A DNA stretch of 43,472 nt from Saprospiraceae bacterium. GTDB lineage: Bacteria > Bacteroidota > Bacteroidia > Chitinophagales > Saprospiraceae. Position numbers and translations under genes: made by a program. The notes below the pieces were generated by a model. That model made no database searches and was not told where the DNA came from. It worked only from the letters and a program-made list of their open reading frames with translations. The DNA is taken from the NCBI GenBank assembly GCA_013140975.1, contig JABFRV010000111.1, forward strand, positions 1 through 43,472. Reading direction: 5' to 3'. This document shows, one piece after another, positions 1-43,472 of the stretch (its first letter is position 1; each line of letters starts with the position of its first letter).

Positions 1-46
1 TCTCGAGCTTCTGTTCCTTTGTGAATTTTCTCCTGATTCTGGACAT
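1..46 (-). CDS. 5' end of an IS3-type transposase OrfA (partial, runs off the window)
   Basis: The first 15 codons read MSRIRRKFTKEQKLE, which resembles the N-terminus of IS3-family OrfA proteins: a short basic start followed by the first helix of a helix-turn-helix. The rest lies outside the window. Upstream, about positions 100-121 read on the minus strand as TAGACTTCCTCAATAAAGTGGAC. This resembles IS3-group terminal inverted repeats, so the element probably ends near position 121, about 50 bp beyond the stop codon of the giant gene that begins at 9774. The family call rests on 15 residues plus the possible end repeat. Confidence 0.45.
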   Translation of the reverse strand, partial: MSRIRRKFTKEQKLE

Positions 47-168
47 CTGTTAAGATTTTAAATGGTGAATTTAATACTATTTCTATCTTATCTTTATGTC
101 CACTTTATTGAGGAAGTCTAATATTATAAATTATAATTTTATCTATAATTGTAATTCATTAAAGGCAA

Positions 169-3100
169 TTAATTAATAATTACCATTCTATTGCTAAATG
201 ACCTCGTTTTGTAATCTACTTGATAAATATATATTCCGCTAACAGGAATAATTGACCGATTAAGATTCCAGACATTCTGGCCTTTAATCATTTGTTTCGT
301 CTGATTATAAATTACTCTTCCTTCAATATCACTAATTGTTAACCTTACTTCATCCTGTTCAGGAACTATTATTTTTAGTGATGTACTATTCTTCCATGGA
401 TTCGGGTAATTTTGATATACAACAAAGTCTGAAAAATTCGAATTCCTGAATTCCAATTGAACACCATTCTCTTCCCCTAATTTATCTACACTGATAGGTT
501 TTAGTAATTTATCATTTATTTTCAAAAAGTGTGATCTGAATCCATCTTTTTTAGTTCTAACTAGAACTGTAAATAACGCATTGGTTCCGGCATCAGTTTC
601 ACCATTCCAACTCAACAAAATCTTACCGAAATTCAAATAATTCAGATTAAAGTTTTCCATACCCATTCCGATCTCAGAATTCCCAATTACTTCTATAATT
701 TCAACTGCATCACTATCTATTTCAAGGCAAGCTTGCAATCCAGAAAATTCTTTGAGATTCGTTACGCTAAAATTCCATTCTTCAATTTCTCCTTTTGTTA
801 CCTTTTGATCCATTAGTGATAGGACCATTGGCTTATTCGTTCTTTGAAATGTATTTACATTAGAATTTACAGCAGCATTTCCATCAATATCTCCTATTTT
901 AACTCCAATAAACGTAGCGTTTACATCATCTTTCAATGTAGATATATTTACTACTTCATTAAATGGTTCGGTTAAAGCAGTTTCAATATTCTTAAATTTG
1001 TAAGAATTATCTATAAATCTCCAACTCGTATTTTTCGCCACCTCCTGTATAGATCCAAGAATAAGTTTTCTTAGTTCACTTATATCCGCAGAAGTAATTC
1101 CTTTAGAATTATTTACATCCGCCGCTATCATTTGGAATGGTGTAGTTAACAATTTCTTTCCTAATATATGTTTTTGAATTCTTACTATATCCGATGTACT
1201 TACGCCATTTAACCAATCTTCATTATTGTATGGTCGAATTGAGTACTTGCCACCAACTGGCATTTCACCAAACTTAAAAACTCCATTAAGATCACTAACT
1301 GTATTTCCTTTCACTGAATTATCCAAATGAACTTCAATTCGTTCCATCCCTTCTTGCTTCTCTGTCAATAATTGTCCACTCACAGAAGCTACTGCTCGTG
1401 TAGGACATCTCGGATCTTGCTGTGGATTATCATTGATAATAATAATAGTGTTAACAAAAGAAGTATTTCCATTAGGATCTGTAATCCATAATTGAACATT
1501 TTTAGGACCTATACTGTCACATGAATATATTCTGAACCTATCGGCAGTATCCTTACTAAAACTAAATCGCAATGGCAAACCACAACTATGATATGAGCCT
1601 GCATCAAGATCTTCTGCCCACACTGTTACTAACTTTCTATCCGGAGTTCCATCTCCATCGGTATCTACCGCCACAAGACCAATTGCCAAATCTTTATGAG
1701 CGTATGCAGTTGGTGGTTTGCAATTTAAAAGATTAAGTTGGGATTGACATGTATCCACATTACCGCATTTATCCTCAACTTCCCATTTTATAATATGGTT
1801 ACCGATTGGCCATATCCCTGATATGGCACCAGATCCTATTTGAGAATTAACTATATCAAATGTTCCATCATGATTCAAATCTATTTTATACTTATAGACT
1901 AATTCATTCACATTGGTACAAAAATCTGTCGCATCAATATGTAGATTTACAAGAATTGGTTTGCAAGCAGTATCATAGGAACAAATCGTAGTATCTCTGC
2001 ATACTTTTGTAATTATTGGTGCAACGGTATTCCTAACAGTAATAATTTGAGTATCCCTAAAAATCAGAATATTTCCCAATCTGTCTCTAAAACACCAATC
2101 TATTACCTTCCATTCTCTCAATATCTTGTAACAAGGTTGTCCCGGAATAGTAGAAGATAAAATATGATCTTCATAATCCATACCTACCAAACTACATTCA
2201 TCATCAGAAAAAACAGGAAAATTAAAAGGTTGCGTTAATAATTCTGGCCTTAATGAGCCGGCATCACAAATATTTGTTGTATCAAAATCATCCGGCCAGT
2301 TAATATTTAAATCAGACATTGGATTATGATTATCAATTGTAATTCGTTGAGTACAACTATCTCTGGCTCCTAAAGGATCCATAGCAACAAACTTTCGTAT
2401 AAGTATACCCATCCCACATTGATTTAATCCACTAGTATCTATTGTTTCGATTATATCTAATTCACAATTATCTTTTGCAATTCCATCAATAGGGTGTGAG
2501 ACAAAATAATGCCAATATCTTCCATCAATTACGATAGTATCCCTGTCCAATTCATCTATTACGACTTTGCCAAACGAATTACTCAAATTTAAATAGTCAA
2601 AGCTAAATCTACAATCAACTTCAATATGCGGAGGGCAACTAATTTGTGGTTGCTCTTTATCCTGAACTTCAACAGAAATCATACAAGTTGATTCATTTCC
2701 AGAAGCATCTATTGCCTTTAAGCTAATCAGTACCTCTTTGCCAATGTCGTTGCAACAAAAATGTACTTCTTGACCCCAGGAATCTTCACCTACACTATTA
2801 CATGAATTCAAATCCATTCTTTGAACTTCAAAGCGGTCAAGCTTGCATTCATCAAAACTTCCATTATCAAATGCAGAAGCAGCAACGTAAACAAGGCCTG
2901 AATGATTTATTGAAACAACGGATCTTCTATCACATATTGCAACAGGAGACTGCTGATCTAAAACGGTAATGAGAATTGTATCTTCAGATACATTATAACA
3001 ATTGTCATAAAATTTATAAACGATTATGTTCTCACCTAATGGTAAAGACACTGAGCCTCCATTAGAATTTGATAGAATACCCCCCGGATAACTAATTTCT

Positions 3101-6100
3101 GAGCGAAGTAAAGAATTACATACTTCAATTGCTTGAACTTTAGGTAATTCCACTACTGCTGAGCACGATTTAGAATTTGTTGTAACCGAAAAATCCATAT
3201 GTCTTGTCTGAATTTCCGGACCTGTTTTATCAACTATAGTTATAAGTTGTTGCCAAGTTCTTCTAATTTCTGATGAACACCACCATTCAATGACTTCCCA
3301 GGTTCGTAATACTCTTTTCTGGCAAGAAATAATTTCTAAGTCTTCATCATCAAAATCAACAAAGATTCCACAATGAAAATCTCTATTTGGATATAATTCT
3401 ATTCTACCATTAAATGTAGGAACTCCCGATAGCGCAGGATCAATTCTACCATTGTTATCATATTGAACTCTTGAACAATCAAGTTCAATATTCTCCGGAG
3501 AAATTATACTATCAAAAGAGATTCTTTCAAAAAGCAATTCTCTCATGCAAATATCACTTGAATTGCCCCATACATCAATTGCAGCCCAGTGCTGAATTAG
3601 CTTTTTTATGTATTTTTCATCACAGAAATAATTAAGCTCTTGTGATTTTACCATTTTTAAATCATACGTGCTGCATTCTTTTAATACTTCAACTCCCAAA
3701 TCATGGTTCTCATATTCTAAACAAATTAATGTATCAGAATCACACAGAATAATGGGGCCTAATTTATCTTCAACCCAAACATTTGTCCAACATGAATTCC
3801 CACAGATTGTATCCTTAATTGTTACTATATAAGACTTACCAGCATCATTTATTCCGAATACATTTTCATGTGGTTTATTCTTTTCATCTTTTACTGTAAT
3901 TGTAAATGACATTGGATTCAAAGTTCCCTGAGCAAGAAGCATTGAAGGGGTTAATATTCCTGTGCATGATTCGTCAATACTAAAATTAATTCTCTCCTTA
4001 CACGCTATCGGAAGACAAATAAAAACAGAAGCAACATCCTCATCATCCTCATCACCCTCAGCTGTACCACCACCAATTACGCCTTTGCCATTTCCATGAA
4101 TAGCATTATCACTAGGTCCCATTAATTCACCACCCGGATCATTTTCAGAATCTTCATCAGGATCACTATCAATATCATAACTTGACATATCAGAACCTGC
4201 CATATCCTCCATTGAATAAATTTCAGCAGAGTTTATTAAGTTTTCAGAAGTAGCTTTGTCTGTAACTTTAAGAAAGATATAAAATTTATCATGTCCGCCA
4301 GGAAGTATGGCAGAATTCATTTTATGAATTATATGGCCTCCTGAAATGGACCAATCGGGATTCATACCGGGAATAAATTCATATGCATCATTCATATAGT
4401 CAAGTATTACAACATTTTGAGCAGGCACATTTCCCTGATTGTAAACATCGACCGCATATTTAACAATATCGCCTATACTTACTCTTGGTGAAGATTCTAT
4501 TGTTTTCTTTAAAGCTAAATCTATCACTAGCGGAATAGCAAAATCTTGATCATCTTCATCATTTGGATTATCAATTTCATCATCAATAATTTTGATTTCA
4601 TTATTCACATCCTCATCCGGATCACTGTCTGCGTCTTTTAAAAGTACACCGAAAGCATTTTTTGCCGAACTAATTTCTGCAACATTTTTTAAATTTTGAA
4701 GATTCGTTCCAGGTTTAATTTTTAATTCGATAAAAACAGACGTCGAGGTTCCTTTTAATAATACAGGTATTTCCTTTTCATATTTATTTCCAGATAGTAG
4801 AATCCATCCATTCGGATCTGTTGAACTAATTTCATAGCCATCAGGAATATCATCTACAATTTTAATATTATAACCATCTACTGTTCCCTGATTAAAGACT
4901 TCAATTTTAAATAATACAATTTCTCCCTTTTTAACAACAGTATTGTTAACAATTGTTTTTCTTAAAGCAACATCGAATATTTCTATACCCGCAGGATCAT
5001 GATCATCTTCTCTTCCATTCTTATCAATCGTTAGTGGATCATTGTCATCTACATCACCTGGCATTGTATTTTTTTCAGCAGGAGTATCGGAATCAGGCAT
5101 GCTATCCATATCATCCATGCTTCTATTAACTCTCTTTTCATCCAGAACTTTTGAAATCTCGCCAAAAACAACATAATCTTTCGGATTGGATGAGCATTTA
5201 TTTACGGTTAACATTAAAGTTGTCATAATCATTTCTCCAGGCATCAAAGGGGTTGAAAAAGTATATTTATACTTATCTCCTACTTTAGCCCATCCCTGAT
5301 TTACTGAAAGATCAATACTATAACAATTTGAAAATATTGCTTTAATATCAATTTCACTCATTGCTACTGAGCCTTGATTAAAAACGGTAAACTTATATGT
5401 AACCTTATCGCCATACTTAAATGAGCCTGTACTTGCCAATTCATTAATCAAAGCCAAATCCACTATTTCAGGTCCGGCAGGATCATGATCATCTTCTGAA
5501 CCAACTGAAGAATCAGAATTACTAAGCTTATCGTTATCACCGGGTTGCCCTGGCATTATTGCTGTTTCATTCGTTGTATTACTTCCATATCTACTATCTA
5601 CATCTGCTCGAGATACACCTTTAATATCTTCAGCTGAAACAATTTCAGAATAATTTATCCATGATTTTTTTGTAGGAGTCGCAACCGGAATGGTTGTAAG
5701 TGTTAAACTAACATCTGAACAAGTTCCTGCTACTAAAGGTCCTGTAACAAAATATCTATTCATTCCCGGTCCATCAAACTCTGAACGACGAGGAATAGAA
5801 AACCAACCACTACCTTCGGTAAATTTATAACCATAAGGCACATAATTTTTAAGTTCTATATTATAAGCATCTATATTACCCTGATTACAAATTGTAAGAG
5901 TATATGTGTGAACTTGATTGTATGAATATGGACCTGTTAAAGGGTTCGTCAGCATATTCATTAATGCGAGATCAAATATTTCAATTAATTCCGGATCTTC
6001 ATCGTCTTCATCTACCGGAGGTTCTTCATTCATTTGATTATCTGTTGAACTTCCAGGAACGCCACCAGTGTCATTGCCTACTATATCATCAGGTTTGGAA

Positions 6101-9100
6101 TCAGCGTCGGGAACTACTATACCCCGGCTATCTTTAGCCGATTTTATTTCTGCTCTATTTGTATACAAATTTCCTCCTCCACTACCTGGTTTAACTCTTA
6201 AGAAAATATTCTTATTTACACATTCGCCTGTCGGCAAAATTGATGGTACCATAAATGTAGCTTTACTAACTCCATCAAAATCCCAGTCCGGATTTGCAAT
6301 ATTGTCAAATGTAAAACCTGAGGGTATGTAGTTTACAAGATTGATCATAGTTGCTGATTCGTCTCCTTGATTACAAACCATAATGTTAAATTCTATCAAC
6401 TGACCATATGAATATGGAGTTGGAGTTACTGTCGTTAATTTCAAAGCCAAGTCAAACTTTGGCAATGTAACTTCAGCAGGATCATGATCATCCTCATCTT
6501 CTCCAGATTTACCATTCTCATTTATCTTATCATCATCTAATAAATCATTTGACTCTCCTGTTCCCAATCCAAATTGTATAAGATCCGGATCACTGTCAAT
6601 GTCCGGAAATGATAGTGCATTTGAAGCACTGCTGATTTCTGCCCAGTTGCGAATTTTATAACCACTATAAGTTGCGCTAATATTAAAATGAATATCTATA
6701 CTTACGTTACCACCTGCTGGAACATTGATACCAGTACTATTAATTGACGGATTCGCATTGCTCCAACCTGACCCTGCTAATGTTAATCCAGTTGGATAAT
6801 AATCTGCAATTTTTACATTCGTTGCATCGAGAGTTCCCTGATTGAAAATTGTTATTGTATATGTTACATTACCTCCAAGTGCAACTGTACCTGATTTAAA
6901 TATTTTTCTTAACGCTAAATCGAAAGTCTGCGTTACATCAATTTCTGCAGGATCATGGTCATCTTCATCACCACCCGCTAGTCCATTTCCACTAATAACA
7001 TTATCATCATTGAGATCATCTGTCTCTCCTGGTCCCGGACCAAACTGAGATTGATCTGGATCACTATCAAGATCGCTAGGTGGTGTATTTGCAGAATCAG
7101 TATCATCATCTGCAGATGAAATTTCTGCCCAATTACGAAGTTTAATACCTTGAAATGAAGAATTTATTCTTAAAGTAATGCTTACGGTTTCAGAACTGTT
7201 AGGTGAAATTTTTGCTATAGGAGAATTTAAGGTTGCCTTTGTAGTTCCGGACCAATTTGGATCTTCCAAAGACATTCCTGTAGGAATATAATCAGTTACA
7301 ATAATATTATATGCGTCTAATTGACCTTGATTGGTAATGGTAATATTATACTTTACCAGATCTCCAGGCTTGTATGGTGCTGGAGTCATTGGTGAAACTG
7401 CTTTAGTTAAAGCAAGATCAAAGGCTGGAACAGGTAATCGTTGAAACCCAAAATCAAAATTATGATTGTTGTCACCCAGATCTCCCGATCTAAAACATAC
7501 TACTGCACTATCACCAACTGGCTGACCATCATTATCTCTTCCATCTGCCTGTCCTGTACCACCTACGTCTGAAAGTGTAAGATTATGATTTTTTAATATA
7601 CTTTGTCTTTTAGTACCTTTAACATCCGGTATTACTATGCAATAATCTCTATTTTGCATTAGCATACTGATGTTATAAATCGACGAAGTATTAGATGTTC
7701 CTCTACCATTAGAAAAATAATAATTTCCATTATTATCAGTTAATGCAGTTGCCAACAAAGTTCCATCTGCTTTTTTCAACTTAACTATTACATTGGCTAA
7801 TGGAATTTCACCAGGATCTTGAATTCCATCACCATCCCATTCCGCCCATACTCTATTCCCGATTTCCATAGGAGGTGCTTCACCTAAAATTTCAACATCT
7901 CCAAGTCCGTTTCCTTTAGCAAATGAATTATTAGGATTTGGTGGCCTTCCAACATATTCTCCCGTATCGAATAATGTATAACCTCCTGTTGTTGGCTGTC
8001 CACTAAATGGCAACAAAGGAGCACCCTCTCTTTCCCCCGTTTCATTAATAAGTCTTAATAATCCACCACTATAATCATTCATTGGATCCATTGCAGTCGA
8101 CATTACAACTGAAGAGCCTGGTACTTGTAAAAGTGATCCTTGCGTGGTTTCAAAATGATATCCACCTGAACTTTTACTCGCATCCCAAGTATACAAAGGA
8201 TCCTTGAGTTGCCAAAAATCCCATTCATAATGCTCTGGCATTGATAGTCCGCCCGGACCAGAATTTAGTAATCCACCGGAAGTTGGACATAACAAATTTC
8301 CTTCAAGTATCCAACCAGTTCCAGCTGAATTCAAACAAGCACGCAAAATATCACCTGCAGCTGTACCAAATTTATTTGTCGTTTCATTATAATCAAAGCG
8401 TGATGCAAATCCTGCCTGATCACCAAATCTATCTCTAAAGCCGAGAATCATATTTCCTTTTGCATCAAATTCAATATCCGAAAGCATTGCTTGCGGATAC
8501 GCTATTTCTCCTCTTCCATTATTCAACGGAGTAAAAGCGTTAGCTGCACTTTGCCATGGATTCCAATTTGAATTTCCTCCCGTGTATATAAATTCTTGTC
8601 TATTGTACGTTAAGGGTATTGTAAGTTCCAAATTGAATGTTGGAGAAGCAACAGTCGGATCGAATGAATGAACAAATGCATTGCTTCCATTCTGGTCAAC
8701 TGATCCAATGTACAATTTATTCTTATACCATTTTAGTCCAAATGGTCGATGTCTTCCTGCACTTGTAGCATCCGGTGCATTCCACTTAAAATTGAGCATT
8801 GTAGATCCCGGGTTTCCTGATGAAACATCCAATGAATAAATTTCGCGAGTAAATAAATTTACAACGAATAAAGATTTCTCATCACCTGACATTTCAATGT
8901 CTCCAATAGATCTTTTTCCAGCTCCGTCAAAAGATGAATATCCTACACCTCCAGGACCCAGGTCATAAAAACCTGAACCTGTTGGCATAAAACTACGCAC
9001 CACAAAATCATGAACATCAGAACCTGTTACATTGACTACACTTATTGTACTATCTAAATTAATAACACCTACAATTCCTCCACTTGTATCAAGTTGATAT

Positions 9101-9774
9101 ATAGCATCAGGTCCAAAGGGTCCAAATCCTCCAAAACGCTTATGATATGCTGACACATAAATTTTTCCTATCGAACTATGATTTGCAACTCCATAAGCAC
9201 AACCCACTTTTGACAATCTCGACAGATCTGTAGAACCTGAAGGAAGCAAAGTAGATTCTCCCATAAAATTATGCCCTGTTTCCAGATACTTCGTTTTAAG
9301 CACAGAGGAAGTATTCATCATTACTCCTGTTATTTCTCCCATAAAATTTCTTACAGTTGCAATCGATGGATTCGTTGTAGAAGAAAAATTTCCTGCTTCA
9401 AAAATTGCTAAATTTACATTTGACTGAGTGCTACTATTCAAAAATCTAACAGTTGTGCCATAAATATTACCTGCTGAACCAGGTTTTAAAAATGACATAC
9501 CTGAAGGAAGAATAAATTCTATTCGGTATGGAGGAACACCTGAAGGTGTAATTGAATACATTCCATTAGAACCTGTTGCGCCTGTTCCTCGCAATATTGC
9601 TAAAGAATCATATATATTGACTGTAACATTAGAAACATTATTCTCAATAGGATCAGTATCTTGTATACCATTCCCATTTATATCTATAAAAGCCTTTCCT
9701 TGAATTTGTGCTGAAGATTGAATACAAAATATACAACATACAATAACACAAAATGTCTTAAACAAATTTTTCAT
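169..9774 (-). CDS. Giant secreted surface protein with SdrD-like, seven DUF11 repeats, dockerin-like, cohesin-like and T9SS sorting domains
   Basis: A protein of about 3201 residues. I start it at the ATG at 9774, which gives a clean signal peptide (MKNLFKTFC... cleaved after SSAQ), not six codons upstream. Order of parts: an SdrD/Cna-B-like domain (about 9690-9480); a long region with FxxxIYSLD and PFGLKWY-type strands that may be a propeller (about 9450-7870); a second SdrD B-like domain with the GNRVWAEWDGDGIQDPGE motif (7860-7440); seven DUF11 repeats (7425-4010); a Cys-rich tail shared with the next two genes (4000-1400); a carboxypeptidase-regulatory-like fold and dockerin-like motif (1390-1030); a cohesin-like domain (about 840-470); and a type A T9SS CTD beginning YPNPW (about 430-172). 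By family knowledge it is exported by T9SS and attached to or released from the cell surface. An adhesin or matrix role is inference. The tail is clearly diverged from those of the two downstream-numbered paralogues. Confidence 0.9.
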   Translation of the reverse strand: MKNLFKTFCVIVCCIFCIQSSAQIQGKAFIDINGNGIQDTDPIENNVSNVTVNIYDSLAILRGTGATGSNGMYSITPSGVPPYRIEFILPSGMSFLKPGSAGNIYGTTVRFLNSSTQSNVNLAIFEAGNFSSTTNPSIATVRNFMGEITGVMMNTSSVLKTKYLETGHNFMGESTLLPSGSTDLSRLSKVGCAYGVANHSSIGKIYVSAYHKRFGGFGPFGPDAIYQLDTSGGIVGVINLDSTISVVNVTGSDVHDFVVRSFMPTGSGFYDLGPGGVGYSSFDGAGKRSIGDIEMSGDEKSLFVVNLFTREIYSLDVSSGNPGSTMLNFKWNAPDATSAGRHRPFGLKWYKNKLYIGSVDQNGSNAFVHSFDPTVASPTFNLELTIPLTYNRQEFIYTGGNSNWNPWQSAANAFTPLNNGRGEIAYPQAMLSDIEFDAKGNMILGFRDRFGDQAGFASRFDYNETTNKFGTAAGDILRACLNSAGTGWILEGNLLCPTSGGLLNSGPGGLSMPEHYEWDFWQLKDPLYTWDASKSSGGYHFETTQGSLLQVPGSSVVMSTAMDPMNDYSGGLLRLINETGEREGAPLLPFSGQPTTGGYTLFDTGEYVGRPPNPNNSFAKGNGLGDVEILGEAPPMEIGNRVWAEWDGDGIQDPGEIPLANVIVKLKKADGTLLATALTDNNGNYYFSNGRGTSNTSSIYNISMLMQNRDYCIVIPDVKGTKRQSILKNHNLTLSDVGGTGQADGRDNDGQPVGDSAVVCFRSGDLGDNNHNFDFGFQRLPVPAFDLALTKAVSPMTPAPYKPGDLVKYNITITNQGQLDAYNIIVTDYIPTGMSLEDPNWSGTTKATLNSPIAKISPNSSETVSITLRINSSFQGIKLRNWAEISSADDDTDSANTPPSDLDSDPDQSQFGPGPGETDDLNDDNVISGNGLAGGDEDDHDPAEIDVTQTFDLALRKIFKSGTVALGGNVTYTITIFNQGTLDATNVKIADYYPTGLTLAGSGWSNANPSINSTGINVPAGGNVSIDIHFNISATYSGYKIRNWAEISSASNALSFPDIDSDPDLIQFGLGTGESNDLLDDDKINENGKSGEDEDDHDPAEVTLPKFDLALKLTTVTPTPYSYGQLIEFNIMVCNQGDESATMINLVNYIPSGFTFDNIANPDWDFDGVSKATFMVPSILPTGECVNKNIFLRVKPGSGGGNLYTNRAEIKSAKDSRGIVVPDADSKPDDIVGNDTGGVPGSSTDNQMNEEPPVDEDDEDPELIEIFDLALMNMLTNPLTGPYSYNQVHTYTLTICNQGNIDAYNIELKNYVPYGYKFTEGSGWFSIPRRSEFDGPGMNRYFVTGPLVAGTCSDVSLTLTTIPVATPTKKSWINYSEIVSAEDIKGVSRADVDSRYGSNTTNETAIMPGQPGDNDKLSNSDSSVGSEDDHDPAGPEIVDLALINELASTGSFKYGDKVTYKFTVFNQGSVAMSEIDIKAIFSNCYSIDLSVNQGWAKVGDKYKYTFSTPLMPGEMIMTTLMLTVNKCSSNPKDYVVFGEISKVLDEKRVNRSMDDMDSMPDSDTPAEKNTMPGDVDDNDPLTIDKNGREDDHDPAGIEIFDVALRKTIVNNTVVKKGEIVLFKIEVFNQGTVDGYNIKIVDDIPDGYEISSTDPNGWILLSGNKYEKEIPVLLKGTSTSVFIELKIKPGTNLQNLKNVAEISSAKNAFGVLLKDADSDPDEDVNNEIKIIDDEIDNPNDEDDQDFAIPLVIDLALKKTIESSPRVSIGDIVKYAVDVYNQGNVPAQNVVILDYMNDAYEFIPGMNPDWSISGGHIIHKMNSAILPGGHDKFYIFLKVTDKATSENLINSAEIYSMEDMAGSDMSSYDIDSDPDEDSENDPGGELMGPSDNAIHGNGKGVIGGGTAEGDEDDEDVASVFICLPIACKERINFSIDESCTGILTPSMLLAQGTLNPMSFTITVKDEKNKPHENVFGINDAGKSYIVTIKDTICGNSCWTNVWVEDKLGPIILCDSDTLICLEYENHDLGVEVLKECSTYDLKMVKSQELNYFCDEKYIKKLIQHWAAIDVWGNSSDICMRELLFERISFDSIISPENIELDCSRVQYDNNGRIDPALSGVPTFNGRIELYPNRDFHCGIFVDFDDEDLEIISCQKRVLRTWEVIEWWCSSEIRRTWQQLITIVDKTGPEIQTRHMDFSVTTNSKSCSAVVELPKVQAIEVCNSLLRSEISYPGGILSNSNGGSVSLPLGENIIVYKFYDNCYNVSEDTILITVLDQQSPVAICDRRSVVSINHSGLVYVAASAFDNGSFDECKLDRFEVQRMDLNSCNSVGEDSWGQEVHFCCNDIGKEVLISLKAIDASGNESTCMISVEVQDKEQPQISCPPHIEVDCRFSFDYLNLSNSFGKVVIDELDRDTIVIDGRYWHYFVSHPIDGIAKDNCELDIIETIDTSGLNQCGMGILIRKFVAMDPLGARDSCTQRITIDNHNPMSDLNINWPDDFDTTNICDAGSLRPELLTQPFNFPVFSDDECSLVGMDYEDHILSSTIPGQPCYKILREWKVIDWCFRDRLGNILIFRDTQIITVRNTVAPIITKVCRDTTICSYDTACKPILVNLHIDATDFCTNVNELVYKYKIDLNHDGTFDIVNSQIGSGAISGIWPIGNHIIKWEVEDKCGNVDTCQSQLNLLNCKPPTAYAHKDLAIGLVAVDTDGDGTPDRKLVTVWAEDLDAGSYHSCGLPLRFSFSKDTADRFRIYSCDSIGPKNVQLWITDPNGNTSFVNTIIIINDNPQQDPRCPTRAVASVSGQLLTEKQEGMERIEVHLDNSVKGNTVSDLNGVFKFGEMPVGGKYSIRPYNNEDWLNGVSTSDIVRIQKHILGKKLLTTPFQMIAADVNNSKGITSADISELRKLILGSIQEVAKNTSWRFIDNSYKFKNIETALTEPFNEVVNISTLKDDVNATFIGVKIGDIDGNAAVNSNVNTFQRTNKPMVLSLMDQKVTKGEIEEWNFSVTNLKEFSGLQACLEIDSDAVEIIEVIGNSEIGMGMENFNLNYLNFGKILLSWNGETDAGTNALFTVLVRTKKDGFRSHFLKINDKLLKPISVDKLGEENGVQLEFRNSNFSDFVVYQNYPNPWKNSTSLKIIVPEQDEVRLTISDIEGRVIYNQTKQMIKGQNVWNLNRSIIPVSGIYIYQVDYKTRSFSNRMVIIN
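4010..7425 (-). repeat. Array of seven DUF11 repeats with Asp-rich linkers
   Basis: Seven units of about 450-510 bp each begin with a (F/V/I)D(L/V)AL motif and contain NQG (conserved within the Ig-like DUF11 fold) and A-E-I-x-S-A near the end. Each is followed by an acidic linker of the DSDPD...DEDDHDPAE type. Approximate unit starts on the minus strand are 7423, 6925, 6455, 5975, 5460, 4980 and 4525. The units differ considerably from one another, so this is an old expansion. The acidic linkers resemble calcium-binding thrombospondin type 3-like segments and may stiffen the stalk when calcium binds (inference). Confidence 0.85.
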
Positions 9775-10026
9775 TTCAAATTTAATTAACAATACTTTAT
9801 TATCTCTTATTACTACATTACGAGTAATAAAAGTTCTAATTTTTATTGTAATAATAAAATAACCTTATATCATCAAAGTGAAAACACTGATGACATGACA
9901 CAATAAGTCAGTTAAATAAATTGGGGTTAAGATCAAGTAATAACAACTGCTAATAATTATTACTTTTCACTATTGAGTCTGCTAGGTTGCGAAACTCGCT
10001 ATGCTAAATGTTTAACTAGGATGGTG

Positions 10027-10034
10027 CAAATGTA
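10027..10034 (-). promoter_or_regulatory. Possible -7 box (TAnnTTTG) for the giant DUF11 gene
   Basis: The minus strand reads TACATTTG here, matching the Bacteroidota -7 consensus TAnnTTTG. I see no good -33 TTG at 19-21 nt. If used, the gene has a leader of about 245 nt (9775-10020) that holds small inverted repeats but no ORF. The 458-bp gap 9775-10232 otherwise contains only this leader and the terminator of the upstream gene. Confidence 0.35.
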
Positions 10035-10142
10035 AACGGTGTTTTCATATTATCCTAATTTATAATATATTATTTTATTATATTTATTAATCGAATAATC
10101 AATTCTTCACTTCGTTGAACACTTCATCAGAATAACACAAAT

Positions 10143-10178
10143 AAAAAAGAGGAATCAAAATAAATTGATTCCTCTTTT
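10143..10178 (-). terminator. Intrinsic terminator of the lectin-headed surface protein gene
   Basis: A perfect 14-bp inverted repeat (AAAAGAGGAATCAA, loop AATAAA, TTGATTCCTCTTTT) lies 55-90 bp past the stop codon. Read on the minus strand it ends in a U run. The paralogous gene has a related hairpin in the same place. Confidence 0.8.
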
Positions 10179-10232
10179 ATTGAAAATTATTATTCGCTTA
10201 TGAACTTACTTCTCCATTAATCTGATTGGTTA

Positions 10233-13200
10233 TTACTCAATTACAATCATTTTATTGGTCTTAGTCTGAGAATGATAGTCTACCTGATAATAATAGATAC
10301 CAGCATGCAGTAATTGATCTCGATTAATTATCCAATCATTATAAGATTTAGCTAATTCTCTCGTCTCTTTATAAAAAACTTTGCCATTGATATCATATAT
10401 TGTCATTTGAACCTCTCCGGCCTGAGGAAGGATAATACCAACTGAGGTTGTGTTCTTCCAAGGATTAGGCTCATTTTGCAAAATAATCATTTCATCACCT
10501 TGACCATTGAAAGTTCTCAATTGAACCTTACCTTCCTCGCCAATTTTATCAACACACAATGCTGTTGTTAATTTCGAAGATATCCTGACTACATCACTTA
10601 CCTTACCGGAAACTTTTGATTTTATCCGTAGCGTAAATAAATTGTTTTGCCTGGAGGAATTTGTTCCATTCCAACTTACTGAAATAATTCCTTTATGCAA
10701 ATTCGCCGTGTTAAAATGATCTTCACTAATTCCGATCTCTGTATTTCCCTGAACACCAATAATTTCAACCAGTGATGGATCCATTTCAATCGTAAATTGA
10801 AATCCTTGCAATTCTGATATATTGTCGCAAATAAAACTGAGTTCCTTAATTTCTTCTTTGTTGAGTTGGATGTTTTCAACTGCCAAATCCATGCTTATTG
10901 CACTTCTCGTTTTAATACCACTATTAGCTCCTCTGGTTTTGGCATTATTATTTAAATCACCTACTTTTATGCCAATAAAATTAGTAGCCACATCATTATT
11001 CAAATTTGTGATTTCAAATGTTTCAGGAAATGATTCCTTTAACGCATTTTCTACTGAATTAAATGAATATTGACTTAGAACAAATCTCCAGCTCGTATTT
11101 TTATCTACTGAATTGATTGAACCTAAAATTAATTTTCTTAACTCGGCTATGTCTGCTGAAGTAATTGTTCCACTCTTATTTACATCCGCTGCAATCATCT
11201 GGTAAGGCGAAGTAAAAGTTTCTTTGCCTAATATATGTTTTTGAATTCTGACAATATCCGCTGTACTAATTCCATTTAACCAATCTTCATTATGAAATGG
11301 TCGAATGATATATGAACCACCTGTTGGCATGTTCGGAAAACTATATTCTCCCTCATAATTGGTTTTACTTGCGACCAATTGTGAGTTATCCAAATTCACA
11401 TCAACATACTCTACTTTTTCATTACTTAGAGAATGTAATAAACCTGAAACATTCACTGTAGCTCTGCCAGGACATCTTGGATCTTGTTGCGGATTATCAT
11501 TTATTATGATTATTGTTTTCACAAATGAGGTATTCCCTTGTGGATCAGTTACCCACAGTTCCACATTTCGCGGACCAATACTATCACATGTATATACCCG
11601 GCGAATATCATTGGTATCACTACTAAAACTAAACTTTATTGGATATCCGCAATTATGATTTGAGCCTGCATCTAAATCAGAAGCCCATATAATTGCCATT
11701 TTGGTATCTGGCGCTCCATCTCCATTTGTATCCATTCCGGTTAATCCTATCGCAAGATCTTTATGAGAATATGCAGTCGGTGGTTTGCAATTTAATAAAT
11801 TTAACTGTGACTGACATGTTGCAGTATTACCACATCTGTCTTCGACTTCCCACTTAATAATATGTCGCCCTAATGGCCAGGTTCCAGAAGCAACAGGATT
11901 GCCTATCGCAGCATAATTAATATCAAAAGTACCATCACTATTTAAATCTATCTTATATCTAAATAATAACTCGGCGCTATTCGTACAGAAATCTTGTGCC
12001 GCAATACTCAGTGTAACAGGAATCGGACGACATTCAACATCATATGAACATATTGTTGTATCGCGACATGCTTTTGTTATTACAGGATCAATAGTATTGT
12101 TAACCTTAATAATCTGCGTATCTCTGAAGATAACGATATTATTAAGTCTATCACGGTAGCACCAATCTATAACTTTCCACTCACGGAATATTTTATAACA
12201 AGGATCTCCGGGAACTGTAGATGAGAATATATGATCTTCATAATCCATTCCTACAAGACTGCATTCATCATCAAAGAAAGTAGGAACATTATATGGCGCT
12301 GATAATAATTCTGGTCTTAACAAACCAGGATCACAAATATTCGTAGTCTCAAAATCTTCCGGCCAATTAATACTTAATTCTGACATCGGAAAATGATTAT
12401 CAATTCTAATATGCTGGTAGCAAGAATCGGATGCTCCTTGTTGATCACGAGCAATAAACTTTCTGATAATCAATCCCATTCCACATTGATTCATCCCACT
12501 TGTATCAATATCTTCTAAGATTTCAAGACCACAATTGTCATATGCGACTCCATCAAAAGGATGGCCATAAATCTCATACCAGTATCTTGGGTCGATAACT
12601 ATTGTATCTCTCATTGACTCTTCTCTTGCAACTCTACCAAACGAATTGCCAAGATTATTTAAATCAATACTGAATCTACAATCTATGTCTATATGTGGAG
12701 GGCACTTAATTTTAGGTTGGTTCTTATCTTGAACCTCTACTGTTACCATACAGATTGCTTCATTACCTGCTTTATCTATTACTTTTAAAGCAACCATGAT
12801 CATCTTACCTACATCCTCACAGCAGAATCCTACTTCAGGACCCCAGTCGTCTTCTCCAAATAGTTCACAAGCATCCCTATCCATTCTTCGCACTTCAAAA
12901 TGATGAAGTCCACATTCGTCAAAACTTCCGTCATCAAAAACTTCTGCAGGAATCCAATTATACCCTGCAAGATTAATGGATACCACTGTTCTTCTATCGC
13001 ATACAGCAATTGGTTCAGTATCATCTGCAACAGTAACGATTAATGTATCTTCCGTTACGTTATAACATTTGTCATACACTCTGTAAAATACTGAATCTAT
13101 ACCTACCGGTAATTGTGCAAGTCCACCATTCTTATTAATCAATGTACCTCCAGGATAAATAACATCATATCTAAAGATATCATGACACAAATCTGTTGCT

Positions 13201-15968
13201 TCAATTGGAGGAAGATTCACATTCGCATAGCAACCTTTATGCCCCGTAGTTGCATTAAAGTTATAAGGCACATGTGTAATTTCCGGACCTACATTATCTC
13301 TAACCAAGATAAGTTGAACCTGGCTTCTTGTGATTTCTGTATTACACCACCATTCTCTAATTGTCCATGTTCTCATTATCTTACGAACACAACCAATCTC
13401 GCCTAGATCATAATCACTATATCCAACCCAAAGGTGACATTCGATTAACATTGTTGGATTTGAAACTGAAATATATTGACCTTCGCTTATAAAATATGGA
13501 TATCCAGTTACAGATGGATGAGGATGACCGTTTCCATCAACTTCAAATTTATCAGAACATAAGACTTCAGAATCATCTAACGGAAGGAATATATCACCAG
13601 CTTTTATTCTTTCAACAAGAATAGTATCTGTACACTCTGTTTCATTTCCAATATCATCCGTAATTTTGATATTTCTATATACTCTTTTAAGATACTCTTC
13701 ATCACAATCAAGATGTTCTGTTATATCTCCCGAAGCAGTTACGGTATATCTGCTACAATCATATCCAGTATATTTTAATGGCAAGTCGTGAGCAAATCTG
13801 TAACAGTCAATTGTATCTGATCCACAAATTAAAGACGGAGCTAATTTATCTTCAATTAATACTTCAGACCAGCATGAATTACCAGTAGTCGTATCTGTTA
13901 CGGTTGCTATTACTTTTTTATTTAACCAATGTGTATCAACCGGATTAGTAACAGGATGATTATAATGAGAAAGTTTAACTTCAAAAACATCATAACAATT
14001 ATATTCACCTGTCAATAACATTGCAGGAGTGATTAACGCTGTACAATTGGCATCTAAGGATACATTGATATTCTTGCAACTTAGTTGAGTTGATCCTAAA
14101 ACATTAACTGTGAAGGAACAAGTTGCAGTCTGCCCAAAAGCATCTTCAACTTCATAAACATTAGTTGTAATTCCAGGTGGAAATTCTCCACCTGAAGGAA
14201 TACCAGAAATCAATTTCGTTTGTAAACCATTCTCAAATTCTATTATATGTCTTCTAAATAATAAGGAAGGAGAATCCCACCATGTACCAGTAATTGAAAA
14301 ATCTAAAAACCAAACATACTGTCCCGGGACTATACCTGGTTGTCCTACACCCCAATTCGCATAAGAAAAAGGCTCTTCCGTTGTCCATTTAAATTGATTC
14401 AGCATAGGGGAATAACGGAGCCCCATCCAGTATTGATTTGATCCTAATCCATTTCCGGGAGCAAGCGGGTTTACAAATGGAATATTAGATAAAAGAAAAT
14501 TATTTTCTGCTGCATCAGCGACTGTAACAAGATGACCACCAAGTTGAGCAGCTATGTTATTCGCATCGAGCCAATGCAAGTGATTGGCTACCCCGGGAGG
14601 CGAAATGAAATATGAATTTCCATTGTGTATTCCAATAAACTGATAACCCATAATTTCCAAATTCGTATTTGGGCAATTATCTTCTGCAGTTACATTGTAA
14701 CAAAATACTCGATCACAATCCATTGTATCCAATAAGATAGTCATATTATCCGGGCAATCAATAGTAGGCGGAGTATCAGTTACAGTAACATTTATTACAC
14801 AAGTAGCAGTATTTCCTCCACAATCTGTAGCTAAAAACTGTACTTGATGTTCTCCAACCGGAAATGGATCCCCATCATTAAGCCCCGGAGCTGAGTTTGA
14901 TTTTGGCCCCATTGTCTGTACAATAGTAAAGTTCTTATAAATAAAATTATTTGCAACTAATATAGTAGCGGAGCCAGCATTATTTGATTGTACCCAAAAA
15001 CAAAATACATCTCCGGCATTTACATTTATCGTAACTGCTCCAGAAGCAGTAGATGCAAGTACATTTGGAGTTAAGTTTGTAACATTACCATTGACAGTAT
15101 AATAAGCACGATCAACAGTTCCAAATGCACCTATACCAGTCTTTCTAACATTATATGAAAAACTAAAAGTTCCGCTACAATTAAAAGTATGGCAAACCAT
15201 GGCATCTGAATTTGATACTAATCCACCGGATGCTCCTCCTTGAGATCCACGTATTCTTAAACTATCAGGTGCAAAAAAGTTAAACATAGGAGTACCTTGT
15301 CCTGTAGCAGAAGTAGTCCATAAAGCTGGATTCAATTCATTTATCAATCCATTATCACAGCGCGAACAAAAATCAAAGTAATCTGGTATAAGATATAAAA
15401 AAGTATCACAAGTCAATTCACTTTCCAATGCAATTGTAAAACTTCTGGAACAATCGAGATCAGGTACTTGTGTATCTTGCAGATTAAATATCCAACGAAT
15501 TGTATCTCCAACACATTCTCCAATATCAATATCCCCTCCATTATCTGTATCAACCCAAGGAATCCATGAAATAGTGACACTACCAGGTATTAAAGGATTG
15601 ATTATTCTAGCAGTAGCTAAATTAGGAGGTACAAAATTGGCAACCAGAGTCTGACAATTGTTACAGTATGAACTCAGAGTTGCATTGTCGGTTTGAATAA
15701 TTTGATATAATCTTGTCTGAACTCCACCCGCTATTTCTGCAAACGGGCTAGTAATTCCAATGTTGTTATCAAAATTCCCACAAAGGCTAAGAGTAATAAC
15801 GTCAGTGATTCCATCATTGACATTAGAGTGCTGAGTACCATTTAACTCTGTCAGCACAATTGGTAAGACACTGGGAGCATTGCACACTTGTGCTTGCATT
15901 GCAATGTCAGTGGTTAGATAAGCGATTAAGATAAAAAGTAGCTTACTTAGCGAAGTAATAGTTTTCAT
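10233..15968 (-). CDS. Giant secreted surface protein with C-type lectin-like head and shared T9SS tail
   Basis: 1911 residues with a signal peptide (MKTITSLSKLLFILIAY..., cleaved near QAQ). The head contains a jelly-roll-like unit (about 15380-14930), an HYR-like unit (PFPVGEHQVQFLATDCGGN, TPPTIDCPDNMT; about 14900-14690), and a C-type lectin-like domain (about 14660-14220; HWLDANNIAAQLGGHLVTV, YWMGLRY, FSYANWGVGQPG, WWD). The lectin lacks a clear EPN/QPD plus WND calcium site, so sugar binding is not certain. From about 14090 on is the constant Cys-rich tail, then carboxypeptidase-regulatory-like, dockerin-like (about 11300-11110; DVNKSGTITSADIAELRKL) and cohesin-like (about 10890-10520) domains and a type A T9SS CTD (NEPNPW... 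to IVIE). Expected location is the cell surface. It appears to be monocistronic, with its own promoter and terminator. A surface adhesin role is inference. Confidence 0.9.
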   Translation of the reverse strand: MKTITSLSKLLFILIAYLTTDIAMQAQVCNAPSVLPIVLTELNGTQHSNVNDGITDVITLSLCGNFDNNIGITSPFAEIAGGVQTRLYQIIQTDNATLSSYCNNCQTLVANFVPPNLATARIINPLIPGSVTISWIPWVDTDNGGDIDIGECVGDTIRWIFNLQDTQVPDLDCSRSFTIALESELTCDTFLYLIPDYFDFCSRCDNGLINELNPALWTTSATGQGTPMFNFFAPDSLRIRGSQGGASGGLVSNSDAMVCHTFNCSGTFSFSYNVRKTGIGAFGTVDRAYYTVNGNVTNLTPNVLASTASGAVTINVNAGDVFCFWVQSNNAGSATILVANNFIYKNFTIVQTMGPKSNSAPGLNDGDPFPVGEHQVQFLATDCGGNTATCVINVTVTDTPPTIDCPDNMTILLDTMDCDRVFCYNVTAEDNCPNTNLEIMGYQFIGIHNGNSYFISPPGVANHLHWLDANNIAAQLGGHLVTVADAAENNFLLSNIPFVNPLAPGNGLGSNQYWMGLRYSPMLNQFKWTTEEPFSYANWGVGQPGIVPGQYVWFLDFSITGTWWDSPSLLFRRHIIEFENGLQTKLISGIPSGGEFPPGITTNVYEVEDAFGQTATCSFTVNVLGSTQLSCKNINVSLDANCTALITPAMLLTGEYNCYDVFEVKLSHYNHPVTNPVDTHWLNKKVIATVTDTTTGNSCWSEVLIEDKLAPSLICGSDTIDCYRFAHDLPLKYTGYDCSRYTVTASGDITEHLDCDEEYLKRVYRNIKITDDIGNETECTDTILVERIKAGDIFLPLDDSEVLCSDKFEVDGNGHPHPSVTGYPYFISEGQYISVSNPTMLIECHLWVGYSDYDLGEIGCVRKIMRTWTIREWWCNTEITRSQVQLILVRDNVGPEITHVPYNFNATTGHKGCYANVNLPPIEATDLCHDIFRYDVIYPGGTLINKNGGLAQLPVGIDSVFYRVYDKCYNVTEDTLIVTVADDTEPIAVCDRRTVVSINLAGYNWIPAEVFDDGSFDECGLHHFEVRRMDRDACELFGEDDWGPEVGFCCEDVGKMIMVALKVIDKAGNEAICMVTVEVQDKNQPKIKCPPHIDIDCRFSIDLNNLGNSFGRVAREESMRDTIVIDPRYWYEIYGHPFDGVAYDNCGLEILEDIDTSGMNQCGMGLIIRKFIARDQQGASDSCYQHIRIDNHFPMSELSINWPEDFETTNICDPGLLRPELLSAPYNVPTFFDDECSLVGMDYEDHIFSSTVPGDPCYKIFREWKVIDWCYRDRLNNIVIFRDTQIIKVNNTIDPVITKACRDTTICSYDVECRPIPVTLSIAAQDFCTNSAELLFRYKIDLNSDGTFDINYAAIGNPVASGTWPLGRHIIKWEVEDRCGNTATCQSQLNLLNCKPPTAYSHKDLAIGLTGMDTNGDGAPDTKMAIIWASDLDAGSNHNCGYPIKFSFSSDTNDIRRVYTCDSIGPRNVELWVTDPQGNTSFVKTIIIINDNPQQDPRCPGRATVNVSGLLHSLSNEKVEYVDVNLDNSQLVASKTNYEGEYSFPNMPTGGSYIIRPFHNEDWLNGISTADIVRIQKHILGKETFTSPYQMIAADVNKSGTITSADIAELRKLILGSINSVDKNTSWRFVLSQYSFNSVENALKESFPETFEITNLNNDVATNFIGIKVGDLNNNAKTRGANSGIKTRSAISMDLAVENIQLNKEEIKELSFICDNISELQGFQFTIEMDPSLVEIIGVQGNTEIGISEDHFNTANLHKGIISVSWNGTNSSRQNNLFTLRIKSKVSGKVSDVVRISSKLTTALCVDKIGEEGKVQLRTFNGQGDEMIILQNEPNPWKNTTSVGIILPQAGEVQMTIYDINGKVFYKETRELAKSYNDWIINRDQLLHAGIYYYQVDYHSQTKTNKMIVIE
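10489..12635 (-). repeat. Perfect 2147-bp repeat, copy A (partner at 16530-18676)
   Basis: Compared line by line with the stretch 6041 bp further on, I find no mismatch from 10489 to 12635. The first differences are at 10488 (c versus t, Met/Ile in the protein) and at 12636 (a versus t). Immediately outside, the copies differ by several percent. This lies wholly inside the tail-coding region. Confidence 0.9.
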
Positions 15969-16050
15969 GTCAATTTTTTAGTAATGAAAATTGTCGCTAA
16001 ATACGCTTAGTCGTAAAGAAGAGTGATTTCTTGGGAATAAGAATCAGATG

Positions 16051-16082
16051 CAAAAATATGTTAACAATACGTATTATACAAA
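16051..16082 (-). promoter_or_regulatory. Promoter of the lectin-headed surface protein gene
   Basis: On the minus strand a TTTG (16082-16079) is followed, after 20 nt, by TATTTTTG (16058-16051), fitting the Bacteroidota TTTG-N19/20-TAnnTTTG promoter. The -7 box starts 83 nt from the start codon. The paralogous gene has its own TAnnTTTG at exactly the same distance, which supports the call. The 305-bp gap 15969-16273 holds this promoter, the leader and the terminator of the next gene, and nothing else that I can see. Confidence 0.6.
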
Positions 16083-16164
16083 TTTTTATACGAATTTTTT
16101 CCAAATTGTCAAATAATTCTTCAAATCCAATTCAGAATTATCAATATTTTTCAATTCGATAAAT

Positions 16165-16205
16165 AAGTAAAAGAGGAACTTGAAGTATCAGATTCCTCTT
16201 TACTT
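16165..16205 (-). terminator. Intrinsic terminator of the third giant surface gene
   Basis: AAGTAAAAGAGGAA pairs with TTCCTCTTTACTT around a 14-nt loop, with one bulged A. It lies about 70-110 bp past the stop codon and shares the GAGGAA/TTCCTC core with the terminator at 10143-10178, showing that the duplication included the 3' end. Confidence 0.65.
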
Positions 16206-16273
16206 AAAAACTCTTCGCTTAATATACTTATATAATTCTCTATAGAATAATTTACTTATTATTTATTTTAAAA

Positions 16274-19200
16274 TTATTCAAGGACTATCATTTTATTCGT
16301 CTTTGTCTGAGAATGATAGTCTACCTGATAATAATAGATGCCTGAATGTGGTAATTGATCACGATTAATGATCCAATCATTATAAGATTTAGCTAATTCT
16401 CTCGTCTCTTTATAAAAAACTTTGCCATTGATATCATATATTGTCATTTGCACCTCTCCTGCCTGTGGAAGAATAATACCAACTGAGGTTGTGTTCTTCC
16501 AAGGATTAGGCTCATTTTGCAAAATAATTATTTCATCACCTTGACCATTGAAAGTTCTCAATTGAACCTTACCTTCCTCGCCAATTTTATCAACACACAA
16601 TGCTGTTGTTAATTTCGAAGATATCCTGACTACATCACTTACCTTACCGGAAACTTTTGATTTTATCCGTAGCGTAAATAAATTGTTTTGCCTGGAGGAA
16701 TTTGTTCCATTCCAACTTACTGAAATAATTCCTTTATGCAAATTCGCCGTGTTAAAATGATCTTCACTAATTCCGATCTCTGTATTTCCCTGAACACCAA
16801 TAATTTCAACCAGTGATGGATCCATTTCAATCGTAAATTGAAATCCTTGCAATTCTGATATATTGTCGCAAATAAAACTGAGTTCCTTAATTTCTTCTTT
16901 GTTGAGTTGGATGTTTTCAACTGCCAAATCCATGCTTATTGCACTTCTCGTTTTAATACCACTATTAGCTCCTCTGGTTTTGGCATTATTATTTAAATCA
17001 CCTACTTTTATGCCAATAAAATTAGTAGCCACATCATTATTCAAATTTGTGATTTCAAATGTTTCAGGAAATGATTCCTTTAACGCATTTTCTACTGAAT
17101 TAAATGAATATTGACTTAGAACAAATCTCCAGCTCGTATTTTTATCTACTGAATTGATTGAACCTAAAATTAATTTTCTTAACTCGGCTATGTCTGCTGA
17201 AGTAATTGTTCCACTCTTATTTACATCCGCTGCAATCATCTGGTAAGGCGAAGTAAAAGTTTCTTTGCCTAATATATGTTTTTGAATTCTGACAATATCC
17301 GCTGTACTAATTCCATTTAACCAATCTTCATTATGAAATGGTCGAATGATATATGAACCACCTGTTGGCATGTTCGGAAAACTATATTCTCCCTCATAAT
17401 TGGTTTTACTTGCGACCAATTGTGAGTTATCCAAATTCACATCAACATACTCTACTTTTTCATTACTTAGAGAATGTAATAAACCTGAAACATTCACTGT
17501 AGCTCTGCCAGGACATCTTGGATCTTGTTGCGGATTATCATTTATTATGATTATTGTTTTCACAAATGAGGTATTCCCTTGTGGATCAGTTACCCACAGT
17601 TCCACATTTCGCGGACCAATACTATCACATGTATATACCCGGCGAATATCATTGGTATCACTACTAAAACTAAACTTTATTGGATATCCGCAATTATGAT
17701 TTGAGCCTGCATCTAAATCAGAAGCCCATATAATTGCCATTTTGGTATCTGGCGCTCCATCTCCATTTGTATCCATTCCGGTTAATCCTATCGCAAGATC
17801 TTTATGAGAATATGCAGTCGGTGGTTTGCAATTTAATAAATTTAACTGTGACTGACATGTTGCAGTATTACCACATCTGTCTTCGACTTCCCACTTAATA
17901 ATATGTCGCCCTAATGGCCAGGTTCCAGAAGCAACAGGATTGCCTATCGCAGCATAATTAATATCAAAAGTACCATCACTATTTAAATCTATCTTATATC
18001 TAAATAATAACTCGGCGCTATTCGTACAGAAATCTTGTGCCGCAATACTCAGTGTAACAGGAATCGGACGACATTCAACATCATATGAACATATTGTTGT
18101 ATCGCGACATGCTTTTGTTATTACAGGATCAATAGTATTGTTAACCTTAATAATCTGCGTATCTCTGAAGATAACGATATTATTAAGTCTATCACGGTAG
18201 CACCAATCTATAACTTTCCACTCACGGAATATTTTATAACAAGGATCTCCGGGAACTGTAGATGAGAATATATGATCTTCATAATCCATTCCTACAAGAC
18301 TGCATTCATCATCAAAGAAAGTAGGAACATTATATGGCGCTGATAATAATTCTGGTCTTAACAAACCAGGATCACAAATATTCGTAGTCTCAAAATCTTC
18401 CGGCCAATTAATACTTAATTCTGACATCGGAAAATGATTATCAATTCTAATATGCTGGTAGCAAGAATCGGATGCTCCTTGTTGATCACGAGCAATAAAC
18501 TTTCTGATAATCAATCCCATTCCACATTGATTCATCCCACTTGTATCAATATCTTCTAAGATTTCAAGACCACAATTGTCATATGCGACTCCATCAAAAG
18601 GATGGCCATAAATCTCATACCAGTATCTTGGGTCGATAACTATTGTATCTCTCATTGACTCTTCTCTTGCAACTCTTCCAAACGAATTACCAAGGTTATT
18701 TAAATCAATACCAAATCTACAATCTATGTCTATATGTGGAGGGCATTTAATTTTAGGCTGGTTCTTATCTTGAACCTCTACTGTTACCATACAGATTGCT
18801 TCATTGCCTGCTTTATCAATTAATTTTAAAGCAACCATGATCATCTTACCTATATCCTCGCAGCAGAATCCTACTTCAGGGCCCCAATTATCTTCTCCTA
18901 CATTTCCACATGCATTACTATCCATTCTTCGCACTTCAAAATGATGAAGTCCACATTCGTCAAAACTTCCGTCATCAAAAACTTCTGCAGGAATCCAATT
19001 ATACCCTGCAAGATTAATGGATACTACTGTCCTCCTATCGCATACAGCAACTGGTTCAGTATCATCTGCAACAGTAACGATTAATGTATCTTCCGTTACG
19101 TTATAACATTTGTCATACACTCTGTAAAATACTGAATCTATACCTACCGGTAATTGTGCAAGTCCACCATTTTTATTAATCAATGTACCTCCAGGATAAA

Positions 19201-21727
19201 TAACATCATATCTAAAAATATCATGACACAAATCTGTTGCATCAATTGGAGGTAGATTCACATTCGCATAGCAACCTTTATGCCCTGTAGTTGCATTAAA
19301 GTTATAAGGCACATGTGTAATTTCCGGACCTACATTATCTTTAACCAAGATAAGTTGAACCTGGCTTCTTGTGATTTCTGTATTACACCACCATTCTCTA
19401 ATAGTCCATGTTCTCATTATCTTACGAACACATCCAATCTCGCCTAGATCATAATCACTATATCCAACCCAAAGGTGACATTCAATTAACATCGTTGGAC
19501 TTGTAATATGTATGTTATTTCCTCCATTAAAGAAAAATGGATATTCCGGTTCAAATGGATCTTTACTTATGAAATATGGATAACCTGTTACAGATGGATG
19601 CGGATGACCGTTTCCGTCAACTTCAAATTTATCAGAACATAAGACTTCAAAATCATCTAACGGAAGGAATATATCACCAGCTTTTATTCTTTCCACTAGA
19701 ATAGTATCTGTACACTCTGTTTCATTTCCAATATCATCCGTAATTTTGATATTTCTATATACTCTTTTAAGATACTCTTCATCACAATCAAGATGTTCTG
19801 TTATATCTCCCGAAGCAGTTACAGTATATCTGCTACAATCATATCCAGTATATTTTAATGGCAAGTCGTGAGCAAATCTGTAACAGTCAATTGTATCTGA
19901 TCCACAAATAATAGATGGAGCCAATTTATCTTCAATACGAATATTTGACCAGCAAGAATTACCGGTCAACGTATCGGTAACCTTACCAATTATTACTTTA
20001 TTTAACCAATGAGTATCAACGGGATTGCTGATTGGCTTACCGTATGCGCTCAAATCAACGATCATTGTAGCTGTGCAACCCGGTCCTGCTAGTAACATAG
20101 CTGGGGTTATGGTTGCTATACAAAGTGAGTCAAGACTTACATTAATGTCTTTACAACCTAATGTAAAATCATTTTTAACAGTTAACTTGAATTTACATTC
20201 TTCAAAAGTTCCAAAACAATCTTGAATATTATAACACAGGTCATAGACACCAGGCCCAACCGGCAATGTAAGATCCGGACCACAGGTCTGAACCAAAAGG
20301 GACGGATCTGGAGTAAACATAAAATTGCTGATCGTCAAGGAATCTTCGAATCCTCTATTATCTGATCTAACATAAAAACAAATTGTTCCTTCTCCTGTAA
20401 ATGTATATACTCTGCTTCCAGCTACCGTATTCGCTGAAGGAGGTTGCGCATAAATATCATTGAAATCTGTTGCTGCTGCAATATCAAGAACTATTGCTCC
20501 CGCTTCATCATATCTAAACGCACCTTGTCCGCCAATCATGTTTGCAGAAAAATCTAAGGTCACTTCACCAGCGCAAGGAATCCTTATACAAGCAGAAATA
20601 ACAGAAGTATCAGCTTTTCCAGGAAAAAGATCCGGCGGAGTTCCATTATTAGTACCTACTAAGCTCAATATTCCATTAGCATCAACTTCTGCAAGACCAT
20701 CAGTTCCAATAATAAAATCATTACCTGGTCCGTATTTTTCCAAACCTGGAAAATTTGTAAATAAAGTACTTATACTTGAATTAGCGCTTGGATAAAATGC
20801 ACCTAATAGACCATTGTATTTTGGACAATAATCATTAACAATAGGAATGAGTCCGTCTAGTAAAGTATCGCAATTTGTCGGATCTTCTAATAAAATAATT
20901 GTATCGCGACTGCAATTGGACAATAAATGATTCGGCGCAGGATTCACTCTTACCGAAAATTCACAGGTTGATCCATTCCCAGCACAATCAGTTGTTACAT
21001 AAAAAATATCGTATAAACCTGGTTGCAATTCGTCTCCAGGACGTGGACCAGATTGTTGAATTACCGGCAGAGAAGTAGTAGACATTAATAAATTACTAAT
21101 TGTAATACTATCAACCCCGAGAGTATTATCTGATTGAACTTCGAAGCAAATTCTATCGCCATAGCCAACTGTAATGCTTCTAGACCCTTGTAAAAAATTT
21201 CCATTTCCGGTCGTAAGAACATCAGTAGTACTTACACCCGTTAATCTATTCTCAATCATTAATCTTGCTCGGTCATTGTTAAAACCATCACCGTTGCTCA
21301 TTCTGGCGTGGAAATTAAAATTCAATGTACCAGAACAAGAAGCATAAAAGCAATAATTAATAACGCGATTTAATCCAAGCAATCCATTACTGGTTCCGAT
21401 TATTGTTACAGAATCGGTGCCATGAGGAATAACAGTTCCAGTTCCCTGAGAACCCAAACCTCCATCATAATAAGTAAAAAAACCAACTCCTGGGCTAGCC
21501 AGAAGATTCGTTCTGATACAAACGTCAGATGCAACAGGTGGAACCCAATTAACAATAACACCACAGTCTGCAGAAGAAGGTACTGTAAAGACAGTATCCG
21601 TTGGACAATTCAATAAAGAAGGGGATTCTATATCCGGATTACATATTTGTGCATTAATCTGCACACTATATAACAGAAATAGTGAAAGTGAAAGTAGTAG
21701 CTTACTTAGCGAAGTAATAGTTTTCAT
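16274..21727 (-). CDS. Giant secreted surface protein with two jelly-roll/HYR-like head units and shared T9SS tail
   Basis: 1817 residues if started at the ATG at 21727, which gives the same MKTITSLSKLL signal peptide as its paralogue. A start 15 codons upstream would put a non-signal sequence first. The head carries two related units (about 21620-20960 and 20830-20190). Each is a jelly-roll-like domain (CSGTLNFNF..., DRICFEVQSDN / CAGEVTLDF..., GTICFYVRSDN) followed by an HYR-like strand set (LQPGLYDIFYVTTDCAGN / VGPGVYDLCYNIQDCFG). The tail from about 20165 matches the lectin-headed protein, nearly identically over most of its length. It includes a dockerin-like motif (about 17340-17150), a cohesin-like domain (about 16930-16560) and a type A T9SS CTD. 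Near 19505-19570 the tail has an extra segment (KDPFEPEYPFFFNGGN) absent from the paralogue. Likely exported and surface-displayed by T9SS; binding partner unknown. Confidence 0.9.
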   Translation of the reverse strand: MKTITSLSKLLLSLSLFLLYSVQINAQICNPDIESPSLLNCPTDTVFTVPSSADCGVIVNWVPPVASDVCIRTNLLASPGVGFFTYYDGGLGSQGTGTVIPHGTDSVTIIGTSNGLLGLNRVINYCFYASCSGTLNFNFHARMSNGDGFNNDRARLMIENRLTGVSTTDVLTTGNGNFLQGSRSITVGYGDRICFEVQSDNTLGVDSITISNLLMSTTSLPVIQQSGPRPGDELQPGLYDIFYVTTDCAGNGSTCEFSVRVNPAPNHLLSNCSRDTIILLEDPTNCDTLLDGLIPIVNDYCPKYNGLLGAFYPSANSSISTLFTNFPGLEKYGPGNDFIIGTDGLAEVDANGILSLVGTNNGTPPDLFPGKADTSVISACIRIPCAGEVTLDFSANMIGGQGAFRYDEAGAIVLDIAAATDFNDIYAQPPSANTVAGSRVYTFTGEGTICFYVRSDNRGFEDSLTISNFMFTPDPSLLVQTCGPDLTLPVGPGVYDLCYNIQDCFGTFEECKFKLTVKNDFTLGCKDINVSLDSLCIATITPAMLLAGPGCTATMIVDLSAYGKPISNPVDTHWLNKVIIGKVTDTLTGNSCWSNIRIEDKLAPSIICGSDTIDCYRFAHDLPLKYTGYDCSRYTVTASGDITEHLDCDEEYLKRVYRNIKITDDIGNETECTDTILVERIKAGDIFLPLDDFEVLCSDKFEVDGNGHPHPSVTGYPYFISKDPFEPEYPFFFNGGNNIHITSPTMLIECHLWVGYSDYDLGEIGCVRKIMRTWTIREWWCNTEITRSQVQLILVKDNVGPEITHVPYNFNATTGHKGCYANVNLPPIDATDLCHDIFRYDVIYPGGTLINKNGGLAQLPVGIDSVFYRVYDKCYNVTEDTLIVTVADDTEPVAVCDRRTVVSINLAGYNWIPAEVFDDGSFDECGLHHFEVRRMDSNACGNVGEDNWGPEVGFCCEDIGKMIMVALKLIDKAGNEAICMVTVEVQDKNQPKIKCPPHIDIDCRFGIDLNNLGNSFGRVAREESMRDTIVIDPRYWYEIYGHPFDGVAYDNCGLEILEDIDTSGMNQCGMGLIIRKFIARDQQGASDSCYQHIRIDNHFPMSELSINWPEDFETTNICDPGLLRPELLSAPYNVPTFFDDECSLVGMDYEDHIFSSTVPGDPCYKIFREWKVIDWCYRDRLNNIVIFRDTQIIKVNNTIDPVITKACRDTTICSYDVECRPIPVTLSIAAQDFCTNSAELLFRYKIDLNSDGTFDINYAAIGNPVASGTWPLGRHIIKWEVEDRCGNTATCQSQLNLLNCKPPTAYSHKDLAIGLTGMDTNGDGAPDTKMAIIWASDLDAGSNHNCGYPIKFSFSSDTNDIRRVYTCDSIGPRNVELWVTDPQGNTSFVKTIIIINDNPQQDPRCPGRATVNVSGLLHSLSNEKVEYVDVNLDNSQLVASKTNYEGEYSFPNMPTGGSYIIRPFHNEDWLNGISTADIVRIQKHILGKETFTSPYQMIAADVNKSGTITSADIAELRKLILGSINSVDKNTSWRFVLSQYSFNSVENALKESFPETFEITNLNNDVATNFIGIKVGDLNNNAKTRGANSGIKTRSAISMDLAVENIQLNKEEIKELSFICDNISELQGFQFTIEMDPSLVEIIGVQGNTEIGISEDHFNTANLHKGIISVSWNGTNSSRQNNLFTLRIKSKVSGKVSDVVRISSKLTTALCVDKIGEEGKVQLRTFNGQGDEIIILQNEPNPWKNTTSVGIILPQAGEVQMTIYDINGKVFYKETRELAKSYNDWIINRDQLPHSGIYYYQVDYHSQTKTNKMIVLE
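16530..18676 (-). repeat. Perfect 2147-bp repeat, copy B (partner at 10489-12635)
   Basis: Identical to copy A at an offset of 6041 bp; boundaries are the mismatches at 16529 and 18677. On the far side (18677-19910) identity stays high but with scattered substitutions and an insertion near 19505-19570. Confidence 0.9.
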
Positions 21728-21809
21728 ATCAATTTTATAGTAATGAAAATAATCGCTAAATACGCTTGCCAATAAAGAACACTAATCTCTTGGGATAGAG
21801 AATCAAGTG

Positions 21810-21817
21810 CAAATATA
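21810..21817 (-). promoter_or_regulatory. -7 box of the third giant surface gene
   Basis: The minus strand reads TATATTTG (TAnnTTTG), 83 nt from the start codon, the same spacing as in the paralogue. A -33 TTG is not obvious. The leader between it and the ATG is conserved with the paralogue: AGCGTATTTAGCGA, then TTTTCATTACTA and a TTGA just before the ATG. The remaining part of the 302-bp gap 21728-22029 is AT-rich without further recognisable features. Confidence 0.5.
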
Positions 21818-22029
21818 TAAATATTTATAATATGAATGAAATATTTAAACAATATTTATACAACAATAATGATTAACTCTGATAAAATATTGGAATACAA
21901 TATGTTATATACATATTGTTCAACGAAATTTTTTTAATAAACGAGCATATTCTTTAGATTTTTAAAATCTTTTGAGGAGAATTTGTGTTGTTATCCTATT
22001 AAAAGTCAATTTTTTATTTAAGCTTTCTT

Positions 22030-22377
22030 ATGGCTATTATTATTACAGATGAATGCATCAATTGTGGGGCTTGCGAACCAGAATGTCCTAATAATGCAAT
22101 TTATGAAGGGGGTATAGAATGGCGTATATCAGATGGAAACACGGTTCAAGGTCAATATACCCTAGTGGATGGAAGTAAAGTTGATGCGCATCAAAAAAAC
22201 CTCCCTGTGTCAAATGACTATTACTATATAGTACCCGATAAATGCACAGAATGTGTTGGATTTCATGAAGAACCACAATGCGCTGCAGTATGTCCTGTAG
22301 ATTGCTGCGTTCCTGATCCTGATCGAAAGGAATCACAAGAAATTCTGCTTACTAGAAAAGAATCATTGCATTTATAA
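22030..22377 (+). CDS. Ferredoxin with two [4Fe-4S] clusters
   Basis: 115 residues. The first cluster motif is C9-x2-C12-x2-C15-x3-C19-P (CINCGACEPECP). The second is C72-x2-C75-x8-C84-x3-C88-P (CTECVGFHEEPQCAAVCP), the spaced variant typical of this widespread 4Fe-4S dicluster ferredoxin family. Adjacent Cys92-Cys93 follow. It is a soluble cytoplasmic electron carrier by family knowledge; its redox partner is not visible here. It stands alone on the plus strand between two minus-strand transcription units, so it is not part of the surface-protein or exosortase operons. Confidence 0.93.
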   Translation: MAIIITDECINCGACEPECPNNAIYEGGIEWRISDGNTVQGQYTLVDGSKVDAHQKNLPVSNDYYYIVPDKCTECVGFHEEPQCAAVCPVDCCVPDPDRKESQEILLTRKESLHL

Positions 22378-22379
22378 AA

Positions 22380-22404
22380 TTCACTACTATTTTATTTTAG
22401 TGAA
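22380..22404. terminator. Possible shared hairpin between ferredoxin and protease genes
   Basis: TTCACTA and TAGTGAA (7 bp) flank an 11-nt T-rich loop in the 55-bp gap between two convergent genes. The stem is short and no strong U run follows, so this is a weak call based mainly on position. Confidence 0.35.
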
Positions 22405-22432
22405 TGAGAATTAAGCTTCTGTCATAATTACT

Positions 22433-25400
22433 CTATTCTTCAATAATAATCTTATTAGCATACTCCCCTCTTGCTGTTTTGATTTTTAGCAGATACAAGC
22501 CAGTATGAAATTCAGAAAGATCCAATCTCAATTCTTTCACGTAAGGTTTTGAAAGACTTAATATTTTACCATTGGAGCTACAAACCTTGAGCTCCTGAAT
22601 CTCATCTTTGGAAGTAAGATAAAATATTCCAGTTGATGGATTTGGCAATACACTAATTCCACTTATTCTATCAACATCTTTAACTGCAATAGGTGATAGA
22701 TCAACAATTCTGGATATTTTATTTGTTCCACAAGCGTTTGTTATGGTGAGTGTAACATTGTATAATTTTAGTTCCGGAAACTCATGCTTAGGATTTAATT
22801 CATTGCTAGTCGTTCCATCTCCAAACTCCCATAAGATATCTCTAACCTGTGTTGAATAATTATTAAACTTAACTTCTTTTGAACCAATAATGTCAAAATC
22901 AAAAGATACCTGTGGAAGCAGGTAAGCAATAAATTCTTTAGAATTAATAACAATCTGATTAGAGTCTTGAATTGACATTATAATCGTTTTTTTACCGGCT
23001 GAAGAAAATCGTACTGGCACAGGTCCATTTCCAGAACCCAATCTTGGTGAACCACTATTTCCGAAATTCCATCTTATTGTTGAACCTGATGGGTTAACTG
23101 AGCCTGTAAATCTCACAATCGTATTTGCACAAACATCCATTGGAGTCCAACTCATATTTAAAACAGGTGTGGATAATAATTTCTCGATAACTTTTACATT
23201 ATCAATATATAAATTCGAAAACACCCCTCTTATCAAATTAATTCTAACGACGATCTTTTTACCTTTAAACAAACTGAGGTTAATACTAATGTTTCTCCAC
23301 ATTCTTGAGTCTGTTGGTATCCAATTCTCATTCATTGTTGGAGTTGTTGTGTATAAATCCTGGTCTGCACCAGTATATAATAATTTGGTTGTAGCAGCTC
23401 CTGAACAAAGATCTAATATTTCAATGCTCATTGTATCAAACAAATTTAGGAAAGTAGTTGATTTATGATACGCATAATCCATGTAAAAATATGGTTCAAC
23501 AGAAGACGTTAAATCTACTGTTGTTGTAATGAGATTTAACAATTGATTTGAAAAGCTGTAATTATTGTTACTAAATGTTACAACTTTACTGGTGCCTCCA
23601 TTGATATCAATCTGGTCTGAAAATTTCCACGAATTATATGGCAAATCATTCTGCACAATCCAGTTCGCAGGTATCTGTCCTTTTTCAAAATCTTCAATCA
23701 TTGGAAATACTCCTTTGGTATCAGGAACAAGACTATTCATAATTACAATGTTCGTTGAGTCGTTATAAACATGTTCGTCTGTCTTTAGAACTGTCCATAT
23801 AGGAATTGTTACAGAGCCAATGAAATGAAGAGGAATACCTTTAGATAAAATAACCAGAATAGAATCACGATACTTTAGAGTCTTCGTAATTTTTTCAGTT
23901 ACAATTTTATTCTCAAATAAATAATGAACCTCAAAATCTTTGACTTCATTTACATTTCTATTAGTAACCCACACTTCAGGATATGCTTTGTCAAGAGTAT
24001 CACAACTAATAAATCTTCTTTCAGTCAGCCAATCATTTTTTGGCTTAATACTAATATCATTTGCAACTACACACTTAACTAATGTATCAGGGACACCGAT
24101 GGCTTTAGTTCTTCTTCCTAAAACTCCAGAACTATCTCCCGCTACTGAAAACCATAGCGGAGTACTACGTGAAGTAATTGGAATTGTAACTGAATTATTA
24201 TTCGTTCTGGCGATTTCTTTCATTTCCTGGCCTTGCAACGAATAAACAATAAAGCTTTCTTTTGAAGATTTTACCCAGGTTAAAGTAACTTCATCCGGAC
24301 AAAATTTATCGACTTTTAGTCCAGTTACAGGATTCGTGATTGTGAATAATTCCGATTGAATCGTATTACTCCCTTGTGTTAAGCGAATTATACATGTCTT
24401 TGAGTTTACGTTAGATGGAGTATTCCACGGTGTTAAACGGGTAGTACCGAGTACTGTTCTAATACTTCTCCAGGTGCTTCCACTATCTGTTGATAATTCG
24501 ATTTTTATTGAATCTGATTGATATGATCTATAATAAATATTGGTCGCTTCTAGAGTGTTATATTTTTCACCACCAACCGGAGAAGTTATTTCGAGTTTAT
24601 TCTCAGGAAAATCATATAACAAATATCCTGGCACATTAATGTTAGGAAGAAATTTTCCTTTAATGATAATTTTATATTTTCCTGCTTCCGGAAATTGAAT
24701 AGCAACCTGTTCAACATTATTTAAGGTATCAACTCCCGGTCTGGGACCTGCAGCTAATATACTAGAATCAGGTGTTGGATTTGGAACCCATGGCAACACA
24801 ATTGTTCCGGTTGGTGTAATGACTTCGAGATCTATATCATTTATCAATACTTTTCGAGCATTTAATGAAGCTTCTTTTTCTGGCCAATAAAACATAAATT
24901 TGGCGACTGCAGAATTTGCAGGCACATCGATTTCAATTTCAATATTTTCACCATTCTTAACGGTTAATTCTTTATATCTTTTTTCTTGTAACAATTTGGC
25001 TGCTCTATATCCATCAAGAACTCCAAAACCATAAACAAAATCAGGTCCCTGAGGTCCAAGATCCGTGGCTGTATTCATAAGAATTGCTTTAATCAAAGCC
25101 GATGTAGGATTCACTCCATTATTTTCTTTTTTATAAGCCTGATACAATAATGCTGCTGTACCTGCAACACCCGGAGAAGCAGCCGAAGTCCCTCCAAAAA
25201 CCAGATACGCATTACTTGGAGCTGTAGAGTTTTGATTTGTCCCTCTTGCCGATATATCTGGCTTTAATCTTCTATCTCTTGTTGGTCCTCTGCTTGATGT
25301 ATTATCAACAACTCCTGCAATGGTAAGATTTGCTGCTGTAATAACATTTTTTCCAATCTTGTGTCCTCCGGTTACATTTCCCCATTGGTTTCCAGCACCA

Positions 25401-26407
25401 TAATTACAATTTGCATTATTACTATTACCAGCAGAAAAACAATGCAGCAAAGATGGATTATCATACATTTGCTTATCTACAATTTGCGTAATATAAGTAT
25501 AACCTGCATTGCAGCCATTGGAATAAGAGGAATTTGTTATTACTACATCATTAGACTGATGAAGATTTAAAGTATTATCAAGAAAGTCATCTTGATAGTT
25601 CACTGCATAAACTTTACATCGTGGAGCCATCCCTTCCATTAATGGATCAACGTTTCCTGCTCCGCCGATTATTCCTGCAACACCATCACCATGCGAACCA
25701 TCAGATCCAAATGTCTGATTAATTAATCTTTCTTGAAAATCTATATGAGGACCAACAACTCCATCGTCTCTAACAAGTACATTCACGCCTTGTCCATCTA
25801 AATTAATTCCAGACTTACTAGATTCTCCCAATAAATTTACTCTATGAAGACTTCTTCCTTCTCTATCATCCGGAGTTCCTTTGTCAGGAGTACAAGTAGC
25901 ATATTGCAACCAATTTTCATTCGAAAGTGTTTCGAACTGATCTTTATCACAAGTAATATAAATCAATCTATAAGACTCATAAATGCTACGCAAATTTATT
26001 CCTAATATCAAGCATCTTTTCTTGATGGTTTCAATATCAACTAAAGGCAAATATTGAATCGTTATATCTTGATTCTTGCTGCCCGAACAATACTCGCGCA
26101 CATAAAGATTCTCTGAAAGTTTTTCTTTTCTGGACAATACATTTAATGCCAAAGCAGATTCAGCATTGAGTTGTCTAAAATCATTTTTACTACACACTAA
26201 GTATCTCGTTCCATCAACATACTCTAAAACACTCACACCCTTTTCTTTAAGTTGAGAAATATCTGAACCCGATAATAACTTACTAAAATCTGCAATCGAG
26301 TAAGAAGAATTCTCAACTTTCACATATTCCTCTATATCAATTTGCGATTGCAATAAAGTTATGCTTGTTAAGAAGAAAAAAAGAATCTGAAATAATGATT
26401 TTTTCAT
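22433..26407 (-). CDS. Subtilisin-family (S8) serine protease with T9SS sorting domain
   Basis: 1324 residues. A signal peptide (residues 1-21) is followed by a propeptide region of about 160 residues. The peptidase S8 domain has catalytic Asp214 (VLVRDDGV), His239 (GSHGDGVAG), oxyanion Asn328 (SAGN) and Ser408 (GGTSAASPG). After it come a beta-sandwich resembling the C-terminal domain of KP-43-type subtilases (about 480-620), an Fn3-like region, a MAM/jelly-roll-like region (FEKGQIPANW, about 890-1060), a PKD domain (WEFGDGTTS) and a type A T9SS CTD (VLPNPSTGIFYL... to IIIEE). It is predicted to be active and exported to the surface or medium. It is the last gene of the exosortase operon, 2 bp after a lipoprotein that resembles its propeptide. 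Substrate unknown. Confidence 0.92.
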   Translation of the reverse strand: MKKSLFQILFFFLTSITLLQSQIDIEEYVKVENSSYSIADFSKLLSGSDISQLKEKGVSVLEYVDGTRYLVCSKNDFRQLNAESALALNVLSRKEKLSENLYVREYCSGSKNQDITIQYLPLVDIETIKKRCLILGINLRSIYESYRLIYITCDKDQFETLSNENWLQYATCTPDKGTPDDREGRSLHRVNLLGESSKSGINLDGQGVNVLVRDDGVVGPHIDFQERLINQTFGSDGSHGDGVAGIIGGAGNVDPLMEGMAPRCKVYAVNYQDDFLDNTLNLHQSNDVVITNSSYSNGCNAGYTYITQIVDKQMYDNPSLLHCFSAGNSNNANCNYGAGNQWGNVTGGHKIGKNVITAANLTIAGVVDNTSSRGPTRDRRLKPDISARGTNQNSTAPSNAYLVFGGTSAASPGVAGTAALLYQAYKKENNGVNPTSALIKAILMNTATDLGPQGPDFVYGFGVLDGYRAAKLLQEKRYKELTVKNGENIEIEIDVPANSAVAKFMFYWPEKEASLNARKVLINDIDLEVITPTGTIVLPWVPNPTPDSSILAAGPRPGVDTLNNVEQVAIQFPEAGKYKIIIKGKFLPNINVPGYLLYDFPENKLEITSPVGGEKYNTLEATNIYYRSYQSDSIKIELSTDSGSTWRSIRTVLGTTRLTPWNTPSNVNSKTCIIRLTQGSNTIQSELFTITNPVTGLKVDKFCPDEVTLTWVKSSKESFIVYSLQGQEMKEIARTNNNSVTIPITSRSTPLWFSVAGDSSGVLGRRTKAIGVPDTLVKCVVANDISIKPKNDWLTERRFISCDTLDKAYPEVWVTNRNVNEVKDFEVHYLFENKIVTEKITKTLKYRDSILVILSKGIPLHFIGSVTIPIWTVLKTDEHVYNDSTNIVIMNSLVPDTKGVFPMIEDFEKGQIPANWIVQNDLPYNSWKFSDQIDINGGTSKVVTFSNNNYSFSNQLLNLITTTVDLTSSVEPYFYMDYAYHKSTTFLNLFDTMSIEILDLCSGAATTKLLYTGADQDLYTTTPTMNENWIPTDSRMWRNISINLSLFKGKKIVVRINLIRGVFSNLYIDNVKVIEKLLSTPVLNMSWTPMDVCANTIVRFTGSVNPSGSTIRWNFGNSGSPRLGSGNGPVPVRFSSAGKKTIIMSIQDSNQIVINSKEFIAYLLPQVSFDFDIIGSKEVKFNNYSTQVRDILWEFGDGTTSNELNPKHEFPELKLYNVTLTITNACGTNKISRIVDLSPIAVKDVDRISGISVLPNPSTGIFYLTSKDEIQELKVCSSNGKILSLSKPYVKELRLDLSEFHTGLYLLKIKTARGEYANKIIIEE

Positions 26408-26409
26408 GG

Positions 26410-26946
26410 TTAATTTTTTATGTCTGGAATATCCAGCGATTTCATTAAGCTAACGTGTTTAACACAAGGATGCTGCGCAATGTCATCAATGTATTTTTTC
26501 TGGGTCTCAATTCTATAGTATTTATTCTTATAATTCACGACCTTTCCAAAAGAACTTAATTCTACATCATCAATTTCAATAATGGATTGAACGATCAGGT
26601 TACAAGGTGTATTATCCTCTGCTATTTCTTTTAGAATAATTCCTTCAGAAACTTTGTCTTCCGATTTATACTCTTTCAATTTCCGTATTGGGGTTGTGTT
26701 AAGCTTTTTAGTATTCCAGCTATTCTTCCAAATCCCCTGATAAACAGTTTCAAAAAGAAATTCCTGAATCAATATTCCTTGCTCTTCAAGTTTTGCTTTC
26801 TCCTGATCATTTAATAAACGCTTTGCTTCAATCATTCCAATGGTAAAGTTTCCACAATCTTTACTTTTAAGGTCACTTAACTTCTTCACTGGATTACAAG
26901 CCAATATAAAATAAAAGGAAATAATAATTTTTACTACGTTATGCAT
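26410..26946 (-). CDS. Lipoprotein resembling a stand-alone subtilase propeptide
   Basis: 178 residues, starting at the ATG at 26946 that overlaps the upstream stop codon by 8 bp; the longer frame would start 19 codons earlier, inside the previous gene. The start gives a lipoprotein signal with the lipobox FILAC (Cys17). No standard family recognised. The sequence can be aligned by eye with the propeptide of the protease encoded 2 bp downstream: LLNDQEKAKLEEQGILIQEF against LLSGSDISQLKEKGVSVLEY, KVSEGIILKE against KLSENLYVRE, and YYRIETQKKYIDDIAQHPCV against LIYITCDKDQFETLSNENWL. I infer an inhibitor or chaperone of the protease held in a membrane. An unrelated lipoprotein remains possible. 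Confidence 0.75.
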   Translation of the reverse strand: MHNVVKIIISFYFILACNPVKKLSDLKSKDCGNFTIGMIEAKRLLNDQEKAKLEEQGILIQEFLFETVYQGIWKNSWNTKKLNTTPIRKLKEYKSEDKVSEGIILKEIAEDNTPCNLIVQSIIEIDDVELSSFGKVVNYKNKYYRIETQKKYIDDIAQHPCVKHVSLMKSLDIPDIKN

Positions 26947-27583
26947 TTTTAAAAAGAGAATTAAAAATCTGTACAAAATTGCTTTTTTTGAATCCAAATA
27001 CAAGCCATAAAATAAATGAAAGCATCAAAGTAAATCCCAATGAAAAAACACCCAATAAGATTGAAAGTGTCTTCATTTCTGAATCTCCCAATTCATAAAT
27101 CCCTATTCTTGAATTTGAGATTTCAAATGTCGATAAACAAATTAATTTTATACTGATAAACATGAAAATAATCAATAAAGAAATCAACAAACCTTTCATC
27201 TTTTCTTTCAATATCAAAGGAGTTGCTATAAATAAACTAATCAGAAAAAAAACAGGAACAACAAACATTTCAAATAAATGAAGTTCCATTGATTTTGTGG
27301 GTATTGTTGCGTATGCCTGACCTGACTGCTTGGCTTCCTTTTTTGCTTTTTCAATTAGAATTGGATTGCCATATATTAAGTACATTTCAGCATCTATACC
27401 GGACTTTCCAGCAATATTCTGCTGAGAAATTTCAGCCGAAGGCAAGAAGGAACTAATCCATCCAACAGAATATGAACGCAATGGCTTATTAATCATTGAC
27501 TTTACAAAATCTACCCTATATAAAAAAATACAAACAAAATAGCAAAGAATAAATAAGCCAGCAAATCGGAATATATCTTTCAT
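26939..27583 (-). CDS. Exosortase-associated four-helix membrane protein (XrtH-associated type)
   Basis: 214 residues with predicted membrane helices at about 5-23, 105-125, 130-150 and 172-197, and an approximately 80-residue loop between the first two. It lies 10 bp after the exosortase gene and overlaps the next gene by 8 bp. By position, size and topology it matches the membrane proteins known to accompany exosortase H. I recognise no catalytic motif. It probably helps the exosortase present or process its substrate, but that role is inference. Confidence 0.65.
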   Translation of the reverse strand: MKDIFRFAGLFILCYFVCIFLYRVDFVKSMINKPLRSYSVGWISSFLPSAEISQQNIAGKSGIDAEMYLIYGNPILIEKAKKEAKQSGQAYATIPTKSMELHLFEMFVVPVFFLISLFIATPLILKEKMKGLLISLLIIFMFISIKLICLSTFEISNSRIGIYELGDSEMKTLSILLGVFSLGFTLMLSFILWLVFGFKKSNFVQIFNSLFKNA

Positions 27584-27593
27584 GCTAATTTGC

Positions 27594-28100
27594 TTACTTT
27601 CTGTTTTTTAATAATTTATTGACCCATATCAACCAAAGAAGAACGCTAATCATCATAAAAATAATGACACCGCCATGCAAATGCAAAAATTCGAAAGCCT
27701 TTGGCCAATACAATCCTGAATAATATAATAGAGCGATTCTAAAAATATTCAATACAGATAAAATTAGCAATCCATATCCTAATGCCGGTAGTTTCTCTTT
27801 CAATGATATAAGGGGCAAGGCAAGCATTGCAACAATATATAAAGCAGTGGCCTCTAACCCATCACACCCTCCATGAATACTCACTTTAAAAGTATCTCCA
27901 ATAATATTGTCTCCTTCTACAGTTGTTTTCTCTCCAATGAATGATAACAATATAGATGAAAGTCGCGCCTGTATATTTAGCAGGCCAGGCATAAAATATC
28001 TTTCGTACAATGGAGAATAATAGAAAAGATAAAATAACAACATACCTCCTATGAAATACAGGAGAAATTTAGCCAAAGGGGATTTGAAATTATTGAACAA
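27594..28100 (-). CDS. xrtH: Exosortase (XrtH-type, short form)
   Basis: 168 residues, almost entirely membrane helices. The three exosortase/archaeosortase active-site residues are present: Cys79 in HGGCDGLEA, Arg121 in LNIFRIALLYYSG, and His140/142 in FLHLHGG. Exosortases are thought to cleave C-terminal CTERM anchors and transfer the protein during export. The short length fits the XrtH group rather than the longer EpsH-like group, and an IPTLxxWG-CTERM protein, the known partner type, is encoded at 32437-33258. The start codon appears to be TTG at 28100, overlapping the preceding gene by 11 bp, which suggests translational coupling. The family call is strong; the H subtype is inferred from partner and length. 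Confidence 0.88.
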   Translation of the reverse strand: MFNNFKSPLAKFLLYFIGGMLLFYLFYYSPLYERYFMPGLLNIQARLSSILLSFIGEKTTVEGDNIIGDTFKVSIHGGCDGLEATALYIVAMLALPLISLKEKLPALGYGLLILSVLNIFRIALLYYSGLYWPKAFEFLHLHGGVIIFMMISVLLWLIWVNKLLKNRK

Positions 28101-28725
28101 AGGGATTTTCTTTTACTTCATAATTAATTTTCTTCAACGAATCCATTACTCTGATATTTCTTGGATCTGTTTTTGATGCTTCTTTAAGAGAATCAATGAC
28201 TCTCAATAACATTTCATCTTTAGTCGGTTTAAAAAGTCTTACGGATCCTAAATTCCAACCGTCCATTAATAATATAGCTTCTTTAATCTGTAAGACATAC
28301 GTTTCATTATTCTGATAAATATATCCTTCAGCATCGAGCTTGTAATAAGGTCTGTAATTATTTACATAATTATTAAAATCAACAGTATCGAAAACCATTT
28401 TCTTAATTCCAAATTTAGCAATGGAATCTATAAGACCCTTGTACATTTGAATTGCAGAATCCCGCATTCTATCATGTTGCATATTATCAGACATTAATAT
28501 GTTCTCATACTCCTGCATTGATGGTCTTAAATCTTTATAAATTTTTAAGGTCTGTTTTAATTTGAGGGGAGATTCAATTCTATCTAAAAAATAACTTGTA
28601 TCTTGATCAAATCCTGCTTTCAATAGGCCATTACTAAAAATCGTAGGGGTCATAATTTCATTTTCCGTTTTTTTACAGGAAAAAAATGAAATCAATATTG
28701 TCAATAATAAAAATTCTCGCAACAT
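28090..28725 (-). CDS. Lipoprotein of unknown function in the exosortase operon
   Basis: 211 residues with a lipoprotein signal (LISFFSC, Cys17) and a mostly helical, charged body. I do not recognise a family. It lies 11 bp after the FG-GAP lipoprotein gene and overlaps the exosortase start by 11 bp, so it is co-transcribed with and probably coupled to it. Its conserved placement could be tested as an accessory sorting factor, but nothing in the sequence shows a function. Confidence 0.8.
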   Translation of the reverse strand: MLREFLLLTILISFFSCKKTENEIMTPTIFSNGLLKAGFDQDTSYFLDRIESPLKLKQTLKIYKDLRPSMQEYENILMSDNMQHDRMRDSAIQMYKGLIDSIAKFGIKKMVFDTVDFNNYVNNYRPYYKLDAEGYIYQNNETYVLQIKEAILLMDGWNLGSVRLFKPTKDEMLLRVIDSLKEASKTDPRNIRVMDSLKKINYEVKENPFVQ

Positions 28726-28736
28726 AATAATCTATT

Positions 28737-31700
28737 CTAATTCGCTTTCAATAATTTTAATTGCCCATCGTTAATTGCAACAAGTACACCCACTTTGTCA
28801 GATGAGCCTAATTTAATAGGTATTATATCACGGACATCCTGTGGCAAAAAGATACCGCTCTCCTTCACAGGGATAGACTTAAATTCACCTTTACCATTTC
28901 CTTTCATAAATACTCCGATAGAATTATCTGCAATAGGAGTCTCATATTCTGATGCAAACCAATTACCTGCAACTAATAAATCCGATTTTCCATCCTTATC
29001 AAAATCCTTATAAATAATTCCTTTAACCGGAGCAAATTGCACTTCAATTGGTAATTCTTTCACAGAATAATTATTTCCAGAACGAATTAATAAAACAGTA
29101 GCAAAATTATTTGCTTTTAAATTTACCATCTTCTCTTTGTTATCACCAAGTATTGAAGTTATATCTGATTCTGCAAAATCTCTGAAGGTAGGAAACTTCT
29201 CAATTAAACCTGGTAATTGTTCGGATGAGCATTGCCTTCCTCTTATGGGTACCATTTTATCTTTCAGGTGCTTGGCTAAAAACACATCATAAGTACTATT
29301 TCCGTCAAAATCATTGGCAAATACTTCGAAAGGTTTTTCTACTGTGGCGTGATACTTATAATTTAAACCAAGATTACCAACAATTAAATCATTTACACCG
29401 TCACCATTTACATCTGCTTCAGAAATTCTATTCCACCAACCTGTATGAGGAACATCAATTTTATAGCTTGTTGAGTCCTTGATATATTTTCCATCTTTTT
29501 GAACTAAAAAAGTAATAGGCATCCATTCTCCAACGATTACAATATCAGGTTTTTTATCTGCATTTAAATCTGTAATTAACGCATCTGTAACCAATCCTAA
29601 TTTATTTAAAGCCGGAGCTATTTCTGCCGATACATCCGTAAACTTTCCATTGTCATTCCTCAAAATAAAACTATTGGATGGAAAAGGATAATAATTAGGA
29701 ATTACTCTTCCACCAACAAAAATATCGCTATCACCATCAGCGTCATAATCAAATGCTTTAACACACATTCCGCTTATCCCAATTGGAGGCAAATTGCCTT
29801 TTGCAAATTTCCCACTTCCATCATTTATATATAATCTATTATTATAGTAACTGTAATTTGCAGGTTCTTCTGTACCTCCGCTAACTACATAAAGGTCCAG
29901 ATCTTTATCATTGTCTGCATCAAAAAAAATGGCTCCAACATCTTCATGAATCTTGTCTGCATCAAAAATAGTGTTCTGTGTAACAGAAAATTTTTCATTC
30001 GCACTTTGAATGTATATAGCACCTGCTTGATTTCTTGCTCCTCCCACAAAAAAATCTTCAAGGCCATCACCATTTACATCTCCTGTACAAATGGCAGGTC
30101 CGTTTCTGGATAATCTATGTGGTAATAATACCTGAATCTGAAAGTCATTATATAAATTTTCAGTATGCTTAAATACTTTATCGAACGAAGTTAATGTCGC
30201 ATCCTGAAAAAGTGTTTTAGCTATTGTATTTGGAGTTGATATTTGTACCGCATCATCATACTTAACTTCTACTACTTTATCAGCATCAACCTGAGTAAGA
30301 ATTGTTTCTTTACCATCATTCCAATTTACGACAATTTTATCTACCTTCTTTGATTTTCCAATTCCAAAATGAAGAATTGGTTCAACACTGGAAGCATATC
30401 CTCTTACAACTTTAAATTGCTCGAATTGCTCCTTGTCATTTGACTTTACAGTTACTTTAGCTCCAAGCCCAAAAACATTTTGTCCCGGTCCTTTTAATTT
30501 TACTCTTAGAGAGTTGTTGCCTTCTAAATTATTGCGTTGGATAAATGGCGGTTCATCAAGATTATTCACTACTAAATCAAGATCACCATCGTTGTCAAGA
30601 TCCGCAGTTATAGCACCTTGTGATAAACTTTCCTTATTTAGTCCCCAGGACTGAATTTTATTTGTAAACTTCAAATTTCCTTCATTCTTATAAATATAGT
30701 TGACTAATTTAACTGTTGGATAATATTTCAAAAGATTTAAATCCGCCGGTACTGGTTTACTAGCATCTTTACTTTTAATATAATCTTTAAATTGTAAATC
30801 TGCTTTTTTGATTGCATCATTATCGAATACATCCCTTTTATATCCATTTGTAATGAAGACATCTCTTAATCCATCATTATCATAATCAGATGCGAGTACA
30901 GCCCAACTCCAATCTGTACTTTTCATTCCAGTAATATCTGCTACATCTGAAAACCATCCATTGCCTCTATTAAGATTGACAACATTTTGCATGTACTGAA
31001 GATTTGTATTTCCGGAGGTAAAGAAAAGATCGAAGATTTCTCCTCTAACCATTGGTGCCATACTTACCTTATTTCTCCAATAGTCTTCTGGTAACATTTC
31101 AACTGTCATTATATCTTCAAGACAATCACCATTTAAATCAATGATATCTGTTCCCATGGAATAGAATGGAGTATGATGAGTGACCTCTTTTATACTTTCT
31201 TTAAAAAACTTTCCTTGCTGGTTGAGATAACAATAATCGTGTTCATTAAAATCATTAGCAAAGTAAATATCCTGATAGCCATCGTTATTAAGATCCGCGA
31301 CAGTTACTGCAAGTCCGTATCCAAAGCTCTGACCAAAACCCATTTCATTCGTAACATCTGTAAAGGTATTATTACCATTGTTACGAAACATTTTTGATCG
31401 TGCTACATAAGGTGCAACTTTTCGTCCTTCAACAACTTGTTCAACTTTAATTCCAAAAGCATCTGGACGATTAGAAACGATCAGATCCAAATCATGATCA
31501 TTGTCCATATCAAAAAAGTTGGCCATTAAAGAGTAAGATGTATCTGCAATTCCATACTCTTTAGCTTGTTCCTTAAATGTTCCATCTTTCTGATTTACAA
31601 ACAGCAGGTTTGCGCGCAAATCTGTTGTTTCCAGGGAAGCACCTCTACATATATAAACATCCAAATAATTGTCAGCATTTATGTCAACCATAACAACTCC

Positions 31701-32069
31701 GGTTCGCCACCCATGTGGAACTTTATTGATTCCGGCTTTATCGCTAATGTCTTCAAACTGAAAATTGCCTTTATTAAGGTATAACTTATCATCAACCATA
31801 TTACCAACAAAATAAAGGTCGGTAAGACCATCATTGTTAATATCACCAGCTGCAACTCCTCCACCATTATAGATATAGTGAAAGGTCAGGAAATTGAAAT
31901 TTTGATCTTCTGTAAGCTTATTGAGAAATGTAATACCACATTCTTCTGGATTGATAAATTCAAAACTTCCATCGGAATTCCCAGCACTTTGGTTCTTCTT
32001 ACAAGATATAAAGAAGGAAAAAAAGCAAATTATTAAAATGCCATTAAAGAGTAATTTTTTCAAATTCAT
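28737..32069 (-). CDS. CRTAC1-like FG-GAP/VCBS repeat lipoprotein with ASPIC/UnbV domain
   Basis: 1110 residues with a lipoprotein signal (FFISC, Cys23). Many FG-GAP/VCBS repeats with calcium-loop motifs such as DINNDGLTDLYF and DLDNDGDLDLVV form the N-terminal half (about 31900-30560) and resume in the C-terminal half (about 30100-28800). Between them, about 30510-30230, is an ASPIC/UnbV domain (SLRVKLKGPGQNVFGLGAKV, VNWNDGKET). Such proteins are common, multicopy, outer-membrane-associated lipoproteins in Bacteroidota, presumed to form beta-propellers for binding. It is the first gene of the operon that continues into the exosortase genes, 11 bp before the next gene. Confidence 0.92.
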   Translation of the reverse strand: MNLKKLLFNGILIICFFSFFISCKKNQSAGNSDGSFEFINPEECGITFLNKLTEDQNFNFLTFHYIYNGGGVAAGDINNDGLTDLYFVGNMVDDKLYLNKGNFQFEDISDKAGINKVPHGWRTGVVMVDINADNYLDVYICRGASLETTDLRANLLFVNQKDGTFKEQAKEYGIADTSYSLMANFFDMDNDHDLDLIVSNRPDAFGIKVEQVVEGRKVAPYVARSKMFRNNGNNTFTDVTNEMGFGQSFGYGLAVTVADLNNDGYQDIYFANDFNEHDYCYLNQQGKFFKESIKEVTHHTPFYSMGTDIIDLNGDCLEDIMTVEMLPEDYWRNKVSMAPMVRGEIFDLFFTSGNTNLQYMQNVVNLNRGNGWFSDVADITGMKSTDWSWAVLASDYDNDGLRDVFITNGYKRDVFDNDAIKKADLQFKDYIKSKDASKPVPADLNLLKYYPTVKLVNYIYKNEGNLKFTNKIQSWGLNKESLSQGAITADLDNDGDLDLVVNNLDEPPFIQRNNLEGNNSLRVKLKGPGQNVFGLGAKVTVKSNDKEQFEQFKVVRGYASSVEPILHFGIGKSKKVDKIVVNWNDGKETILTQVDADKVVEVKYDDAVQISTPNTIAKTLFQDATLTSFDKVFKHTENLYNDFQIQVLLPHRLSRNGPAICTGDVNGDGLEDFFVGGARNQAGAIYIQSANEKFSVTQNTIFDADKIHEDVGAIFFDADNDKDLDLYVVSGGTEEPANYSYYNNRLYINDGSGKFAKGNLPPIGISGMCVKAFDYDADGDSDIFVGGRVIPNYYPFPSNSFILRNDNGKFTDVSAEIAPALNKLGLVTDALITDLNADKKPDIVIVGEWMPITFLVQKDGKYIKDSTSYKIDVPHTGWWNRISEADVNGDGVNDLIVGNLGLNYKYHATVEKPFEVFANDFDGNSTYDVFLAKHLKDKMVPIRGRQCSSEQLPGLIEKFPTFRDFAESDITSILGDNKEKMVNLKANNFATVLLIRSGNNYSVKELPIEVQFAPVKGIIYKDFDKDGKSDLLVAGNWFASEYETPIADNSIGVFMKGNGKGEFKSIPVKESGIFLPQDVRDIIPIKLGSSDKVGVLVAINDGQLKLLKAN

Positions 32070-32098
32070 TGTTCAGGCCTGTCTAATTTAGAAGCACG

Positions 32099-32106
32099 CA
32101 AATTTA
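32099..32106 (-). promoter_or_regulatory. Likely -7 box of the exosortase operon
   Basis: The minus strand reads TAAATTTG, a perfect TAnnTTTG, 30 nt before the start codon of the first operon gene and downstream of the terminator of the preceding unit. No convincing -33 TTG was found, so confidence is moderate. If right, the leader is only about 25 nt. Confidence 0.45.
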
Positions 32107-32180
32107 AGAATAAAAAGTCATGAGTATGAGTTAATTACGAGGATAGAGCTACAATAAAAGGTTAAAAAAAAGTCAATAAA

Positions 32181-32215
32181 AAAAGCCGCGAAAGAATTGC
32201 TCTTCCGCGGCTTTT
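32181..32215 (-). terminator. Intrinsic terminator of the IPTL-CTERM / small membrane protein unit
   Basis: AAAAGCCGCG and CGCGGCTTTT form a GC-rich perfect 10-bp stem, with a few more pairs towards the loop. On the minus strand it is followed by a long U run. It separates the IPTL-CTERM transcript from the exosortase operon, so substrate and enzyme are probably transcribed separately. Confidence 0.85.
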
Positions 32216-32231
32216 ATATTTTTGATTTTGT

Positions 32232-32423
32232 CTATTTTTCTTTAAACATCATCAACACTTGGATCAGATAAGCCAGGATTGGTACTGCAACAATCATTCC
32301 GATAATATCAGAGGTTGTGTATTCTCTCCAAATCAGATAAATACCGATCCAACCGAGAATTGCAATTACAATCGCTATCCAAAAGGCTTTTTCGTATAAA
32401 GCCTTATCAAATGGAAATTGCAT
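32232..32423 (-). CDS. Small two-helix membrane protein of unknown function
   Basis: 63 residues: a short N-terminal segment (MQFPFDKALYEK), a hydrophobic helix at about 14-31 ending in WREYTTSD, a second helix at about 38-58, and a basic end. Only 13 bp separate it from the IPTL-CTERM gene and both precede the same terminator, so the two are co-transcribed. No family recognised. The link to the sorting substrate suggests a role in its export or anchoring, but this is only inference from position. Confidence 0.75.
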   Translation of the reverse strand: MQFPFDKALYEKAFWIAIVIAILGWIGIYLIWREYTTSDIIGMIVAVPILAYLIQVLMMFKEK

Positions 32424-32436
32424 AAGTAACTTTTAC

Positions 32437-33258
32437 TTATACAGTAGCCTTTCTTCTTGTAACGTTATAAACAGTTACGATACCAAGAGTTACAACTACA
32501 AGACCGAATAGGAATAATCCCCATTGAGTCATAGTAGGAACTGGGTTACCACCTAAAGTTAATTGAGCGTTACGGCAAATATTAACTCTTAAAGCTTGCT
32601 CTGGAGGACCAGAGTTAGCTAAGAAAGCACATGATGCTTTTGGAGTCCAATAAGGACAAGCAGCACCACCCCAACCACCAGCTGGCTGATATCTAACGTG
32701 AGCAGCAGTACCGAAACCTGCACCAGTACCATCCCACTCCCAACGATTAGTTGCATTTTGAGTTGGTTGGTTAACACCAACGCAAGAAGTCCAGTAAGTA
32801 GTTCCGAAAGCTGGACGGAAAGCTGGAGTAAACTCATAAGTAACTAATCCTCCTGCCTTATTAACAGTAGTTGAAGCAAATAGCTGAGCTCCAGGAGAAG
32901 TTCCAGTCTGAGTGAAGAATCTAACTTCCATAAAATCAGGGTTACCGAATACCTGCTGTCCAATGTAGTCAATAGAAACGATCTGCTGTCCAGAAACACC
33001 TGGAGCAGGAACATTAATATCTTGACATAATTCAACAGAAGCACCTGTTCCTACGAAATTCGCATTTCTAGTTGAAACCAACCAGTTTCCATTAGCTCCG
33101 AAACCCCAGCTAGGAAGTGCGATATCACACTGTACTGCTGCTTGTGTATTGTTCGGCGTTGAGAAACCTGAAAGGTCGGTAGCTGTTTGGGCGAAAGCTG
33201 AAGAACCCAAACAAACAAAGAGTAAGAGGTTAAGAATTTTGGATACCTTTTTCATCAT
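32437..33258 (-). CDS. Secreted protein with IPTLxxWG-CTERM sorting signal
   Basis: 273 residues with an N-terminal signal peptide (cleaved near AFAQ). The body of about 215 residues is rich in Gly, aromatic residues and Thr, with several Cys, and probably forms a beta-sandwich. The last 34 residues are a CTERM signal: VPTMTQWG, a hydrophobic helix (GLFLFGLVVVTLGIVTVYN), then RRK. VPTMTQWG fits the IPTLxxWG pattern recognised by exosortase H, encoded about 4 kb away. Codon use is strongly biased (GCT, GGT, GTT, ACT, TTC, mostly AAC), unlike its AT-rich neighbours, which suggests high expression. It is the only CTERM protein in the window. Its function apart from sorting is unknown. There is a leader of uncertain length, with a possible TACTTTCG near 33384-33391. 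Confidence 0.9.
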   Translation of the reverse strand: MMKKVSKILNLLLFVCLGSSAFAQTATDLSGFSTPNNTQAAVQCDIALPSWGFGANGNWLVSTRNANFVGTGASVELCQDINVPAPGVSGQQIVSIDYIGQQVFGNPDFMEVRFFTQTGTSPGAQLFASTTVNKAGGLVTYEFTPAFRPAFGTTYWTSCVGVNQPTQNATNRWEWDGTGAGFGTAAHVRYQPAGGWGGAACPYWTPKASCAFLANSGPPEQALRVNICRNAQLTLGGNPVPTMTQWGLFLFGLVVVTLGIVTVYNVTRRKATV

Positions 33259-33911
33259 GATTTGGTTTAATTATTTTAAATTTTTAAATTGCTTCGTAAT
33301 CTAACTATTCATGCTTTATGTAGAGAGCTTCATCTTTTCCAAAAAGCTATAAATAGACTAGACAGACTTACGTCTACAAGTGCGAAAGTAGAGCCTGTTG
33401 GAGGCTCGCTATATACTAAGTTGTAAGTATTTTTAATATATTGATTAATAAAATGTCTACATTATTCATAATCAGCAATATACAAACCCCATTTCTTGAA
33501 TTTCAATGCTATTTAAATAAAGATGTATCCGTCAGATTGATTTTTTCAGATGTGTAAAACGATGTTTTTTAGGGAAATAGACCAACCTTCCTTTAGAACT
33601 CTGAACCTCTGGCAATTTAGTTTGATCAACTTTGCTCAATACCAATTTAAAGCTTTCTTTGCTTTGTCAAGATGGATATATCAATCATAACCCTTAGATC
33701 AAAAGGGAAGTCACAATTGTATTCCAGCAAGGTTTTTTAAATCTGAAAATGCCACATGCACCTATTACTTTTAAGCAGTGAATTTTATGAACATTCATTA
33801 ATGCTTTTTCACAGGACATTATGCTTAACTAGAAATCCTTTAAAATCATTATCAGGAACAATTAAGACTCATAATCTCTCAACTTTCCTGTTTTTGTAAA
33901 CCCAATCAAAC
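33259..33911. other. 653-bp intergenic region: leader of the IPTL-CTERM gene and a possible gene relic
   Basis: The part nearest the IPTL-CTERM gene (33259-33420) holds small inverted repeats: AGACTTACGTCT (33363-33374) and GAGCCTGTTGGAGGCTC (33392-33408). These may be leader structure. At about 33536-33664 the minus strand carries an open stretch of about 43 codons that looks protein-like (SFKLVLSKVDQTKLPEVQ, then GRLVYFPKKHRFTHLKKS), but it has no start and is blocked upstream by stops in all frames, so it may be a decayed gene. No other feature seen. Confidence 0.35.
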
Positions 33912-34529
33912 TTATGATTTTTTAGAACCTTCCTTTCTTTCTCCGGTATATTTTTTTTCACCAGCAGCTATTTTAATATTCAGAGTGTTTTCTGAAGGGG
34001 GAATTGGGCAATTGAATCCGTCACTGTATGCACACCATGGATTATATGCCTTGTTGAAATCTATTTCAAGAAAGCCATCCTTAAGTGCGCTCACCGGAAT
34101 ATCCATAAATCGTCCACCCCCATATGTTGATCTGCCATTTGTCTTGTCTCTGAAAGGCAAAAAAAACGATTGTGCCTCTTCCGAATTGCGAGTACTTAAG
34201 AATATGGTTAATTGTAGTTTTTCTTCCTTCATTGAAAATTCTAAAATACCGGCTTTCAGGAATTTTTTAATTTTTCCACTTGATGTTGGTATTAGTATAG
34301 TATCCAAAGAACTAAACCCAATGAAGTGTGCTTTAACAACAAACGCTTCATTGGGTTTGAAATAATGTACCGAATTAAAATCAGTCTCTTTTAATGGAGC
34401 TCTTTTATCATTTATATGTTCTATCTTCTGTTCTATCCGATACTTATTTATTACGCTTTGGTAAGTATCCTGTGCCGGCAAAACATCAATAATAAATAGA
34501 TAAATAAAACAGCTTATTGTTAGCTTCAT
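33912..34529 (-). CDS. DUF1684 family protein, secreted
   Basis: 205 residues with a signal peptide (cleaved near PAQ). The family's signatures are present: FLPFRDKTNGRSTYGGGRF (about residues 123-141) and FNKAYNPWCAYSDGFNCPIPP (about 158-178), with two Cys. The biochemical role of DUF1684 is not established. It lies 76 bp after the thioredoxin-fold gene pair on the same strand, so it may share their transcript. Confidence 0.88.
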   Translation of the reverse strand: MKLTISCFIYLFIIDVLPAQDTYQSVINKYRIEQKIEHINDKRAPLKETDFNSVHYFKPNEAFVVKAHFIGFSSLDTILIPTSSGKIKKFLKAGILEFSMKEEKLQLTIFLSTRNSEEAQSFFLPFRDKTNGRSTYGGGRFMDIPVSALKDGFLEIDFNKAYNPWCAYSDGFNCPIPPSENTLNIKIAAGEKKYTGERKEGSKKS

Positions 34530-34605
34530 AAAAGAACTATATATTGAATAAACTGATATTCATAATCTATGGGTTAATCCTTTGGGAGAAAATCACTTCA
34601 ACTTA

Positions 34606-35190
34606 TTATTTCTTAACTTTGATGGAACAACCTATTGCTTTGGTAATTGATGGATTCGGCACTTTTCCCTGATCTACTGCGGTGATTGCGTCTTCCAGAT
34701 ATTTCACCTTTACTTCAGAGGGATTTCTAGCACTGTCATCAATAGCTCCAATATATTTTACAATAAGATTTTTATCCAATAAGAAAACATGAGGAGTCTT
34801 TGTTGCACCATATAAAGGAAATACCTTCTGACCTTCATCAAATAAATAGGGAAAATTAAATTTCATTTTCTTAGCTCTTTCCTGCATTTCGGCATAACTG
34901 TCTTCTTCTACAACTTCAGGATCGTTAGGGTTGATTGCTATAAGCTGATATCCTAAAGGACTATACTTTTTGGCCAGATCTATTATGCGCTCTTCATAAG
35001 CAACTGAAAATGGACAGTGATTGCAGGTAAATATAACGATAAATCCTTTGGCATCTTTATAATTGGAAAAGCCAATCATTTTTCCGTCAATATTCTTTAA
35101 TTGAAAGTCTGCTGCCTTGTCACCAGGATTTAAACCAACAGGTTGGTTGTTAAATAAACTGAGAAAACTGAAAATGTAAATTAAAAACAT
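34606..35190 (-). CDS. Secreted thioredoxin-fold protein (AhpC/TSA-like, CNHC motif)
   Basis: 194 residues with a short N-terminal hydrophobic signal, then a peroxiredoxin/thioredoxin-like fold: PGDKAADFQLKNIDG, Cys56-Asn-His-Cys59 (IFTCNHCPFS), INPNDPEVVEED, and cis-Pro (TPHVFLLDK). The family is common in Bacteroidota and is annotated as a thioredoxin family protein; whether it acts as a peroxidase or a disulfide reductase is not shown. It starts 4 bp after the TlpA-like gene, so the two are co-transcribed and presumably act together outside the cytoplasm. Confidence 0.88.
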   Translation of the reverse strand: MFLIYIFSFLSLFNNQPVGLNPGDKAADFQLKNIDGKMIGFSNYKDAKGFIVIFTCNHCPFSVAYEERIIDLAKKYSPLGYQLIAINPNDPEVVEEDSYAEMQERAKKMKFNFPYLFDEGQKVFPLYGATKTPHVFLLDKNLIVKYIGAIDDSARNPSEVKVKYLEDAITAVDQGKVPNPSITKAIGCSIKVKK

Positions 35191-35194
35191 AAGA

Positions 35195-35689
35195 TTATTT
35201 TTTATAAATTATTTGATAAGATTCATTAATAAAACGAATGAGTTCATCAGAACTATAAAATGATTTTTCAACAAAAACATTTTTGGGACCAAAGACAATT
35301 TGAGTAGCAGGAATAGCACCACTCCATTCGGTTGAAACTTTGGGAATCCAATCATTATAATGACTATCATTCAATAAAACGCAGGGAATGCTGATATTAT
35401 TTTTCTTAAGGAGATTTGGGATTTTAGTATTAACCATATTTGGTTCATCGAGACTTACCAGAATAAACTCTATTTCAGGATCCTTGTTATCGGTATATGC
35501 TGCTTGAAAAAATGGCAACTCCTTAATACAGGGTTTACACCAGGTAGCCCAATAATTAAGCACATACTTCTTTGATCCTGATTTTAAAAAACGGGCTTCA
35601 AATTCCGGAAAAGTATATAGCGGGATTGTTTGTGCAGAGGCAGCAGTTGCGATAAAAGCCAAAGAAATTATGAATACAGAAATTTTCAC
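35195..35689 (-). CDS. TlpA/ResA-like secreted thiol-disulfide oxidoreductase
   Basis: 164 residues with a signal peptide (cleaved near ASAQ). The active site is Cys51-Lys-Pro-Cys54 in NYWATWCKPCIKELPFF, with a later cis-Pro (GAIPATQIVF). By family knowledge it reduces or rearranges disulfides in the periplasm. The start codon is GTG, preceded by AGGA; a promoter match lies only a few bases upstream, so the mRNA could be leaderless or nearly so. It is the first gene of a three-gene unit. Confidence 0.9.
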   Translation of the reverse strand: MKISVFIISLAFIATAASAQTIPLYTFPEFEARFLKSGSKKYVLNYWATWCKPCIKELPFFQAAYTDNKDPEIEFILVSLDEPNMVNTKIPNLLKKNNISIPCVLLNDSHYNDWIPKVSTEWSGAIPATQIVFGPKNVFVEKSFYSSDELIRFINESYQIIYKK

Positions 35690-35696
35690 TTCCTAA

Positions 35697-35724
35697 CAAA
35701 TGTATTATATCGAAATTGGTTCAA
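35697..35724 (-). promoter_or_regulatory. Promoter of the thioredoxin operon
   Basis: On the minus strand TTG (35724-35722), a 17-nt spacer and TACATTTG (35704-35697) match the Bacteroidota consensus. The expected transcription start falls at or within a few bases of the GTG start codon at 35689. Confidence 0.5.
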
Positions 35725-36004
35725 TCTTCAGGCTAAAGATACTCTATACATTACCTTAAGTTCTTTATCCATAGCGTATTACTGGAAATTAAAAGTTTGT
35801 TAAATTGTTACATAAACCCGGTAACATTTCACGACTTATTGAGGCTATACACATGCAGCACGAAGATTACCTTATCGAACCTTAAATTTTGCCGATCATT
35901 TTATCATTCAATCTTAGCCAGGAGTGTTACATTTACAGTTGTTACTTATGTTTCGTTTAAATCAATACTGCAATTATTTTTTTCGATAGTTTAAAATCTT
36001 ATTC
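35725..36004. other. Divergent intergenic region with TGTTAC repeats
   Basis: Between the thioredoxin operon and the MBL-fold gene. It contains TGTTAC at 35806-35811, 35925-35930 and 35940-35945, and the inverse GTAACA at 35821-35826, so the first and last named form an inverted pair with a 9-nt spacer and the other two form a direct pair 15 bp apart. They may be operator half-sites, or chance in AT-rich DNA. No gene seen. Confidence 0.25.
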
Positions 36005-36973
36005 ATGAAAACAGGCTTGCTATTCAGCTTCTTTTTATTTCCATTTTTTAATTCTTTTTTTGTCAAAAATAATGTTGAAGATTACAAGATAGATACTCAT
36101 TCAGAAGCTAATGTTTCAGTTGTAATACTTGGAAATGTACAGGATGCAGGATTTCCACACATCGGATGTAATAAATCATGTTGTAAAAATAAATTTAAGT
36201 CTGATTCGCAAAACGAAAAGGTAGTATCCTTAGGAATAATTGATCAGAGTTCCGGTAAAAGATATCTTATTGAAGCTACCCCCGATATTACGCAACAAAT
36301 AAAATTACTAAAAAATACAGAACCTCAAAATTCCAAAGAATTACCCGATGGAATTTTTATTACACATGCGCATATTGGTCATTATTCCGGGCTCATGTAT
36401 CTTGGACGCGAAGGCATGAACTCCAAAGAAACGAAGGTTTATCTCATGCCGTTTTTTAAATCTTTTATTGAAAACAACGGTCCCTGGAATCAGTTAGTAA
36501 AAATCGGGAATATTGTTCTAAATGAGCTTCAAGATGAAAAAGAAATTGCGCTATCAGAATCCTTAAAAGTTAAACCTGTATTGGTCCCTCATAGAGACGA
36601 ATACTCAGAGACAGTAGGATTTATAATAAGTGGAAAAAATAAATCCATTCTCTTTATTCCGGATATTGATAAATGGAACAAATGGGACCACGACATCATT
36701 GATCTTATACAAAAAGTTGATTATGCGTTTATTGATGGAACATTCTACGATGCGAATGAATTACCGGGAAGATCAATGGAAGAAATTCCTCACCCATTTA
36801 TTAAAGAATCTATGGAATTATTTAAAACGTTGACCGCTGAACAAAAAAGCAAAATACATTTTATACATTTAAACCACACGAACCCTGCATTAGATCCAAA
36901 GACTAAGGAAAGTAAGTTAATACTTAAAAAAGGCTTTAATGTTGCAAGAATGGGAATGAGGTTTGAATTGTGA
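36005..36973 (+). CDS. PqqB-like metallo-beta-lactamase-fold hydrolase
   Basis: 322 residues, with a hydrophobic N-terminus that may be a signal peptide. The start of the fold reads VVILGNVQDAGFPHIGCNKSCC, matching PqqB-related proteins. The metal motif is THAHIGHYSG (His121, His123, His126), where Gly replaces the usual Asp of HxHxDH. Later motifs are VLVPHRDEYSETVGF, LFIPDIDKW, FIDGTFYD and IHFIHLNHTNP. No PQQ synthesis genes are nearby, so a role in PQQ metabolism should not be assumed. It is probably an extracytoplasmic metal-dependent hydrolase of unknown substrate. Confidence 0.85.
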   Translation: MKTGLLFSFFLFPFFNSFFVKNNVEDYKIDTHSEANVSVVILGNVQDAGFPHIGCNKSCCKNKFKSDSQNEKVVSLGIIDQSSGKRYLIEATPDITQQIKLLKNTEPQNSKELPDGIFITHAHIGHYSGLMYLGREGMNSKETKVYLMPFFKSFIENNGPWNQLVKIGNIVLNELQDEKEIALSESLKVKPVLVPHRDEYSETVGFIISGKNKSILFIPDIDKWNKWDHDIIDLIQKVDYAFIDGTFYDANELPGRSMEEIPHPFIKESMELFKTLTAEQKSKIHFIHLNHTNPALDPKTKESKLILKKGFNVARMGMRFEL

Positions 36974-36977
36974 GCTT

Positions 36978-37002
36978 ACAATTGAAACCTCTTCCCAATT
37001 GT
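36978..37002 (+). terminator. Possible terminator of the MBL-fold gene
   Basis: ACAATTG and CAATTGT (7 bp) flank an 11-nt loop 4 bp after the stop codon. A T run follows about 10 nt further on. The stem is weak. Confidence 0.35.
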
Positions 37003-37087
37003 TCTTGAAATTATTTTTTCTAAAGTATGTAAAACTGTAATACTTTCAAATACTAAAATAGTATCTGGAAGTACTACATGTAATTCA

Positions 37088-38257
37088 TCATATAAAAATA
37101 ATCTTTTTGCAAATATTTAATCTATTATTTCTGATTTGTAAAAAGAAGACTCCTGATCCAAGTTCTGATTTTAATACTTTCATATTATTAGGTCCTGTTA
37201 ATTTTTTAGATAAAATTATATTGCCACAGGAATTTATAATATTTAAGTTTATATTCTCATCAAGAATTTCTGAATGTATGTTTATATTTATTTCGCTTTG
37301 CGAAGGATTCGGAAATACCTCAACATTATAATTTAGACTGTTATTTGTAGTATTTGTACTGGCAGTTTGTTTGAAAAATTCCCAAGACATCTTGGCCGCA
37401 GATAATGGATAGTTTGTACCATTTGGATAAACATGTTCCATATCCTTAATTAATGAGAAAATGTAAGGTGACTGCGATAGCCCTGTTTGACTCTCCTGAA
37501 ATTTATATGTCTTGAAAATTGAATTTTCAGTTTTTATAAATGTTTCAGTCAGATTCTGACAAGCGAGTGTACGAGTAAGTGGTCTTTGCAGATAAAAAAG
37601 TATTGAATCTCCACCATAAGGCAATTCAGTGATCGGAGCTTTATAAAAGCGATCATCGTGAGACCCAACCATAAACCATATTGGAATTCTTTTTAAGGGT
37701 GTGGTAGAGTCACCTTCCGGCAAAGATCCACTACATGCAGTTACGGCTGCAAATACATCGCCGGCATCTATTGCTAACTTATGTGTCATTGCAGAACCAT
37801 TCGAAAATCCTGACGCATAAACTTTTGAAGAATTGATTTCAAATGTGTCTTTTATTAATTTAACCAAATGCTTTAAAAATTTTACATCATCGACGTAATT
37901 CTGTTTGACACTACAAGGATTATCAGTTACGTTACCATTGACCCATCGGGTTTTCCTTTCTTCAATTACACTATCTACAAAGCACCATGTTAGTGAACTT
38001 GGAAAAACTGTGATAAAATTTTCTTGCTGCCCTAGTTCTTTCCATTGTGATCGAATATAAAATTCCTCTCCATTTCCAGTGGTGCCATGTAACATAAAAA
38101 CAATCGGGTATCCACCAGCTGGTGGCTGATGCGTTGGTATTGAGACAATACATTCACGATTTCTACCTTCAAAAATGAGTTTAAACTCTAACTTTTTTTG
38201 AGCTAAGCCTAATTCAAATATGAAGATTAATAAAAAAATTGGTAAATAATTTTTCAT
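37088..38257 (-). CDS. PHB-depolymerase/LpqC-like esterase with T9SS sorting domain
   Basis: 389 residues with a signal peptide (cleaved near LAQ). It has an alpha/beta-hydrolase fold: oxyanion region MLHGTTGNGEEF (about 55-66), nucleophile Ser152 in GFSNG, acid Asp201/202 in VGSHDDRF, and a likely His in MEHVYPNG. This matches the esterase family of feruloyl esterases and polyhydroxybutyrate depolymerases. The last ~80 residues form a type A T9SS CTD (VFPNPSQSEININI... to KIIFI). It is probably secreted to the surface to cleave an ester polymer or side chain; the substrate is not determined by the sequence. It is transcribed divergently from the sensor kinase gene. Confidence 0.9.
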   Translation of the reverse strand: MKNYLPIFLLIFIFELGLAQKKLEFKLIFEGRNRECIVSIPTHQPPAGGYPIVFMLHGTTGNGEEFYIRSQWKELGQQENFITVFPSSLTWCFVDSVIEERKTRWVNGNVTDNPCSVKQNYVDDVKFLKHLVKLIKDTFEINSSKVYASGFSNGSAMTHKLAIDAGDVFAAVTACSGSLPEGDSTTPLKRIPIWFMVGSHDDRFYKAPITELPYGGDSILFYLQRPLTRTLACQNLTETFIKTENSIFKTYKFQESQTGLSQSPYIFSLIKDMEHVYPNGTNYPLSAAKMSWEFFKQTASTNTTNNSLNYNVEVFPNPSQSEININIHSEILDENINLNIINSCGNIILSKKLTGPNNMKVLKSELGSGVFFLQIRNNRLNICKKIIFI

Positions 38258-38329
38258 GTTGATTTTTTTTATTGTTTACATTTTATAATAATTACATATC
38301 AAAGGTGTAATATAATCAAAATATATCGA

Positions 38330-38384
38330 TCACCCTTAAGGGTGAATTAAACGTATTTGGTCAGAAATCACCCCTGAAGGGTTA
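38330..38384. promoter_or_regulatory. Two related palindromes, possible operator upstream of the sensor kinase
   Basis: TCACCCTTAAGGGTGA (38330-38345) is a perfect 16-bp palindrome. TCACCCCTGAAGGGTTA (38368-38384) is an imperfect copy with the same CCCTnnAGGG core. Their centres are 39 bp apart and they lie 52-106 bp before the kinase start, between divergent genes. They could be binding sites for the LuxR-type regulator encoded next to the kinase; an alternative is a REP-like dispersed element. Confidence 0.5.
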
Positions 38385-38435
38385 TTTCACAAGTAATAGA
38401 ATACCTTATCTTTGAATATTATTGGACAGTTACTA

Positions 38436-40493
38436 ATGTTAGTTAAGAGCTATATTCTTATCATTTTCTTTATTTCAAATGCCTTATTGGGTCAAGAAGT
38501 AAATTATCCACATAGTATTGCTCAGTTGGAAAGGCAGGTTGATTCATTGATTGATAACAACATTCTAAACAGGGAACATATTATAGATAAGTGGATTGAC
38601 TTCTATCAAAGAAGTTCGCAAGCAGGTTTGTTGTATAATTCCAAATATCAAAAAATTAGAAGTTTATACTACACAAATAAAGACGATGAAACGAAAACAG
38701 AAATTACAAAATTTATCGAAGCAATTCCTTCTAATACTTATCCTGCTATAAAAGCCAAGTGTTTAAAAATCTACGGAGAAATTGAATACGAAAATGGAAG
38801 ATATTATTCATCAACAGTAAGCATCAGGAGTGCATTAGAAAGTGCAAGGTTCGCTGCAGATGATGAACTAATCGCTACTCTTCAGGAAGACTTGGCACAG
38901 GTATTTGAAAAAGTAAATAGAACTGATCGTGCAATACAATTTTACCAAAGATCTTTTAAACTCTATGCTCAATTACAGAATAAGCATTCTGCACAGAGTT
39001 GTGCATTGGCATTGGGAAGGCTTTTTATGGCAACTTATAAACTAGATTCTGCAAATTTATTTATTAGCCAAGCTCTTGATTTAGCAAAAGAATTAAGAAA
39101 GAAAAACATTGAAGGTGAAAGTTTAATTGAAAAAGCGAATTTATGTCTTAAAATGAGAAAATACGAAGAGGTTACAATTCTAATCTTACAAATTGATAGT
39201 CTGCTGAAAAATGAAGATGCTGATTTTTTAAAAGTCAGACAATATGTTTTGAAAGGAAATTATGCCATGTTGCAACTTCATGATTCCGTTGCACAATATT
39301 GGTATAGGCAAGCAGAAACTTTTTCGCGTCCGGGTTTTACTTATTTTATAGATAATTTCATTAATACAAATAAGGCGGACGCATACTTTGCTGTCGGCAA
39401 AATAGAAAAGGCCTATGATTTGGTAAAACATATCAATCATTTAAATAACAGCTACAGTATAAGAAATGAAACCGAAGTAATTGACGATATTTACAATAAT
39501 TCTGAAATCAATATTCGCAATAAAGAAATTGAATTGTTGAACATCCAGAATCAATTAAACCGGGAAAGGCTAGAAAAAGAATTGCTGATAAAGCGCGGCC
39601 TGTTGATTGAAAACAACTTCAAAACTCAGGCATTGTCGCATGAGAAAATTTTAAGGGAGGTTCATGAGAAAGAAAATCAATTTTCATTAGCGCAATTGGA
39701 TCAGGAAAAGAAACTCAATGAATCTTTGAAACGAGAAAATGAATTGCGGAAAGAAGCATTGCAAAATAATAGCCACAATACGAAATTACTTTGGATAGGA
39801 ATATTTGCTTTAGGATCTTTACTCAGTACTATTTTTTACTTGTTTTACAAGCAAATGGGTAAAAACAAAATAATTTCCCGTCAAGCTGAAGATTTAGCAA
39901 ACATTAATAAAGAAGTACATCACAGAGTAAAAAACAATCTGCAAGTAATATCCAGCCTTTTGGATTTGCAGTCGCTTTCTAATGATGCCCCGGAGATAAA
40001 AGAAATATTAAATGAGAGCAAACTCAGGGTTCAATCAATGGCATTTATACATCAAAACTTATATGAAAAAGAAGGAGCGAATCAGGTGGATTTATCGAGT
40101 TATATGAGCAATCTGATTGAACACCTGGAATCTGCATTTCATAAAGAAAACTTTAATCTGACAATCACAAAGGACATCGATACTATAACATTGCATATGG
40201 ATAAGGCAGTCTCGTTGGGCATGATCATTAATGAATTACTCACCAATTCCAATAAGTATGCATTTAGAAACAGAGAAAATGGTCTTATTTATGTAAGTTT
40301 GAAAAAATTAAATCACGAGTTATTATTGACAGTCAGCGATAATGGTATAGGCATTTCAGATTCCATTGATTTTCATAATTCAAACACATTTGGATTCCGA
40401 ATGATAAAAGCGTTTAGTAAAAAATTAAAAGCCAAAGTTACCATTGAAAATAACCAGGGTACGACAGTAAACTTACTGTTTCCTCAAACTTGA
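38436..40493 (+). CDS. TPR-containing sensor histidine kinase (HisKA_2 type)
   Basis: 685 residues from the ATG at 38436, which gives a signal peptide (MLVKSYILIIFFISNALLGQ); a TTG eight codons upstream is also in frame. An extracytoplasmic region of TPR-like helical repeats (about 20-340) is followed by a long coiled coil (about 360-440), one membrane helix (about 450-470), a HisKA_2 dimerisation domain with the phospho-acceptor in EVHHRVKNNLQVISSLLDL (His495/496), and a HATPase_c domain (NELLTNSNKYAF, DNGIGI, FGFRMI). The response regulator gene starts 5 bp later. The signal it senses is unknown. Confidence 0.92.
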   Translation: MLVKSYILIIFFISNALLGQEVNYPHSIAQLERQVDSLIDNNILNREHIIDKWIDFYQRSSQAGLLYNSKYQKIRSLYYTNKDDETKTEITKFIEAIPSNTYPAIKAKCLKIYGEIEYENGRYYSSTVSIRSALESARFAADDELIATLQEDLAQVFEKVNRTDRAIQFYQRSFKLYAQLQNKHSAQSCALALGRLFMATYKLDSANLFISQALDLAKELRKKNIEGESLIEKANLCLKMRKYEEVTILILQIDSLLKNEDADFLKVRQYVLKGNYAMLQLHDSVAQYWYRQAETFSRPGFTYFIDNFINTNKADAYFAVGKIEKAYDLVKHINHLNNSYSIRNETEVIDDIYNNSEINIRNKEIELLNIQNQLNRERLEKELLIKRGLLIENNFKTQALSHEKILREVHEKENQFSLAQLDQEKKLNESLKRENELRKEALQNNSHNTKLLWIGIFALGSLLSTIFYLFYKQMGKNKIISRQAEDLANINKEVHHRVKNNLQVISSLLDLQSLSNDAPEIKEILNESKLRVQSMAFIHQNLYEKEGANQVDLSSYMSNLIEHLESAFHKENFNLTITKDIDTITLHMDKAVSLGMIINELLTNSNKYAFRNRENGLIYVSLKKLNHELLLTVSDNGIGISDSIDFHNSNTFGFRMIKAFSKKLKAKVTIENNQGTTVNLLFPQT

Positions 40494-40498
40494 TAATT

Positions 40499-41134
40499 AT
40501 GAATGATATACATTTTCAAATTCGGGTTCTCATTGTTGAAGATGAAGTGTTGATTGCTGAAAATCTGGCCATCTATCTGAATAATAGTGATTTTATTGTA
40601 ACAGCTATAGCGTATGATTATAATGAGGCGATTCATCAGTTAAGCAATAACAAACCGGATATAGTATTATTAGATATTAATTTGGAAGATGATAAAGATG
40701 GTATTGATCTTGCAGAATTTATTTTTAATAAAATTAAAATTCCTTACGTTTTTCTTACCTCTTATTCTGACAAGCATACACTTGAAAGAGCGAAGAAATT
40801 TCAACCTTCCGGATTTCTCATTAAGCCATTCCATGACAAATCATTATTATCTACTCTTGAGATTTCCTTAAGCAATTATTCCATTCAGCGCAATAAAGAA
40901 TATCCTGCATTAGAATTGGATATTATCAATTCTAAACTCTTAAGCCATTTATCACCCAGAGAGTTTGAAGTAATACAGCTCATTTACGAAGGAAACACAA
41001 ATATTCAAATAACGCAAAAGTTATTCATCTCAATCAACACGTTAAAAAGACATATCAACAATGCTTACACCCGACTAGATGTTAAATCCCGTTCTGAGGC
41101 GATCGAAAAGTTAAAATTTCTAATGGCAGCTTGA
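40499..41134 (+). CDS. Response regulator with LuxR-type DNA-binding domain
   Basis: 211 residues. The receiver domain (about 7-125) has the acidic pair Glu14/Asp15, phospho-acceptor Asp59 (IVLLDINL), a Thr/Ser switch (FLTSYSD) and the Lys of FLIKPFHD. The C-terminal part (about 148-208) is a LuxR/NarL-type helix-turn-helix: LSPREFEVIQLIYEGNTNIQ, ISINTLKRHINNAYTRLDV. I start it at the ATG at 40499 rather than the TTG at 40490. It is the partner of the kinase 5 bp upstream and probably binds DNA as a dimer; target genes are unknown. Confidence 0.93.
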   Translation: MNDIHFQIRVLIVEDEVLIAENLAIYLNNSDFIVTAIAYDYNEAIHQLSNNKPDIVLLDINLEDDKDGIDLAEFIFNKIKIPYVFLTSYSDKHTLERAKKFQPSGFLIKPFHDKSLLSTLEISLSNYSIQRNKEYPALELDIINSKLLSHLSPREFEVIQLIYEGNTNIQITQKLFISINTLKRHINNAYTRLDVKSRSEAIEKLKFLMAA

Positions 41135-41435
41135 TTGTTATAGCTGAATAAAAAAGAAAACAAAGCATTGCCGGATATAAACCAACTTCTTTAGCAGGAC
41201 TAAAAAAGAAGGCAACAAAGTTTTGATTTCTGTTAAAGACAATGGTAGCGGAATTCCACAAAATATACTCGGTAAAATTTTCCAACCATTCTTTACCACT
41301 AAACCTACAGGTCAAGGAACAGGATTAGGATTGAGCTTGAGTTATGATATTGTGAAGGCGCATGGCGGAGAAATGAAGGTAGAAAGTAAAGAAGGAGAAG
41401 GAAGTAAGTTTTCTATTATATTGCCGGTAAGTTAA
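41135..41435 (+). pseudogene. Frameshifted C-terminal fragment of a histidine kinase (HATPase_c)
   Basis: The readable part at 41214-41435 holds NKVLISVKDNGSGIP, IFQPFFTTK and GTGLGLSLSYDIVKAHGG, the G1, F and G2 boxes of a HATPase domain that ends in ILPVS. Upstream in another frame is VIAE*KRKQSIAGYKPT (41137-41187), matching the region just before these boxes in related kinases but broken by a stop. The frame changes within the A-rich stretch near 41202-41213. The N- and histidine boxes are missing. It directly follows the stop codon of the response regulator, so it is probably a relic left by a recombination event. Confidence 0.75.
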
Positions 41436-42224
41436 TTGAATAAAGGAGAGAAGCTAGTAGAAAAGTAGAAACGGAGTGTTTATACCGGTTAATTTTAAAT
41501 AAGTGAAATGTCGAAAATTGTAAGCAATTTTTAAAATTAAGATTTCATTTATCACCAAATAAACTTTATCTTGACATCTTTGATGAGACGCAGAATAGCG
41601 GGTAAATTAATTTTATAAATTTCTATTCTTTAGCTGATCAAGGTCTATTTCTACAGACGTTAGCGCATTTTTCTTCTTAATTCTCGCCTCATTAATATTT
41701 AAGTCTATTAGAGAAGATAATAACCATTCTATTTTTATCGGTCGAAAAATTAAATGATCAGTCTAGCTTTTTAACTTGATTATATTTTGCTTTGTATGAT
41801 TTTCAAAATGTCTTTTTTTATAAATTTACCAAAACCAATATTATAAGAAATATATTTCGTTTTCATTAGGCCAATCATTCCCTTCTGTTTTCCATGAGGC
41901 ATCGCTTCACCATATAACAAAATCAATCAGTCATGCCTATGTTTAGAATAACGCATCTCTGTCCTAACAACCACCTACCAAAAGAAAGTCCTAAGGTTAA
42001 TAAATAAACTTTCTTACATTCTAAAAATAAAATTTGCGAAGTGATAACAATCTATTTAATTCCAAATAGATGAATGATGTATTCAATATTATCTTTTTTG
42101 AAATAATACTCATCGCTTTAACAAAAATCCAGTTTAAGATTTTTAGACTTTAATTCGTCTTGAAAATTTTTGATGAAGCATTTAATTGTTCGCTGTGTAA
42201 TTTTTTTAATCTAAATTTTTTTAT
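41436..42224. other. 789-bp gene-poor region with a short minus-strand ORF
   Basis: AT-rich. On the minus strand, 41780-41902 encodes 40 residues from ATG (MPHGKQKGMIGLMKTKYISY...), and the frame continues upstream for 8 codons (LILLYGEA) before a stop. It could be a small gene or a decayed remnant; I recognise no family. An inverted repeat AAGAAAGT / ACTTTCTT lies at 41982-42015. Nothing else is recognisable. Confidence 0.3.
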
Positions 42225-42935
42225 ATGAAAAAACAATTATTTCTAACTTTAATCGCCTGCTTCTTTACAGTAGCTAGTCTTACTTCTCAAGAGCAGGATT
42301 CGAAGACTCAGACAGGTACAGCAAATTTCGGTGTTGATCTACTTGCTGGTTCACTTTTTTTCAAAGAAGAGCCAAAAACAGCGACTGTTATCGGAACCAA
42401 TATTTGGTTTAAGATCAGATGCCTTGAGAATCGTCGTTTAAGACCATGGTGTATAATATTTGAAACTGATATCTGGTGGCGACCACGAATGAATGATCCT
42501 TGGCGAAAAATTTTTCCAATTAATGTATTTCCTCCACGGCCACCAGTTGGTCCATGGGATAAGTTCAACATCGAAGATCTTGAATTAGGAAATGCTTTAG
42601 TATTCTCTCCATCAATTGGTTTACAATTCGGAGGAGAAAGATTCAAGGGTAGTATTTATGGAGGTGGCGGTTTTCAATATACTTCTGGAAATGAATCCAC
42701 AATGAATGGAGAGAAATTCCGAACTACCGGAAGAACAGCACCTTTACTTACTTATGGTGTATCCGGACGTTATTTTTTGAAAAATAACATTTCTGTAAGA
42801 GCACAGGTTGGCGCAATGAGAATATTTGAAAGTGACTTCAATATTATCGGTCCTGATGGATCTGTTGGGCTTTTTGAAGGAATGGCTTCAACTGTACCAA
42901 TGGTCGCCTTAGGTATTGGCGTTGGCCTCAATTAA
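42225..42935 (+). CDS. Predicted outer-membrane beta-barrel protein of unknown function
   Basis: 236 residues with a signal peptide (cleaved near TSQ). A barrel-like pattern of alternating strands runs through much of the protein (NFGVDLLAGSLFF, FSPSIGLQFGGERFKGSIYG, LLTYGVSGRYFL, ISVRAQVGAMRIF, MVALGIGVGLN). A central Arg/Trp/Pro-rich stretch, about residues 65-110 (RRLRPW, DIWWRPRMNDPWR, FPPRPPVGPW), is unusual. No family recognised. It is followed by a strong terminator and preceded by the long gene-poor region, so it is monocistronic. Confidence 0.8.
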   Translation: MKKQLFLTLIACFFTVASLTSQEQDSKTQTGTANFGVDLLAGSLFFKEEPKTATVIGTNIWFKIRCLENRRLRPWCIIFETDIWWRPRMNDPWRKIFPINVFPPRPPVGPWDKFNIEDLELGNALVFSPSIGLQFGGERFKGSIYGGGGFQYTSGNESTMNGEKFRTTGRTAPLLTYGVSGRYFLKNNISVRAQVGAMRIFESDFNIIGPDGSVGLFEGMASTVPMVALGIGVGLN

Positions 42936-42966
42936 GCAGTTAATTATTTTTTGTAACTTGATTAAT

Positions 42967-43017
42967 AATGATAAGGCAAGTAATGCACTAAAAGCATCTT
43001 GTCTTATCATTTTTTTA
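42967..43017 (+). terminator. Intrinsic terminator of the outer-membrane protein gene
   Basis: AATGATAAGGCAAG pairs with CTTGTCTTATCATT (14 bp with one G-U pair), with a second inner pairing ATGC/GCAT in the loop, followed by seven T. It lies about 30 bp after the stop codon. Confidence 0.85.
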
Positions 43018-43227
43018 TTGAATTTATTTACAACTTCTGAAATTATATAAAAAGCGAACAAATTGATCTTACTACTTTAACACTTTTTAAATCACTAAAT
43101 GCCGTTATTAAATACTTAAACAAAAAAACTTTTTATCATAATTATTAGATATTTGATTGTACTTTTTATAGTCGAATAATTTATAGTAATCTAAAAAAGA
43201 TCCTTCAATTATGTATTTTAAATCATT

Positions 43228-43395
43228 TTACTCATCACATTGATAAATATTAATTGTAGCAATTTTCCTTCCATCACAAATAAGATTTAAGTTCTCGAGA
43301 TTACTCATGAATTGTTCTGCAATAAAGCTTCTTGATTCTCTAATTATCTTACCTATTAATTCTTTGCTAACTCTTATACTCAATCCCTTTAACAT
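43228..43395 (-). CDS. Small hypothetical protein
   Basis: 55 residues from ATG (MLKGLSIRVSKELIGKIIRE...) to TAA, with a helical, charged N-terminal half and a shorter strand-like C-terminal half. No family recognised and no promoter seen. It may be a real small gene or a chance ORF. The intervening 43018-43227 is AT-rich and appears empty. Confidence 0.35.
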   Translation of the reverse strand: MLKGLSIRVSKELIGKIIRESRSFIAEQFMSNLENLNLICDGRKIATINIYQCDE

Positions 43396-43472
43396 AAGTT
43401 AAGATTTGAAACCTAGTTGATTTGATTTATGTTTAATTCATTTTTCTAATACAATACAATTCACTTTAATGG

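Follow-up and report, generated by a model that had tools for sequence, protein, structure and literature searches.

A GG-type exosortase locus adjoined by a subtilase and a prodomain-like lipoprotein in one genus of Saprospiraceae

This study examined an exosortase locus in a 43,472-nucleotide stretch of DNA (the window) from a member of the Saprospiraceae. The locus encodes, all on the minus strand, an exosortase, a four-helix membrane protein, a prodomain-like lipoprotein, and a T9SS-targeted subtilase. The last two, referred to here as the protease pair, are a genus-level addition to one exosortase lineage. The favored reading, to which a probability of about 0.55 was given, is that a GG-type exosortase locus gained a subtilase along with a stand-alone prodomain lipoprotein that would act on it in trans. 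No publication on such a locus was found among the matches listed in the open-access literature.

Results

The exosortase (27594..28100, minus strand; 168 aa from a TTG start) is of the GG type, with HLHGG at the catalytic His, and belongs to the exosortase/archaeosortase superfamily, scoring 52.3 bits against TIGR04178 (cut-off 23). Residues Cys79, Arg121, and His140 were invariant across all 10 aligned exosortases, in agreement with the initial annotation, which had read an intact Cys79/Arg121/His triad. Its identification of the enzyme as exosortase H did not hold, as the scores against the XrtH model TIGR04177 (71.6 bits) and the XrtX model NF046081 (79.4 bits) both fell below the NCBIfam cut-offs of 86 and 170, and XrtH was dropped as a firm label. 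When GG or W after the catalytic His was tallied against PTM or PTL signals, for the 40 of 92 exosortases that could be assigned a class and had a signal on the same strand no more than 8 kb away, the counts were 21:3 versus 3:13. A specificity link was not upheld, because the exosortase tree provides only one independent contrast and the association may reflect ancestry alone.

The exosortase partner, a membrane protein of four hydrophobic segments (4TM; 26939..27583, minus strand), was recognized by hydropathy as initially described, and is predicted to have its first helix at the N-terminus, separated from the other three by a loop of about 85 residues. Its profile was found immediately downstream of 84 of the 92 exosortases (15/15 within the genus and 69/77 outside it), while the copy in the window had no NCBIfam match at E ≤ 0.01. 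The presumed substrate (32437..33258, minus strand) is specified 4.3 kb upstream of the exosortase. An IPTLxxWG-CTERM protein had been reported 4 kb upstream, and a gene of this kind is indeed present, but its signal reads VPTMTQWG and the protein scored below cut-off against PF18203 (12.3 bits, cut-off 20.8) and NF033207 (14.8 bits, cut-off 45), with no match to TIGR04174. It resembles an IPTL-CTERM substrate in having PTMTQWG, then a helix and a basic end. The VPTMTQWG signal was nearly invariant in the six genomes compared, and of the 7 clear signals in the genome, that of the window protein is the only one of PTM type; one (C12) of three PTL proteins scanned from the same genome exceeded the TIGR04174 cut-off (21.5 versus 20.5).

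Beside the substrate gene lies that of a 63-aa two-helix membrane protein (2TM; 32232..32423, minus strand; hydropathy and profile), a further part of the sorting system that was absent from the initial annotation. By profile it appears to be the free form of the C-terminal domain that is fused in other IPTL 'midcut' proteins. A six-frame count at the 92 exosortase loci found this domain only free in 32, only fused in 20, in both forms in 4, and in neither in 36. This superseded an ORF-based count (29 free, 24 fused, 0 both, 39 neither), and the idea of a strict free/fused alternation was abandoned with it. Compared to the known XrtH/IPTL-CTERM and XrtX systems (TIGR04177, TIGR04174, NF046081, and NF033207, midcut-by-XrtH), the locus has in common the Cys/Arg/His residues, the size, and a PT[LM]xxWG signal followed by a helix, but differs in scoring under both cut-offs, in having VPTM rather than IPTL, in carrying the substrate and the C-terminal 2TM part on separate genes, and in the added protease pair.

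Spacing within the gene run is tight: 10 bp separate the exosortase and 4TM genes, the 4TM and lipoprotein genes overlap by 8 bp (with the lipoprotein starting at Met20), 2 bp lie between the lipoprotein and the subtilase, and an 11 bp overlap joins the exosortase gene to that of a putative lipoprotein of 211 aa and unknown family (28090..28725, same strand). The gaps or overlaps of 2-11 bp first noted were thereby reproduced. The 211-aa protein had no Pfam or NCBIfam match above cut-off, and in 4 of the 92 loci, each of them within the genus, a homologue immediately precedes the exosortase gene. Further upstream, a gene for an FG-GAP/ASPIC-UnbV lipoprotein of 1110 aa (28737..32069, minus strand; PF13517, PF01839, and PF07593 above cut-off) is not a fixed part of the locus, since its position differs among the genus genomes. 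An intrinsic-terminator-like hairpin on the minus strand (32181..32215; 16 pairs and a T-rich tail) had by far the longest stem of the 7 such sites in the window, where 5.5 were expected from shuffles, and it indicates that the substrate and 2TM genes are probably a transcription unit apart from the exosortase run. The view that everything belonged to one operon can be retained at most for 32069-22433. An Rfam scan of the window gave nothing above the gathering score. That the exosortase and the protease pair lie in one gene run suggests that they are expressed together and perhaps also work together.

The subtilase gene (22433..26407, minus strand; 1324 aa) lies outside the interval 26410-28100 to which the module had been assigned, and its product is an S8 subtilase as claimed, scoring 119.7 bits against PF00082, 44.1 against PF18911, and 44 against PF18962. 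It comprises a double prodomain (approximately residues 23-175), a catalytic domain, a PKD domain, and a T9SS type A sorting tail, and its best PDB sequence match was SubHal. D214, H239, and S408 were invariant in 5/5 subtilases, the Asp, His, and Ser motifs could be read in all nine genus copies, and the type A tail (PF18962) was above cut-off in the same 9/9. The T9SS was judged to be present from its translocon protein SprA, detected in the same genome with 2001 bits. The model of the subtilase N-terminus was of low confidence (mean pLDDT 65.6) and was used for element order only, the order predicted being that of the lipoprotein. The lipoprotein and subtilase genes are 89-165 bp apart in five of the nine genus genomes (G164, G295, G123, G139, G292), where a separate promoter could serve the subtilase.

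The lipoprotein (26410..26946, minus strand; 178 aa from Met20 of the listed ORF, 26410-27003) is predicted to be lipidated, as the lipobox Cys after the signal peptide was invariant in all nine lipoproteins; at its C-terminus the protein carries a conserved PD. The resemblance to a subtilase propeptide proposed earlier was strengthened by both profile comparison and predicted fold. Aligned with the subtilase prodomain, the lipoprotein profile gave an hhalign probability of 95.6 (E 1.1e-8), versus 0.2 and 2.1 for the negative controls. In separate comparisons, the lipoprotein gave E-values of 0.0035 against its own neighbor subtilase and 1.3e-7 against the G099 subtilase. The profile also matched the prodomain of subtilases away from exosortases in 6/18 loci, and in 7 further genomes matched outside the genus the match always came directly before the S8 catalytic domain.

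In the predicted structure (pLDDT 84.8), the lipoprotein folds into two tandem beta-alpha-beta-beta-alpha-beta units. The fold comparison bears on the second unit, the first being hardly covered; it best matched solved subtilisin propeptides (Tk-SP, Tk-subtilisin), with a best Z of 8.6, which by the tool's own guidance barely exceeds what unrelated folds may attain. After structural realignment, the top 17 PDB rows were all subtilisin-family prodomains, representing three proteins and mostly Tk-subtilisin. Foldseek returned weak E-values, the best being 0.005 for acetolactate synthase small subunits and 0.08 for a subtilase. A PDB sequence search with the lipoprotein profile found nothing up to E 10, Pfam I9 gave no match at E ≤ 1, and the score against CspB_prodomain was 14.5 (cut-off 25); the assignment comes from homology to the subtilase N-terminus and from the fold rather than from a Pfam prodomain family. 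Judged by profile and model, the lipoprotein is a stand-alone double prodomain homologous to that of the subtilase. Genus lipoproteins formed one clade (100/99), as did genus subtilases (99/98), and the genomes G000, G099, G293, and G294 were set apart in both trees (98/90 for the lipoprotein, 88/85 for the subtilase). A possible descent of the lipoprotein from the genus's own subtilase was examined with an AU test that joined the two in a single clade; the result was p 0.40 (34 rows), with L085 and L087 of the 18 family subtilases dropped from the tree as the catalytic motif pattern was not found in them.

The order exosortase-4TM-lipoprotein-subtilase occurred in 8/8 genus loci of this exosortase type, a recurrence beyond chance, and the ninth genus genome has 4TM-lipoprotein-subtilase on a contig whose first gene is that of the 4TM protein. 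The free lipoprotein was found in 9/9 genus genomes, and in none of 389 other genomes of the family or 394 others in a phylum sample. The pair is thus not limited to one genome; a second possibility raised at the outset, that it is equally common away from exosortases, was contradicted for the lipoprotein but applies to the subtilase, whose family is widespread without exosortase neighbors. None of 7 paralogous exosortases within the genus has the protease pair, and the free lipoprotein was absent from all 77 exosortases elsewhere in the family sample, for which at least 2.5 kb of downstream flank was available at 64 (24/29 of the GG type). Among these 77, only G363 showed an S8 gene within 8 kb, which encodes 527 aa and lies on the opposite strand. 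In other families of the same order, eight further loci (some on short contigs) showed neither the lipoprotein nor an S8 catalytic domain; an ORF at one of them (G065) was discarded as a subtilase match, since it matched accessory C-terminal parts only. The presence in 8/8 loci of the genus type, set against 0/77 elsewhere and 0/7 paralogues, makes the pair a genus-level addition and not, as first suggested, a standing part of XrtH loci. The idea that exosortases are associated with proteases in general was rejected for the family on the basis of the 77 non-genus exosortases.

The distribution also bears on whether the two modules interact. It is conceivable, at a good deal less than even odds, that an exosortase module and a protease-inhibitor module adjoin in one lineage with no mutual action; confinement of the pair to one genus would fit this, as would a subtilase that is widespread alone and a microsynteny that is fairly high in general within the genus, where at least 5 of 9 genomes have a ferredoxin gene downstream on the opposite strand. 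However, the internal junctions of the run are intact in all genomes while both outer flanks (FG-GAP and 211-aa genes) are rearranged, and stops and starts overlap within the run in several members. A role for the pair in the sorting pathway itself, with the subtilase trimming, releasing, or shedding the VPTM-CTERM protein and the lipoprotein timing this step, which is essentially what was initially proposed, appears unlikely. Its occurrence at every genus locus of one exosortase type, and at none of the paralogues, would be consistent with such a role, and the T9SS tail points the subtilase to the surface, but two types of substrate body without detectable similarity occur in genomes sharing the same pair. 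One of them (type A) is also present in G093, G316, and G248, where the exosortase locus has no pair, and subtilases of this family often occur with no exosortase nearby.

As a separate consideration against functional coupling, the pair is seen in one genus only and operon neighbors may be functionally unrelated.

Discussion

Under the favored reading, that of a prodomain acting in trans, the lipoprotein would be held in the membrane by its lipid and bind the catalytic domain of the adjacent subtilase as both folding aid and inhibitor, keeping the protease inactive or retained at the envelope until the surface is reached. Together with the 4TM partner and the free 2TM protein, the exosortase would cut the VPTMTQWG signal and pass the protein on for surface display, and the subtilase would act at the same surface, on the sorted protein, the exosortase machinery, or some other target. 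By analogy to the potempins or to SUB1-ProM, the lipoprotein most likely inhibits the surface subtilase, or helps it to fold, while tethered itself. In the potempin/KLIKK arrangement of Tannerella forsythia, a small lipoprotein gene lies directly upstream of the gene for a T9SS-secreted protease, and passages of the source state, as data to be published, that the potempin inhibits the co-expressed protease (PMC7296668). The likeness is one of arrangement, as the same gene order is present here in 9/9 genomes, but the lipoprotein described here copies the prodomain of its neighboring protease and sits in an exosortase locus, whereas the passages of PMC7296668 mention no exosortases. SUB1-ProM of Plasmodium is a stand-alone propeptide-like protein, specified by a gene beside those of subtilases and described as a potent, selective inhibitor of one of them (PMC6993865, in part). 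It is eukaryotic, resides in the parasitophorous vacuole, and has no lipid anchor mentioned in that part of the source, whereas the protein described here is double, has a lipobox, lies in an exosortase locus, and is an inhibitor by prediction only.

Rather doubtful is the alternative that the lipoprotein does not inhibit the subtilase but acts as its tether or receptor, holding the mature enzyme at the outer membrane, or serves solely as a chaperone. A parallel in operon layout is dentilisin (PrcB-PrcA-PrtP) of Treponema denticola, the protease of which, PrtP, has to our knowledge no T9SS tail. The relevant passages of PMC8167434 describe lipoprotein genes upstream of a subtilisin-family surface protease gene in one operon, a need of PrtP for PrcB, and a proposed function of PrcB and PrcA in anchoring and stabilizing the protease; they differ from the present case in that PrtP is itself acylated and the operon is given without an exosortase. 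Against a tether, prodomains of the subtilisin type are known to act as foldases and inhibitors (PMC6993865, in part), although sequence does not separate these roles.

A wider proposal is that the lipid-anchored propeptide serves as a membrane switch for the subtilase in the last step of exosortase display, where the protease would trim or shed VPTM-CTERM proteins or regulate the sorting complex and so link the inner-membrane exosortase with the T9SS within a single run of genes; this must be regarded as improbable. We know of no account of what comes after the exosortase cut in Bacteroidota. In the exosortase E/protease, VPEID-CTERM system (TIGR04162), the exosortase is fused to a CPBP protease. 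Both that system and this locus tie a protease to an exosortase, but the XrtE partner is an intramembrane fusion while here it is a secreted subtilase. The XrtF and Fjoh_1449 genes of Flavobacterium johnsoniae, which act in colonization and biofilm formation, similarly pair an exosortase with a neighboring protein associated with the system, in an organism that has a T9SS, but XrtF is of another exosortase type, and the passages concerned mention no protease pair (PMC10936215). Experiments on exosortases of Bacteroidota are scarce, and the same source calls itself, in the part cited, the first empirical link to colonization and biofilm (PMC10936215).

The locus is a local variant of known parts, in a genus of uncultured Bacteroidota (Saprospiraceae), and not a general trait of exosortase sorting systems. 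The occurrence of the 2TM domain in either free or fused form suggests that the 'midcut' part behind the cut is a working component of sorting and not waste. If the lipoprotein does inhibit the subtilase, it would illustrate a simple evolutionary path to a potempin-like inhibitor, by copying a propeptide and adding an anchor. Substrate, 2TM protein, exosortase, 4TM protein, protease, and tethered prodomain together provide a bounded gene set in which the dependence of these parts on one another may be tested.

Results

The locus lies on the minus strand and is transcribed in the order of a VPTMTQWG-CTERM protein, the presumed exosortase substrate (33258-32437), a two-helix protein of 63 aa (32423-32232), a strong, terminator-like hairpin (32215-32181), an FG-GAP/ASPIC lipoprotein (32069-28737), a putative lipoprotein of 211 aa and unknown family (28725-28090), the exosortase (28100-27594), its partner, a four-helix membrane protein (4TM; 27583-26939), a prodomain-like lipoprotein (26946-26410), and a subtilase of 1324 aa with a PKD domain and T9SS sorting tail (26407-22433). 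The initial annotation described the last four genes correctly in substance, but the interval it gave, 26410-28100, encloses the exosortase, 4TM and lipoprotein and leaves the subtilase outside. A single operon including the substrate gene is unlikely, because the hairpin intervenes.

The exosortase passes the general model TIGR04178 (52.3 bits, cut-off 23) and scores under the cut-offs for exosortase X (79.4 bits, cut-off 170) and exosortase H (71.6 bits, cut-off 86). Cys79, Arg121 and His140 are invariant among ten aligned relatives, and relatives in named genomes comprise eight loci, all from metagenome-assembled genomes (seven Saprospiraceae, one Bacteroidota). The window's genome (3.97 Mb, 196 contigs) carries five exosortases, each directly followed by a 4TM partner, and seven clear PTLxxWG/PTMxxWG signals, among which only the window protein has the PTM form. 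Similarly, only the window exosortase has HLHGG at the catalytic His (GG type), the other four having HxxFW; exosortases with W at this position are termed W type. Across 72 family genomes, a GG or W following this His goes with PTM or PTL signals (21:3 vs 3:13), but this is a single clade contrast and may reflect ancestry alone. Exosortases and signal-bearing proteins of the window's genome occur mostly as local exosortase-substrate sets (contigs C40, C182, C12, C80, C123; loci L010-L012, L219, L220), and two substrates (C80, C123) are on contigs with no exosortase match.

The lipoprotein and subtilase are not a standing part of exosortase H loci, the pair being restricted to one genus in the sample. 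An exosortase profile matched 72 of 398 Saprospiraceae genomes, and their 92 exosortases were inspected with as much as 8 kb of flanking sequence. Fifteen belong to the window's genus: all eight of the GG type are accompanied, with gene order and strand conserved, by 4TM, lipoprotein and subtilase, whereas the pair is beside none of the seven W-type copies. In the ninth genus genome (G292), the 4TM-lipoprotein-subtilase run starts at a contig edge, so that any exosortase before it would lie beyond the contig. Outside the genus (77 exosortases in 64 genomes), 69 exosortases have the 4TM partner, but a free lipoprotein was found at 0/77 within flanks of up to 8 kb, and an S8 gene near only one (G363, opposite strand), with at least 2.5 kb of downstream flank in 64/77. 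The pair was also absent from eight loci in other families of the order, some of them on short contigs.

The lipoprotein is a free ORF in all nine genus genomes. Its profile matched 15/398 family genomes, the six outside the genus only within ORFs of 794-1639 aa, and in a phylum sample (n=395) it matched the window's genome and one 1313-aa ORF. All seven outside matches directly precede an S8 catalytic domain, and are therefore subtilase prodomains. Order-wide (198 genomes), exosortase relatives occurred in 35 genomes and the lipoprotein in five, all of the window's genus.

Subtilase relatives (E <= 1e-20) were present in 87/120 family genomes, the best aligning over nearly their full length at 32-36% identity. 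At 18 such loci, exosortase, 4TM and free lipoprotein were all absent from the available flanks (upstream 0.96-1.4 kb in 17, 0.3 kb in one), and some subtilase-bearing genomes, such as G265, have exosortases elsewhere. The subtilase is thus a secreted enzyme that is common in the family; what is distinctive is the lipoprotein and the place beside the exosortase. The Asp, His and Ser motifs can be read, and the T9SS tail scores above cut-off, in 9/9 genus subtilases, and the window's genome has a SprA gene.

As a single sequence, the lipoprotein matched the N-terminus of the neighbouring subtilase weakly (E 0.0035) and that of the subtilase of genus member G099 at E 1.3e-7, while a profile of five lipoproteins matched the prodomain of subtilases without an adjacent exosortase at 6/18 loci (E 2e-7 to 1e-3). 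When profiles were compared with each other, the lipoprotein and the subtilase prodomain matched at 95.6% across 139 columns, and two unrelated control alignments reached 0.2% and 2.1%; Pfam prodomain models stayed below cut-off. The AlphaFold2 model of the lipoprotein (pLDDT 84.8) predicts two tandem beta-alpha-beta-beta-alpha-beta units, and a low-confidence model of the subtilase N-terminus has the same predicted element order. Foldseek alone gave weak matches for the lipoprotein model. After realignment to solved structures, the top 17 rows were subtilisin-family prodomains or proenzymes from three proteins (Tk-SP, Tk-subtilisin and subtilisin E), all matching only the second unit; the best had Z 8.6 (74 residues, 2.6 A), a range near 8 that the tool cautions also arises by chance, and the first unrelated row followed at Z 6.8. 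The lipobox Cys is invariant in 9/9 genus lipoproteins.

In the prodomain tree, the lipoproteins form one clade (100/99) and the genus subtilases another (99/98), and both separate G000, G099, G293 and G294 from the other five genomes (98/90, 88/85). These concordant splits fit one origin and joint descent. The lipoprotein may have been copied from the genus's own subtilase; an AU test of the two as one clade gave p 0.40. In the exosortase tree, the GG type plus one unscored row form one clade (99), and presence of the pair needs two changes, because an open fork unites the genus copies with the pair-less exosortases of G093, G316 and G248. From exosortase to subtilase the run is intact while neighbouring genes have relocated: four genus genomes have the FG-GAP and 211-aa genes ahead of the exosortase, and three others have an FG-GAP gene past the subtilase, on the opposite strand. 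In 5/9, lipoprotein and subtilase genes are separated by 89-165 bp. The 211-aa lipoprotein (28090-28725) was directly upstream of the exosortase in those four genomes only; an FG-GAP/ASPIC lipoprotein holds that position also in G190 (L059), outside the genus.

The C-terminal signal of the substrate is near-invariant (VPTMTQWGLF[LI]FG in 6/6), and the bodies are of two types with no detectable similarity to each other. Type A occurs in G000, G099 and G293, and also in the pair-less G093, G316 and G248 outside the genus; type B in G164, G123, G139 and G295. The pair thus does not track the body type, an argument against a maturation protease specific to one body. At L148 (G248:C83, 1999-6870), four tandem VPTMTQWG-CTERM proteins lie upstream of one GG-type exosortase.

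The 63-aa protein encoded after the substrate gene matched no Pfam or NCBIfam model above cut-off, and belongs to a two-helix family seen at the 92 exosortase loci by six-frame scan as free only (32), fused only (20), both (4) or not at all (36). When fused, the domain forms the C-terminal end of a longer protein, in most cases the one with the PTxxxWG signal. Free members beside exosortases (L010-L012, L048-L216) have 63-80 aa, and elsewhere the domain is fused behind the signal of 'midcut' proteins (IPTL type, NF033207), which suggests that their C-terminal part may be a domain serving a separate function within the sorting complex.

Discussion

The locus is a real, conserved variant of the exosortase locus at the level of one genus, and the protease pair is no general property of exosortase H. 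Its parts are of known kinds, and no paper on the combination was found in the open-access literature searched.

The lipoprotein is most likely a lipid-anchored, trans-acting prodomain, which would act on the adjacent subtilase as inhibitor and/or foldase. There are precedents: SUB1-ProM, which resembles a propeptide but stands alone and is encoded next to subtilases, potently and selectively inhibits one of these (PMC6993865); genes for potempins, which are small lipoproteins, lie immediately upstream of those for T9SS-secreted KLIKK proteases, and the potempins are said to inhibit these enzymes, on data announced there for later publication (PMC7296668); and the dentilisin lipoproteins provide a third (PMC8167434). 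A contrary case is that of the Bergeyella T9SS-cargo subtilases, whose propeptide does not resemble the I9 fold (PMC11982257).

It is solely gene order that would tie the pair to sorting. In F. johnsoniae, the hits for surface colonisation included an exosortase, the system protein encoded next to it and genes of the T9SS (PMC10936215), although that exosortase differs in type from the one described here. Since all of these are colonisation genes there, a common surface role for the exosortase and the T9SS protease is plausible by analogy.
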